64,000 bases of DNA from Apiotrichum sp. Y4204 (lineage: Eukaryota > Basidiomycota > Tremellomycetes > Trichosporonales > Trichosporonaceae). Position numbers and translations under genes: made by a program. The notes under the pieces are model-generated. The model was not told the DNA's origin and made no database searches. It worked only from the letters and a program-made list of their open reading frames with translations. How positions within the stretch are numbered: position 1 is the stretch's first letter; each line of letters begins with the position of its first letter. The stretch is from contig JAMYHL010000032.1 of NCBI GenBank assembly GCA_025531455.1, positions 1 to 64,000 on the forward strand. The letters are read 5' to 3'. Positions 1-64,000 of this stretch are shown in pieces.

Positions 1-948
1 TCGCTGTCACAGACAATGGAAAAGTCCAACCCCGCCGGAGTTTGCGTTTTTGCCGAAGTGTGGCAGAAAAGGTGAGGTGGGAATGAAAGATAATTCTTGT
101 AATACGAAAGGGAGCGCGGCATTAGGTCGATGTCAATTGGGATATTTAGTTCCTTCTGGGCTCCTAGCGCCAAGTCCAAGCCATGCTGAATGCACATGGA
201 AAACCGTAGATCTGTAGTACTGCAGTGTGGGCCGCCGACCGATCGCGGACACCAAGAGGAACACCGAGCTTTGACAGGCCGTCCGGCGCACGGCGCGTTA
301 CGCGTTTCTCGTCGTTCTGGCAGTGCACTGCGTGCACTGCGCGGTCTCGTCATCGCCGTCATTCCTACCCTCGATCTCAACCACCATTGATGATGATGAT
401 TTCCACGGAAACGGGTCTGCCTTTTTGTAGTCCAGCCATGCTACAGCATCAAAGTTTTCGCGATTTTCTCACGCTCCATCGTTTAGTGTGGGCCGATGCC
501 AATCTGGTTAGAGAGATGAGATATGAAACTACTGCCCGGTGGCTCACTTTGGATACCTCTGAACACCGTCGGCAAACAATCCCGCCGGCAGAGAGTGACA
601 AGAGAGGAACAAGAGCAGCAAAAGAGTAACGCCCCCCGCTGTCTACACGCGCGTCCATTATCAGAAGAGTCGTGCGCGTCATTCCAACCCAGTTCCCACC
701 CTCTTTTCTTGTGTTGCATTCGATTCAAGTCCATCTCTTCTTCCATCTCTCCACAGTCTCTCTCTCGATCCCTTTCCTCCTCATCATCTCCACTCACAAC
801 CTCCTTTGCCCACCACCTTACGTTCCTTCCACTCCCTCTCCAAAACAGCAACAGCACACAAACCCAGAACCACTAACACTTGGCCGCCAGCCCGGCTTAT
901 TTGTTAACCCCTCTGTCCCCTCCCAGCGGAACCCCCTCTTTCCCCGGC
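1..948. other. Left-edge region, no supported gene
   Basis: No open frame here shows protein-like composition or a recognisable motif, and no tRNA was found. From about 690 to 850 the + strand is strongly pyrimidine-rich (TCTCTC and CTCC runs), which fits the leader or core promoter of the gene starting at 949. A gene crossing the left edge cannot be excluded. Confidence 0.5.
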
Positions 949-2276
949 ATGGCCCCCGTGCCCCACTCGTCGATGCAGCCTGGCCCGCACCCGTACTCGC
1001 ACGCAACCGCCCACTCGCGCCTCCCCAGCCAAGGGTATCCGCCCAGTATCAAGAACCGCATGAGCAAGCGTGGCGCAAACGGCAACGCACTCGCCGACGC
1101 CGTCGTCCCGCACCACTCACACGGACCCGGCGGTATGATGCATCTCAAAGACCCCATGGGGAACGGAGTGGCGAACGGGGGCGGGTCGGCGGGAACGGGC
1201 CCCGGTGGCTTCTCCCAGCGCGTCAGGCCGCGTTCCAGCGGCACTCTCGAGGACATTGCTCGCCGGGTACGAGCACAGTCTGACCGGTACGCAGCTGCAT
1301 GGAGTGGAACTAGCTGACATCAGGTTTCAGCAGGCATTGATTCCCGCGGCGGAGAGCATCAAGGTGTTTGCCGAATCGTCTCCTGTCCTCTTTGTGCGTG
1401 CTGATTTGTGTCGACTCTTTGAGCACCGCTGATGCCAGACGTTCGTTGCTATCTTTGTCGCCCTTAGCCTCATTCCCACTATTATCTTCATGTGCGTCCA
1501 GAAATGACGAACCAGCGCCCCAGGCGCAGGGCGGACCATCACTGACCCCAGCGGCTTTGTCACTGCCGTCTCGGTATTCTCGACCGGCGTGTCGGCCATT
1601 CTTCTCTCCTTCTCCGTTGCGGGCACCATCATGGTCGGTCGTGAGTACTTTGGGGTATTGCTGGCTCTTGCGGGGCTCTGGATGTGTGACTCCAATCCTA
1701 ATCCATACTTTTCCGTCTCCAGAATCCACACTCACATCAGTCACGTTCCTCCTTCCAGTCCTCGCCGTGACAGGCACAATCTCAGTGCTTTGCGTGTCCT
1801 TCCTGTTGTGTGTCTTCCTCGCGCACCGGCTGTATCTGCACCTCACCCAGGCGACCGAGCACCACGCCGGCATGCCCGCGCTCCTCGCCGGCATCAGCAC
1901 GTGGTGGGACGAGACGCGCGCGCGCGTCGGCCTCGGCTCGTACCGCTACGGTGTGACCGCGTTTGAGGACTACAAGGCGTACGGCTCGCCAGGCACGCAG
2001 CCCCCCGCGCCTCTTGACGCGCCACAGCAGCCCGATCTCAAGCCCCCGCGCATCGTGTATGAGGCGCCCAACACCCTCGACTACACCGTCATGCACCCCC
2101 AGCCTACGCCGAGCTTCCCCGGCCGCGCCGTGTCCAACTCTGTCAAGGAAGAACCTGTCACGCCGGAGCGCAAGCCGGTCATTGAGGAGAAGCCCGAGAC
2201 GGACTTTGTGGAAAAGCCGGAGCACTACGAGGGCGAGTGGACGTCGGAGAGCGAGGCCGAGGGCAAGAAGGTGTAG
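949..2276 (+). CDS. Small multi-TM protein, promethin/LDAF1-like (tentative)
   Basis: Five exons (949-1286, 1324-1393, 1439-1491, 1552-1640, 1723-2276) join to 367 codons. Each intron has a GTRNGT-type donor and AG acceptor, and three contain CTGAY just before the AG. The first 110 residues are Pro/Gly/Ser-rich and disordered. Residues about 135-235 form three or four closely spaced hydrophobic helices, with FVAIFVALSLIPTIIF in the first and a final FLLCVFLAHRLYLHL. The tail is acidic and hydrophilic. The short helical hairpins after an SSPVLF entry resemble the promethin/Ldo family, membrane proteins that work with seipin at lipid-droplet assembly sites in the ER. This rests on pattern only. 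It could be another small fungal membrane family. ATG 949 was chosen because frames further upstream lack an ATG. Confidence 0.6.
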
Positions 2277-2516
2277 TTGGTTGACTGCTTGGTGGTTCTG
2301 TCTTCACACTTGGTGCCTAACGTCCTGTGGCTTCGCCTCGTTCTCCCCTTTCTTTGATGTCCTCTCCCACCCCCATGCTCCCCCGCTGCTCCACTCTCTC
2401 GCGCCCATGAGATGATGTGATATGACTATACATTCGAATACCCTTACACACTGTATCCGTGTTGTAGATGATGCGATGAAATGAAGGAAGATGTGATTTT
2501 GTGTTGACTTGGATTG
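2277..2516. other. 3' intergenic flank before hairpin array
   Basis: Non-coding sequence between the stop of the membrane-protein gene and the first hairpin. It is TG/AT-rich from 2400 to 2510. No obvious poly(A) signal could be assigned to either convergent gene. Confidence 0.5.
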
Positions 2517-2678
2517 CCTCCACTGTTGGAAGTGGGAGGATGCACTAGACTTTGGTGGGTCCGCCACTGTTGGAAGTGGCGGCCTAGAGTTACAATATAC
2601 GAACAGATTTTACTGGCGTGCTCTGTTGGAAGAAGCACGCCTCTAACGTTGGTGCCGCCCGCTGTTGGAAGCGGGTGG
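2517..2678. repeat. Array of four hairpins with identical loop and different stems
   Basis: Four stem-loops share the 10-mer CTGTTGGAAG: the closing C-G pair plus the 8-nt loop TGTTGGAA. Loops start at 2524, 2568, 2624 and 2663. The stems differ but stay complementary. H1 pairs 2517-2523 with 2532-2539 and has one bulged G. H2 pairs CCGCCAC (2561-2567) with GTGGCGG (2576-2582), perfect. H3 pairs GGCGTGCT (2615-2622) with AGCACGCC (2634-2641), perfect. H4 pairs CCGCCCGC (2655-2662) with GCGGGTGG (2671-2678) through one G-T, which is G-U in a + strand RNA but A-C in a - strand RNA. The array lies 70-230 nt after the MET2 stop and 240-400 nt after the + strand gene, so it could be in either 3' UTR or be a separate RNA or DNA element. 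No known family is recognised. Confidence 0.85.
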
Positions 2679-2745
2679 ACCATGGGACATAAAAACTTTT
2701 GGGGGTGGGGAGGGGGGAGTGGAGTGGAATAGACGCGACTGGTGC

Positions 2746-5097
2746 TTACCACGCAGTAACGTCCGCCTCGGCCTCGCCGAAGACGCTCTCCTTCTTGACG
2801 GCAAAGCCGTCCTGCTCGTCCTTGTTCCACTCGGCAAGGGAGATGACGCGCTCGCCATAGTACTGGGGCACCTTGCGGCGAAGCCATCCGTCGATCCAGC
2901 CGTTAATGGCCTGGAACTCGAGGAGGAAGCCGTCGTGGCCGTCGGGCGAGGGGATGATGACGAGCTCGGCGTCGGGGATGTGGGCGGCGAGTTCGCGCTG
3001 TTCGGACGGCTGGAAGAGGCCGTCGGACTCGATGCCGATCACGAGGGCCGGCGGGAGCAGCGTCAGCGCGTGGTGCAGTGCCGCCTCGGCCGCCTCGTCG
3101 CTGTCGTTGGGCTCCACCCCGGGCAGGGAGGCCGACAGGCCGCCGGGGAAGTTGGACGGGTGGGACAGGTCGTGGGTGTCGAGCTTGCGCGTGATATGAA
3201 TGTAGCAGTTGGCATCGAAACGGCCGGTGAACTTGTCGCCCTGGTAGCGCAGGTAGCTCTGGGCGTTGAACACCTTGGGACCACGCGTGCCGCCAGTGCT
3301 GAGCTTGCCGTTTCCAGAGGGAACGCCAATGTTGATGTTCGTACCGCTGGACACGGAGTGGCCGTTCGGAACGGGGCTGCTGGGGGCGCTGTGGCCGTTG
3401 GCCTCAAGGGAGGGGACGATCGGGGACGTGGGTGACGGGGGCGATGGGGGGCGGCTGCAATTCCGCGAGTGCGCCGGGCGGTGGCCGTCGTTGTGCTGGT
3501 GCCATGCCGTGGAGCGCGTGAGCTCAAAGGATGAAGGGATGGACGGGTCCGTCGTTTCACATCCGCCCATGACGCGCACGCCGCCGACGGGCACTTTGGC
3601 ACCCTTACGCCCGGTGCCCGTCTTGCGGCCGAACCGCGACTCGAAGCTGTCGCGCGAGCGGTATGTGAGAAGCGCCGCCATGCGGGCGGCAGCGAGACCA
3701 CGGGACGGCTGGTTGAGCAGGTCAACACTGCCGTCATCCATCTCATAATAGTAGCCGTCGCGGTAGTCGGGGTCCGAGTAGATCGACTGGCGCTGAGCCT
3801 CGCCCCACGAAATGCACCATGCCGAGTGCCTTGCGGAAGTAGCAAGAGCGACGACGGCCTTGACAAATCCTGGCGGGCAAACCAGCGGGTACTCGAGGGT
3901 GGTCATGCCGCCCATCGAGCCACCAATCACTGCCGCGACGGAATTTACGCCGAGCTGGCGGAGCACGAGGTAGTGGAGGCTGTGCTGTCAGCAAGTTTGC
4001 TCATCTGTGCGTTTGGAATTTGAGTGAAAAAGGGAGCAACATGGCCACCAAAAAGATGGCGTTCTCTGGTCGGACTTTCCGGCCGCCACCAGGAGTCCGA
4101 ATACCAGATACCATCGATGATACCATGAATGAAAATGACAGAGAGTGTGGTGGGGGACACGATGTTGGGCGAGATGCAATTGCCGAGGCAGTCATCGCAC
4201 GAGCCTCCTCCAGCATGCACACATATCCGCAGACCGAGACTGAGTCCACGGGCATTGTATTGCTGCCGCGGAATTGATTGATCTCAGTCCGCCAATTTCC
4301 GATCGTTTTCCAGGTGGCGGTGACCATTCCGCACCACACGGACAAGCGTGATCAGAATCTCACTACTCACCGGACATCGTCCTTTACGCTACTCCCTGGC
4401 ATCTCGGGGCCATATGGCCGTCCGGTTGCAGGGTTTGTTGTTACGCTCGATACTGTTCCGTAGGGTGATCCAATGACATTTCCGCAGAAGATGAAGAACC
4501 GTGTAGGGTCAAAGGCACGGTTAGGTCCAAGCAATGGCCCCCACCTGGGAAATGGTTAGCACCTGGGGGAGGATGTAGATGTTGTGCAGGGTAACAGGGC
4601 TCAGGGCAAGCCGCACCCAAAAAAGAGCAATCCAAAAAAGTGAGCACGCCATCGCGTTTCCTGGTACCCAGCCAGGGAACAGCCGCGCAGCCGGCGCCTC
4701 CACACCCCGTCAGGCATCGGATATCCCCTACACACATCAACTGTGCAAAGGAGAAGGGCAACCACTAGCCGATGCGATGGCCTTTCTGGCCCACCCCCCG
4801 TACTGATGCATGCAGCAACAAGTGCACAGCATGTATCGCCACTCCGCGTGCGCTCATCCACGACCTGCACACAGGAAGCACTCACCAGTCCTCGACATCT
4901 GCGCTGCCCGTGAGAGCGTGGTTGATGACGATGACATTGTCACCGGCGGCATTGAGCCTTCCCCATGTCTTGTACGCGACGGGCACGTCGTGCAGTTCGA
5001 CGCCGCTCTCAAAAGTAAAAGAGGGGAGGGTGACAATCTCCTGCTCGATGAGGGCGGCGAACGGGTTATTCGAGTCTCCTGCTGTTGCTGTTGGCAT
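2746..5097 (-). CDS. MET2: Homoserine O-acetyltransferase (MET2/MetX)
   Basis: Catalyses acetyl-CoA + L-homoserine to O-acetylhomoserine, the entry step to homocysteine and methionine. Exons 5097-4886, 4544-4371 and 3979-2746 join to 539 codons. Family landmarks run in order: NHALTGSADV (oxyanion region), LGPNRAFDPTRFF, CGNVIGSPYG, DDVRLHYLVL, then the nucleophile elbow GGSMGG (Ser about 150). The catalytic Asp lies in IESDGLFQ and the His in DGHDGFLLEF near the C-terminus. A Ser/Pro/Gly-rich disordered insert of about 110 residues separates the two halves of the alpha/beta hydrolase fold, as in other fungal MET2 proteins. The two introns (341 and 391 nt) are about ten times longer than the local norm. 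The start is the first ATG that gives a compact N-terminus; an in-frame non-family extension reaches 5247. Confidence 0.93.
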
Positions 5098-6149
5098 TGA
5101 GGTGTGAATGGGGATGGTGGTGGTGGTGGTATGTGATGAAAGAGGAAGAGTGGGATTGAACGACTCATGAAGTAATATTATAGAGTCGGTCACGAGCGCG
5201 GAGCAGGTAGCGGTGCGTACAGAGTTCGTAATCTCACACCCGGACATTTGCGGGGCATCATCATCAGGGTAAAACGTGATTATTAAAAACCCTACTAGAA
5301 AATGCTATCCGCTACTCCACAGACTGATTATATTTTTTAATGTAAGTGTTATCGGTCTGTTGTGACTCGAATTACCCGGTGAGATTGAGGGGGCTTACGA
5401 CATTGTATCTGTGTGTTGTTGGCAATAAGCTTGCAGCTAGCCAGCCAGCCAGGAGAGAAGCCAGGCTTTAGCCAGGGCCAGTAGATCGGGATCGCCGAGC
5501 GTGCCGAGCAGAATCCCTGCCCTGCAGAACATCCCTTTCGGTCTCGGCCTCCGCGGGGTGCGCGGGGCACAAATGCGCGGGGCACAACATCCATCCCATC
5601 AATGCCGCAAGCATATTGATCCAGATATGGGAGAACCGAGAAGCCAAACCGCTGCCGAGTAATGGACCAGGAATGCATGCATCGCGATCGGGCAGGTAGC
5701 GCCCAGCGCGCAGCGCGTCGCTGCAATTGGCAGTGTGGTGTTTGTGTTTGGCTGCTGGAGATTGGTTGCAGCACCGATGAATACATGACATGGTGGAGAC
5801 AAGCTTCACCCAAGCGCTCATCCTTGTCTTTCATCTCCATGTCGATCTTACATCACACCATTCTCGTTGCTTATCACACAAGCGCGACGCGTCCCCTTTT
5901 GGTCCGAGCGGTGATCGGGGCGTGGGATGGCACTCGTGGTCTTGAAGCTTGAGGATTGAGGCTCCGCGCCGACAAGCGACGATCAGATCGGCACGGCGAC
6001 CGACGACGCCTAAACAAGGCTTACAGGCTCACTTGCAGATGGCGCTCGTGCATGCGACATGGACAGAAGATCTCGCCCTCAAGCTGTGGAGTTGTGGAAG
6101 CTGGCCGGGCTAGTCAAGGATGGCAGAAGATTTCAGCGCTCGTCCTCCG
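5098..6149. other. Intergenic region upstream of MET2
   Basis: About 1 kb with no supported gene. It holds short GC-rich direct repeats (GCGCGGGGCACAA twice near 5560-5590) and an AT-rich patch around 5270-5350. It presumably contains the MET2 promoter on the minus strand. No CACGTG sulfur-regulon box was found by eye. Confidence 0.45.
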
Positions 6150-6460
6150 TCACAGTCGACGCTCCAACTTCGGATGTTCAGACACGCGACTTACAAGAAC
6201 TCACAAAATACGTGCACTCACAGGTTGCAGCAATTGCAGAATCACTTCTCCCACTGTGACGTGCATCTCTTCGAGCAAGTCGAGCGCGTCCCGTGCGACG
6301 AAATACAAACCCGAATTCTTCGGATCTCAGCTCCCAGCAACCCAGACCCAATCTCGAGGCACCCCTCGAGACATAGGCGTACCGCACGATTCCTGTCCAG
6401 AAGAATGCGTCGAGCAGTTGTCCATGGGTGTTGGCAGGCATCATCCTGCGAATGCAGCAT
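6150..6460 (-). CDS. Possible small spliced gene, unknown function
   Basis: Three short exons (6460-6383, 6317-6222, 6167-6150) join in frame to 63 codons and a TGA. Introns begin GTACGC and GTGAGT, and both acceptors read ATCCGAAG. The middle exon encodes an amphipathic stretch (FVARDALDLLEEMHVTVGEV) that looks protein-like, unlike the surrounding frames. No family is recognised. The frame stays open upstream of the chosen ATG, so a further 5' exon is possible. The call rests only on splice signals and composition. Confidence 0.28.
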
Positions 6461-7580
6461 CTGCTTGGAAGCTTGGATCTCCGCACTTAATCGACGCTCC
6501 TCCCAAAGGTTTGATGTGATAGTAGATGTCAGCTTCGGTTTGTTCTTCCCCTCTTCCCCTCGACATGCTCGACACTTGATCTGAGCGAAGCTGCTGTTCA
6601 ACGGTATTGCGGGCGGCTCTCTTCTAGTGTCTTCAAGGTTGGAGGTGAGCTTTCCGCTGTGACTATGCACGCCTTTCCTTGACCCTGGGTGAGTGTCTGG
6701 TTGAGGGTGGTGGAGTGTCCACTGCGTGCTGCGCACAGTCCCCTTCATCCCCATCATGCGTGCTGCAAACGCCACCGAAGCAAAGACGGTTACAAGACTC
6801 AAGACAAGCTATTCGAGCTAGCACGAGCTCACGCGACACGTATCACACTTGCCGCCGGGAACGCCATCCAGCAAGCCCATCCCACATGCACACCTCAGCT
6901 CGTCGTCGCGTCCCAGTGTGTCTTCCTCGAGATCCGCTTTGTTTTCATGTTCATCGGTTGCCCCTGTTGTGTGTACGTTCTGTTCGCTTCGTTCTCTATT
7001 TTCCTTCTTCTCTTTCTCTTCTCCTCGAAACGACACCTCCGTTCACGTTGCATTCCACTTCGGTTGCTGAGGCGTCTGCGAGTGCGCCGCAACTTGTGCG
7101 CCCGTTTGTCAAGTCCGTTCCTCGCTTCCCTTCGCTTCATCCGCTTGCCCGACCTGTACTCATCGCTGGCGCGCTGGGGATTCGAAAGTAGTGACCGGCA
7201 GGCTACAATATACCATTTTTGTCACCCATTCTTTTGGTTCTGATCAGTACTCGGGATTACTGTGGTTGAGTCATTCTGATGTGCGAGTGCTGATCAGTGT
7301 TTACACCAACAAACTTCTTCCTCCGTCTCCATTTCCTTCTCTCTTCACTCTCTTTTCTTTCCCTCTCTCGCACATCGATATCCTCCACCATACACCCTCA
7401 CTTGCACGTTCAGGTCTCTTTCTTTCCACTGTCTGCCTCTTCTAATCTCTCACTCTTCTCTACTCTTCTCGTCTCTCCCAAAAATACTCGCGATATCGAC
7501 AGTCACCTCCTGCGGCACCACTACCAGAGCTTTCATCAGCAACGCTCACAGCGCAGAGCCCCGCTAATAACACTCAAGCG
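6461..7580. other. Pyrimidine-rich leader upstream of the F-box-like gene
   Basis: No convincing coding sequence. From about 6960 to 7480 the + strand is rich in CTTCTC/TTCTCTC tracts, as in the leaders of other genes in this window, and probably forms the promoter and 5' UTR of the gene at 7581. A leader intron is possible but not resolved. Confidence 0.5.
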
Positions 7581-10190
7581 ATGGTGACCGCAAGCAACGC
7601 CGAGCGCGTCTTCACTGATCCCTCATGCTGGCCTGTCCTACGGCGCATTATTGTGCACAGCATTGACGATAATCGCACCCTCGTCCTTGTGAGTACTGGT
7701 GTGGACAAGGAGACTAACCCTAGATCTGCCGCAATGTCCGCTCACTCGTTTTGACGGACCCGGACATCCGCGACTTCCTCTTCAACACTGTCTATGGCCT
7801 TCCCTTTCGCCCTCGGTCTCTTGATGGCGTTCCTGACCGCGCCCCGCATGATACAGAGATGTACCTTCGCGAGCAGGCATTGCTGAGACTATTACCCTCT
7901 GTGGTTCGCTGTGTTCACTCGGACGCTGCAGTCGCAGTGCGTGACGGCTACATGCTCACCATGCAGGGCCCGCGAACGGCCAACGGCAAGTCCATTGCCA
8001 CTGGTTGGTCTGTGTGGTATCTCCCCCAGTGGTACGATGTGCGCAAGACCTACGATACCAACCGCGATCCCAAAAAGAGCGCCCGAGCCGACCCATTGGC
8101 GGTCAGGGAGGTACCCATGTCTCAGCGTCCGGCTGGCGCTATCAACAACCAAAATCTCTGGAGATGGGAATATGACTTCAAGGCTTTCATCCCCGCCATT
8201 GCAATGCAGCCCGAGGATAATCTAGTCGCTGTGGCAGCTTTGCCGTGGGTGAACGGGCTATTTTCAACCTGCTGATGGCAGTGAAACAATGCGCTACTCG
8301 CTCTCAGCAGATAAAAAGCCCACCTACCTTGGACGACGCTACCGCGTGTACTTCTTTCAGATGCGCCCTCTGGGACTTGCAAGCTGTGATGAAGGGCTCT
8401 CGGACAAAACGCCAATCCCTCATCCGCAAGCGGTACGGCCGTACATCGACTTCATCGAGCCTCTGTCTAACGTGCAAGCCGCCAAGCACCACTTTCGCCT
8501 CAAGGCCGGACCGAACGGGCACCTCGCCATGCTTCTCTTATCTAAGGATGGAGAAGAGCGTAGCGGCCCTCTGTCCGTGTGGAACTGGCGCCGTGGGGAG
8601 TGTGTCGGTGTGGGTATTGTCTCTGTGTGTCCATGACTGATGCTTTTAGTATTTTCCGCCTCGAGAGGGCAAGTCAAACATTCTCGATTTCGATTTCTAC
8701 ACCACTCGCAGCGTGGTAATCCTCGAAGCGTACGTCCCGCCAGCTACCGTTTCTCCTTCTGGATCGAGCGCGACGACAAATGCCCCGTTGAAGACCCGTC
8801 TCTCAGCTCTTCGCTTCGGTAGCGCCTTTCCGGCCAACAACAACGTTCATTACGCCGAGGCCAAGGGGTCTTCTGTAAAGGTAGCGGACAACACCTGGCT
8901 GATGAGTGAACTGCGACAGGAAAAGGTGTCGCACATCGTGTCTGTTGAAATGCCGCCGTCTCTTGACCGCACCTTACGGGTTCCACTTGAGAAGCCGGTT
9001 TCCGCGATCTACGGTCGCTTGTCGATGTACCCGCCCATGAGTGACGACTACACTCTTGGGTCGATATCATACACCCTGTGGAGCAAACCAGCTCGTGGGG
9101 CGCAATCCACAACTCCAGTTGTGCGTGGTGCCATTCCTGCAGCGATACTAGCTTCTCAAATCTCGCGGACCACGAAGATGGGCGCCATCAGGTCCGCCAT
9201 TGCGACATGGCTAAAGCAGGCCGACCTTCCCACAGTACCATATCCGTTCGAACTCATCCAAAGCAAGTTCAGTGACGCGCTGTCGCTTCTTGCCACCAAG
9301 GACACCGAAGAAGATAATTGGATATGGGAGGAGCACTATTTCGCCAACGACTTTTACCTCAGCTATGGAGTTGAGTTGTTCGAGGCGCTTGTGATTGCCG
9401 CCGACGAGATGGCCAGCATCGCTAAACGCGGGACTGGAGCCACACCGACATCGATCGGAGAGTTGTTGGACGACTGTGGTGGCCTAGAACGCCACTCAGA
9501 GATCTTCGCCCAGAGTCTTCCAGCTCTTGTGGGTCCCATGTCGGAGGCAACCATGAAACCGTTCTCTGAGTGGTGCGAGTACGCCGACTTTTTCGTCACT
9601 CCTCCGTCGCCGCAAGCGGATGTGTATGCTGCGCGACTGGTGTACCTCGACTACGATAACGAAGGCTTAAGTGGCAAGAAGATGCGCAAGGACGGGCTCC
9701 CTGCGGAGCTGACCGACAAACGGTGCTGGCTTGTTGTCCGCAACTACAACCTCTCGATGATCGGCTTTCCGCGTGCACACACAATGGACGCTGCCCAGCG
9801 TCTGTGGTGCCCCGGTTCATTGGACGACTGGGAGGATTGTCCACTCGAGGCCCTTGACGAGCTCCCGGAGATAAAACGACCAGCGCGGTACGTCAAGTGT
9901 GGAGCAGGCAGTAGCGGCACGCGTAGCCAGAACCTTCATGCTCCGTGGCTGGGAACGCAAGTTTTGGGTTGCGCGTTCTGGAAAGAGCACGATCTTCCAG
10001 TTTCGGCAGGCTGTGGCGCCGCAACGTCTAACGCTGCGTACACTGAGCTCCGCGTGGGCGTGGTGAGCAACCGCGACGCCATTGCTGGTGTCTTCTTTGA
10101 CGGCCAAAGTATGGTGATTGCCCAGGTGCGTACTGAGAGAGGAGCCATCGCTGATCGAAGGCCGACAAGAACCTCATCATTTCATTCTAA
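7581..10190 (+). CDS. F-box-like protein of unknown function
   Basis: Five exons (7581-7688, 7724-8244, 8282-8609, 8650-10125, 10161-10190) join to 820 codons. All four introns are 35-40 nt with GTGNGT donors. The N-terminus (SCWPVLRRIIVHSIDDNRTL, then CRNVRSLVLTDPDIRDFL) has the hydrophobic spacing of an F-box, which would bind Skp1 in an SCF ubiquitin ligase. The rest has no recognisable repeats and looks like a lineage-specific beta-rich domain. The last exon encodes only nine residues after the splice; reading through the intron would instead give a longer, less protein-like tail. The F-box assignment comes from pattern alone and needs a profile search. Confidence 0.6.
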
Positions 10191-10888
10191 AGGGCTTACT
10201 GGAGAAACCGACAACAGCACATAACGAAAGCGAAAATGAACTAATGGGCCTTCGACGCGTTCATACCAATGTGACTACGACGAACGGAATGTGCAGCGAT
10301 ACAGCACATGATGCCGCTTTACGAAGCGTTTGAAGCGATGATAATTGCGAGGCGACTCATGAGACGCAACACCCCGACACGACCCCGTCCGGATTAAACG
10401 GCGTTCCCGCCAACCACGCAAAATGACCCATTGCCCCCTGTTGTACATTTAGATGGCAATGTGCAATGCATACAGTAACTTGTGTCGTGCGGGTGGTTCA
10501 GGTGTTGGGTATGACACTCCGTGTACCCCAGCCTGGTTTTTCGGCTGCAATGTCAAATCACGGTTAATATCGAGAAGTGCCACACGACCCATCGTCACTC
10601 TGCACGCCATCGCGCAACCCCCCATAACTTCTCCATCAGTTCATATATGCTCGCAGTAACTTGTAAAAAAATTACTGAGCGTCTCAGCTATTTTTTGATA
10701 CTTTACTCTTACCAAAATGTACATTTCTTCTGACAGAGAGAATAATATCTTTTAAGGACAACTCTCAGAAAGAAAGATTTCAGATGATTCCAATCCTGGT
10801 GGACCTGTTTTCGAAGCGATAAAATCTTGGACAAAGCTCTGGTACAGTACAGTCCTTCCCCTTGGCTCAACTCTTTCATCTTCAATAG
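10191..10888. other. Convergent intergenic region
   Basis: Lies between two convergent genes. It is AT-rich from 10560 to 10760 with T-runs on both strands, consistent with 3' ends and poly(A) sites. An open frame on the minus strand continues to 10752 only by reading through the last intron of the next gene and is not counted as coding. Confidence 0.5.
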
Positions 10889-12377
10889 CTATAGCAACAC
10901 AAAAAGAGCGATCCCGACAACACTGATAATCTGATGTCAGCATCACAACCTGTTTAATACGCACTACTCGGCCTGCCACTTCTCCAGTATTACGCAAGCT
11001 ATTTGCGCCTGAGCTGGGACTCGCTGCCACGATAGTGTTGTTTGAAGGTGCCGCTGTGGAGGTTTGGAACCCGCTCGCCGCCGCCGTGGACGTGGAGGAA
11101 ACGACCGGCGTAACGCTCAACGTCGGGGTGTTGGTGGGGAGCTCGGTGCTTGTGAACGGCGCTCTGTTCTCGTACCTGATGATGCGTCCGCTGGGGCTGT
11201 ATATCATTAGCCAAGGGTGCGTGTAGAAACATACTTCTTCACAGTAAGGAATGCTATACTGGTGAGGTTGAAGTAAGCGTTGTCGGACACGCCCGTAATG
11301 GTGATGGTGGTCTGGTTGGTATTGAGCGGGTTGAGCGCGAGCATCAGGAACGGCACGGCGTTGGAGCTCCCAAACGACCGCAGGGTGGTGTTGAAGAAAC
11401 CCGAGGTATTCTCGTCTGCGGGGAGGAACGGGAGCGGGATCGAGCTCGTCCACTTGGCTCGCGGCTCGAGGGCCTGTGGGTACACGTCTCCTGCTGCTGT
11501 GTTCCCGCTGACGAGCAGCATGCCTGTCTCCCTTGGAGGTATGATTACGAGCTCTGTGCCCTTGAGCAGCTTCAAGGAGTGGAACTGGGCCACGGTGTGA
11601 TCCACTTGCGAAGGTCAGTATACGATTGACCTTCCCGTCTTTGGTGAATACGGGTGCAGGGCACTGGAACCAACTGTTAACTACTCACCGCCCTCTCCCG
11701 GTTCCGGATAATGTGCTGTTGTCTCGATGTCTCCCATGATCTTGATGTGCTTATTAGAGACCACAGTGCCGTTTGTGACCAGTTCGTAGTCATCGCCAAA
11801 AGCACCGTTGGCTCCAGTGCTGGACGTCAGTCGACCACCAGCGCTCCCGGTCCGAAAGCCCTACATACTCTGGAGGAGCGGGGATGATGATGTCCATATT
11901 GACATTTCTGATATTCTGCACATTGTACAGCATCACATCATGGTATCCGTACGGCAGGTCGTCGGCAAGGATCCAATCTGAGAAATCCTCGTCCCAGTCT
12001 GCGTCAACGACAAGGGGCACGCGCGCGACCCTCTCGTGTCCGGCAGTAATGACCTCGGCGACACCGTATTCGGCGGTGGTGTACGACCCATTTGCATCCT
12101 TAGTGTCGAAAGTTGAAAACGCGCCAGTAAGCCCAAAACTCCGCCCAGTAAACTGGAAGCGCACATTCCAGCCCCCGTCTGCGGGCGGCTGCGTGCACTC
12201 GACAATGATTCCGTTGGGGACCCAGTCTCCGCGCAGAGTCAGCTCGTCAGAGAACCGATTCCATGCCTCTGTTGCCGTGCTCAGCTCGTACGCCTCGGCT
12301 GGCCTAAATCCGATAGCTAGAGCCCAGAAGAGTGCGAAGACCGCGACCAGTCGATGGCTTGGGAGTAGACGACTCAT
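10889..12377 (-). CDS. Secreted surface protein with C-terminal GPI-anchor-like signal
   Basis: Exons 12377-11869, 11819-11689, 11604-11235, 11175-10965 and 10930-10889 join to 420 codons. It starts with a signal peptide (FALFWALAIGFRPAEA). Two beta-rich extracellular modules follow; the first ends YGYHDVMLYNVQN and the second holds SLKLLKGTELVIIPP and ITITGVSDNAYF, with several N-glycosylation sequons. A Ser/Thr/Pro stalk precedes SSGANS and a terminal hydrophobic run IISVVGIALFVLL at the stop, the layout of a GPI-anchor signal. The last 34-nt intron is essential: without it the frame loses the hydrophobic end. Tandem paralog of the next gene, which keeps a TM helix and a cytoplasmic tail. 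The ligand is unknown; the modules could be carbohydrate-binding jelly rolls. Confidence 0.72.
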
Positions 12378-13077
12378 ATTGCGTGTGTCGTCGATTCACG
12401 AGGAACTTTGGCTGTAAATAAGGATGGCAATGAGACGGTACGTGATTGCGAGCGAGTGAGTTGAGGTTCTGAGATCAAGTGATCCATTAGACAAACCAGT
12501 GCAGTTCATAAGTACGGAAGGCCTTTTGCTCCACCCTCTGAAGATTCATGTCATGACGCGAACGACCAACACGCCGTTCGGCTCGGTGAGTTTACAGTTT
12601 TCGTCCCCATCGTGCCTGGGCCGATGGCGTCTCGGATCGTTCCTGGTCCCATCGATCGGAACAACTTGTACTCTTGTCCGAAACACTCGACAGGAGACGC
12701 GCATGCTAGCCGTTGTCCGGGAAAGTTTGGATCTGGCTGCCGTCAACAACCCGTCTGATGGGGATGCGCGTTCAACTGCCTATGCTTAGACTAGGGCTGC
12801 AAAAGCGGGAGCAGGGCTCACATACATATATATACGGTACAGCCTCCGCGTAAGGACGGTCTCGGACACTTGTGATGGTGCTCACACGACTTGTCCCATG
12901 TTGTCCTTCCCGCAGGTGCAATGTTGAAACTGACCCTGGGGCATGCCGTGCTTTAATGTATACGCTTTAATGTATACGGAGGCGCCACCTGGCTTGAAGA
13001 ACATGGAGCCGTCTTTTTTTCCTGCAGAAATTCTGCACACGTGAAGTAGAGGTACATGGTGGTGGTGTGTATGACAA
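12378..13077. other. Promoter region of the GPI-type paralog
   Basis: Contains a TATA-like run (ACATATATATACGG, about 12823-12836) and a perfect tandem repeat of GCTTTAATGTATAC at 12950-12963 and 12964-12977. No coding frame is supported. It presumably serves the minus-strand gene starting at 12377 and the 3' end of the neighbour ending at 13078. Confidence 0.5.
12950..12977. repeat. 14-bp perfect tandem duplication
   Basis: GCTTTAATGTATAC occurs twice head to tail about 575 bp upstream of the minus-strand start at 12377. Function unknown; it may be a duplicated operator or simple slippage. Confidence 0.8.
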
Positions 13078-14932
13078 TCAGCTCTGGCTCTGGCGGTTCT
13101 GTCGCCTGGCCTTCCACGACGGATTGTACATGGGAGGAAGCAGCTCGTCCTCGACGAGCTCGTCTGGCGGCACGACCTCCAGCTCTCCCGCGTCCTCGTC
13201 GTGTCTGACGCCTCGGGTGCGGAGTGGTGCGCGTTCGCGAGCTGGAGTACTTGAAGTTGAGGGCCCAGACGGCGCCTCTGATGATCGTGCGGCTGGAGGA
13301 GTGGATGCGGGGTTCTTTGTGAACATGGTGGGGGTTTTCCCTTCGGTCGGATCCGGGAGAATGTCGCTTTCGACCGGAGAGTTGTCGTGGTAAGGGTTTA
13401 GTATGGGCGCATCGCTGCTGCCTGCGCGCATGGCTTGGAAGTTGTCATCGTCGATCGTACCGTTTCTGCCGTGTCAGAAGTGTAGTCGGCAAGGATACTC
13501 ACAGTGCTCGCGGTGAATGCTGGCGCCTCCTTCGTCTCATGATGAAGAACACAATGAATGCAAGCAGGGCAGCTCCCACAACACCGCCGACCTGATATTA
13601 GCTACACGGCGCACGTTTATCAAACGGGTCGGCTCAACGTACCACTCCGCCAGCAATGGCTCCAGCGCTCGAGGTCTTGTTGGACACCGGACTCCCGGGG
13701 GTGGAAGTGAGATCAGTGTCGCTGGGTCCATTTGGACGCGAAGTGGTGCCTGTCGCCGGAGGGGAGGACGTTGTTGCCGGGTCGTCGCCTATCAGAAGGA
13801 TCTCTCCTCCTTGAGGACTGTTCATCAGTAATGCTGTGAAGTGAAGCGAAGCAGACAGCAGAACTCACTTCTCTGCACTAAGGGCGGTCATGCTTACGAT
13901 TTGGAAGTAATTGTCGTCCGAAACCCCCGAAAGCGTAATGGTTGTGTCGTTGTCATAGAGCGGGTTGAGGGCCAGTACGAGTGCAAAACCCCCCGAGAGA
14001 AAGGATTTGCTCGGCGTGCGATACGTTGAAGTGAACACTCCCGAAGTGCTGTGGTTTGCAGGAAGCCACGGAAGAGGGGCCGAGCTCGTCCACTTGCCTT
14101 CCGCCGTAAAGCCGATGGGATAGGTCGATCTGTTCGCCCACGACGCCATGACCATGAAGAGGCCAGTGTCCTTCGGAAGGGTGACGACCAGCTCAGTGTC
14201 TTTAAGGAGTTTCAACGTAGCCGTGTTGTTAAGAGATTGGCCGTCTAGAAATGAGTTAGCGGGCACTCTGCAAATGGCGGATAAATTGTCGACTTACAAG
14301 GTTCCGGGTTTGGGGGAAGTACTGTGGTCTGTAGTTCTCCTCTTACTGTGTAATACGGCGACGTGGTGTTCCATTTGCCGTCCGGTCTATCAATGGGGAG
14401 AATCTCAATGGCATTGACATTACCGTCACTTGGGGTGCTACCACGTCAGTAACGCACACGCAAAGCGAAATGAGAGTTATTGTACTTACTTTGGCGGGGC
14501 TGGGATAATATTTGCCATGGCGACCTTGACGACTGACGAGACGTTATAAATAACCACGTCGTGATACCCATACGGAACGGGCTCGGCGAAGGTGAGCACA
14601 CCGGGCGTGGAACTAATCGCGAGAGTCACCGTTAGGGGATTTTCGACTCCCACTGTCGCAACAGTGGCCTGACCCCCGTCGTTGGCCAGTTCACCCTCAA
14701 ACTGGAAGCCAGCCCCGAGATACTGGAACCGCAGATCGCACGGCTGTTGCGTACAGTTCGCGATGCGCCCCTCCTCATCATACGACCACTCGCCGTCATA
14801 CGTCAGGTCCCTCTGGAACGTCAACTCCGTCACGCTCAACTCGTAGGCGCTGGCGGTCGGACCAAGCGTCACAAAGGCGATGAACAGCGACATCATCGTG
14901 ACTAGTGCCGAGCGGGTGTCGAAGGCGCTCAT
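13078..14932 (-). CDS. Single-pass surface protein, paralog of the GPI-type neighbour
   Basis: Six exons (14932-14490, 14437-14298, 14244-13869, 13817-13643, 13591-13503, 13465-13078) join to 536 codons. Signal peptide: SLFIAFVTLGPTASA. Two extracellular modules match the neighbour: YGYHDVVIYNVSS in the first, LKLLKDTELVVTLPKDTG and ITLSGVSDDNYF in the second. A Thr/Ser/Pro stalk leads to a TM helix (GGVVGAALLAFIVFFI) and a basic stop-transfer RRRRRQ. The cytoplasmic tail of about 140 residues is Pro/Ser-rich and ends near PPMYNPSWK. The third member at 38.8-40.8 kb has the same order and a matching PPSYDPAW tail. It may be a receptor or wall-sensor type protein; the role is not known. Confidence 0.75.
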
Positions 14933-15652
14933 CGCGCGCAGACTTGCCTGTTGGCGAAGCTAAATGGTAATGTGTTGAAAGTGGTGATGTCAAGAGCAAC
15001 GAAGGGAGGAGAGAGCTTCAAGGTATGGGTAAGTTTCAAAACGGCGTTAGCATGTAAGTTGGGGTGCAGCAAGCGTGATGGATGCTCGACAGAACTATGG
15101 AAGAAGCAGGGGCTGTATAAGTGTCCGAAATATCCAGGGAGTGAAGTGGTATGATAAGATGACAGCATGGATCCATCTTGTTCCTGTGACACGAAAAGTT
15201 TCCACAATCTGGTGAGTCCTGAAACTGGACGTGGGTGCTGGAACGGCGCCGCTCACCGCTTTCCTCAATCTGAACGGCAGCCAGGGGTGCGGGAACAGGG
15301 GGTCCACAACCGCATCCCGGCGTACCCCTGATAAACGGCGGTTCGGGACATGTATGGTGGGTCATAACGTTTGTCGCCGGTAAGCTCTTCAAGCTGGCGA
15401 GTGCGTCACGAGCAACTGCTGTTGCGGATGAATCCCTGGTGACCATTAACTTTCTATTCTTCGACGCTGCGACAGGCGACATATGGGATCCATGACGAAG
15501 ACGAGTCTCATGAAAAAGTGGCGGATGATATCGCTGTTGCCCAGATACGTTGGCCAAGGGTTCAGGAGCGTCGACTAGATCCAAACGTTGCGAATCTCAA
15601 CGTTGAAGGCCAGCAAAACACAGTGACCCATTTCACCCCCTTGCCATTCCCG
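14933..15652. other. Intergenic region upstream of the single-pass surface protein
   Basis: Holds the promoter of the gene starting at 14932 and the 3' flank of the polymerase gene. A minus-strand frame of 182 codons (15584-15036) is open but has no motif, mixed composition and no splice support, so it is not annotated. Confidence 0.4.
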
Positions 15653-17703
15653 CTATCCATCGGCATTCCGCAGCTCGGGGGGAACGTACGCGAGCCCCAG
15701 AAACGCCAGTATCTCGCGCTCGGTACCAAAATGAATCTCCTCGTTCGTGCGCGACAGCAGCCCCGCGCGAAACTTGTACCCCCTATCGTCAGCCAACTCA
15801 TATTTACTTCACAACACGCACTGGTCCTCGGCGACGCGGCGCAGGTCGCGCTCAAACATCATGCTGCCGCTCCAGCTGAGTACCGCCGCGGCATAGCGTT
15901 CGCGCGGGGCAAGGATGATGTCTACCCGGCGATGGAGGCGCGGCGGGGAGCGTTTTCCAGTCTTCTTGTTCCCCTCAGCTGGTGGGAGACGGAGGATGAC
16001 AAACGCCTTGTCGAGGTTATCAAAGTTTGCGCCGCTTGAGTGCAGCGGGGTGTTTGGATCGCGTACCGTCTTTTCTTCTTATCAGCGTTACTATTTTGGC
16101 AATTATCTCACGCAGAACATGGGTCACGATGCCGAGTCGCCCGAGACGGCGGCACAGCGCGCCAAGCAGCTGGGGATCGTCGCCCGCCTGGGAGAGGATC
16201 ACGTCCACGTCGGAAACCTCGGGCTTGCCACGGCGGTATCTGATATCAGAGAGATCGTCACTCGCAAACTTACCCCCCGGCGATGGTCCACACGCAGTCA
16301 GGGTGCAGTGCCTCTGCATTCTGCGCAACGACTGCAGCGATTTCCTCCGCCTCGGCGCGCGGGATCCTGCTATCAGAAAATCTTCCGCATCCACACTCAC
16401 GGAGCAGCGAGCTCGTCCTTGAGATCGAGCCACGCACACACCACCTCGGAGCGGCCCATCGTGCCCTCCATTCTGCGCCGGAACGCGTGCCGTTCCGCGC
16501 GGTGCTCGCTTTCGGCCTCGCGTTCCAGTTCCCGTTTTCCTTTCCGTTTCCTTTTCCTGTCCCCCGTCTCGCTGTGCTCTGTATCCTCCTCCTTGCCGTC
16601 TCCGTCGCAGTAGTACGTCTTCACGTCGTCGAGCGTGCGGCACCCACGCTCCCACAGCTCGGCAGCGGTCGCGGGCCCGATGCCGTGGATGCTCGAAAAC
16701 TCCACCAGGGCGCGGTAGTGCTCTGACGCGAGGATCGCGTCCGACTCGGCAATCGAGCCAGTGTCGAGGTACTCGTCAATCTGGCGTCAGACGTGTGCGC
16801 GGACAAGAGGAGAGGCAGTGCGAGAAACTCATACTCACCCGCTTTGCAACCTTTTCGCCGACGTCGACGAGCTTGCGCGCCTCGGCGCCAGAACGCAGGC
16901 GGCGGGGCACGGCTGTTGTCAGTTCATCCCAGCGGGCAGTGGTATTCCGCACATTTAAGAATCTACCGTCAGAAAACGAACCATAAAAGCCACACCTCAG
17001 ACTCACGCTCATACTCCTCCGATAGCTGAGGACATTACTATTCTTCTGGGCGCCCTCCTCAAACTCGCGCAGCGCATATATCGGCCGGATGGCATCGACA
17101 ATGTCCTGGTTTACGCATTTGAGCGGACACGGGCGCTCGACCGCCATGCGGGGGATTGAGCGCAGCGGGATGTCTTCGGGATAGGGGGCAATGTCGGGTT
17201 TGGATGTCGTCGGTGGCGCTGGCGCTGATGACGCTGGCGACGGTGGCGACTTGGCGGCCTCGACGCTGTTGCTGTGCTTGAACACGCGGTATTTCTCGCG
17301 ATCGGGCAGCGCGAGGGATACGACCTCGCGCTCGTGCGATTTTGCCAGCGCATATGTATCCGCCACGAAGGCGTCCGAGAGGAGATTCGGCATTGCAGTC
17401 TGACGTCAGTTCCTTCTCCGCTAGGCTTACGCTCACGGCGCCAGCTCCGAGGATGCGCTCGAGGCGCGGCCGCCCGCGCAGGGCAGTGATCACTATCCGG
17501 GCTGCGCGGGCGTCGCCTACGCGCTCACCGCCGAGCTCCGTGATGCGCTCGTCCGTCTCTGGTGGGAGGTGTGCGGGGACGAGGAAGAATGTCAGCTCGG
17601 CAAAGAGTGGGGGCAGGCGCGGGAAGAGGGGCGAGATCGGGGACGGGACGGGGGAGGGGGAGGAACTCGAATCGGAGCTCGCGGACGGAGCGCGCGAGGA
17701 CAT
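15653..17703 (-). CDS. Family X DNA polymerase (Pol IV/lambda-like)
   Basis: Fills short gaps in base excision repair and non-homologous end joining in the nucleus. The N-terminus after a Ser/Pro start looks like a BRCT domain (PETDERITELGGERVGD). The 8-kDa/fingers helix-hairpin-helix part follows (SYRRS, KLVDVGEKVAKR, FSSIHGIGPATAAELW). The palm has the two metal Asp residues in VSDVDVILS and the third in RRVDIILAP. The thumb has LSWSGSMMFERDLRR, close to the family GWTGSKxFERDLR. The C-terminus is LAYVPPELRN, matching the usual LGLxYxPPxxR end. A Lys/Arg/Glu-rich insert sits before the palm. It has about six small introns; one of 33 nt near 16963-16995 preserves frame whether or not it is spliced. 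Exon ends were not all resolved. Confidence 0.88.
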
Positions 17704-17949
17704 TGTGGATGATGGGGGTATGGATGCATGGGAACTCTGGATATGATGAGGTTGGACATAAGTATGGACATGTCATGACATGACATGGCTGAACGGCCGA
17801 CATAGACCGCATGGCCGCATGCTCTCGGCGATTGTGCTCTCGTGCTCGTTCAATGCAAGGTTGATGACGTCGGGGACCGAGGAATGAGACATGGGTCTCG
17901 GCGTCAATGAGGCATTGCTTCGGCGTGGGGGGTTCGACCAGTGCTATTT
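17704..17949. other. Short intergenic spacer
   Basis: Upstream of the polymerase start. Contains the repeat GACATGTCATGACATGACATG around 17756-17785. No gene is seen. Confidence 0.4.
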
Positions 17950-20212
17950 TCAGAGGAGAAGAGGCTCCTGAGGGAGGACGGGCACCTGCACTGCCGGCGG
18001 GCCGAGCTCCGGGATGCCGAGGATGGCGCTTAGTTCGGCGAGGTCGTCGAGCTCAGTGAGGAGGTTGGGCGAGTTTGACGTGTTGGCCGGCGATGCGTGA
18101 GCAATGGGGTCGACGGTGTCGCTCGGTGGCCAGCGGTACGCCCCACTGCGAGTTAGCAACTGAATACAGTCTGAACCCACCTCCGGACCGGCTGCTCGTG
18201 CCACTCGTGCCCCCCGTTCGCAGTCATTCGTCCTGTGGCCTGCGCCCACGACAGCGTCGGGTGCCAGGCAAGGTATGCCGTCCACGGCGGGCGCGTGCCG
18301 ACGTGGATGAGGGGCACGGGCGGGCGCTGGTCGACCGCCCGCCAGAACTCTGCGGGGAGCGCGAATGGCATCACCTGGCGTGAGCTAGCAACAAATCGCC
18401 CTAACTCACCTCGGAGGTCCACACCGTGTCGTACAGGATTGACTCGGAAAAGATGCGCCCCAGGAACAACACCTCGCCGGCCTTCGTCGCGTTCTCCAGA
18501 GCGGTATACTTTTCGGGCGAGCCCGCGTGCTTGAGCGCAAACGTCGGGCGCGCGCGATGCTCGTGCATTGGGGAGATAACACTCATGTGCACCTCCGTAG
18601 CACCGCGGTGCAGCGCGCGCGCGATGGCCCACACCGCCCCACGGAGATTCGTCGTGCAGCTGATCCATTGGTCGCTCGTGCTGCACATTACGTGTGCGGC
18701 AACGGTCGAGGCGAGGAACGAGCCCGCGTACCCCTCCCACGAGGGGCGGGTTGGATAGGCTGTCGGGGAGATGCCATCGTACGCGCGCGCCGAGAAGCCA
18801 GAGGTTGCCGCCATTCCCGTCCATTTCAGCTGTGAGCGAGAGTACACCGAATGTACGCGGAAGCAGCCGCCGTCCTTGGAGAACTGGTTGAGGGAAGCAA
18901 AGGTGAGCTCTGGCACTGGTGGTGGGATGACTGGGAAGAGTGGGGGAAGGTACAGCGGCGCGGGTGGGGCCGGCGCTGGCTTGGAGGGCAGCTGACCGAG
19001 AGGGATTGAGTTGGGGAGCGATGCGGGACTGTTGCCGCCATTGCTGATGCCGCCATTGCCATTGCTGCTCCCGTTGCTGTTCCCGCCACTGGTGTAGCTA
19101 TTATTGTGGCGGTGACCGTTACCGTTGCCATTCACATTCACGGTACCGCTACCATTATCGGTCCCCCGGCCATTACGGCGCAGCGGGGCCTGGCGATTCG
19201 GTAGGTGTCCCAGGCGCTGTTCATAATGTGTGCTCGGCCCGCCATTCGCATGACGACTCCTGGCATCCACACTGCGTGCGCCGCGAAGCGCCAGCAGCCC
19301 AAACGTGTCATCGTCATCAAACCCCGCTGTCTCCGCCTCGGTCACCTCCGCGTCGGGGTCCGCGACATACAGCTCGTTGTCGGGGTCGTACTCGGACCAC
19401 GCGCGGCCGGCGAGGTACGAGACATCAAAATCGGACTCGGCCTCGGACACGGACGGCTCGGAGCTGGGTTCGGGTTCGGTGGCAGTGGGCTCTGGCTGGA
19501 AGCCGATTAACGCGAGGAAGGACGGGCTCGGCGGCCTCCCGGAAAGTACGTCTCGAGGCGGGTCGCTGGCTTGGTCGAAGTTGACAAGCACGGGTGCGGG
19601 CCGCGGACTACCAGCCAGCAGGTCCGCCATGTCCGAGCCTGAGCCTGAGTCCGAGTCCGCGTTCCTCATCACCACGTCACTGAGATACGCGTCGGGCACC
19701 ACGGTAATGAGGTCCTCTACGGGGGAAACCGTCCGGCGAGGGGGTGGTGAAGACTTGGGGGCATGGCCGTTCGGGAGTGGGTTAGAGTGGTTGTTTGGGA
19801 GTGTGTTAGTGTGGCTGTTTGGGAGGGGGTTAGAGTCATCAGACGCCTCATTCCAATCATCCCAGTCATCACTTCCTGCTTGGGCTGCGCGTTCGGCTTC
19901 CGCTTCGCGCGCAGCGCGAACCCATTCCTCCCACCCCTCCTCCCACGGTGCGGGGACGATGGCGTCTGCAGGGACGGTGTAGGTGAAATTGGGAATGATG
20001 GTGGGTAGATCTGCGGGGTCGGGGCGGGTGGGAGCTAGAGTTGGGGACGGGGAGGAGGAAGGCGGGGATGCGGACGCGAAGGACGGCGAGGGGGAGCCGG
20101 AGGGAGAGGAGGGGGGGAATGGGGGGGAGGAGAGGGGGGAGAAAGAGGAGACTGAGGAGGGGTACGGGTTCGTTGTTGCCATTGGTGACGCTGAAGATGA
20201 CGAGTACGACAT
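17950..20212 (-). CDS. DUF7587-like protein with long disordered N-terminus
   Basis: Exons 20212-18410, 18374-18181 and 18145-17950 join to 730 codons from ATG 20212; in-frame ATGs at 20308 and 20182 are alternatives. The first 480 residues are Ser/Pro, acidic and Asn/Gly-rich. The C-terminal domain holds FRVHSVYSRSQLKWTG, a middle DQWISCTTNLRGAVWAIARA, and EVLFLGRIFSESI followed by PFALPAEFW. The same landmarks in the same order occur in the gene at 60.8-62.6 kb, so the two are paralogs. The pattern matches the fungal DUF7587 domain as I remember it; no biochemical role is established. The spacing of an Arg strand, a Ser/Thr strand and a Glu strand recalls ADP-ribosyltransferase folds, but this is speculative. 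Confidence 0.65.
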
Positions 20213-20618
20213 TAGTGCAAGAAGCAAGAGTGAGAAAAGAGTAGAGAAGGAGTGTTTGGGTGTTGTTGTCAGTGATGATGATGGCGGTGAGGGAAGACGC
20301 GGTGCCATCACCAGTGGATGAGTATATGAGCGCGCACATTTCAGCCAGAAGCGCACACCGAGTCTCAAATCCAGCATTTACCCACGTCCCCCAGTGCGCA
20401 GAGTGCGTGGCCAGCGACGCGTCCGCGGGGCATGCGCGCATGCACGTACATGCAACATGCACGCTCGACTACCGCCCTGCACGCCTCGCGCCTCGCTTCC
20501 GGCTTCCGATCAGATTCCCACCCCATGTCCCCGCGGCCTCGCTGCCGTCCCTGAACGGAACAACGTGAAGTCCAAGTGCCAACTGCCAGCTCGGAGCTGA
20601 ATGGTAGTGCTATGCATA
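20213..20618. other. Intergenic spacer
   Basis: Leader of the minus-strand DUF7587-like gene plus the 3' flank of the next minus-strand gene. Rich in GCATGC/TGCATG repeats near 20430-20460. No gene is seen. Confidence 0.4.
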
Positions 20619-21552
20619 TTACGCAGCGACGGCCTCACGTGCCGCCGCGAGTGCGGCGCGGCGCTCGGCGTCGAGCTCGGCCCTGCGCTCCTCCTTCTCG
20701 GTCCTCGCGCGCGCGCGGCGGCGGTTGAGGTGCGTGCGCTCGAGGTGCGTCGTCATGCCCTTGGGGCGGTCGGCCCAGGCGGCAATTTCGCGCGGCGTGC
20801 GCTCGACCTCGCCGGCCGCAATAGCCGCCTCGTGGGCGGCGGCGGCGGCGGCACGCTTCTCCTCCTGAATCGCGGCGCCGATCGCGCGCTGTGTGCTCGT
20901 GCTCGCGCTCCGCAACACCTCCTCCCACCGCTCGGCGGCCTTGGGAGCCGACGACAGCTGCCACATCACGTGCTTCCGGTCAGGCGAGTATCGTGCCAGT
21001 CCAGTGTTCGGGTACGGCGCGTTCCACTTGCGCTCGATGAGCTCGAGGCCGGCGAGCGCCGGGATGATGCGCTTCTTGAGGAATCTGCGGTTAGGTCTGT
21101 CGGGGAGTAATCGCGGGAAGGAAAGTGGACAGTGAGGGAGGGAGCTTCAATGTGGAGATCCTTGATGGTTTCTCTTCGCTGCAGGAAGCCCGCAGCACAA
21201 GACACCTCATACCCATCCCTCCCCCTCGCCCTCACCCTACTCACGTCGCAGAGACAAACGGATGTCCGTCGGGCACATCCATCGGCAGGAGGGTGTTGCT
21301 CTTGCGCGCATTCTTCGCCGCGGCAGTGACCTTGAACGGGTTCGTGTTCGGCCCCTTGTCCTGCTGCTTCTTGCCCTCGAGCGGCTCGCCTTGGCTGCGG
21401 ATACCCTCTGCGAGCAGCTCGCGGAACTGGTGCGGGCGCGTCTCGAGCACGCGGCGGACGAGCGCAAACGCCGCGATTGACGGGCCGGCGGTCGGGCGCA
21501 GCATTGACGGCTTGGCCTTGGCGGGCGCGAGGAGCGAGAGGCTTGGTCGCAT
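20619..21552 (-). CDS. Hypothetical basic protein, possibly mitochondrial
   Basis: Two exons (21552-21245, 21084-20619) join to 257 codons; the donor is GTGAGT and the acceptor ACCGCAG. The N-terminus is Arg/Ser/Ala-rich and lacks early acidic residues (MRPSLSLLAPAKAKP), like a mitochondrial presequence. Then come LVRRVLETRPHQFRELL, NTNPFKV and HPFVSATFLKKRIIPAL, and a long Ala/Glu/Arg helix at the C-terminus. It shares a 288-bp divergent promoter with uS13m, which supports a mitochondrial and perhaps ribosomal role. The NPF element recalls mL59-type proteins, but the rest does not match, so no family is assigned. Confidence 0.62.
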
Positions 21553-21840
21553 GCTGGTGGTGGGATAAATGGTGGACTCGATGCTCAAAAGTGGAGTTGG
21601 TTGTCGATGGTCGGAAATCTCAAAAGACAGGGGCTCGGCTGATAACCCTCCTCCTCTCTGCCTGGAGGTCGGGATTTTCCGCGTGTGGCGGAGTGTGGCA
21701 CCTCTGGGGGGGTCCCTGGCTGTCTTTTTCTGTCGCAGCCCCGCTTTTCACCACCAACCACCTACAAACCACTCGATTTCGACCTTTTGTCGTCGACATC
21801 GATATCGCGCTCACCACCGCCCTTCCCCCTCCCACTCGCC

Positions 21841-22577
21841 ATGCATCTCCTCGGCCACTACCTCCCCGACCACAAGCCGGTGCGCATCGCCCTGCGCGCA
21901 TTCTACGGTGTGTCGCACGAGCGCGCCGCGCGCCTCCTCGCGCGCCTCTCCATTCCCGAAAAGGCCCTCGTGTCCTCGCTCACCGAGCCCCAAGTCACAG
22001 CCTTGTCGGGATACCTCTCTGCCCCGCTCGCTGCGGGGAGCGCACCAAAGACCCCCGTCGCCAACCCCGACGGATCGCCCTCCTCTCCTTCCCACCGCGC
22101 CCGCGAGGACCCGCTCGACACGCTCAAGATCGAGACCGACCTCCGCCGCCAGCTCCAGGCCAACATCCAGCACCACCGTATCGTCGGAACCTACAAGGGC
22201 CGCAGGCACGCCATGGGTCTTCCGGTCCGCGGACAGAACACGCGGAACAACAGCATGACTGCGCGTAGGCTCAACTCCCTCAACCGCAGGCGGTACACGT
22301 GAGTAGAGGGAGATGCGAGGGCAAGATCAGGCGAGATGGAGGGGAAGATAGCGAGTAGCCGGTATTGCAGTGGCTCGCGAGGGCTGCCAGACTTTTGCGT
22401 TTCAGCCGAAGCGGAGCCGCTGCAAGAACTTGGGTTACTGCTCCTCGCCTCTCATATCTCGCGGCGCTCAACCGTTTCCACTTCACCGCTGACAGCAGCA
22501 CCGCGCCGCCAGAGTTCACCGAGGCCGCCGTCCCGCAGCCGCCGTCGCAGATCCTCCGGATACTCGGCATGCAGTAG
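21841..22577 (+). CDS. Mitochondrial small-subunit ribosomal protein uS13m
   Basis: Exon 1 (21841-22298) encodes the S13 core: an N-terminal FYGVSHERAARLLARL helix-turn-helix that binds the head of the small subunit, then HHRIVGTYKGRRHAMGLPVR and the GQNTRNNSMTARR tail contacting rRNA. Reading straight on gives a TGA at 22302 and 153 residues. That TGA lies inside a GTGAGT donor. Splicing 22299-22405 (acceptor GTTTCAG) adds 56 in-frame residues to a TAG at 22577; the exon is open and has no ATG of its own. I annotate the spliced form but both ends are possible. The neighbour on the other strand starts 288 bp upstream. Confidence 0.85.
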
Positions 22578-22974
22578 AGCGTGCGCGAGAGGGAGAATAG
22601 AGGGGAATTATGGGTAGCGCATTGCATGCATCTTTCACGATCACCACTGATCCCGGCGGCTGATGGGCGGGCTCGTACTGACGAGAATTGCGTACTGACT
22701 CGTGTCTGATAGCAACAGAACTCTGAAATTATAACATCCCACCTCACACCAGCTCAACTAATTCCGACGCCCAGGTGGCACAACAACAACCCCAGCTTGT
22801 GCTCTCGCAATATACATCAGCCTCTCTTCGAGAGTTTACGGATTTATCTCCTTTTCCTTGCTATAGCGGCCAGAAGCACGCCGCGGACGGCCCGACGGCG
22901 GCGGGAATAATACAGTACAAGTCTACCTGGACCCTGGGTTCGTTGCATTGCGTTGCGTGTGGCGTTTCTTTTGC
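22578..22974. other. Convergent intergenic region
   Basis: 3' flanks of uS13m (+) and the CBS/PB1 gene (-). AT-rich around 22720 and 22800-22860. No gene is supported. Confidence 0.5.
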
Positions 22975-25404
22975 CTACTTGGACGAGGTGCGGGACGCGA
23001 TGAATACGCCGCCAATGACGACGCCGAGGAAGCCGATGGCTGCGGGCAGCGCGAGGTCCTTGGGAAGGACGCCGAAGAGGAGCTCTTCGGCGGCAGGCTT
23101 GGGTGCGGCAGCGACGGGCGCAGGCACGTGGGCGACAGGAGCCGGGACCGGAACAGGCTCGACGACAGGCGCGGGCTTCTCCTCCTCAATGTTCGCGAGC
23201 TTGGGCTCGGGCTTGACCTCCTTCTCCTCGGGCTCGGCGGTGCGCTCGCGCTCGCGTAGTGCCTCATCCCAGTTCTTGCCGCCCGAGAGGAAGAGCACGA
23301 CGCGGTCGACCTTTTGTCCGCGGGCAATGCGGACAGCGTCGGCGACGTCGCCATCCGCAGTGATCTCAACAAGATCACCGTCGTCATCCGTGTACGACAG
23401 CGTGAACACCGACGGATCAGGAACGTACGCGGTCGGATCGCTCGGCGTGTCGAAGAAGGGGTCGGCGGACAGCTTGCCGTGCACAATGTCGTGGAGCGAC
23501 TCAAAGTTGTCGTGGCGCGCCTGGAAACGGTGCGTGCGGCCAGACGGCGTCTTAAACTTGAACACATATGTGCCGTCCTCGACCGGCACTGGGGCAAGGC
23601 TCGATGCCGCGCCCTGGCCCATCTCCGATGCGCTCTCGTTAATCACCGAGGCCGAGTCGCCGGGCATTACCTCGGACATCGGCGAGGTGACGCTCGACAG
23701 CCCGCGAGCGTGCAGCGACTTGGAGGGGCTCTCAGACGGCTGGTCGCTGGTGGAGATACCCGAAACCGAGTCGTCCTCGGGCGCACCAGTGTTCAATGTG
23801 TCGAAGAACTTGCCCCACATCGGGCCCTCGGAACCGCGGTCCTCGCTCATCTGCTCTATCTGCTCCAATGTGGCGTAGGTGAGCTTGAGGACATCGACGA
23901 TGCCGATCAGGCGGCCGTCATCCTCAACCACAGGCAGGTTGAGGTAGTGGCCGTTGTGCATCTTCTTGAGCGCGTCCTGAATGGTCATGGTGGGCGGAGC
24001 AGTGTCCGGGTGAGGTGTCATGACGCGGACGACGGAGCAGCGCGCAGAGTCGAGACCCGCGGCAATCACACGGAGGACAATGTCCTTCGAGGTGAAGATA
24101 CCAGCAATCTTGGGCGGCTGGTCGCGGTTGCTGCCGGCGGATATCATGCTGCCGTGGTTGGCCTCGATGACGCAGACGGCGGTGGTACGGCGCTCCTTCA
24201 TCAGGCGGGCGGCCTCACGAACCGAAGTGCGGGGAGAGACAGTCGGCGGGGGGAGGCTCGTGTCGAGAACCGACATGACATCCGGCTGCGACATGCGCTC
24301 ACGAAGAGCGTCAACGTAGGCCATCATGGCCGCCGCCTGGGGGTTGGCTGAGAGTCCAGGGCCGAATTCGGACTGCACGCCGGCGAGGGCGGCAGAGAGC
24401 TGGGTAGTGGCATCCGCACTGCGCTCGACCTTGCCGAGGGCGTCGTGGAACACCTTGGTGATGTCCAGGAGACCAACCACATCGCCGTCCTCGTTACACA
24501 CGGGGAGGTGGCGGAAGTGGCGCGAGACCATGAGCTGAAGTGCCTCCGTGGCGCTGGTGGTGTCACGAGTAACCATAGGGTTGCGGGTCATGATCTGGGA
24601 CACTGGTGTGCTGCGAGGGTCAAGACCCTCGGCAGTGACACGGAAGGCGAGGTCCTTGGCAGTGAAGATACCGCTAAGGCCCTCCTCCTCGTCGACGACA
24701 AGTACACAGTCGGTGCGCTTGGCGGCACAAAGCTGCGACGCGTCGGCGACGCTCATCCCCTCGGGCACAGTCAGAGCCGGGCTGGGACGGAGGCCGGCGA
24801 CAGTGCCCTTCTGGGTCTGGCGCTTGCGGCGTCCAAACTTGGACTCGGACTGCTGCTCCTGCTGGCCGCCGCGTCCGGGACGCTTGCGGGAGAGCTCATT
24901 CTCGATCTTCTTGCGCAGCGACTGGAGTTTGGATCCAAAACGACCGGTGGGAGAGCGTTTGAGGAGTGATTTCGAGTTGGCGGCCGCGATTTCGGCAATA
25001 TCGTTTTTGGACACGGCAGAGTGGAAGCGTTTCAGTTCCGAGAGAGTGGGCGGGGGTTCGTCGGCAATGACATTAAGGTTTGAGGTTGATTTGTTTGTTG
25101 CGGCGAACCCGTCGGGAGTCGATTTGGATGCGGGAGGGGCAAAGGTGACAGACGAGTGTCGTTTGCCGTTGGCGCGCGAGTTGGAGGGGCGGGATGGGAT
25201 CAGCGAGGACGTCGACGCGGCGAGCGGGGAGAGCGAGTAGGGCGGTGTGTCGAGGGGTTTTTGGGTTGTGCGTGGCGGGGTTGATAGCACATAGCCCGTT
25301 TGTTTACCGTCCGAGTCGTCCATTGAGAGCGGTGGTGAGGGGTTCGGAGGAGTGGTTGTGGGCGGAGCGGGGAACGAAGCGGGGAAAGTTTGAGCGCTGG
25401 ACAT
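22975..25404 (-). CDS. CBS/PB1-domain protein with C-terminal TM anchor (Mug70-like)
   Basis: Single exon, 809 codons. After a disordered Ser/Pro start come four CBS motifs in two pairs: about residues 205-265 (TDCVLVVDEEEGLSGIFTAK), 270-325 (FRHLPVCNEDGDVVGLLD), 380-450 (IAGIFTSKDIVLRVIAAGL) and 455-515 (YLNLPVVEDDGRLIGIVDVL). A PB1 domain follows about 620-715 (TYVFKFKTPSGRTHRFQ through YTDDDGDLVEI). A Pro/Ala/Glu-rich linker precedes a hydrophobic C-terminal helix (AAIGFLGVVIGGVFIA), suggesting tail anchoring. CBS pairs usually bind adenine nucleotides, and PB1 mediates pairing with another PB1. The four-CBS plus PB1 order is that of S. pombe Mug70 and its fungal relatives, whose role is poorly defined. 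The lack of introns is unusual for this window. Confidence 0.85.
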   Translation of the reverse strand: MSSAQTFPASFPAPPTTTPPNPSPPLSMDDSDGKQTGYVLSTPPRTTQKPLDTPPYSLSPLAASTSSLIPSRPSNSRANGKRHSSVTFAPPASKSTPDGFAATNKSTSNLNVIADEPPPTLSELKRFHSAVSKNDIAEIAAANSKSLLKRSPTGRFGSKLQSLRKKIENELSRKRPGRGGQQEQQSESKFGRRKRQTQKGTVAGLRPSPALTVPEGMSVADASQLCAAKRTDCVLVVDEEEGLSGIFTAKDLAFRVTAEGLDPRSTPVSQIMTRNPMVTRDTTSATEALQLMVSRHFRHLPVCNEDGDVVGLLDITKVFHDALGKVERSADATTQLSAALAGVQSEFGPGLSANPQAAAMMAYVDALRERMSQPDVMSVLDTSLPPPTVSPRTSVREAARLMKERRTTAVCVIEANHGSMISAGSNRDQPPKIAGIFTSKDIVLRVIAAGLDSARCSVVRVMTPHPDTAPPTMTIQDALKKMHNGHYLNLPVVEDDGRLIGIVDVLKLTYATLEQIEQMSEDRGSEGPMWGKFFDTLNTGAPEDDSVSGISTSDQPSESPSKSLHARGLSSVTSPMSEVMPGDSASVINESASEMGQGAASSLAPVPVEDGTYVFKFKTPSGRTHRFQARHDNFESLHDIVHGKLSADPFFDTPSDPTAYVPDPSVFTLSYTDDDGDLVEITADGDVADAVRIARGQKVDRVVLFLSGGKNWDEALRERERTAEPEEKEVKPEPKLANIEEEKPAPVVEPVPVPAPVAHVPAPVAAAPKPAAEELLFGVLPKDLALPAAIGFLGVVIGGVFIASRTSSK

Positions 25405-27305
25405 GATGGGGGACGTTGGAGATGGCAGCAGATGGGCAGCGTTTGGCAGTGGCAGTGGCAGCAGCAGTCACCGCTATGGGGATGGCGTTCGAGTAACGCA
25501 GAGAAAAAAAAAAAAGGCAAAGAGAGTAGAGTTACCGTGTCTGGGATTGGGGGGTGGCTATTGCACAGACACACAAGAGAAGGGAGAAGTAGTACAACGG
25601 GTTGTTCGATGTCTGACGGGACAAGAGTCAGGAAGCGACAGGGGGTTTGGAAAGAGGAGGGGGAGAGGTGGAGAAGTGTGTTGCACAAGCCCCTTCTTAT
25701 GGCGCTCTTTTTATTCCAGGACACACTGTACCGAGATCGATATGTTCCGCGCGGCTCTGGGCTGCATGCACTGAATGAATCGGACAGGAGGAGTGGAGAA
25801 CAGAAAGGAGGGGTAGGAATGCACAATGCTCAGTGCTCTCGGCGGCGTTCGCGCCCGTCAACCTCCGACGCGGCGTGCCTGTGTCGAACAATAGAGGGCA
25901 GTACCAAGATGATGGTAGACAATAGAAAACGGGCTGTTTCTGGGTGCGTGACGACGCCCTTGGAATCGGGAGCAACGGAGCGAGCGCGGAACCGGAGCAA
26001 GAGGGATCGGCGTGCCCAGCTGCACACGAGACACGGGGGAGTGATGGTGGGGACGGGGCGAGTGGTGGTGGGGACGGATGGTGGGATAGTGTTTGGGTTT
26101 GGGGATGCGGGTGGGAGGGGGGATGGGAATGCCCACAAGAGCTGTATATGTCTTCTTCTCTAACCTCTCTTGTCCACATGCACGCATGCACTTGTATCCT
26201 TTTCCAGCAGCTCGCGCTGCTCTCGTCTCATCAAGCCAAGAAGGACAAACAACACACTGTTCCCGGCTGCCGTTGCCGTTGCCGCTGCCATGCTGCTCTG
26301 CTGCCTGCGTGCAATATTTTTCTCTCCTGGACTCACCTCATCTCGCCGATTCTGCCTTTTGCGCGTGTCGGCGCCGACGGGGCTGGCAAAGGAGCTCATC
26401 GAGGATGGAGATGGAGATGCGGGTGGTGGTGTTGGAGAGGGAGAGAAACGATGATGACCGTTTGGGACTGGAATTCGGGACATTTGTGTAGTGTAGTGTG
26501 CTGGGTGTGTTTGTTGTTTGGTTGGCTGCGAGTAAGGTTTTGATTTGATAGCGTGGTGGTGTGTTTTGATAGTGCGTGTGTGCTGGTGGTTGCAGTGTGG
26601 TGGCAGAGGCGGAGGAGCAGAGAAGCAAGCTCTGAAAAGTGACACGAGATATCAGATCAGCGGCGGCGACTAGCGACTATGAGAGCGACCACCAACTGCC
26701 GACTGCCGAGGGAACTACGACTAATTCAAGGTGAGCTTCTGCAAACACGCGTCCAGCATAAAATATGAACGCAGAAGCAGACTCTGACAGGAGGGCCAGC
26801 AGGGGACAGATAATAAATACATAATCGCGTTTTGGAATCCACATCAGCTGTCCACAGTCTTGAACTAATCGCAGCAATACGAGCAACACTTCGCAAGCTC
26901 GCAAAGTGATGTTGCCGTTATTCCACCACTTGCCCATGCGCTGTCCCTGCGAGCTGCCGAATCCAGCGCCGGGGGCGACGCGTCGGACGGACACGCGCAC
27001 CTCAGGGACCCGAAGCGCCGAGAGGCGCACGACTGCTCTGAGGTTGGCTGGTCTCAAGCTCTGTAGCCCGAAGCCGGGCTGTTGAGGGGGCCAGAAAGGC
27101 GGCAGCCATCAAGGGCCGCGGCAAAAGGCAAGGAAGGGACAAGGGACCAGGGCATATTATCAATTCAGCTCCACATGAGGAGGAATGATGTGTGTTTTGA
27201 CGCCTACGTGATGCACCCCCCAAGTCAACAACAACATTTTCAAGCGAATGAAGGCCACAAGACTATCCGATAATGTCTACTGCAAGGCCTACATAGTCCA
27301 TCGAT
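25405..27305. other. 1.9-kb region without a supported gene
   Basis: The part next to 25404 is the leader of the CBS/PB1 gene; its minus strand is CT-rich and has a T12 run opposite 25502-25514. At 26030-26130 the + strand is GGTGGGGACGG-rich, and 26240-26300 carries a GCCGTTGCCGTTGCC repeat. A minus-strand frame at 27057-26677 is open but unconvincing. Possible long 5' UTR or an unrecognised non-coding RNA. Confidence 0.4.
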
Positions 27306-28993
27306 CTACTCGGTCTTGACGGCCTGTGGCCTCGTAGGCGCACGCGCACGCCACAGTCCGGCGAGCATCACCGCGTGGCAGAACGCGATCATGCCAGAGC
27401 TGCCTGCCGTGGCGGGATATGTGTCCCACGCGCGCTCGAGCAACGACATGACGCCAATCCTGAGAGGTCAATAATTGCCAGAAACCTCTGCAGTTCCACT
27501 CACAAAACGGGCCACTGTCCCCACGCACCGCCAAGGTAGAGCAGGAGCGGAAGTTGGTGGAAGTACCAGGCGTGGAACTGGTAGTGCAGGCTGCGCGCGA
27601 ACGCCATGCCGATCAGGTTCGAGGTAAAAAGTACGAGCGGGATGTCTGGTAGGTCAGATTCGTCACGCTTTCCACCTACGCTCAGAAGGGAAGGCGTTCC
27701 GCGGAACCGGAGACTGGGCCATCGCCCGCGGAGAGCGCAGGCCGCGGGAGAGTACACCGAGCGTGCCACCCGGGAACGGGCTCCAGCGGTACCACCCAAA
27801 CGCGATGAGCACAATCACGTGGCCGGCAAGGAGCGCTGTCGCAAACTTCTTGGAGAGAAAGTGCTCTTCGGAGACAAACTTCCAGTTGACCGTCCACCTG
27901 TAGAGGAACTGGCGGGAGAAGTTGAAGGCAGAGACGTAGTATGCCTTGGCCAGCTCGCGGGACTCGAAAAAGTTGACTCCGGGAAGACCAATCTGGACGA
28001 AAGCTATGATGATAAGACTGTCGACGACGCCGAGGAAGCCGCGTCCTTGGAAAAGGATGACGAGGAGGCCGGGAAGGAAAAGCAGAATGTTCATCTTGAC
28101 GCCGAGCGCGAGCCTGATATAAGAGAGGCAATTGAGCGTTCACATACGAATAAATGAAAGAGCCGACCTTCCACCAGCCTCCCATGAAGGCGAGGACGGA
28201 GGTGTAGAAGATCAACATCGCGATGGGGTCATTGAACAGTCTGAGGAGATAGATTGAGTGTGAGCGCTTTGAGAGCACGAGTGGAATGAGGATCCACTGC
28301 GGAATGTGTCGCCGCCGGCCGGCGAGGTAGTAGATGCTGGCAATGAGAAGGAACGTGGTGAGCTCAATAAGGAGGAAGATCCACTGCGCAGGGCGTTCCC
28401 GGCCATGAGCTGGGAGCAGGTTGTGGAATACCGTGTAGATGTAGAGGTGAAGAGCGGGGTAGCTGGAGGTCAGTGACTGTAGGTTAAGAGAGTGTGAGAA
28501 TACCTACACCAGGGGGCCCGTCTCGCCTTCGATCTTGGAGTAGTCCCTCTCGCCAGACAGAAACATGTCCACCTGCTGCATGTACGCGTCCCAGTCGATC
28601 TTGGTGTCTGCGTGTGAGAACAGAAGTCATGTGAGTGATGAGGAGAAAAGAACAACGCAGCCGTCGAATAATGAATGAAGAGAGCACCATCTCCAGAGGG
28701 AAGGCACCCAACTCCTCGTCTCAACCACCTGTCCCACTCAACTCACAAGGAACCTTCAGCACAATCGCCGCCCCAAGAAGCAGGTTCCCAAACGCAAGCA
28801 GACCCGCCACGAGGGGGAAGTATCGGCGGTCGGAGAGGAGCGCGCGCCCGACACCAAGCGGGTTGGAGATGATGTTGGCGGGCGTGAGATGTACCGATGC
28901 CCGCGGCGGGGCTTCAACCGCGACAGGGGCGTCCACCGGGGCGGCGGTCACGCCTGCCGTAGCTGATGTCCGACGTGGTCCCTTTCGCGCCAT
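27306..28993 (-). CDS. ALG3: Dol-P-Man:Man5GlcNAc2-PP-Dol alpha-1,3-mannosyltransferase
   Basis: Adds the first lumenal mannose to the N-glycan precursor in the ER membrane. Exons 28993-28747, 28607-28508, 28462-28148, 28113-27680, 27645-27504 and 27459-27306 join to 463 codons. Diagnostic ALG3 motifs: [75 protein letters not shown] and [15 protein letters not shown]. Many hydrophobic helices span the chain, as expected of a multi-pass GT-C enzyme. Length is close to the family norm. The C-terminus is short and basic ([14 protein letters not shown]) without a clear KKxx retrieval signal. The first intron contains the sequence between 28608 and 28746; others are 35-60 nt. Confidence 0.95.
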
Positions 28994-30009
28994 TAGAACG
29001 AGTGAGTAAGTTGAGGAGAGTTGTTAAGAAATGTCTGGCGAGAGATGCTCGCCGTACGTCGTCCTTTCCATCTTCCTCCCAGAAATGGACATCTCGGCTC
29101 TCTGTAGTGACCTGGTTGGCTCACCCAGTCCTCACCGCAGAAGGAGCCCCGCATACCAAATATGGCCCCCAAGAGCCGACTACGGCTCAAAGGCTGATGA
29201 TCGTGCGCCACGTCACCCATAGTCACCCAACCCACTCTGGCCCACGGAACTACGGAGTTAGGTGGACATCTAATCTATCGATCTATCGAATCTGTTTTTT
29301 TTATTATGTATCAGAATTGTCAAATGTGCATACGCTGCACCATGCACCCACACGCGTACTACCTCTTTTTTCACTCTTTTTGTGATGAGTTCCGAGCGCG
29401 ATGGACCGCATGCAGCCCAGGCTTATTATATTATATGACGTTCCTGGAACGGGACCATGTGGGGGGAGAGAGACTGAGCAGCGGGAGCAAAATGGCGGGG
29501 ACTGCGGCATTGCTGGCGCGCTGGCGCCGGCTGCCCATCCCGTTTCGGTGCCATGCGGCCCAGCTGACACACATGAGGGCACGAGGGCACATGAGCAAGC
29601 AGAGCTCACCAGCAAGAGCAAGTACTGTAGTCGGTGACCTCCAGGCTGGCAATCCTCTGACTTTTTGAGCCCCTCCGCCTTCCAACGTGTCATCAAAGAG
29701 GGGTAGTCATCAAAGAAACACACCATCCAACAGCATCTCAAAGGCCAAATCTCTCTTCTGCCTTTGCTTTTGCTCATACTCTCCTACACCGCACCCCGAG
29801 CCCAAACATCGGCTGCGAGTCTCTGCCGACGGGACCACGACCGTCATTCCCTCCGCTCCCAGTCCGAGATCGAGGATCAAACTCATCCACCCTCCTTTAC
29901 TTTGACGTTCGGCTTTCGTCCAACACTGGTGTTCGCGTCTTGAACGTCTTGACATCTCATCTTCCTCTCAAGACCCGACCTACACCTTTTCCCCTTCCCT
30001 TCGGCCCCC
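28994..30009. other. Divergent promoter region between ALG3 and the PMR1-type ATPase
   Basis: About 1 kb with no gene. Both ends serve secretory-pathway genes transcribed away from each other, so shared regulation is possible. A T/A-rich patch lies at 29300-29310 and 29425-29440. The 100 bases before 30010 are CT-rich. Confidence 0.5.
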
Positions 30010-33000
30010 ATGGCCGACCCCTCGCGCCGCGCATATCCGGCCGCGTACAAGCGGCGGGCCACTCCCCCAAGCTCGCGCCCCGACTCCCCCGGCGGGATGG
30101 CAAGCAGTCTCAGTGCGCGGGTCGCGACGCCGCCCCGCGAGCGCGGCCGCGACCCGTCCCCCGTGCCGCCGATTGACCCGCCGTCCGACGGCGGGGGATA
30201 CGCGTACAGCACCACACTGCGGCGGTACTCGTCCCCTACGCGGACGCGCGGCATGTCCATCGGCCGCGGACAACGCTCGCCGAGCATCGAGCGCCGCTTT
30301 GGGGGCGCAGCGAACCCGTATGCGTACACGCCTGGCGCGCAGGTGTTCGAGGCTGAGCCGAGCACCATGGACAAGGTCATGGACTTTGTGCGCCGCGTTA
30401 CGGGGCGGAATAACGAGTATGAGGAGGTCCGCCAGGAGCATCACAAGGACGAGCCGACGCCGAGTGCCATCTATGCGCACAAGACTGTGGAGGTGAGTCA
30501 GGGCTGGGAAGGAGGGGTCGAGGGAGGTTGTTGAACAGACGGAGCGGGAGCGACATACATGGCAATGATCTGTGTAATTCGCCCCCATTCCAACACCATT
30601 CGATTTCTAAGGGCCACCACAGGAGCACAATACTGACGTGCAGCAAACCATCGCGGACTTCCACACATCGCCCACTGCTGGTCTCGACCCGGCTGCCGTT
30701 CCCGCTCTGGTCGGGCAGTACGGCGGCAACGAGCTCGAAGTGCCGCCGGACGAGCCGCTCATGCTCAAGTTCGCCAAGCAGGTGTACGAAAACCCCCTCA
30801 TCCTCCTTCTCCTCGGTTCGTCGGTCGTCTCCGCCCTCATGGGCAACTATGACGATGCCGGCTGTGTAGTCATTGCTGTGACGATCGTTTTGACTGGTGA
30901 GTAGGATGTAAAGCCGGAACATCCTTCTATGATGTTAACGCTGCAGTCGGTTTTGTCCAGGAACAACGCTCAGAAAAGTCTCTCGAGGCGCTTAACAAAC
31001 TCGTTCCTCATTACTGTAATCTTGTCCGGTAAGTCTGGACTAAATCTGGTGACTTAGGACACTGTTGACGTATCAGTGGAGGCCAGGCCCTCTCGCCTTT
31101 GGCAAACCAGCTCGTGCCCGGTGACCTCGTAACCTTTTCCGTTGGCGACCGGATTCCCGCCGACATCCGTCTTATCTCGGCTGTCCAGCTTGAGATTGAC
31201 GAGAGCGCACTCACTGGCGAGACCCGTCCGGCACGCAAAAACACGACCCAGTGTGAGCGCGGCGAAGGCGAGGATACCCACGGCGAGGGCGGCGGAAAGG
31301 CGCTCGGCGAGCGGCATTGCATGGCGTTCATGGGCACCCTTGTGCGGAATGGTGAGTTACATAGCGATTGCTCCTGCTTACCCCAGGTCACGGATCGGGT
31401 ATTGTTGTTGGCACTGGACGGGAGACCGAGTTTGGCGTCGTCTTCTCGATGATGCAGGATGTGAGTCTTCAGGTGTCGAACTCTGCTAACCTCTTAGGTG
31501 GAGGAGAAGCGCACTCCGCTGCAGCTATCGATGGACGACCTCGCAAAGCAGCTTTCCATTGCCTCGTTCGGTGTCATTGGCGTTATTGTGCTCATCGGTG
31601 TCTGGCAGCGCCGCTCATGGCTGGAGATGTTCACCATCGGTGTGTCGCTCGCTGTGGCTGCCATCCCTGAGGGTCTCCCGATTGTCACGACCGTCACTCT
31701 TGCTCTTGGTGTTCTCCGCATGTCGAAGCGCAAGGCCATCGTCAAGAAGCTCCCGTCCGTTGAGGCTCTGGGTTCCGTCTCCGTCATATGCTCGGACAAG
31801 ACTGGCACGCTCACCAAGAACGAGATGACTGTCACCCACGTGTACACCATCGATGACCTGGTCGACCTCACCCCGCACCTCTCGGCTGCTTCGTCCCTTG
31901 GCCCCCGGCATCCCGATACTGTCAGCTTTAAGCCCTCGGCCGCGCTGCAGAAGACCGCCCAGGTCGGTGCCATCTGCAACAACGCGTTCCGCAACGAGCA
32001 GGGCATTAATGTCGGAAACTCGACCGAGGTGGCACTCCTTAACGTGTTGCCGATCCTGCGCGTCGACGATGACCGCCAGAAGGGCTTTGAGCGCAAGCAG
32101 GAGGTTCCGTTCAACTCGGAGAACAAGACAATGTTCGTCAGCGGCTCGCTTCCCGGTGGCAGCGAGATGGTTTACATGAAGGGCGCGGTCGAGGAAGTGC
32201 TTGCCCGCTGCAAGTACTACTATGTCACCGACTCGTCGACGCCGAATCTGGACGACACGACGCGCAAGCTCATCATGGACACGGCGCTGCACGTCTCCAA
32301 GAAGGGTCTCCGCGTGCTTGCTATGGCGTATGGCTTCCCGCGCGGCACGCTGGGCGAGGACGAGAGCCTTGTCTTCACCGGTTTCCAGGCAATGATGGAC
32401 CCACCGCGCCGCGGCGTCAACCACGCGATTACGGCACTGCACTCGGCTGGCGTTCAGGTCGTGATGATCACGGGTGACTCGGAGCCGACCGCGCTGGCGA
32501 TAGCGCGCGAGCTGGGTATGAAGGTCACGCCGTCGAGCGAGTCTGGCGGTGCCCGCTCTCTCGGACACTCCAGCTGCATGCTTGGATCCCAGCTCGATCA
32601 GCTCTCGGAGCGCGAGCTCGTTGAGATTGTCCCCAGTGTTACCGTCTACGCTCGCACGACCCCGCGGCACAAGATGTCGATCGTCAAGGCTTGGCAGATG
32701 CGCGGCGCCGTCGTCGCCATGACTGGTGACGGCGTAAACGACGCGCCGGCGCTCAAGATGGCCGATATCGGTGTCTCCATGGGCCGCTCGGGCACGGATG
32801 TCGCCAAAGAAGCGGCGGATGTGATTCTCGTCGACGACGACTTTGGCTCGATCCTCCCCGCCGTCGAGGAGGGCCGCTCGATCTTCTACAACATTCAGAA
32901 CTTTTTGTCTTTCCAGCTCTCCACTGCGGTCGCAGCCCTCTCGCTCATCACGCTCTCGACGATGCTCCGCCTCGCAAACCCGCTTAACGCAATGCAGATC

Positions 33001-33770
33001 CTCTTCATCAACATCCTCATGGACGGCCCACCCGCACAGGCCCTCGGCGTCGACCCCGCCCGCCGCGAGGTCATGAGCCTCCGCCCGCGCAAAAAGGAGA
33101 GCAGCGTGCTCGGCCGCCAGGTCATTATGCGTGTGCTCTTCTCCGCCGCGATGATTGTGTTTGGCACGCTCTTCGTCTACGCGCACGAGCTGAGTGACGG
33201 CTCCATGAGCCGCCGTGACCAGACCATGGTGAGTGCTGACTTCTCTTGCTGCTCAGCAGGATCACTTACTCCAGACCTTCACCGTCTTCGTCTTCCTCGA
33301 CCTCGTGTCCGCGCTGCAGAACCGTGGCGTCACGACCCCGCTGTTCCGCAACCGGATGCTCTTCCTGACAGTCTCGATTTCGTTCCTGTGCCAGCTGGCG
33401 CTCATCTACGTGCCGCTGCTGCAGCACGTCTTCCAGACCGAGGCGCTCGGCGCGCGCGACCTGCTCACGCTGCTCGGCCTCGCAGCGACCAGCATGGGTT
33501 TCCACGAGGTACGCAGATGGTACGAGCGCAAGCTGGCAAAGGACGAGGTCATCGAGGAGCGCATGACCATGGCGTAAGTAGTTCTAGAAATGCATCTGTT
33601 CGTACGCTTGCGAGGGGGGAGTGGTGCACTGGGGCGCGCCGAGCGTGGGAACAGATGTAGAGAAGTAAAGAAAGAGATTTAAAAAACTGACAGACAGCGC
33701 CAGCAAGCCGCGCACGCCGCGCCTGCCCGCCACGATCCTCCACTCGACGCCCCGCCCCATCGCGCCTTAG
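30010..33770 (+). CDS. PMR1: P-type Ca2+/Mn2+ ATPase, Golgi PMR1/SPCA type
   Basis: Pumps Ca2+ and Mn2+ into the Golgi. Eight exons (30010-30492, 30644-30896, 30947-31028, 31077-31351, 31387-31460, 31498-33228, 33275-33573, 33698-33770) join to 1089 codons. After a Ser/Pro/Arg N-terminus of about 150 residues come the actuator loop [13 protein letters not shown]4 [10 protein letters not shown], the phosphorylation site [11 protein letters not shown] (Asp about 489), nucleotide-binding KGAVEEV, hinge [13 protein letters not shown], and M6 [15 protein letters not shown]. The last is the SPCA form, with one high-affinity site, not the SERCA form. Reading past exon 7 gives a TAA within a GTAAGT donor; splicing adds 24 residues ending RPIAP. 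Mn2+ supplied here is a cofactor for Golgi mannosyltransferases. Confidence 0.94.
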
Positions 33771-33846
33771 GTAGGCCTTAGGCCCCGAAATAAGGACAGT
33801 AGTAGATAGAATAGAGTATCCTGCATAATGTATCCTCTGGGCCAGC

Positions 33847-35094
33847 CTAGATGTCCTTCTGGGTCGCTAGCCAGGTCTTGTAGCGCTCCATCGCCTCCTG
33901 GAACTCGGTCTTGTAGCGCTGCGGGTTAGTGATGTCCTAAGGGAAGAGGTACGAGGGGATCAGACGGGAGTTGGTCCGGCAGGGTAGTCCTTAGACCGTC
34001 TACTCCGCTCCGTATAGAAATTCTCTCCCCCCGGTTGACATTCGAGCTCCAGCTCACACGTCGACGCGGTCACGACTTCTATCCCCCCGGCTGTCCACCC
34101 CTTCTCGTCTCACTCACATCCTTCTCGGCCTGCGAGACACCCGCCCAGCGCTGGGCAGCGAGCTGCGCGACAACAACATTACGCTCCGTGACGGGGAGAT
34201 CCTTCTTCTCGGCGTCGACCTGGCGCACGAGCTCTGGGCGGATCCCCTCGATAAACTTGAAAAACGGCGTCTGCGGCTTGCCCGGGTTTCCTGGGCGGCT
34301 CGCGAGCTCCTTCTTGGCGTGCAGCTTGCCTCCGGGGGGCACAACCTTCTTGCCGGTATGCTTGCGAATGTTCTCGCGCTGCTCGGGCGTCAGGCCCTCG
34401 TACCACTGGCGGTACGCAGGCTTGTACGCTGCCGTCTCCTGCCGCGCCTTCTCATGGTATGGGTCCGTCTCGAGGAGCGACATTTTCTGCCACGCGGCAC
34501 TCGCTGACCGCGATACATCCGGCAGCGAGATATGCCCCTTTTCATTCCGCGGGAACGTGTCGCGGTGGGTGGCAAAGTACTCGCGGAGGAACTGGCCGAA
34601 TGGGGATGTCGGCTTCTTCGGCGGGGAAGGGTACGCGCGGACTTCCTCGGCGAGCGCGCGCGCCGCCGCCTTGGCCTTGCGCGCCTCGTCCTGTGCCCTG
34701 CTGGCCTTTACGTGTTCCTTGGCGAGTTTCCCCGCCTCGCGCTCCGCCTCAGCCGCAGTGGTCTTTGCGAGCGCCGCGGCCTTCTTCGCTGCCGCCTCGG
34801 CCGTCTTGGCCGCGTTGGCTGCTGCGCGCTTCTCCGCCGCGGCGAGCTTGGCTGCCTCGGAGAGCTTGGAGGCGCGCTTCACCGTCGGCGGGTATTCTGC
34901 CGTCAGCATCCCAGGTTGGATTGGATTGGAATCAGCCGGCGCGGGGCGGCTGACGCTCGAGGTGCGGCACGCTACCGCGCACGCTAGATATCGCACGTAC
35001 CGCGGGGGACGGGGGCCGAGGACGCGAGCGCGCGCGCGGACACGAGGGTGGGGCGCGGCAGCGCGTGCGATAAAGTGCGGAGCGAGAGCGCCAT
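33847..35094 (-). CDS. Mitochondrial double HMG-box protein (Abf2/mtTFA-like)
   Basis: Exons 35094-35001, 34896-34118 and 33936-33847 join to 320 codons. The spliced N-terminus (MALSLRTLSHALPRPTLVS) is rich in Arg, Ser and Leu and lacks acidic residues, a clear mitochondrial presequence. Without removing the first intron, frame and presequence are lost. An Ala/Lys/Glu helix of about 90 residues follows. HMG box 1 begins PKKPTSPFGQFLREYF and includes SASAAWQKMSLLE and YKPAYRQWYEGL. Box 2 begins KPQTPFFKFIEG and ends RYKTWLATQKDI, crossing the last splice. Such proteins coat and bend mitochondrial DNA and act in nucleoid packaging and transcription. It converges with the ATPase gene, the two stops being only 76 bp apart. 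Confidence 0.85.
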
Positions 35095-35832
35095 GGTGTG
35101 GATGGATGCGATGAGATGGGATGGGATACGAGGGGTGCGAGATGGATGGAAGAGAAGTTAGAGAGGTTACAGAGTTGTTGGGTTTGGTTCCAGGTTTGTG
35201 GCTGGCTGAGGAGCGAGTACATGTACAGACATAATGACGCAAGCTGTATGCAGGTTTTCCGGCCAGGCTGGCCAATCATGGCAGGCACGGGGGAAGGTTC
35301 CTAATGGTGTTCCTAATTGCATTTCCAAGTAGATTACAGCAGGAGAGAAGATTATATTACAGATTATTCTATTTGGCTCAGACGACGGCTCTCTATTCTT
35401 GGGATGTTCTTTTCTCGGTCGCGAGCTCGGTCGCCACCGCCGTCGTCGCCGTGCGCGCCGTGGTGGTCGGTGCCGAGCTGCCGCGCTGCCGGCGTCGATA
35501 CCCGAGCCCCGCCCACACTGGCCAGACTGCTCACACCAAAAAAGTTTTGAAGGCTGCGGGGGGACCCGAACCGCTTTCAGAGGCTGTATTATCCATCCGC
35601 GCGTCCGCAAGGCAATGGTTGGCATACCTCCAGCCAGCAAGTTTCCCTAAACTCCGCTGTGCACCGCTGCGCTCAGAATCGAACGCAGGCCCCCATGGAA
35701 GAGGACTTGTGGTTACAAGTGGGAGGAACCTACTCGTCACTCAGTAAACCACACCGTCAACACACCTTCGGTTGAAATTACCACTTTGGGAAAGAGTGGG
35801 TCCGTGCGGAGGTGAGATATGTGGAATGTTTA
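35095..35832. other. Intergenic region with tRNA-like fragments
   Basis: Upstream of the HMG gene. On the minus strand two B-box-like stretches (GCGTTCGATTC near 35677-35687 and GGTTCGGGTC near 35564-35573) occur, the second followed by a T-run near 35540. Neither folds into an acceptable T arm and no A box is present, so no tRNA is called. Confidence 0.4.
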
Positions 35833-38043
35833 TCACGCCGGAGCTGTCTTTTCACGCTTCTCGCTGGTCTTTGTCGCGCGTTTGGACCACGGCCACTGGT
35901 GTTCCGGGCTGCGCCACTGCTCTCCTTTGTCTGTGTGTGTCAGTAACCGGAGGGAGACCGTCCTTGTTTCTGTTTGCGGCCCGTCACTCACAGGCAATAA
36001 GCACGAGCCCCGCACACGAGACACACAGAATCCCCGTGAAGAGGGTATACAGCCCGCCGTCGCCGATGCCGTCTTGGATCGGGATGGCGACCTGGGACAT
36101 GACGCACGCGGCTGCCCCGCGACAGAACGAGTTGCAGCTTACCGCGCTCGCGCTGCGGCCCGGGTTCGAGTCGACGAGGTATGCGAGCGTGGACGAGTAG
36201 ACAAACATGAGGCTGAAGCCCGCGAAGAAGAGCGCGATTACCGGACCTGCAATGTTGGCTTTAAAGTCGGTGGTCCACGCGTAGGTCAGGTATCCCGCGA
36301 TTATGAGCGGCATCCCGGGGAGCGTGCTCTTCAGGCGCATCTGGGTATGAGTAAGTGAGGTCTGTGGTTGCTCGGTTGAACAAGCGGTGAGGTCCGCCGA
36401 TCTCAGCTCCGCCGCGACTCACCTCCGGTACCACTACCCCGCCATTTTTCTCAGACAGCCGGCGCTGGATCCAATCACTCATACGCCCGCCAATAACGCT
36501 GCCGAGGATACTGCCCACCCCAAAGCCGAGGAGGACGACACCGATAATCAGCGGGTTGTAATTGTACGGCGCGCGCGCAAACGTCAGGGAGGCAGTATAC
36601 GTCGTGGTGTACTGCGCGGCGAAGAGCAGCCCCGAGCTTATCAGCACGCCCGCGTTCGTCGGCGAGCGGAAGATCGAGATCATCGTCGGGATGGGGTTCA
36701 CGTCCCGGAAGCTCGGGCTGATTTCGTGCGCTTCCCCAATCGCGAACGGCATCCAGGACGGGAGGCGGCGGCGAAGGCCAAGTAGCCGCCGCGGCCGCTC
36801 CTCCTCTTCCTCGCCCCGCTCCACATCCAAATCATGCACGCTCCCCGGCCGCGTCGCCGGCGTCATCGCGCCACTCGCGCTCGGCGTCCCGCGCCGCGTC
36901 TCTGCCGGCGTCGTCGCCGTGCTCGCCAGCCCCTTTGCGCGCTTCCGGGCCCGCTTCTTCTCCGCCGCCGCTTCGGCCTTGAGGCTCCGCTTCAACGCGT
37001 CCGATATCGCCTTTTGGTACACCCGCGAACGCTCGCGGCGCCACGTATCGGGGAAGAAGAAGAAGAGGAGCGTCATGAGCCCCGCGAACACTGCGAGAAA
37101 GTACATTGTCGAGCGCCAGCCGTACGCCTGTGAGATTAGATTTTGGTGGTAATTTCAAACTCACATTTCCTAGCGCGCCGCCGATAAGTGGGCCGAGGGT
37201 CGGGCCGAGCATCGGCATACCATAGTATATCCCCAGTTTGCGGCCGCGCTCCTCGACCTCGTACATGTCTGCAAGGGAGCCGGCGCCAACGGAGAGCACC
37301 GCACTCGAGCCCATCGCCTGCAGGCACCGCATGCCGATGAGCACGGACATGTTCGGGGCGCGGGACGCGACGGCTGTGCCGACGGTGTAGAGCTGGTGTG
37401 AGTGTGAGTCGGAGGTCGGGGGCTCATGGAAGACGACGTACAATGAAGGACGTGATGTAGATTGGCTGTTGTCAGTAAATGCCATTACGCCACACCAGAG
37501 TGTCACTTGACACCCCCGCCCACCCCCAGTTCTTGCACCCACCTTCCTTCCGATGATCTCGGCCGTCGACGCCCACACGACGGGCACGCACCCCTGGAAG
37601 AGAATGTACAGCGACAAACTAAGTCCAATCTCGGTATCGCTCCCGTGGAGATCAGCCTTGACCTCGTCCACGACGGGATTGTAGATCGACGGGGAGATCA
37701 TGGGTCCAAGCTGGGAAGAAATCAGTCAGCCAACCTCGAGGTGAATTCCAAACTCGCTCACCACCGCGGCAGTCATGAGCGCCATGACGAGGTTCTTCTT
37801 CCTGTTGCTCCATTCGCGCGGGTCGTCGTCGACGGGCACATGCTCGATATCGAAGGCCGGCGGGGGCGGGGAGGGTGCGTGCGGTTCTTCATTGTCCTCT
37901 GGGAGATCAAAGTGCGCGTGCTGGGAGCGTTGCGAGACGTGGCTCCGGATAGACTTTAGCGGCTCGAGATCGCCCGAGTACGGCTGGTGAGAGGGCGCGC
38001 GCACGAGCGACGCGCCGCTGTCGGCGCGGTCTGTCGCGCTCAT
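35833..38043 (-). CDS. MFS exporter, DHA1 family (QDR/dityrosine-type)
   Basis: Seven exons (38043-37762, 37710-37543, 37465-37442, 37392-37165, 37127-36423, 36340-35992, 35930-35833) join to 617 codons. The cytosolic N-terminus is acidic. Family motifs: MISPSIYNPVVDEV in TM1-2, AEIIGRK in loop 2-3, GMRCLQAMGSSAVLSVGAG in TM4, ADMYEVEERGRKLGIYYG, and LGPTLGPLIGGALG (antiporter motif C). The central loop carries a Lys/Arg/Ala-rich then acidic insert of over 100 residues. TM7-12 include FGVGSILGSVIGGRMSDWIQ. The third exon is only 24 nt. The final exon adds a basic tail ending KREKTAPA. QDR-type proteins export drugs, polyamines or dityrosine by proton antiport; the substrate here is unknown. 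Confidence 0.85.
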
Positions 38044-38841
38044 CGGGGGATTGGCGATCGGGATGGGGGTCGAAAAGGGTGGACCTGGCTGGATGGTTTG
38101 TCGGCCATCACACCGACGATAGATATAACAAGGAGAGTCAAGAGATGAGTAAGTGTAACCGTGAACACCCTCTCGAGTCAAAGCAGCAAACCAAAATAGC
38201 CGTAGCATCGTCTCGCCACCCCCGTCCATGGCTCGTAACTCGCCGAAGACGGGAGGACGACAGAGGGGGTTGTTCAAAAAAAGATGGCGCGTGTTTTTGA
38301 ATGCCGAGCAACGGAGCGGTGATTAACTCGGCATTGCGGGTTGGGGACGGAGTAGGACCGACTCGGCCGAAAATCCCCGAAGTAAGCTTCGGGTGGTCGG
38401 GTCCGATTGCCATTCACTCATATCACTCACGATCCAGACGACAGACCCGATGAATTCGTACACATCGTGGACGCTCACTAAATATTACTTCTCACTATCC
38501 TAGCTATCTCATTATCGCTCGCGCGCCACATCATAGGGGGGTCAGACGCGCCCCCTGCGATGGTCCACAGTTAGGCCTGTAGAGCGAAGAGCGGCCCCCG
38601 GTTGCTTTCCTCTTCACACAGCGACGCTGATGAATCAAGTCATGTCGTCGACGCCAGTCAAAATATGGGAATCCTGGGCGGCCAAGCGTTTGCGCATGGC
38701 CTTTCTGGGGTGTCCATAGCTATTGCCTGGTTACATGATCAACCAACTGACAATGTGACACTCTCATGGGCGTGGCATCGATGAGAGACTCCAACTGGCC
38801 CTCCCCACTGATAAAGCTACTAAAGTCTACAAGCAACAGTC
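38044..38841. other. Intergenic region upstream of the MFS gene
   Basis: Promoter side of the exporter (start 38043) and 3' flank of the next minus-strand gene. No gene-like frame. Not strongly biased in composition. Confidence 0.5.
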
Positions 38842-40775
38842 CTATGAGTTCTGGCGCACAACAGTCCCATACCCCGCCGCCGCCGCTGCGATGCGGCCCT
38901 CCCTGCTCGCCGCCCACGCGGGGTCATAGCTGGGGGGGATGAACTCCATAACGCCGTCCTCGACCACGACGCCCGCATCGCGTTCCTGCGTAAAGGGGGA
39001 GAAGGGAGTCTGGGGGGAGGGCGTGAGCGGCGATGCAGAGGTGGGTTGGAAAGGCTGTAGGGTCTGGAGCGGTTGGAGGGGGTAGATCTCATTCGGGCGG
39101 GCGGGGGAGCGCGGCGCGGCGGATAGCGGCGATCCCACGCCGCGCGCAAGCTCCGCCTCGAGCGGGGTCTTGAGGCCCTTTGTCTGCGCGAGGAGTGGCG
39201 GGAGCTGCGTTGGAGCAAGCGGGGAGAGGAGCGTGTCGCCTCCGCGGTTAGCGGCGAGAGCTGCGGTTCTGCACGCGTCAGTTGAGAGCGTGTACTGAAC
39301 GTACACATGCGGAGGGAGCGTGGATTGCGGCTGAGCGTTGTGCGGGATATGGGGGCCGGCCTCGGCAGTCTTGTCTGCGCGCGGCGGGGCAGGCGGGAAT
39401 GCTTTACCCGGGAGTGCTGGCGTCAGCCTTGGAAGAAAACACCACTTACCTGGGCCGTGGATGAACGGCGTGGGGGACGGCGGGTCGATGTCGAAGTCGG
39501 GATCGACAGGCTTTTCGGTGCGTCGAGGACGGTCACGCCGGCGACTAGAGTAAGCGCTGATTAGAAACAAACTCACCGGCGGAGGAAGAAGATCAGAGCA
39601 CCGATGAGGAGCGTACCTACCACACCGCCGACCACGCCACCGGCCACCGCGCCGACGATGGCCTTCTTCCCTGGTACGGGAGCCGACGGGCTGGGCGTGG
39701 GATCGCCGGCGCGCGTACCCCCTGAGACACTGGTGCTTGCTGCATCGGTTGTAGTCGCGAGGGTGGCGGGAAAGGTATTGTTCCCCCATCCCTGTGGCAT
39801 TCTATCGTCAGCCCTGCCGGGTATCTGCTCCACTCACTCAAGGGTGGCAAGGTAGAATGTGACGCTCTCGATCCCGAGGGTGCCATTTCCCGCATTCTCA
39901 AACCCAGCCGCATAATTCGTCCATGTGCGCTCGATGGCCCGCGAGTGGAGGACACACGGGGTCTCGTACGCCGACGTCGTGTTGAGCGTCACGGGGCTGC
40001 GGGGGGACACGCTCGCATCCGCCCCGCTCCACGACACGCGTGCGGCCGTGCCGTTGTACGAGCAGATACCGACAAACTCGATGTATGCGGTTTCGGGCGG
40101 AACGGCAAACGACATGGTTGCGCCTGGTGCGCCGAGTGCGTGCCGGAGGGACTTTGCCGTAGCTGACAGTCAGCGGAGGACACACACCGCACCCAAACCC
40201 GTCGCTTACTCACCTCCCCTTCCGAGCGTCGTCTCGGCCGTCCAGCTCCCGGACCGATTGAAAAACGGGTTCAGCGTGTCGTCCTCCAGAACCGCATTCA
40301 TCGTGATTCTCGGTGCTGCGGCCGCGCTCTCCGCGTCGATATCCATATTACTCTGCACCTCAATCTCCGCGACGCTCACATTTCCCCGCTCCATGACAAA
40401 CTCGAACGTGTTGTATCCCCACGACACGCCCTCGACTGTGTATTCGTCGATCACCCACGGTCCGCCGTTCACCTCTGCTTTCCAGTCGGCGATCAGCGAC
40501 CCGCGCCCCGTTATCCCCGTGCCGACTATCGCGAGCTTCATCGCTGCTCCCGGCCGCGAGGTGCGCAGCGTCGCGCCCTCAAGATACATCCCTGGTGCCC
40601 AGGCGACCCCGGCCCCGAGATCCGTCACCCACCCATCGGCCGGGGACGCGTTTAGTCCCCATACCTCTGGCGTCCATTCGATTATTGGGTCGGCGGGTGA
40701 AAATGTGCGGTTGAAGGAACGGAGCTCGGCGCTGGTCAGCCCCGCGATGGCGAGAATGAGCGCTAGTGTGATCAT
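38842..40775 (-). CDS. Third member of the single-pass surface protein family
   Basis: Exons 40775-40214, 40162-39838, 39801-39577, 39544-39450 and 39416-38842 join to 593 codons. A 36-nt in-frame stretch in the last exon has a perfect GTACGT...CTGACGCGTGCAG intron layout and may be removed, giving 581. Signal peptide: MITLALILAIAGLTSA. Two extracellular modules follow (WGYNTFEFVMERGNVSV in the first; a second beginning SLRHALGAPG), with Asn sequons. A Thr/Ser/Pro stalk leads to the TM helix GGVVGGVVGTLLIGALIFFL and RRSRRR. The Pro-rich cytoplasmic tail of about 240 residues ends PPSYDPAWAASREGR, matching PPMYNPSWKARR in the gene at 13.1-14.9 kb. Function unknown; the conserved tail motif suggests an intracellular partner. 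Confidence 0.75.
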
Positions 40776-41249
40776 GTTGGTGAGCCAAGCTGCTCGAATT
40801 AGTTTGATGGTAAACGATAGAGCGACCACAACTCTCCCAGTTTGCTGCATGTAGAAAGCTTCTCCCTGTCTGGACAAGAAGACAGCATGGCGAAGTGCAG
40901 GAGTAGAAAGCTGCTGCTCTCCCGAAGTGCGGAACGTTTCACATTGCATCATTCCGCCGGAAAGAAAAAGCATGAGTAGTGGAGGCCGAGGGCCGGAGAC
41001 GGCCGGCTCTGCATCCGGTGCGGGTGACAGGCGAGGTCCAGTGGGTCTGATCGGCGATCAAGGAACCGGTCGGGAGCGTGAAGCTTATATAATGCTTAAA
41101 CCCTCCAAGCCAAGCTGTATGTGACACTCGATTTTGCCGGGAAAGCACTACAAGAAGACAAGCTACAAACAATGAAGCCGTGGGGAAGGAAACTGACAAA
41201 ATGTTTTACGGCCTTCAAACATGGGAAGCGTTCAGTTATCCTCGAGGAA
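40776..41249. other. Intergenic spacer
   Basis: Promoter of the surface protein starting at 40775 and 3' flank of the gene ending at 41250. A short AT patch (TATATAATG) lies at about 41085. No gene is seen. Confidence 0.5.
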
Positions 41250-42388
41250 CTACTCAAAGACGAGCGGCTTCAAGCCCTCGTAATGCGCAATACGCGCCAT
41301 GCGCGCGGCGAGCGCTTTCTGGGGTCAGCCAGCTCCCAAGGGTAAGTACTCACCGGACTCGGCGTCGGCCATGTCGTCTTTTCCTTTTGACGTGAGCGGC
41401 GACGCGGCGGCGACGGCGTGCGCGTGCGGACTTTTAGTGGCGGGGCGCGGCCCTCCATCCGAGCCAGGACGTCGGCGCCGCGCCACGACAAGCGGCGCTT
41501 CTTGGCTGGCGGGCGGCTCTGTGGTGAAGGTATTGGGGAAGGTGAGGCTGGAGAAGGCGACGGCGTGGGAGAGAACTCGATCGGAGAGCGCGTGCGGCTT
41601 CGCGGCGGGGTGCTCGGTGCTGAGGACGGGCGGTGGGGTGGGTGTCCTGCAGTCAGTTGTCTGTACCGTAGGTTGATCTCGATGCCCCACTACCTACTCG
41701 AAGTGGCAGGAAGAAGAGACGTGCTCTTTGAAGAGGCACTGGGCTCCTCCGCAGTGGACTTGACGAACGGCGTGACGCTGCCATCAAATGCCGGTGACGA
41801 CATCTTGTTGTACGGGGAAGCACTTTGGGCGGGTGCATTGAATACTTCCCTCACAGAATCGTGGGAAGAATAATCTGAAGCCTCACTGAGAGGATCACCA
41901 AGAATATCGCCGAAAGGATCGCTGCGAGTGTGCTGAGAAATGCCGGGTATCTCGGTGGAATCCGCCGTATGATCATGAAGGCGTCCAAAATCATCGCTGG
42001 GAGTAGCTCCCCCGTGACCCTGCCCGGAACCGCCAGTCTGTCCACGATAAACCGGCGGGGCAGCTCTGTCATCCTCGAGAACCTTCCTCGCCCGCGGAAC
42101 TCGGGGCACTCGGGGCACTCGGGGCACTCTATCCGGCCCGCGACCGTCGGCACGCTGTCCTGTCGGGAGCCACTTGTTTCCGAAAACCTGGGATGAGCTC
42201 AGCGACGCAAGAGCACACTAGCTCACCTGGGAGGTATTGCGGCCTGTGGGGGAGGAGAGGCGCCATGCAGCAAAGACATCGTGACGTGAGGAGGCGGAGG
42301 CGAGGCGACGGCGCTCGTTTGGTGGCGAGGGGGCTAGAGGGCGGGGTTGTGCGCGTTGGCGTGTTGGAGTGTGCTGGATGGGGTGCAT
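41250..42388 (-). CDS. Disordered basic protein of unknown function
   Basis: Four exons (42388-42227, 42187-41698, 41646-41354, 41318-41250) join to 337 codons. All donors and acceptors are canonical, and the second and third introns carry CTGAY near the AG. The protein is rich in Ser, Pro and Arg. It has FGNKWLPTG near residue 55, a VPRVPRVPRVPR repeat, a region with SDPFGDILGDPLSEASDY, then KKRRLSWR and RTRTPSPPRRRSRQ, which look like nuclear-localisation or SR-type patches. The C-terminus ALAARMARIAHYEGLKPLVF is the most globular-looking part and may be a short conserved motif. I do not recognise the family. Other frames over exon 2 are open but hydrophobic shadows. Confidence 0.6.
42101..42127. 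repeat. 9-bp tandem repeat, three units
   Basis: TCGGGGCAC repeats three times head to tail inside exon 2 of the minus-strand gene at 41250-42388. In the chosen frame it encodes VPR units; in another frame it would encode ECP. Confidence 0.9.
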
Positions 42389-42738
42389 GGTGAGAGCAAG
42401 AAAGGAAGGAAAGCTGAAGTGGGGAGTAGAGAATTCAGAAGATGAAGAGAAGAGCAGAGAAGAGTGAGGTCAAGAGGTCAAGAGGGAAGACACGGCGAAT
42501 CGTAAGCGGTAAGAAAGATGAGGGAAGACAGCCTCAGCATCTGTCGCGTCACATCTAATATCAAAGTCACGAAGCTGCAATCTTTAGATCAGTGAGTACT
42601 CATTAGTAGAATTGAGCCAGTACTTCTTACAAAAAGTTGATGCTCGTCCGGCGCACCACGACTAAAGGAAACAAGATGCAGAGGATGAGTCTATCAATAC
42701 AACACGACCTACACACGACAAAACAATGATCATGAATG
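42389..42738. other. Intergenic spacer
   Basis: Purine-rich GAAGAGGTCAAGAGG repeats around 42440-42500 are the leader of the minus-strand gene starting at 42388. No gene is seen. Confidence 0.5.
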
Positions 42739-43773
42739 TTACGCAGCATACTGCACATGTCAGCTAGATTCTTGTACGTTAGCAGACTTCGACTCACTCT
42801 AGTAAACGTGCGGCCAAAGAAGTCGGCCGTGTCACCCTTCTTTTCATCCGATTTTGCGCGGAACATGGCCTTGACAGCATCGCTCATGCCAGCCTGGGCC
42901 GCCAGGCGCTTCTTCTCCTGCTCCGCCAGGAGAGCCTGAACCGACGTGCCGACCGTGCTCGCTTTGATGGTTGGTGCGGTCGTCGGGGCCGGCGAGTCCG
43001 AGTTACGTGCGACGCGGTCCTTCTTTACCTCCGCAACCTTCTTCTCCTCCTTGTCCGCCTTCTTCTTCTTCACCTTCTCCTCGCCGTCACCCTTGTCTGC
43101 TTTGCGCTTCTTGTTTGCCTTGGCAGCGGCGCGGTCGGCAAGCAGCGTCTCAAGCAGCACGCTCTGGACATCCAAAGACGGACAAATAGGAAGGAGAGAT
43201 CGCGGCGAGGTGGGGTCAAACGGCTTGGTGCAGTTTGGGCAGGCGACAAGCTCGGCCGGGCTCGATCCGCCTTCCTCCTTGCTGCCGACCCCGCGGGTGA
43301 GGTTCGGAATAATTGCGCGCACGGCGCTGTCGGAGAACACGCAGCCGCACGAGCGGATGGCAATAAAGGGAATAGCGCCAGTCATCTCCTTCAAGCTGAG
43401 CCAGCAGACGAATGGTGCGCGCGACGCCATCGTGCCCTCCTCGGAGCGCGAGGGGTTGGGCATGAGGTTGAGCGTAAGCAGGTCCTGGGGATTAGATAAG
43501 GCTATGCTCAAAACCTACCTTGACACCTTTGACATATTTGCAGATCTCTTCGCCATCGCCGTACGTCGACCGGTCAAGGAGGAACTCGAGGACCGCGTCC
43601 TTGTTGTACAGCTTGCCGAGTGGGTCGGCGACAACCGGCTTGGTCAACGCCTTCTTGCTGAGCGCGCAGAGGAAGAAGCGCTCGCGCTCGAGCTCCTTGT
43701 CCGTCTTCTCCTTCTTTCCCTTTGTCTTGACGAGGTCGCGCCTGTCGGGGATTGAGCCACCGTCGGCACCCAT
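42739..43773 (-). CDS. RTF2: Replication termination factor 2 (RTF2)
   Basis: Exons 43773-43519, 43484-42798 and 42750-42739 join to 317 codons. The N-terminus MGADGGSIPDRRDLVKTK is diagnostic of the Rtf2 family. ALSKKALTKPVVADPLGKLYN and FLLDRSTYGD follow, then an Rtf2-type RING with FIAIRSCGCVFSDSAVR and VACPNCTKPFDP. A Lys/Glu-rich linker of about 100 residues leads to TADFFGRTFTRY. The last exon supplies only the final YAA and TAA, restoring the FTRY ending; reading through would add an unrelated tail. S. pombe Rtf2 stabilises stalled forks and affects splicing. Nuclear. Divergent from TAF13, with 1.1 kb between. Confidence 0.92.
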
Positions 43774-44867
43774 GTTGTTTTTGTGGATTGGAGTGGAGAG
43801 GAGTAGAGGAGAAGGGTGTCGAAATCGAAAACAAATGTTGGCATGTGTCAGCTGTTGGGTGGCAAACCCGGCAAAAAGTGCCACTCTGCGGGGTTTTTGC
43901 AACCGCCGACCACCCTCAGTTCAACCAGCCTTGGTGCGAGCAAGCCACCACACTGCCATTGTCCACTACTGCCTGCTGTTCTCGTCACTTCTCTCGCACC
44001 ACGCGATTTTTTACCATCCCATCCATCTCTTGTGCGAGGTTGAGGATTAGAGTATATATACTTCTATCCACACTCGTCTTTTACTCTTCTTCTTTTCTTC
44101 CACTTCTGCTCAGCCCTCTGCAAGGCCAATGCGCCGTTGAGCAAAGGTCCCTCATCACCAGGTCCCTCCTTTTAATTCCTTAAAAGGAGCCTGGTGTCGA
44201 GGCTACACCTTCATTCCCTCAAACAACATCCAGCCGGTGAGTCGCGTCTTCCCATTGCCCCATCCACTCTCCATCCCATCCAACCCATCCTCCTCGTTTC
44301 TGTGATGAAACACTTTATTCAGTTCTGCTTCCGAGAGGTCGTGAGCGATAACCCAAATTTACCAAAAACTCTTTCTGAACTTTACATCCACATACATCTT
44401 TCTTCTCTTGTTGAAGAACGAGCGCTGACTGTGTAGCTTCTCCGTTAGCCCTTTGGGAATAACACAAGCTGTCCCGTTGGACTACGACGACGTAAGTGTC
44501 CTATCCTATCTCCTCCTTCCATAGCTCCCAACATGATTTAAATTTAGCTCAATCCATTCTCTTATCCCTCCTTCTCTCCCTCTGGTTCGGCGTACCTGCC
44601 TGTCTGCTGCCGTGGGGGCCGACTACTCTCAGTACCAGCTTCGGCTGTGGAAAGGAAGAAAGGCTCAGTCGGACGCGGGCGTGAAGGGCAGCTTGGCGGG
44701 CCTTGTTGACGGTCTGATGAACGCGTTCTGCTTTCTGACGATTTGATCGGGGTGTACTGTTGGCCAGTTGTGAGGCTGGGGCGAGTGTGCTTAAACTGCT
44801 ACTATGATTCTTCTACGCTTTCACGTCAACTACAAACAATGAGAATGCAAGATGTTGACCTTGACAG
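43774..44867. other. Divergent promoter region, RTF2 / TAF13
   Basis: No gene. The TAF13 side is CT-rich. A GTAAGT at about 44492 and the TTGACAG just before ATG 44868 could delimit a 5' UTR intron of about 375 nt. A perfect 10-bp inverted repeat lies at 44166-44189. Confidence 0.5.
44166..44189. repeat. Perfect 10-bp inverted repeat
   Basis: CTCCTTTTAA and TTAAAAGGAG are separated by TTCC, giving a strong hairpin in DNA or in a transcript reading either way. It lies 680 bp before the TAF13 ATG. Role unknown. Confidence 0.85.
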
Positions 44868-47042
44868 ATGTCGCAGCTACCGCCTAACGGGCCTCCGGCC
44901 ACACTTTCCCAAGCGGCGCTGAATGCGATTCAGCAGGCGCAAATGCTGGCACGGCAGCAAGGTCAGATGCACCAGCAGCTGCCAGGGTCTCCGTTTTCCA
45001 ATGCTGGCGGCTCACCCATGATGGCGCCACAGCCCCTTCCAGCGTCGGCCCCCTCAATGCTGGCTACCCCGTCACTGCCGCCACCAACACCAGGGTCTGG
45101 CATGTCATCGACCCCGACTCCGACTCCTCCCACAGTGTCGCCCATGATGCCAACAACGTCCCTCCAGCCTCCTGGGATGGGACAGATGGGGCCAATGGGA
45201 CACTCCCCATCAATGGGTCATTCCCCATCAATGGGACCCATTCCATTGAGGCACCCTGGGTTTCCGGGCGTGGCAGGCAACCAGTCGCCCGTCCCATCAC
45301 CGCCGCCGCAGCCAGTGCAAGCCCCGCAGCCGATGCTCCCCCCAGCTGTCATTACGCAGATGGCAGCGTTTTTTGTGAGCCACCAGCTACAGCCTCCCGC
45401 CTCCGCGAATGGTGGGCCGGCTCCTCCGCCCATGACGCTTCCGCACATGATCCATACTCTTAACAATCTGCCGCCGGACAAACTTCGCCACATGCACGCT
45501 ACCTATGTAGCGCGTTCTCGTCAAATGCAGCAACAGCAGCAGCAGGTCATGCTGGCGAACAATGCTCAAGCCCAGACGCTCAACCCGTCTCTCCTACCCG
45601 GCACCCCAGGCTCTGGGACTCCCACTGCTGCACCACCTGCGCCGATGGTCCCCACGCTTCCTCCTGCGCTTCTGGCTCCCTCTGCGTCGCCGGTCCCGCC
45701 ACACTCCGTGCTCCCTCCTGCCCCTCCCCGTGACTCCGCGGCGGGCTCAACGCCCGCTGCCCCTCCGGCTGCCAGCACGTCCGACAAGCCCAAAGCCGAC
45801 AAGCCAAAGTCTGACAAGCCAAAGTCCGATAAACCCAAGGCCGACAAGCCCAAGTCTGAGAAGAAGGACAAGGCCAAGGGTGATAAGGCCAAGACCGACA
45901 AGGACAAGGGTGGCAAGACCGACAAGTCTGAGAAGGCCGACAAGGCCGACAAGGACAAAGACAAGGACAAGGACAAAGAGAAGGACAAGGGCAAGGACAA
46001 GGACAAGGACAAAGAGAAGGACAAGGGCAAGGACAAGGACAAGGACAAGACGAAGGGCGACAATGATGACAAGGACAAGCCCGCAGAGAAGCCCAAGAAG
46101 CCGCCCGTCAAGCGTAACCGTGCGAAGGAAAAGGCCCGGCGTCAGGAGCGCGAAGCCGCTGCTGCTGCCGCCGCAGCCGCGGCCGAAAAGGAGAAGACCA
46201 ATGATGGCGAGAAGAAGGACAAGAACAAGGATAAGGATTCCGACAAGGGCAAGGAGAACAAGGACGGCAAGGAGAAGAAGGATGGCAAGGATAAGGAGTC
46301 GAGCGCTACCGTTTCTGCTGCCGCGCGCACGACGACTGTCGCCACCCAAGAACATTCAGCCGATGATGCCGCCGAGGCCGCACCCGAGTATCGCCGTCCA
46401 AGGAATCGTGGCGAAGAGGGTTTCCGCGGATCCATGCGTGGTGAAATAGCGCGCATGATGTACGCGGCCGGCGACGTGCCGGAACCCGACGTGGACACTG
46501 TCGACTTTCTTGAAGACATGGTGGTCGAGTTCCTGGGAGATCTCTGTCGGCCCGTTCAGCCAATTCGCGTCACTCCGCATGCGGCTCGACAGCCTGTCCC
46601 CCTCACTGCCGAGGTGCTACGCCATCGCCTGGCGTCACATTCGTACCTGCGCAAATACCTCTCCCGTTGGGACGACATGACGTACATGATGGTCGAGCTT
46701 CAGCAGAGCCGCCGTGTCGCCCAGCCGTCGCACAACGACCTGATTGCCTCGGTTGGAAAGCAGTTCCTTGGCCTGGACGAAGAAGAGGGCGGCGCGGGTA
46801 CCAAGCGTCGTGCGCCGATCACAGCCGAGGACGACGCTGCCAACAAACGCCGCGCTCGCCCGCCTAAGGAGCCGCAAGAACGCAAGAAGCCTGGTCCGAA
46901 GAAGGGCTGGAAGAAGAATCTGGATCCCAATGCGCCAGTCAAGCGCCGTCCAGCCAGCCGTCCGCTCAACAAGAAGCCGGGTGCGCCCGGTGGCCGCGCG
47001 AGTGTCGCCCCATCCAGTCCCTCCAAGACGCCTGCCCCGTGA
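44868..47042 (+). CDS. TAF13: TFIID subunit TAF13 with very long N-terminal extension
   Basis: Single exon, 724 codons. Residues about 520-640 form the TAF13/TFIID-18 histone fold: RGEIARMMYAAGDVPEPD, then TVDFLEDMVVEFLGDLC, then VLRHRLASHSYLRKYLSRW. It pairs with TAF11 in TFIID at RNA polymerase II promoters. Typical TAF13 is 120-180 residues. Here about 300 residues of Pro/Gln/Met-rich sequence (start LSQAALNAIQQAQMLARQQ), then about 180 residues dominated by DKPK, DKDK and EKDKGK repeats, precede it. A basic tail (KKPGPKKGWKKNLDPNAP) follows and could bind DNA. There is no intron to explain the extension, and the frame is uninterrupted, so it looks real. The window does not show whether relatives share it. 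Confidence 0.87.
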   Translation: MSQLPPNGPPATLSQAALNAIQQAQMLARQQGQMHQQLPGSPFSNAGGSPMMAPQPLPASAPSMLATPSLPPPTPGSGMSSTPTPTPPTVSPMMPTTSLQPPGMGQMGPMGHSPSMGHSPSMGPIPLRHPGFPGVAGNQSPVPSPPPQPVQAPQPMLPPAVITQMAAFFVSHQLQPPASANGGPAPPPMTLPHMIHTLNNLPPDKLRHMHATYVARSRQMQQQQQQVMLANNAQAQTLNPSLLPGTPGSGTPTAAPPAPMVPTLPPALLAPSASPVPPHSVLPPAPPRDSAAGSTPAAPPAASTSDKPKADKPKSDKPKSDKPKADKPKSEKKDKAKGDKAKTDKDKGGKTDKSEKADKADKDKDKDKDKEKDKGKDKDKDKEKDKGKDKDKDKTKGDNDDKDKPAEKPKKPPVKRNRAKEKARRQEREAAAAAAAAAAEKEKTNDGEKKDKNKDKDSDKGKENKDGKEKKDGKDKESSATVSAAARTTTVATQEHSADDAAEAAPEYRRPRNRGEEGFRGSMRGEIARMMYAAGDVPEPDVDTVDFLEDMVVEFLGDLCRPVQPIRVTPHAARQPVPLTAEVLRHRLASHSYLRKYLSRWDDMTYMMVELQQSRRVAQPSHNDLIASVGKQFLGLDEEEGGAGTKRRAPITAEDDAANKRRARPPKEPQERKKPGPKKGWKKNLDPNAPVKRRPASRPLNKKPGAPGGRASVAPSSPSKTPAP

Positions 47043-47496
47043 CCAACGGTGTGGGTGCAATGAAACTGGAGGTGGTGTGCAATTGTACCAAGGGCCGTGA
47101 CAAGACCACATTTAACCAGTGAGTCCATTCCCCCTCTACGCGAGCTCCCTGTGACGAAAACCTATCCCAATACCAACCCAAGCCGGGGGACAAGATCCCA
47201 GGCCAGCGCAACCTTCCCGCACTGCCGTCTTGGTGGGCGCGGACATGGAGGGGGTGCTGGCCGCTTCCGGACGATGCGGGTTCATTCATAGTTACCCTGA
47301 GGGAGCTCGCAACCAGCGCTGCGTTGTGCAATGCTGACGATAACAGACGCGATAATGAAGATGGTGATAAGTAAAGAAGAAGTTTGAAGTCTGTACTCCA
47401 TCTGTGTTGTATGCACCATGTCACGATACGAAAGAAAGCAGCAGCAGTCCACGCCCAATGAATGTTCTAATGTCCTGCATAATCATAACTCCCATC
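47043..47496. other. Convergent intergenic region
   Basis: 3' flanks of TAF13 (+) and the TM protein (-). AT-rich near 47340-47400. A CAGTGAGTCC at about 47118 could be a 3' UTR intron donor but is not needed. No gene is seen. Confidence 0.5.
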
Positions 47497-48461
47497 TCAA
47501 GGGATGAGCTTCATCTTGGCATACTTGAGCCATCCGGCGACGGCCGCGAGCGCCAGCACGGCGAGGAGGAGCGGGAGCTGGACGATGGTGAGGATCCAGA
47601 CTGTGCCCATGGCCGGGCCCTGGTGGTCAGCCGAGGGAACGAGAAGGGGGCAAACAAGACGGGGTACGAGTCGGAGACGAGAAAGCCACTCCAAATCCCT
47701 TGCCCACCGCACACAACGCACCTGCGCAATGACCTCGAGATACGGCGCGCGGTTAACCAGCCAGATAAGCCGCATCCCGCTCCCCATACTCGCGAGCGTG
47801 AGGCCGAGCCGGACCCAGAGCGAAGACGCGTGGCGCGTCGCTGCCGTCAGAAGCGCACACATAGAGACATACTGTAGAACATGATGATCCCGATCGCTGC
47901 CGTCAGTACACAACTAAAGATTCAGCTTACTGGGCGTGGACATGAGGTAATTCTTGAGATAGCGCGAGAACGGCGGATGGCGCGAGTACGACAGATTTGT
48001 GAGACTGACCGTCAGCACTACCCTTGCCCTCCTGTCTCCACTCACATGTCCAGCATGAGATAGAGAAAGCTGAACGGCACAGTCCACATGAGGGCATCGA
48101 AAAACTCGTCCCACCACGCCTCGACCGCGCGGTCGTCGGCGCTCACCCCCTCCTCCTCCTCCTCAATCCACTCAGAGTCCACCTCGGGCGCGAGTCTCTG
48201 CACCTTCATCCCACTCAGGCCACTCTGCGGATCGAGGACCTCGGCCCACTCGCCCGCACTCCGCCCCGCGACATGCCCATCGCCGGCGTCGTGGAAGCTC
48301 ACGCCCGCGGCGCGCAGGTCGTCCTCGGTGAGGTTTACGAGCGGGGCGGGCGGCGCGCGCGCGGCGGTGCTGCTTGGTGCAGCGAGGGGGATCTCGGAGG
48401 GGCGCAGCGGAGTGTATTCCTCCCCAGAGGGCTTTTTCGGCTTGCGGTTCCGTGGCGGCAT
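47497..48461 (-). CDS. Small multi-TM protein of unknown function
   Basis: Five exons (48461-48046, 48004-47931, 47896-47873, 47840-47722, 47619-47497) join to 251 codons; one exon is 24 nt. The N-terminus is hydrophilic with LTEDDLRAAGVSF and an acidic EWIEEEEEG. Then come four probable helices: FFDALMWTVPFSFLYLML, IGIIMFY joined to SSLWVRLGLTLASMGSGMRL, and VWILTIVQLPLLLAVLALAA, ending KYAKMKLIP. The order of an acidic N-terminus, a W-x-x-FF-x-ALMWT helix and a short TM bundle resembles the fungal DUF7719 family, but I am not sure. Convergent with TAF13; no functional link is apparent. Confidence 0.62.
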
Positions 48462-48810
48462 TGGGTTGCGTGTGGTGGGAGTTGTTGTGAAGGAGGGAAT
48501 CTTTGTCGGTCAGAGGTATGACGCGCCGAGGTTTGCAGTCGCACAGTCGGGCACTCGGACGCGCACGCGACCCTCAGGGCACCGCATGGCTCCCACGCGA
48601 AGCTGGAACTGAACCATGGTACCATGGTACACTTTGAACCTTCCAAACCCCATCCCTCAATGTCAAGAGCATGCATTGCACGCAGTCTACATGTACAACA
48701 GTCTATATCTAGTCGTCGCTCTGCGCGTGTTGAGTAGTAGGGTGTCTCCGGTGGCAGTATCCCGTGCTCCAGCGTCGCCATCGTCTCCAACATGTCGAAG
48801 CCTCCATCTC
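48462..48810. other. Short intergenic spacer
   Basis: Promoter of the TM protein starting at 48461 and 3' flank of the Mg2+ transporter. Contains the perfect repeat ACCATGGTACCATGGT at about 48613-48628. No gene is seen. Confidence 0.5.
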
Positions 48811-50772
48811 TCACTTGAGCCTTACCCCGCCGCGCCAGGCACGCCACGGCCAGCGGGACGGTTCGGCGACAGCGTGTTCGGGGACGGGGGGCGGGCGCTG
48901 GCGGCTCCGCCGCTCGTGTTCCCAGGCAGCGAGCGCGTCCTCGACGTTGCTATCGCGCGGGGGCGCGGAGGCGATGGATGGCGGGACAGCAGTGGCGGGG
49001 AAGGAGAGGGGACGAGGGCGGCGGCGGCGGTCGCGGTCTGTGCCGGATTCGGGGGCGGTCGCAGGGGTCTCGCCGCTCGAGTCCGCCGCCATGCTCAGGT
49101 CCGTCTCGACGCGGCGCAGCGCCGGCAGCCCGCTGAGCGAGTTGGAGCGCGAGTGCGAAAACGTGTTGCGCCGCCCCGAGCTGGTGATGCTGTGGCTGCG
49201 GAGCGCAAAGCCAGGGGACGCGGCGCCGATGCCGAATGCAAAGCCTGTCGGCATGGCGGGGCGGTTGGCGAGGTCCGGGATGAGCGTACCGTAGCGCGGG
49301 CGGCGGCGGCGGAGCGAGGTTGGGGACGGGGGGCTGTCGACAACCGCCGAGGGACTCTCCGGGAGGTCCACCTCGGCGGGCTCGAGCACCTCGTCGCCGC
49401 CAAGAAACGTCGCGCCCTCGCCGGCCTCGAGCTCGTCGTGCGCCTCGTGCGGGTGCGTGTCCTCGAGCGCCTCCTCTTCGACCCACGTGCCGACCTCGAT
49501 GCCGCCGTCGCCAGTCGGCTGGATCGCGGAAACAACCCACACTCCAACGAGAAGCACCGCGACGCCAAGCGACATGAGAAGGATCTGGTGCGTCGCCAGG
49601 CGCCCGAGCTGGTTGTAGAAGATAAGGCCATCAAAGATGGACGCGAGGTTGAAAAAGCAGAATGCGAGGGGACACACGAGCGCGGGCGATGCGAATGTGA
49701 GCGAGTAGTTGAGATACACGAGCTGGAGAATGGCGGCGACTCCAAGGCCAGCAACGAGGAACCACGTCTGCACGCGCGTAAACTCGTTCTGCCCGCGGCC
49801 CGTCGTCCAGTGGTCTATCGTAGCTATAACGAGCTCGACGGCCGCCTTTGCAAGAACGAGACAAAGGCCCGACAGCGTGCCTGATGCAGCCGCGAAAGCG
49901 AGGCCGCAGAACGTGAGCGTGCGCTGGCGGTCATCTAGCCGCCGTGCAAGTTTGGAGGGCAGAACATCCTCGAGCTGGGCAAAGCGCACCGTCTTGGTGT
50001 CGTTTGGATTCACAGAAATCGGGGAAACGACGTCCCCGGGCTGCGTTGGGCGGAACGGGATGGCGGCTTCGGAGCGGGGCGAGGCATAGTTGCTCGGCGT
50101 GTCGGCCGGGAGGCGGATACGATCCGTGGAGGCAAGATACCATGCCACAAGGTGTGCAGCGGCAAGTACGAGCGCGACGAGGACGCATACGACCGCGAAG
50201 AAGGCGACAAACGGGCCCCGCGCCCACAGCTCGAGGATCTCGTCCAACGAGTGGTTCCCGTCGGGCACGACGCCGAAGATCGCAATAAGCACCGCTCCGC
50301 CGGCAATCAGTACTGTGCCGAGCATCATCGAGTGGGTAAAGCCCTCGCCGAGGATAATGTGCGCAAGCAGCGAGTTCCACAGTAGCGAGATGCCGCCGAG
50401 CGGGGCGAGCACCACAATCGGGAGCGCGCCAATCTGGAAGACTGTGGAGTGAGCCCAGCGCACGGACCATGTTGTACTATTGTACTGTCACGTACCAGAA
50501 CCAAACACGTTGCTGGAGATGTACACTGCAAACCCAATGATCCAGAGGGGGCGGCGGACGGCGCGCCGGCGCTCCTCGGGGGGCAGCGCATCGTCCTGCA
50601 CGTGCGACTTGCGCTGGATCGTGAGGCCTGGGGTTAGGAAATGGTCAAAGGAGGTTGGTCGAAGGTGGTGGAATTGAGGTTGATCCACCACCGCAACACC
50701 ATACGCACCGAGACTCTGCACAAACGAGCACGCGAGGCCGACAAAGATGGCGAGCACGACGGGGATGCCCAT
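48811..50772 (-). CDS. NIPA-family magnesium transporter
   Basis: Exons 50772-50709, 50627-50496 and 50441-48811 join to 608 codons. Family landmarks: FVQSLGLTIQRKSHVQ made by the first splice, RRPLWIIGFAVYISSNVFGS, then VFQIGALPIVVLAPLGGISLLWN, HIILGEGF and GTVLIAGGAVLIAIFG. Nine or so helices end with DGLIFYNQLGRLATHQIL and the final TM. NIPA/DUF803 proteins move Mg2+ across plasma or endosomal membranes. The C-terminal third (about 230 residues) is a disordered cytosolic tail rich in Ser, Pro, Arg and Glu. Reading through the first intron would insert 26 non-family residues, so splicing is well supported. Confidence 0.9.
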
Positions 50773-52123
50773 CGTGCCGGACGGAGATGGAGGCGGAGTG
50801 GAGGAGAGGAGCGGGAGGTGGAAGGCGGGGCGGGGGGGAGGGAAGGGAGGGGGGTACGCTATCCCAGACCAGCAGGAGATCAGATGAGGAGATCGCTCAT
50901 GAGTCGGACCCGAGAGATAAAGAATCAAAGTAGGGTGGAGAGGTGGAGATGATGGAGAGAAATGGATATCAGCAACAATGGACGGCTCCGACAATGTTGT
51001 TGAACATTGGAATAATGGCAACCTTGGATCTCTTCTCGGACGCGTGGCACTCACTCCCTGCTTAAGCCTGCTTCTCCCTTTTGTGCATTTGTAGGCCCCT
51101 TGGTGGCAAAAAATGACATCAACGTCAATGGCCTCAACCTTGTGTGATGCATGTGATGGACCCTCTGTACGGGAGCGCGGGAGCGCGAAGCGGAGGATCA
51201 TCTGGCGACTCCACACCGATGCACAGCAGTCATCCAGTATCGGTGCACGCTCAGCATCCCATCACATCCATTGAGCTCTCATTATTACAGCTACAGATGA
51301 AGCTCTACCCCCACCTCGGCCTCATCTTGCCCTGGCCCTCCACACCGCCGCCACACCACTTCCCCCGACTGAGCGCGCGATCAAGACCTCTGGGCGAGAG
51401 TGATGCCAAGATGGCGGCGAAGAACAAAACACACCGAAACAGGTGGCGAGTCGCGCGGGACAAGGTGGGACAAGGTGGGATGAGTTGGTCCGAGGGTCCG
51501 GCATCCTGCGTCCTGGATATCCTGGATACGGAATTTCTGTATCACGCGAGCTATGCACATCTCTGTATCTCTCTCGTTCTGGCGTTCTCTGGCAGTACCC
51601 GCCGTGTACCGCCTCGTATGGGTCCCGCCTGGTTTCATCACGCCCAGGGAGGGGCGCCTGGCCACTGATCCACTGACCCACATCGCAAGACGGCTAGGCA
51701 TCACCGCTCGTTTCCAGGCCCCAGCCCTTACCCCTGTGGCGCGCTCGGGCCGGGCTTGGCCAAAGGGCCGTGAGATACAAACGATACGATGCATATGATA
51801 TTTGACTGTTATGGTACTATTGCAATTGTGAGGAGTTGAACCTCTACTTCCCGGGCCGTCACGTGCTGCGTTGGGAGCGCCGCGGGGCCGTGGGAGCAGG
51901 TGTCGAGATGGGCCGGAGCAGGCAGTGTACAACGTCTCTGCCGCCCGGCGGGGTATATATGAAGGGGGTAGTGCTGTGAAAGGTATCCGTGGATCCGGGT
52001 ACTGGGTGCCGAGTTGAACGGCAGTCCGTTGAGGACCGGTGGGCGCAAGGGCCTACAGGTGGGAGGAGACGTTACCTACCGTGTGGCAGGCGGAGGGTAA
52101 CCAAACAACCCCCAGCCAGACGC
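50773..52123. other. 1.35-kb intergenic region
   Basis: No gene is supported. Near the transporter start it is purine-rich on the + strand (GAGGAGAGGAGCGGGAGG). GGGACAAGGT is tandemly duplicated at 51459-51478. A B-box-like GGTTCAACTCC on the minus strand near 51830-51840 has a fair T-arm but no matching acceptor or A box, so no tRNA is called. Confidence 0.45.
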
Positions 52124-54366
52124 TTAGGCGCCGTTCTCCTGGTCAAGGAGGAAGGGCTCAAAGATGCACTCGCCGTTCTTAAAGTCGTTGGCGACAATGT
52201 TGACAAGGTAGCTCTCGCCCATGATCTTGTTGATCACGTCGCGCGACTCGGAGCCCTCGGGGTAGAGGTTTGCCCACTGGAGGCCGAGCTCGAACGCCTC
52301 GTCCTTCCAGGCGACAAACGAGACAGCCTCGACAATGGTCGGCTGCACAATCTCCTTGCCGGGGAAGACACCCCAGGTGACTGCGTTGGGGCCCTCCGAG
52401 TGCGTGTTGGTGCGCAGGTCGCCCTGCTTGTTGACGGCGTAGTAGGTGATGCGCGGGTCCTTCTCGATGCGGCGGATGAGCGGGTTGAGAAGCTCGGGCG
52501 AGACGAAGAACTCGAGGTAGGCCTGGGGAGGGGTTAGAATGAAAGAGACATTAACTCGCCTTTTGGTAGACGTAGCCGCCAGCGGGGCCCCAGCCGTGGA
52601 CCTTGTCGTCTGAGGCGACGCCGTCGACAGCGGGCTGCGAGTTGATGGTGAGGTATCCACGCGCGTTCATCTTCGCGAGCTGCTGGGTAATGACCGATGT
52701 CTCCTTGGCCGGCGGCTGGTTCGACCACGGGAGCTTGTTGAGCTCGCCGCGGCAGAATTTGGCGAAGAGCTCGTAGACGTCCTCCGCCGACTTGGGCTCG
52801 CCCCAGATTGTGACGGCATCCGCAGGGGTGACACCAATGGAGACGGGGTAACCGTCGAGGTCGCCGTAGGCCGGAGAACGCGAGTCGCCCCAACGACCGT
52901 TGGGGAACTCGTCCCAGTCGGAAGTACGCGAAAGGTACGACTGGACGCGGTTGGCCCAGAAGATTGGGCGGATTGACTCCTGACGACGCATAGGGGTGAG
53001 CGACGGGCGCCACGGAAGGGGCATGACCTGCTCGCGCCTGGGGTCCATGTCGAGCTCCTCGAGCAACATGCGCGCACCCTTCTCGAGGTTGAGGGTGTAA
53101 ACGTGCAGACCCTTGATGCCGGCCTCATTGTTGTTAAGGATCTTGCGGCACATCTCAGCAACGAGCTTGGTACCCTTAGCGCGGACCTGCTCGTCATCGC
53201 CCTGCACGGGGTTGAGGGCGTCGTAGAAGTGCGGAGGCACGACTATGTTCTCGCGCTTGACCCAAGTCTGGAACTTGCCCCAGTTCTGGATGGGCATGAT
53301 ACCAGGAACGATGGGGACGGTGATGCCGTACTCGCGCACGCGCTTGACCCAGTCGAAGAAGATGTCGACGTCGTAGAACATCTGGGTAAAGATAAAGTCG
53401 GCACCGGCGTCGACCTTTTCCTTGAGCCAGAGCATCTCCTGGTGGCGGCCCTCCTCGGTCTCGGGCGTCTCCGGGTGTCCCTGGGGGAAGCCAGCGACGG
53501 CAACGCAGAAGTCACCGGGGTAGTGCTCGTGAATGTACTTGACGAGGTCGACGGCGTGGACGAAGCCCCCGGGGGTCGGCTTCCACTCGGAGCTGCCGGC
53601 AGGAGGGTCACCGCGAAGAGCAAGAATGTTCTGGCAGCCGAACTGCTTTGCCTGGGCTAGCGCCCACTCGACCTTCTCCTTGGGCACTGGGGTCAGTGCG
53701 GTTCTGATGGAAGGGAATAACTGGAAGAAACAGGTGCCAATAGACAGGTAGGGAAGCGAGACAACCCATTCCTTCTCGGAGTGCCTCCATGACGATCTGC
53801 AGACGGGAGAATCACACAGAAGCGGTTATAAGCGACGTGCTCCACGGCGCCCGCCGGCACATGAAGAAATATGTCCCTCCATCGGGCCGTGGAAGCATCG
53901 AGCATGGCGTCGTCACACGTCGTCTCACGGCGTCGTTCGATCTTTGGTGGCTTCCTCGCGACCGCCAGGGTCTAGCGTCGCCGGCGCCCGACACTCTCCC
54001 AAAAGTACCGTACTCACTCTCAGTGCAAGTAAGGTGCATGCACGTCTCAATGCCGATTGTCTCCTGGCAGACCTGGACGAGCGACGAGGTGAGGTCGGCA
54101 TTCTTGCCGCCGGCACCCCATGTGATGTCGATGAACTCGGGGCCGAGGTTGCGCATGCGCTCGATGCGGTCGAAGAGGTTCTGGAGGCCCTGGGGGTTAG
54201 CGACGAGATAGATGTCGTGCGTGCGCGAGTGCACGCTGGGGTGAAGTCACATGGCGCGACGTCCACGACCACGACTTACCTGGGCGGTACGCGGGGGGAA
54301 GTACTCGAAGGACCAGAACGGCCGGCCCTCGCGCTCGGCCTTTGCGAGCTTGTCGGTGATCTTCAT
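52124..54366 (-). CDS. Methylenetetrahydrofolate reductase
   Basis: Reduces 5,10-methylene-THF to 5-methyl-THF, the methyl donor for methionine synthase. Exons 54366-54280, 54189-54018, 53686-52560 and 52522-52124 join to 594 codons. The catalytic TIM barrel starts PFWSFEYFPPRTAQ (catalytic Glu in FEYFPP), then GLQNLFDRIERM, FIDITWGAGG, NILALRGDPPAG, AGADFIFTQMFYD and VPIVPGIMPIQNW. The regulatory half carries EFPNGRWGDSRSPAYGDL, TWGVFPGKEIVQPTIVE and WANLYPEGS. It is the full two-domain eukaryotic form. The third intron is GC-AG: the exon ends AAG before GCGAGT, and only that junction gives QKAYLEFFVSPELL in frame. The second intron is long (331 nt). MET12 versus MET13 type not decided. Confidence 0.95.
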
Positions 54367-55618
54367 ATCTCTAGTCGTCTAGTCCGTTTCGTGGTGTTTT
54401 GTTTTGGTGTTTTGTTTTGTATTTGTGTTTTTTTGTGGTTATCGCCCTCGTCGCCGGTGGAAATGGGGAATGAAGAGAGATGAAGAGGAAGATACGACAG
54501 CGACGACGACAAGAATCCGTGTGTTCGTGTTCGTGTCGGCGGTGGATCGGTGGAACTCCTGACTGCTTGCGTTCTCCCTGGTTGGTCGGGGTCCCACTGG
54601 GCCACCTCTCTCAGCTTCACAGCCAGTCAATAGTCCGGGGCTAATCGTCTGGCCCCCCCCTGATTTTTGCAGGAACGCAGGAACGTGGGTGGAAAAGTGG
54701 AGGGGCACCAGCGCTGGAAATTATGAGACGATAATGAGGACAGGCAGGGTAATAGGGGCCATAAAGGGGCGGTTAATACGAAGGACGCATACGCCGAAAC
54801 GACGCACGCAATAACGCGATATCGCTCTCTCCATATGGGAAGCTGGCTAACTAACCGCGACTCGACAGAAAGGGACATTATAGAGAGCAGACAGAGTAGG
54901 AGAGCAGGTAGAGCAGTCTGCACCCGTTCCCGCTCCTCCCAACGCCTCCCCGCGTGCTGGTCCGGATGGTCTGGTCATCCCCGCAAGTCCGACTCCGACT
55001 CCGACAGGACTTGGTTGACACGATCTGGCGATGTGATCAGCGGATATACTGTTCCGTGCTTCTTGCTGATCCTGATCTCCGCTCGACTCCGAATTCTTCT
55101 CATACTCTCACTTGTCGTTGAGCGGCGCTAACCGCATTCTGACCCCTGAGACCCTGAATTTTAAAGGGGCGCTTGGGGGTCCTCCGTTTGGTCCCGCTGC
55201 TTCCACGCGGACGATGCGTGGAGCGACGGAATGGATCAGCATCGAAGCATCCTAACTATCGATCAGCGGCTACATCCGAACAGAGCGAAGCGCAATCGAA
55301 CGGGCGAATGTCATCTGTGTGGGGAGCAGCAAGCACCAGCAACACGATAACTCTCCACGTCTCTGGAGCGGACGACGCAGTTCCAGCTTGGCATCAGACA
55401 GCGTGGGATCATTCCCCAACGGTTTCTCGCGACCCGCCACGGCGCATCGCTCGATCCTGACGCCTTGCCATGCTTGCCCTTGCCTGGACTTGGAATGGAA
55501 TACGTTGAGGACGGGAGACTTTTAGTGTACTTGATCACGTTTGCTACTACACCGTGCAACAATACAACCCAACGTGCGCGCGCTGCATTGCTGCAATATA
55601 GACTTCATCCTACGGGTA
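54367..55618. other. 1.25-kb intergenic region
   Basis: The MTHFR leader side has a T/G-rich + strand (GTTTTGTTTTGG repeats at 54390-54430), that is a CA-rich leader on the sense strand. A C9 run lies at 54651-54659. No gene-like frame or RNA gene is seen. Confidence 0.5.
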
Positions 55619-57175
55619 TCACTCGAGCTTGACCAGCACCGGGTCCTCAATGTTCTCTAGCACCTTGACGCCCTTGAGCCCTGGCCTGTCCGCATCAATA
55701 TCAAAGCGGTCCGGGAGCACGAGGCCGTCCTTGCCATATCTCGCGACCATCTCGAGGGAACACCCGTCGCGGACGAGCCACATATCGTGCGTCTTCTGCT
55801 GCCACTGCTCGAGGGTAAGGCGGATATCCGCGAGGATCTCCGCGTGCCCCGGGTCGTCTGCGAGATTCACCACCTCGTCGGGATCCGTCTCGAGGTCGAA
55901 CAGCTCCTCGGCCGGGCGAAAGAGGTAGTTTTTGAGACTCCGGCTCCCGATCACTGGTTTCTCAGAGTTGCGGATCCCCTCAAACGTGTAGCTTGCGTAC
56001 AGGTCGCTTGCGAACGGGAAATCCAGCCGCCACGCAATGTTCCGGTGGTACTTGTACCGCCTGGAACGCAGTACGCGCGTCGGCCAGTAGTTGTGCAACT
56101 CGTGGAACGTGTGCGAGCCGAAAACGTGGTGCGGCCACTGTCCCTCGGGGAGGACATCGGCGCGGGAGAGAATCGGGAGGATTGAGCGGCCGAGGCGCGG
56201 GGGTGAGCGCGGGACAGTTTCCTCACCGTACCCTCCTCCCGGGGTCTGGTGTGAGGAGCCGGCGTCGCTCCGCGTGCTGTAGTCGAGCGGGAGGCCCGCC
56301 CAGTCGAGGAAGGTCGGGAGCAGGTCAATCCAGCTGACCATGTTGGGGTTGACGACGCCTGCCGGCGCGCCCGGGCGGCGGACAAGCAAAGGGAGGCAGG
56401 TGCCGGCGTCGTAGAGCGTAGTCTTGGCGTTGATGAATGGCGGGCCGTTGTCGCTGAGGAACACAACAAGTGTGTTGTCCTTGAGGCCCTGCTTCTCCAG
56501 CGCGTGGAGCAACAGGCCGACGCCCGCGTCCGTCCGGTGAATCGCCTTGTAGTACTCTGCGAGCTCCTGCCTCGTCTCAGGAAGGTCCGTAAGCCACGAC
56601 GGCACCTCGACGTCCTCCGGATCGACCTCGAGGCGGGGCACGCGCGGGTCGTACTCCTGCTCATTCCCGAACCCCCCGCGCGTCGTGATATCGCGGTGCG
56701 GGTCGACGTATCCGACAGTAAGGAAGAACGGTTTGTCCTCGGCTTTGGTTTTCGCAAAGAATGCCTCGGCGCGGTCGGCGACCCACGCGACATCGCGCGA
56801 CTCGCTCTCCTCCCTGTGCGTCCAGGGGTACACCTCGTCTGGGCCGACGTGGATCTTGCCAATGATGCCGGTCGCGTACCCCGCCGCGTTGAACAGCAGC
56901 GGGGCGGTCTCGACGTGCGGAAACGTCTGGAAATGCGTCCGGAAAATGTTCAGCCCGTACTGCCCGTTCTCGTGGGTGTGCAGTCCCGAATACAAGGTCG
57001 ACCGGCTCCCGCTGCAGCTTGCCGTGCTCGCAAACGCGTGGGTGAAGCGTGAGCCCGAGGCCGCGAGGCCGTCCAGCGAGGGAGTCTGTACGGACGGGCA
57101 GCCGTACGCGCCGACGTACTTGCCCAGATCGTCCGCGATCACGAGGAGGATGTTCTTGTGCGAGTCGCGAGTCAT
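55619..57175 (-). CDS. Sulfatase, N-sulfoglucosamine sulfohydrolase-like
   Basis: Single exon, 518 codons. Alkaline-phosphatase-fold sulfatase: metal site ILLVIADDLG, then FASTASCSGSRSTLYSGLH with the formylglycine position at Cys54, GYATGIIGKIHVGP, PFFLTVGYVDPHRD, TLVVFLSDNGPPF and ELFDLETDPDEVVNLADDP near the end. The order and the SGLHTHENGQYG segment resemble sulfamidase-type enzymes, which remove sulfate from sugars. The canonical activation motif is Cys-x-Pro/Ala-x-Arg; here the third position is Gly (CSGSR). No signal peptide is visible, so the enzyme is probably cytosolic. It is divergent from a sugar transporter, suggesting import and then desulfation of a sulfated sugar. Confidence 0.87.
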   Translation of the reverse strand: MTRDSHKNILLVIADDLGKYVGAYGCPSVQTPSLDGLAASGSRFTHAFASTASCSGSRSTLYSGLHTHENGQYGLNIFRTHFQTFPHVETAPLLFNAAGYATGIIGKIHVGPDEVYPWTHREESESRDVAWVADRAEAFFAKTKAEDKPFFLTVGYVDPHRDITTRGGFGNEQEYDPRVPRLEVDPEDVEVPSWLTDLPETRQELAEYYKAIHRTDAGVGLLLHALEKQGLKDNTLVVFLSDNGPPFINAKTTLYDAGTCLPLLVRRPGAPAGVVNPNMVSWIDLLPTFLDWAGLPLDYSTRSDAGSSHQTPGGGYGEETVPRSPPRLGRSILPILSRADVLPEGQWPHHVFGSHTFHELHNYWPTRVLRSRRYKYHRNIAWRLDFPFASDLYASYTFEGIRNSEKPVIGSRSLKNYLFRPAEELFDLETDPDEVVNLADDPGHAEILADIRLTLEQWQQKTHDMWLVRDGCSLEMVARYGKDGLVLPDRFDIDADRPGLKGVKVLENIEDPVLVKLE

Positions 57176-57708
57176 TGGAGCTGAGGGAGGTATAGGGAAG
57201 TTGTGGGGAGGAAGGGGGGTAGGGGAGAGATTATGGAAAACGCAAAGCACAAGCGGTCTATGTACTCGCGGCTGGCAGTTGTCAACAAAGAAATCCAAAT
57301 TGCGCATGCATCGGCACATCGGCACTCGGTCTCTCGGCCTCTTAAGATCTCATGTGCCGGCAAACGGTTACGGTGCTGGCCGGTGGTCAAATCTCGGCCC
57401 TGGGTTGGGGGGGCTTGGCAATGGGGTCCCCGGAATAGCCCTCAGATGGGCTCCTCATGTCAAATGTGGCGTCAATGTACCTGCAACAAAAGGCCAGTAA
57501 AATCACGAAAGTCACAATACGACCTGTAGACGGAAACGCCGACGCCGACAGCAGGAAGTTCGAGAAGGCCATTGTCCTGAGCTTCTGCGCTGTTCTCCGT
57601 ATGCTAAATTACTCCGGCAGGCGCGCACCCTTCCGGCCGGCACTTACAATTTCCTACGATGTCCTGCGATTTCCACAGTGGGGCGAGGACCACGATATTC
57701 AGAGCTCG
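57176..57708. other. Sulfatase-proximal promoter region
   Basis: Non-coding. Contains CTCTCGGCCTCTTAAGATC at about 57330 and no copy of the AACGGGA motif found further on. Nothing else is seen. Confidence 0.5.
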
Positions 57709-58199
57709 CGAACGGGAGGAATCAGTCGAGAACGGGAGGAATCGACAGAGTTACACGAATGGGCGACGACAAACCTCTCGCTCTCACGAAGGTTCGGGGG
57801 CGTTTCTGGAATACAGGCGAAGAAATCAGAAGAACATGGGCCGAGATCATGTGGGCCCCATTCCCTCTCCAGATGTAAATATAGTGTGGATCGCGGCCGA
57901 GACAAGCGCAAGGTCGGCAACCATCCTCGCCTCCGTGCTTGTCCCTTCCTCGGGGCTCGGTAATCGCCGCCAGCAGGATTTAAAGCACGCAGGGGGACGA
58001 ACGGGAATATGCGCCGGCGAACGGGAATGTCGAGAATGTCGCGGCGCCCAAACCCACATGTCACTTGTGCGCGCGTTGCCCTCGATATCCATGTATCCAT
58101 ATCGGTCGATCACGGGGCCCATCAGCTGATGCTTGGCGCCGCCCGATTCCCGTTCGGCGGCCCTGGCGAACGGGAATGTTGTGCGCCTCGAACGGGAAT
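57709..58199. promoter_or_regulatory. Seven-copy CGAACGGGAAT motif array between divergent genes
   Basis: Six direct and one inverted copy of a motif with core AACGGGA. Direct cores start at 57711, 57731, 58000, 58020, 58169 and 58191; the inverted copy ATTCCCGTTCG is at 58146-58156. The direct copies fall into three pairs spaced 20, 20 and 22 bp, about two helical turns. The flanks are conserved too: CG before the core in most copies and AATGTCG or GGAATC after it. The array lies between the sulfatase (start 57175, -) and the sugar transporter (start 58428, +). The layout fits binding sites for a transcription factor controlling one or both. The factor is unknown. Confidence 0.7.
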
Positions 58200-58427
58200 G
58201 TCGTCGGTCGGTTTGCAATGCGCCCAGGTACGAGGAGAAGATATCCGGGCCACCACTGCCGACTCGCAATGTAGCGTACCTGGCCCCGCAACTCGGATGC
58301 TTGGAGCAGATAAGTTTAAAATGCCAAGGGGGTCGATCAAGAACAATTCCAAGCTTCCAAGATTCGACTAGCACCGTTTCAGATTCCTAGCGTCGGACGT
58401 AGTAGCAACCTCTCGTCCTCTCACATC
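58200..58427. other. Transporter-proximal leader
   Basis: Between the motif array and the transporter ATG. ATAAGTTTAAAATG at about 58308-58321 is the only AT-rich, TATA-like stretch. No gene is seen. Confidence 0.45.
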
Positions 58428-60247
58428 ATGACTGCGCGCCAGAAGATTGCGTGGACAGAGGCGACGCCGTACCTCATCTTCTGCACGTTGGCCTTTGCGT
58501 TCGGCGACCTCCTCTTCGGCATGTGAGTACTCAGCCTTGTTGTGAGTAATTCGTCACTGACGGTCAGCGATACCGGTTCGTTCGGCTCCATCCAGGCGCT
58601 CCCCTCCTTCCTGAAGGAATTCGCCCCGCTGCAGCCAAACGGCAAGCATGCGTTCCAGACCTGGGAGAAGTCCACGATGAACTCGGTCGTGTGGCCGGGC
58701 AAGCTTCTCGGCACATTCGCGTTTGAGCCAATCGCAGAGTTTATGGGCTACAAGCGCACAATGTACCTCGTCGTCGTGGTGCAGTGCCTCGCGCTAGTGG
58801 TGCAGATGACCGCGAAGAACTGGCAGACCTTTGTCGGTGGGCGCATCATTGCATATGCGGCTGTCGGTGTAGTCGAGAATGCCGCGCCGGGATACATTGC
58901 CGAGGTCGCGCCGGCCAGCATGCGCGGGTTCCTCGGCGGCGCCATGGTCGTCGTCGTCACTATTGGTAACCTCTGGGGTGCGCTCATGGGCCGCGCGTAC
59001 GCCAAGGAAACCGGCAGGATTGGGTGGCTCGTTCCCGTCGGCGTGCAGTTTATCCCCGCCGTGATGATGGCCGTTCTCGTCCCCTTCTGTGTCGGTAAGT
59101 CGTCGCCGTTATACCGAGCTGACGCAACAGAGTCCCCGCGTTGGCTCCTCGCCAAGGGCCGAAAGGAGGAGGCTTCCCGCGCTCTCGACAAGCTCCGTCC
59201 CCGCACAGACGTCGACAGCGGGCGCACGCTCTACGAGGTCGAGGCGCTCAGCCAGGCGATCGAGGAGCAGAAGCACATGGAGCAGGGGCGGTGGATCGAG
59301 CTCTTCCAGACCAAGCACGGACACCTGCGGCGCACTCTTGTAAGCCAAATCCCCAAAATCTCGCTCACACCAGGTCGCGTGCGGCATCTTCTTCTTCCAG
59401 CAGACGGCGGGCAACCAGCTCGTCAACTCGTACGGCCCCACCTTCTTCAACCTGTACGGCCTCGGCGCAATGAGCTTTACGTACAACACGATGATCACCG
59501 CGCTGGGCATCTTTGGCGCAATCATGGGCGTCATGCTGTGCGATGTTGTCGGCCGCCGCCCGCTGCTCATCTTCGGTCTCGGTCTCAGCGCCATTTTCAA
59601 CGCCGTCATCGGCGGCATGGGAATGAAGAGCAAGCTCTCAGGGGCCGAGATTCACACCATGGTCGCCAGCTTTGTCTTTGTCGTCATCGGCAACAAGATG
59701 GGCGTCAACGTGCTTTGCTGTAGGTAAAACTCTTTGATCCCCGGCTGACGCCAGACCTCCTCGCCACCGAGCTCGGCGGCACCCGTCTCCGCAAAAAGAG
59801 TGAGTTGATCCCCGAGACCCCAAACCCGAATATCGCTAATTCCCAGCCATGGCCCTCGCCACCTCGTTCGACGTCCTCTCCGCCTTCCTCATCACATTTA
59901 CGATCCCGTACCTGCTCGGCAAGCCGGGCGCCAACCTCGCCGCCAAGGTCGGTTTCGTGTTTATGGGCATCTGTATCGCCGGTGTCCTCTTCTGCTTCTT
60001 CTTCGTCCCCGAGCTCACTGGCCGCTCGCTCGAGGAAGTGGACGAGCTGTTTGATGTGAGTACCAAAAGTTAGAGGCACGGGCTGATGATGAAGCAAAAA
60101 CTCTGGGCGTGGCAGTTTAAGCGCGCCAAGACGACCGGTGTGGGTGCGCGGATCACGGCCATTGAGGCGGGTCGCGGAGTACACCATGACAATAAGCTTG
60201 AGGAGGAGGAGAAGCACGAGGAGAAGTACGCGGAGCAGCTTGCGTAG
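58428..60247 (+). CDS. MFS sugar transporter (SP family)
   Basis: Seven exons (58428-58522, 58568-59094, 59131-59339, 59374-59719, 59755-59799, 59847-60055, 60095-60247) join to 527 codons. Twelve-TM sugar porter with FGDLLFGIDTGSFGS in TM1, GRIIAYAAVGVVENAAPGYIAEVAP in TM4-5, the ESPRWLLAKGRKEEA loop-6 motif, FFFQQTAGNQLVNSYGPTFF in TM7, DVVGRRPLLIFG after TM8, and VPELTGRSLEEVDELF, a variant of the PETKG motif. Six introns of 36-47 nt all fit. The TM1 and loop sequence is closer to alpha-glucoside or disaccharide proton symporters than to hexose facilitators, but the substrate cannot be read from sequence. The tail ends in Glu/Lys repeats. Divergent from the sulfatase. Confidence 0.88.
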
Positions 60248-60785
60248 TGTTAGAGATTGGACATTGGGTGGGATGGTGAGATTGTGAGATGTGTGAGATG
60301 TGGGGGTATGGTCCGTTGTGGTAGTCCTTTTGTGTCGTGTGATGTAATTCTTGATGCTGGATAGCCGCGGTTAATATCCGTTCTGCAGTCAGCTCTCAGT
60401 ACTCGAGGTGAGATGGCATACGACCGTCTACTCTTGTATGCACAGTGTCGGGGCAACAGAATGAGAAGAAACAGAAGCAAACGTTGGTTGGGAGAAACAA
60501 GCTAATTCTTGGCAACTCGCGTTTCGGCAGACCGCTTGGGCCGCTGAAGTCCAGAACACATCGTATCCTGGATACCGAACACCGCAAGGGGGACCAGGCC
60601 CGCTCAAGTCGTCACATGCACACACTCTTCTGATGACAGTCATACACACACATCTGTTACATATTGCAACATAACTACGAACTATCACACAGATGTCTAC
60701 AGATTGAGGCTGTGGCGCCTTCTAGATGTATCTTGATCTTTGATCTTCGAGCTGCGACGGTGTAGCTGAATCTAGCACTACCGCG
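60248..60785. other. Convergent intergenic region
   Basis: 3' flanks of the transporter (+) and a DUF7587-like gene (-). GAGATTGTGAGATGTGTGAGATG repeats lie at about 60278-60300. No gene is seen. Confidence 0.5.
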
Positions 60786-62642
60786 TTACCACCGCCTCCG
60801 CGACGTCCTCGACCGCGACGACTTGGAGAGCGACCTGCCCTTTGCCTCTTCCATCTTCTGCTTGGCTGTAGCATAAATGTCGCCGGTGCGCCACACCAGG
60901 CGCTCCATCCAGCTGCCGTCCCCGTCGCGCACCATGTATTTCGGGAGATCAAACGGCGTGCCCTGGCATCAGCTGAGTACCACCTGGTTGGTTCAGCTCT
61001 CGCACCTTCCACTCAAAGCCCAGACTGGCCACGATGCTGTCAGCGAAGATGCGTCCGTAGAAGAGCACCTCGGCGCTTGCGGTCGCCGACGCGATGGCGG
61101 TATCGACGTTTTCCTTCTCCGAATGCGTCATGCGCCCGCGCTCACCGCTTCCCCGCCCGGTCCTCCTGTGCGCCGTCAGCGGCGGAATCGGATCCACCAC
61201 GATCTCCCCGCTTGCCCCGCTCGTGTCACGCGTGCGGCCCTTTGGCGGCTGGCGTCAGGTTCAGTACACTCAATCGTACACCTGATTCTTCCACTCACCT
61301 CGATCAGAATAATGGCGACCTGGATGTCCTCCTCTCCTAGGGCAATGCGGCGCGCGACGTCCCAAATGATCCACTCGAGGTCTGCACTCGCACTGATGAA
61401 CGGCGAGAGGGCGTCCGCGGGGATCTCCTGTCCCTCACCGGGATCCACGGCGGTAAGGCGCGGCTTCCTCAGGATGTGGTCGACGATGTTCTGGCGCATC
61501 ACGGGTCCGGAGAGCCAGTTTGCCCACGGCTCACGAGGACCGCTGGAAGTCTGCCCGCCGGAAGTTTGCCCGCCGTACCGGTTTCCTTTGACTGCGATGG
61601 CGTTTGTCCCGCTAGCCGCGCCCGAGCCATTCACCCTTCCCTTCCCACTCCCACCACCATTCCGGGGCAGGTTTCCTTGCTCCTCGCGCTGCCGCTCCTC
61701 GAGGAAGTACAAGTATCCTGTCGGGGTGAGAGCGCCGAGGTGATAGTTGTTGCTGCCAAAGCCACTTGTGCCGCTTGATCCGGTCCACTGGAGGGGCGAG
61801 GAGGAGGTGGGGCTGTAGACGCGGAAGACGAGCTTGCCGGCTTTCGCTTTGGCTGAGAGGGAGGCAAAACTTGGCAATTGCCCCCATAGATTCGGCGCGG
61901 GAGGGTCCTTGTGCTCGGGTGTGGGAGGGGCTGCGGGAGGGGGTGTGGGACGGCGGTAAGGCTGAGGTGCGGGGGTCATGTCGACTTCGTCGTCTGTGAG
62001 GTAGTCAGGTACCTTGTTCTGGCGTAGATTGTTGAGGGACCGTGGAGCGGGGACACTTGGCGGCTTGGGAGGGAGGTACTCCACGACAGGGTTGCCAAAT
62101 GAGATCTCGACGAGATCGGGATGGCACGCGGGGTTGGTGTTGACCACGGGCTCCTGAAACAGTGTGTACGGGGAAGGGTCGGCAGGCTGAAAGTCTGGTG
62201 GAGGAGGGAACGTTAACGTCTCGAGGTCAGCAAACGCTGAGCCCGGCTGTGAGCGGAGGGTGGAAAAGCCTGTGTGGTGCGCCTCGAGTGGTGGATTGGA
62301 ATAGGTGTAGCTGGAGGAAGGATGGCGGTTGTGGGAAAATGAATCGTTGGAGAATGTCGGAGTCTTGAAGTGGTCCATCTGAATCATTGACGAGAAGGTT
62401 TCCTCCATCTGTTCGTCTTCCTTCATTTGGCTCTGCGCGTCTGGTTCGGGTTCGGATTCTAATTCTGGTTCTGGTTCTGCCTGCAGTTTTGGTTCTGGTT
62501 CTGGCTCTGGCTCGAGATCGGGTTCCAGCTCCAACGGATCAGATTCCTGCGGGCCACACGTCGTGATCACTTCCCAGGAGCCGTCGTGGCCATACGTGTC
62601 GCGCGGCTCTTCTTCGGGTGGGATCCAGGTCGAGGAGGACAT
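60786..62642 (-). CDS. DUF7587-like protein, second paralog
   Basis: Exons 62642-61299, 61248-61006 and 60962-60786 join to 587 codons. The N-terminus has a run of Glu-Pro repeats (EPEPEPEPKL, PEPELESEPEP), then Pro-rich disorder. The C-terminal domain has KLVFRVYSPTSSSPLQWTG, SGFGSNNYH, PFISASADLEWIIWDVARRI, EVLFYGRIFADSIVASL and then TPFDLPKYM with a basic SR-rich tail (SLSKSSRSRTSRRRW). Landmarks match the gene at 18-20.2 kb: FRVxS, SxxxLxWxxWxxAR, EVLFxGRIFxxSI and PFxLP. The order resembles fungal DUF7587. Function unknown. The paralogs lie about 41 kb apart and in the same orientation. Confidence 0.68.
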
Positions 62643-63222
62643 GGTGAATGTCAGGAGCTGAAAGGGAAGGAAGGTGGGGTGAGGACTCCCACCACGGGCG
62701 GTGGGATGACGAGGTGAGGAAGGTGAGTGCTGCAGTCACGGAGAATGAGCAGATGTGAAAGAGTAAGTAGGAGAAAGGACAAGTGGGGGACAGCATGATA
62801 GATATCACTGGCCACTGATGGGTGCGTGTTGCTGGACAGCTTGGCAGAAGGTGCTCGTGCCACCTGCCTCGCGGCTGTGACGCCGACACCAACGCGACTG
62901 ATGGCACCCAACCCCCTTTCCAATCACTGCTCCGCACCGATACTCCCACCCCATCCTTACCCACCGCACGCGTCCGATTCCTGCACTGTGGTCGCCGTTC
63001 GCGCCGGGTCTTGCAGGACTCACTCGATTGACGAAACTGGACCACCTCCACATTCCGCACATCCTCCACATCAAATTAAGCTTCTCACACACTCCCACCA
63101 AACGCGTCTGGGATCGTCGGAATGTGTGCGCCGCGGTTTTCCACGTTTGTGCGCGCACCAGGCAGCCGCTCACGACATTCTCGCCCCCAAAAAGTCGCGC
63201 TACCTTACAAGTATCGCTGCTT
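62643..63222. other. Promoter side of the DUF7587-like gene
   Basis: No gene is supported. The 3' end of this stretch holds AAAAA at 63189-63193, a T5 RNA polymerase III terminator on the minus strand for the adjacent tRNA. Confidence 0.5.
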
Positions 63223-63305
63223 AGCCTCGTATGGGGCTCGAACCCATGACATTTTGATATCTTAGTAGTAAGAGTCAAACTATCTACCGACTGATATAAC
63301 GAGGC
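63223..63305 (-). tRNA. tRNA-Lys(CTT), intron-containing
   Basis: Acceptor GCCTCGT (63305-63299) pairs perfectly with ACGAGGC, discriminator T at 63223. The D stem TATC/GATA encloses AGTCGGTA. The anticodon stem TTTGA/TCAAA encloses CTCTTA, a short intron (about 10 nt, CTACTAAGAT) and A, so the anticodon is CTT. The T arm ATGGG-TTCGAGC-CCCAT is perfect. A T5 terminator follows about 30 nt downstream. The intron sits at the canonical position one base after the anticodon. Confidence 0.93.
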
Positions 63306-63684
63306 TTCGACGGAAGCGAAAAATCGCGGTCGGGGTCGTCTGCGAGCCCTCCAGGATAGATCGATGTCGACGGTGATGACGCTGACAGTTTGAGATACTG
63401 ACTACTAGTCTGTCCTTGTTCACTCATCTTCTGTGGACTGAGAGCGTCCCATTGAGTCGCAGCTGACAAGGGTGACGATCTGGCTCTATTGCGCCATGCC
63501 GACTCTCATGCAGTTTGGGGGAACTCGCGGACAAACAACACTTGCGACTCTGTGTCGCCACAGTCTTTGCAACCAAGGCGATATGAACTCAATGTCACAG
63601 CCCTCGCGCTCGATACGCTCGATCTCCTGTCGCGCCTGTCATCGAGTGAGAAAAAGCAACACCGAATCTCGCGATCCAGCAGGT
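63306..63684. other. Spacer between the two tRNA genes
   Basis: No gene-like frame. AAAAA at 63651-63655 is the T5 terminator of the tRNA-Tyr gene on the minus strand. Confidence 0.5.
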
Positions 63685-63770
63685 TCTCCCAACCCTGATT
63701 CGAACAGGGGACCGACGGATTTGCAGTTAACCATTACAGTCCGGCGCTCTACCAACTGAGCTATTGAGAG
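63685..63770 (-). tRNA. tRNA-Tyr(GTA), intron-containing
   Basis: Acceptor CTCTCAA (63770-63764) pairs with TTGGGAG with one G-T, discriminator A at 63685. D arm GCTC-AGTTGGTA-GAGC. The anticodon loop reads CTGTAA, then a 12-nt intron (TGGTTAACTGCA) and A before the 3' stem, giving anticodon GTA. T arm CCCTG-TTCGAAT-CAGGG is perfect. Eukaryotic nuclear tRNA-Tyr genes nearly always carry an intron here. Confidence 0.95.
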
Positions 63771-64000
63771 GCTCGGAACCGGCGTCGAGAGGCACCTCCG
63801 CGGGCGCGCCGTCGGTGCCGATCTGTTGGAGGGTCGACAGTCCGGGGGTGGCTGAGGATGAGAAAAAAGGGTGGATGTGAGAGCAAGGAGTGTCGCGTTG
63901 TTATTAATTTTCGGGAGGACTAGATGATGGTGAGGAACGCAGAGTGAGTAACGTGAAAGTGAATTGTGTCGGTTCCGAACTGTCACCAAGGGTGATCCCG
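63771..64000. other. Right-edge region
   Basis: Upstream of tRNA-Tyr. TTATTAATTTTCGG at 63901-63914 is AT-rich. No gene can be supported up to the window edge. Confidence 0.4.

Follow-up and report, generated by a model that had tools for sequence, protein, structure and literature searches.

Four hairpins downstream of MET2

Does a 10-mer that heads four stem-loops within 162 bp beside MET2 mark a folded RNA and, if so, on which strand and for which gene? We studied this question in a window of 64,000 nt, the whole stretch of DNA that was analysed, and in the 48.9 Mb genome to which it belongs. As originally predicted, exact copies of CTGTTGGAAG lie at 2523, 2567, 2623 and 2662 on the + strand, and every copy heads a hairpin; the four one-loop hairpins are found ~65–230 nt downstream of the MET2 stop codon (Table 1). 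In the + strand stems all 27 cells over seven pairs are standard, and four of the seven pairs are changed on both sides. Covariation reaches 0.786 as compared to a shuffled mean of 0.173 (0/500 shuffles reach 0.786), and the number of pairs changed on both sides was equalled by 19/500 shuffles. The argument that simple duplication would have copied the stems as well stands for H3, the arms of which are unrelated, but not for H1 and H2, which are identical at 18 of 19 positions, with some copying visible. Similarly, the loop taken to be an invariant 10-mer is indeed shared by the four hairpins, but its invariant part is the hexaloop UCCAAC, which marks several genes. As read in the MET2 mRNA (minus strand), the unit that does not vary is this hexaloop, and the stem that carries it covaries; the 10-mer is a local form of the more general motif, in which the hexaloop lies on the other strand. 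In the MET2 mRNA the hexaloop is closed by a U-A pair.

Table 1. Features of the MET2 locus, in window coordinates. P is the ensemble probability of the C-G pair closing the 8-nt loop in the sense RNA.
Feature	Position	Strand	Remarks
MET2 mRNA hairpin a (H4 on +)	2653..2681	-	Hexaloop UCCAAC at 2664-2669; nearest to MET2 stop; sense -18.9 kcal/mol; P 1.00; unchanged in homeolog
MET2 mRNA hairpin b (H3 on +)	2615..2641	-	Hexaloop at 2625-2630; one bulged base; -15.8 kcal/mol; P 0.76; unchanged in homeolog
MET2 mRNA hairpin c (H2 on +)	2560..2584	-	Hexaloop at 2569-2574; -17.4 kcal/mol; P 1.00; unchanged in homeolog
MET2 mRNA hairpin d (H1 on +)	2517..2539	-	Hexaloop at 2525-2530; one bulged base; -8.9 kcal/mol; P 0.96; unchanged in homeolog
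Conserved block with array, probable MET2 3′ UTR (predicted)	2386..2711	-	5/326 substitutions between homeologs
MET2, homoserine O-acetyltransferase	2746..5097	-	Exons 4886-5097, 4371-4544 and 2746-3979 (by eye); Abhydrolase_1 match
Convergent neighbour gene	949..2276	+	No Pfam match in two pieces tested; not likely hairpin owner

The exact 10-mer is not enriched genome-wide, with 99 sites versus 132 for a reversed control. Eight of the 99 are the four copies in the MET2 array and four in a homeologous duplicate of this region, found on contig C68, where the four hairpins keep the same spacing (44/56/39). None of the other 91 sites has more than three contiguous stem pairs, a count that ignores bulges, gives H3 itself a score of 1 and could miss bulged hairpins; with this caveat, a regulon built on the exact 10-mer was rejected. 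Six stretches, the window and its homeolog among them (273,801 bases in all), were scanned for three hairpins of at least 6 pairs with a common 6–10 nt loop within 250 bp, and only this array and its homeolog matched. A genome-wide search for linked 7-mer pairs (36 rows versus 21 in the reversed control, and 25 versus 33) revealed no new array by eye. Viral and bacterial contigs with three 10-mers, comprising 3 and 9 stretches, were considered and set aside as tandem repeats, their flanks hardly varying in the copies examined, and a search of viral contigs with the MET2 and STR2-type proteins found no relative.

No Rfam family was found at the array at the gathering threshold, where the two matches in the window lie elsewhere and neither is an iron-responsive element, or at a relaxed threshold, which gave two weak matches (E 0.49 and 3.7). 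By Rfam, the window also holds an snR61-type C/D snoRNA at 44297–44381 (+) and a tRNA gene at 63685–63770 (-).

The hexaloop at other genes of homocysteine synthesis

The check for further copies in this genome that accompanied the original prediction was productive, and more hairpins with the same hexaloop were found at three other genes. Flanks of ~750 nt, starting at the 3′ end of the family match, were examined for the five PF01053 homeolog pairs over the family cut-off, ten flanks in all. Sense UCCAAC occurs at three of the five genes, and the six flanks of those genes (both homeologs) contain no antisense UCCAAC. At the MET17-type gene (C99/C137), the hairpin GGCG-U-AGGU-UCCAAC-ACCU-CGCC, at -12.3 kcal/mol, spans the stop codon. 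The STR3-type gene (C123/C122) carries two hairpins with GUUG/CAAC stems, 66 nt apart, in an apparent intron beside the junction with mevalonate kinase, and these form at 0.33–0.43 in the ensemble. In the 3′ flank of the STR2-type gene (C93/C172), three tandem copies with stems GAGA/UCUC, GAGA/UCUC and UAGA/UCUC and a fourth, imperfect copy lie within ~170 nt of the stop codon; two have four-pair stems and two are weaker, no stem exceeding four pairs beside the loop, and the hairpins form at 0.02–0.46. Either a bound factor or the number of repeats compensates for the weak STR2-type stems, or these copies are worth less as evidence. The flanks of the two other PF01053 genes (C164/C111 and C139/C94) hold no sense UCCAAC.

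Gene identities were assigned from protein families and named relatives, with splice sites and exon joints read by eye. Relatives of MET2 are named homoserine O-acetyltransferase, the nearest species-named one being from Vanrija pseudolonga (74%). Protein matches place the fungus no more closely than as a relative of Trichosporonales. In both of its exons C99 matches TIGR01326, O-acetylhomoserine sulfhydrylase, better than any other family (376 and 269 bits), each exon alone falling below the whole-protein cut-off of 495. For the lyase exons of C123 the best match is TIGR01329, eukaryotic cystathionine beta-lyase (151, 316 and 46 bits; cut-off 487.5), and in the same gene the lyase is followed by mevalonate kinase (TIGR00549, 164.1 bits versus a cut-off of 163.05). 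C93 reaches no NCBIfam cut-off; cystathionine gamma-synthase is a common name in the best 120 of its 2232 relatives, the nearest named one at 82%. C139 and C164 fall in the cystathionine gamma-synthase/lyase families without a clear winner, and our guess for C139 is a CYS3-like gene. The fusion of lyase and mevalonate kinase is not peculiar to this fungus: the best 120 of 914 relatives are ~880–960 aa in length, most of them with both domains, and it is also present in many other basidiomycetes among the matches listed. Its apparent junction intron (L156, C123:79200-82600, at ~1930–2130) contains an in-frame stop soon after the lyase half in addition to the two UCCAAC hairpins, and intron retention or an early 3′ end would yield the lyase with only the start of the kinase.

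In the pathway from homoserine to homocysteine, the tagged set covers the step to O-acetylhomoserine (MET2), the step on to homocysteine (MET17 type), and the route via cystathionine (STR2 and STR3 types). The mark of an RNA regulon is the same sense element on several functionally linked genes, and here four gene types carry it. The sense hairpin was found at none of five other sulfur genes (0/5) when the 3′ flanks of SAM synthetase, ATP sulfurylase, the best sulfate permease, PAPS reductase and methionine synthase were searched; three of the five have sense UCCAAC in at least one homeolog, in no case with more than one stem pair. The motif therefore does not define a general sulfur regulon.

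How surprising is this gene set? In a blind count that left out MET2 and took a single homeolog per PF01053 flank (five flanks), TCCAAC was the only one of 173 hexaloops present at more than one gene, and it was present at three. The chance of at least three of five flanks for TCCAAC, a loop set in advance by MET2 (with 10-, 8- and 6-base forms counted), is 4.9e-7 on a background of 2 hairpins (at least 4 pairs) in 408 strand-kb. The blind scan is weak when taken alone, because some hexaloop was common to three of five random 750-nt chunks in 31/200 draws; it is the match to the MET2 loop that counts. Genome-wide, three TCCAAC at 20–50 spacing gave 13 rows versus 7 in the reversed control, and 6 of the 13 come from the two homeologs of MET2 and of the STR2-type gene. 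The other seven rows lie on six contigs; five of them (C94, C139, two at C117, and C158) look like coding repeats, as judged by the letters alone, and the rest are at C115 and C157.

The four regions, counting one homeolog each, contain twelve sense UCCAAC sites, ten of which were aligned without gaps. Left out were one unpaired far-downstream MET17 site and the fourth STR2-type site, which has an A-A mismatch beside the closing pair, along with homeolog copies and extra unpaired sites present only in homeologs. Across ten hairpins and four core pairs, 39/40 cells are standard, a share that is partly a matter of choice since two of the twelve sites were dropped, and both sides vary in each of the four pairs. 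Covariation is 1.328 versus 0.275 in shuffles (0/500) and at most 0.411 with slid partners. Two measures were not above shuffles, namely the number of pairs changed on both sides (reached by 351/500) and further pair types (114/500). The pair closing the unchanged loop is U-A in five hairpins, A-U in three and G-C in two.

A model built from the ten hairpins was run against 223,770 bases, among them background sequence and every gene flank. Eight of the training hairpins and four homeolog copies take the top 12 places, which follows from how the model was made. The third STR2 hairpin, a member of the training set, scores 12.1 bits, under background matches of 18.2, 15.4 and 13.4, and the first, which overlaps the second, is absent from the matches listed. 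The 18.2-bit match, at 39201 in the window, is not conserved, with 6 of its 22 positions changed in the homeolog.

These patterns bear on an origin in which one palindrome was duplicated and its arms were made complementary by template switching without selection, or in which the array is a DNA cruciform or a mobile element. Such an origin appears extremely unlikely. The near identity of H1 and H2, the three STR2-type copies that resemble tandem repeats and the stem shared by the two STR3-type copies would all fit it, but four genes of one pathway, located on different contigs, carry the same loop, always in sense, with stems that are unrelated between genes, and the array is conserved against ~8% neutral change. 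Unlike a transposon or satellite, which had been raised as a different explanation and would be present in many dispersed copies, the array DNA has no match beyond itself and one homeolog.

Conservation between homeologs and the strand of the array

Between the two homeologs the 162-bp array differs by 2 substitutions, both in the H2–H3 spacer, and 0/104 bases of the MET2 hairpins are changed (P 1.5e-4 against 8.1%). The neutral scale was taken from third codon positions, which differ at 34/413 (8.2%) in MET2 exon 3 and at 775/9514 (8.1%) in 22 long ORFs, chosen mechanically and some of them probably not genes. The block around the array is conserved with a binomial P of 1.8e-7 against 8.1%; ~35 bp separate it from the MET2 stop codon, a spacer that has a deletion of 14 bp in the homeolog, and 2679–2745 has 0 substitutions in 53 aligned sites in one alignment and 1 in another. 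The unchanged hairpin bases and the covariation support the view, already put forward for this array, that selection acts on a folded RNA. Gene conversion was considered as a cause of homeolog identity, as MET2 introns are slow (3.4% and 3.8%). It was rejected: the exon-3 third positions differ at the neutral rate, and no recent gene conversion therefore lies behind the identity of the array.

Elsewhere, the two homeologs share an identical MET17 hairpin. Their STR3-type introns are separated by one substitution and small indels near the 3′ end, and their STR2-type blocks by one substitution and one insertion in ~125 nt, with flanks that differ at many sites. In all aligned MET17, STR3 and STR2 hairpins the loop and core stem are kept; these comparisons cover the two homeologs of one genome.

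Several other features of the homeologous regions were observed. Neutral divergence between window positions 1–64000 and C68 is ~8%, as in a hybrid or allodiploid, and 11310–14941 has no counterpart at the homeologous place. The hairpin-free part of the conserved block, at 2386–2516 beyond the array, is changed at 3/131 sites. The two long MET2 introns (3980–4370 and 4545–4885), at ~3.4–3.8%, fall below third positions and may hold conserved elements.

With respect to strand, an ensemble fold of 2386–2720 on the minus strand forms all four hairpins (0.76–1.00 for the pair closing the 8-nt loop; Table 1). On the + strand H3 and H4 form at 0.99–1.00; H1 and H2 tend to be lost because the best structure pairs one with the other, and each reaches only 0.24 in the longest of the folded stretches and 0.42–0.43 in a shorter one. 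The original prediction had counted one G-T pair in favour of a + strand RNA, and proximity to the MET2 stop codon in favour of the minus strand; the pair corresponds to a single cell that is G-U on the + strand and A-C on the mRNA strand. The + strand reading did not hold up, as each of the four genes with UCCAAC hairpins carries the loop in sense and only the minus strand forms the whole array. A + strand transcript, whether the 3′ UTR of the membrane-protein gene that converges on MET2 or an independent ncRNA, is accordingly a highly improbable source of the hairpins. Besides the G-U pair, the strong folding of the + strand (z -4.91 against shuffles) agrees with such a transcript, but the minus strand folds as well (z -4.97), and divergence at 2277–2385, the 3′ flank of the neighbour, jumps to 21/107 sites, more than twice the neutral rate. 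The neighbour, which had been named as a possible owner, is on these grounds not likely to be one. The jump on its side and the conserved block on the MET2 side favour the MET2 mRNA as the putative owner, and minus-strand folding together with this block supports the earlier proposal of a 3′-UTR array on MET2.

A candidate hairpin regulon and its known counterparts

The array is probably the MET2 part of a family of cis-acting mRNA elements, in which UCCAAC-loop hairpins would be read by one factor as a post-transcriptional regulon for homocysteine synthesis. A constant loop, a free stem, the sense strand and a single pathway together look like the binding sites of a loop-reading factor. Each element would display the conserved unpaired hexaloop on a stem of free sequence, with predicted sites in the MET2 3′ region (four), at the stop codon of the MET17-type gene (one), in the STR2-type 3′ region and in the STR3/kinase junction intron (two). 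We infer that the elements are transcribed and that there is a trans-acting factor, with its signal and direction of control: this one factor, most likely a loop-reading protein, would bind all of the hairpins and adjust stability, 3′-end processing or splicing, or translation of the tagged mRNAs together, and homocysteine synthesis would thereby follow sulfur or methionine status. The stop-codon hairpin of the MET17-type gene and the intron hairpins of the STR3-type gene point to processing or translation, and not only decay.

The reader of the loop could instead be an RNA. Pairing of the loops with a GUUGGA-bearing trans-acting RNA, or sponging of such an RNA, seems improbable; a fixed six-base single strand on a stem is what it would use, and pairing would explain the exact conservation of the loop, but no Rfam match was found at the array. 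Within the locus, the loop complement occurs in the same transcript as a 7-mer at 682 on the + strand, and on the MET2 strand no complement of at least 6 bases was found.

Two known systems offer partial parallels to the protein-read elements that we favour. The iron-responsive element has a CAGUGN loop with a bulged C and is arrayed in the 3′ UTR of the transferrin receptor mRNA. Like the present elements, it forms a 3′-UTR hairpin array in which the loop stays constant and the stems vary, and it too is shared by genes of a single nutrient pathway, but here the loop is UCCAAC, the bulge is another one, there is no IRP link and the Rfam matches of the window are not iron-responsive elements. 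Smaug/Vts1, a hairpin-loop reader that acts on 3′ UTRs and exists in fungi, needs a CNGG loop; the sense loop UCCAAC lacks GG and the antisense loop has UUGG, neither of which is CNGG.

The closest parallel in logic is provided by METTL16, which in vertebrates acts on six hairpins of the MAT2A 3′ UTR and targets UACAGAGAA, as set out in PMC8163875. A member of this system would carry m6A, dependent on SAM, in the hairpin. On this model, the hairpins would be substrates of a SAM-dependent RNA-modifying enzyme, with modification reporting the level of SAM and altering stability or intron retention. We consider this unlikely, although several points agree with it: that same text describes several 3′-UTR hairpins of shared sequence on a methionine-cycle mRNA and a link to intron handling (PMC8163875), the STR3-type copies sit in an apparent intron, and UCCA beside C in hairpin loops is the context of NSUN6, which in animals methylates the C preceding UCCA at type II m5C sites (PMC8288183). 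In contrast to MAT2A, however, the loop is UCCAAC in 10/10 aligned hairpins, not UACAGAGAA, and the elements mark homocysteine-synthesis genes in a fungus, not SAM synthetase, whose 3′ flanks (L145 and L146) hold no sense TCCAAC. In none of the 10 aligned hairpins is UCCA preceded by the C that NSUN6 methylates; U, G or A stands there instead, and PMC8288183 treats animals.

None of METTL16, NSUN6, the iron-responsive element and Smaug/Vts1 fits. On our best reading the array would act in the manner of the iron-responsive elements or the METTL16/MAT2A hairpins, but it belongs to neither. A more specific form of the loop-reading factor is possible but doubtful: a single factor might read UCCAAC hairpins on the homoserine-to-homocysteine mRNAs, sense the state of the methionine cycle and, through the junction intron of the fusion gene, pick a lyase-only or a fused product, as a convergent counterpart of METTL16/MAT2A. 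If true, the choice at the junction intron would tie sulfur supply to isoprenoid synthesis.

Control of methionine genes in fungi is usually attributed to transcription factors, and no description of such an element was found in the literature among the matches listed. The reading of the hairpins as sites of one factor predicts effects that can be tested with ordinary RNA-seq and reporters, and the fixed six-base loop may serve as bait for finding the RNA-binding factor. A hairpin tag common to the homocysteine-forming steps would add a layer of control at the RNA level.
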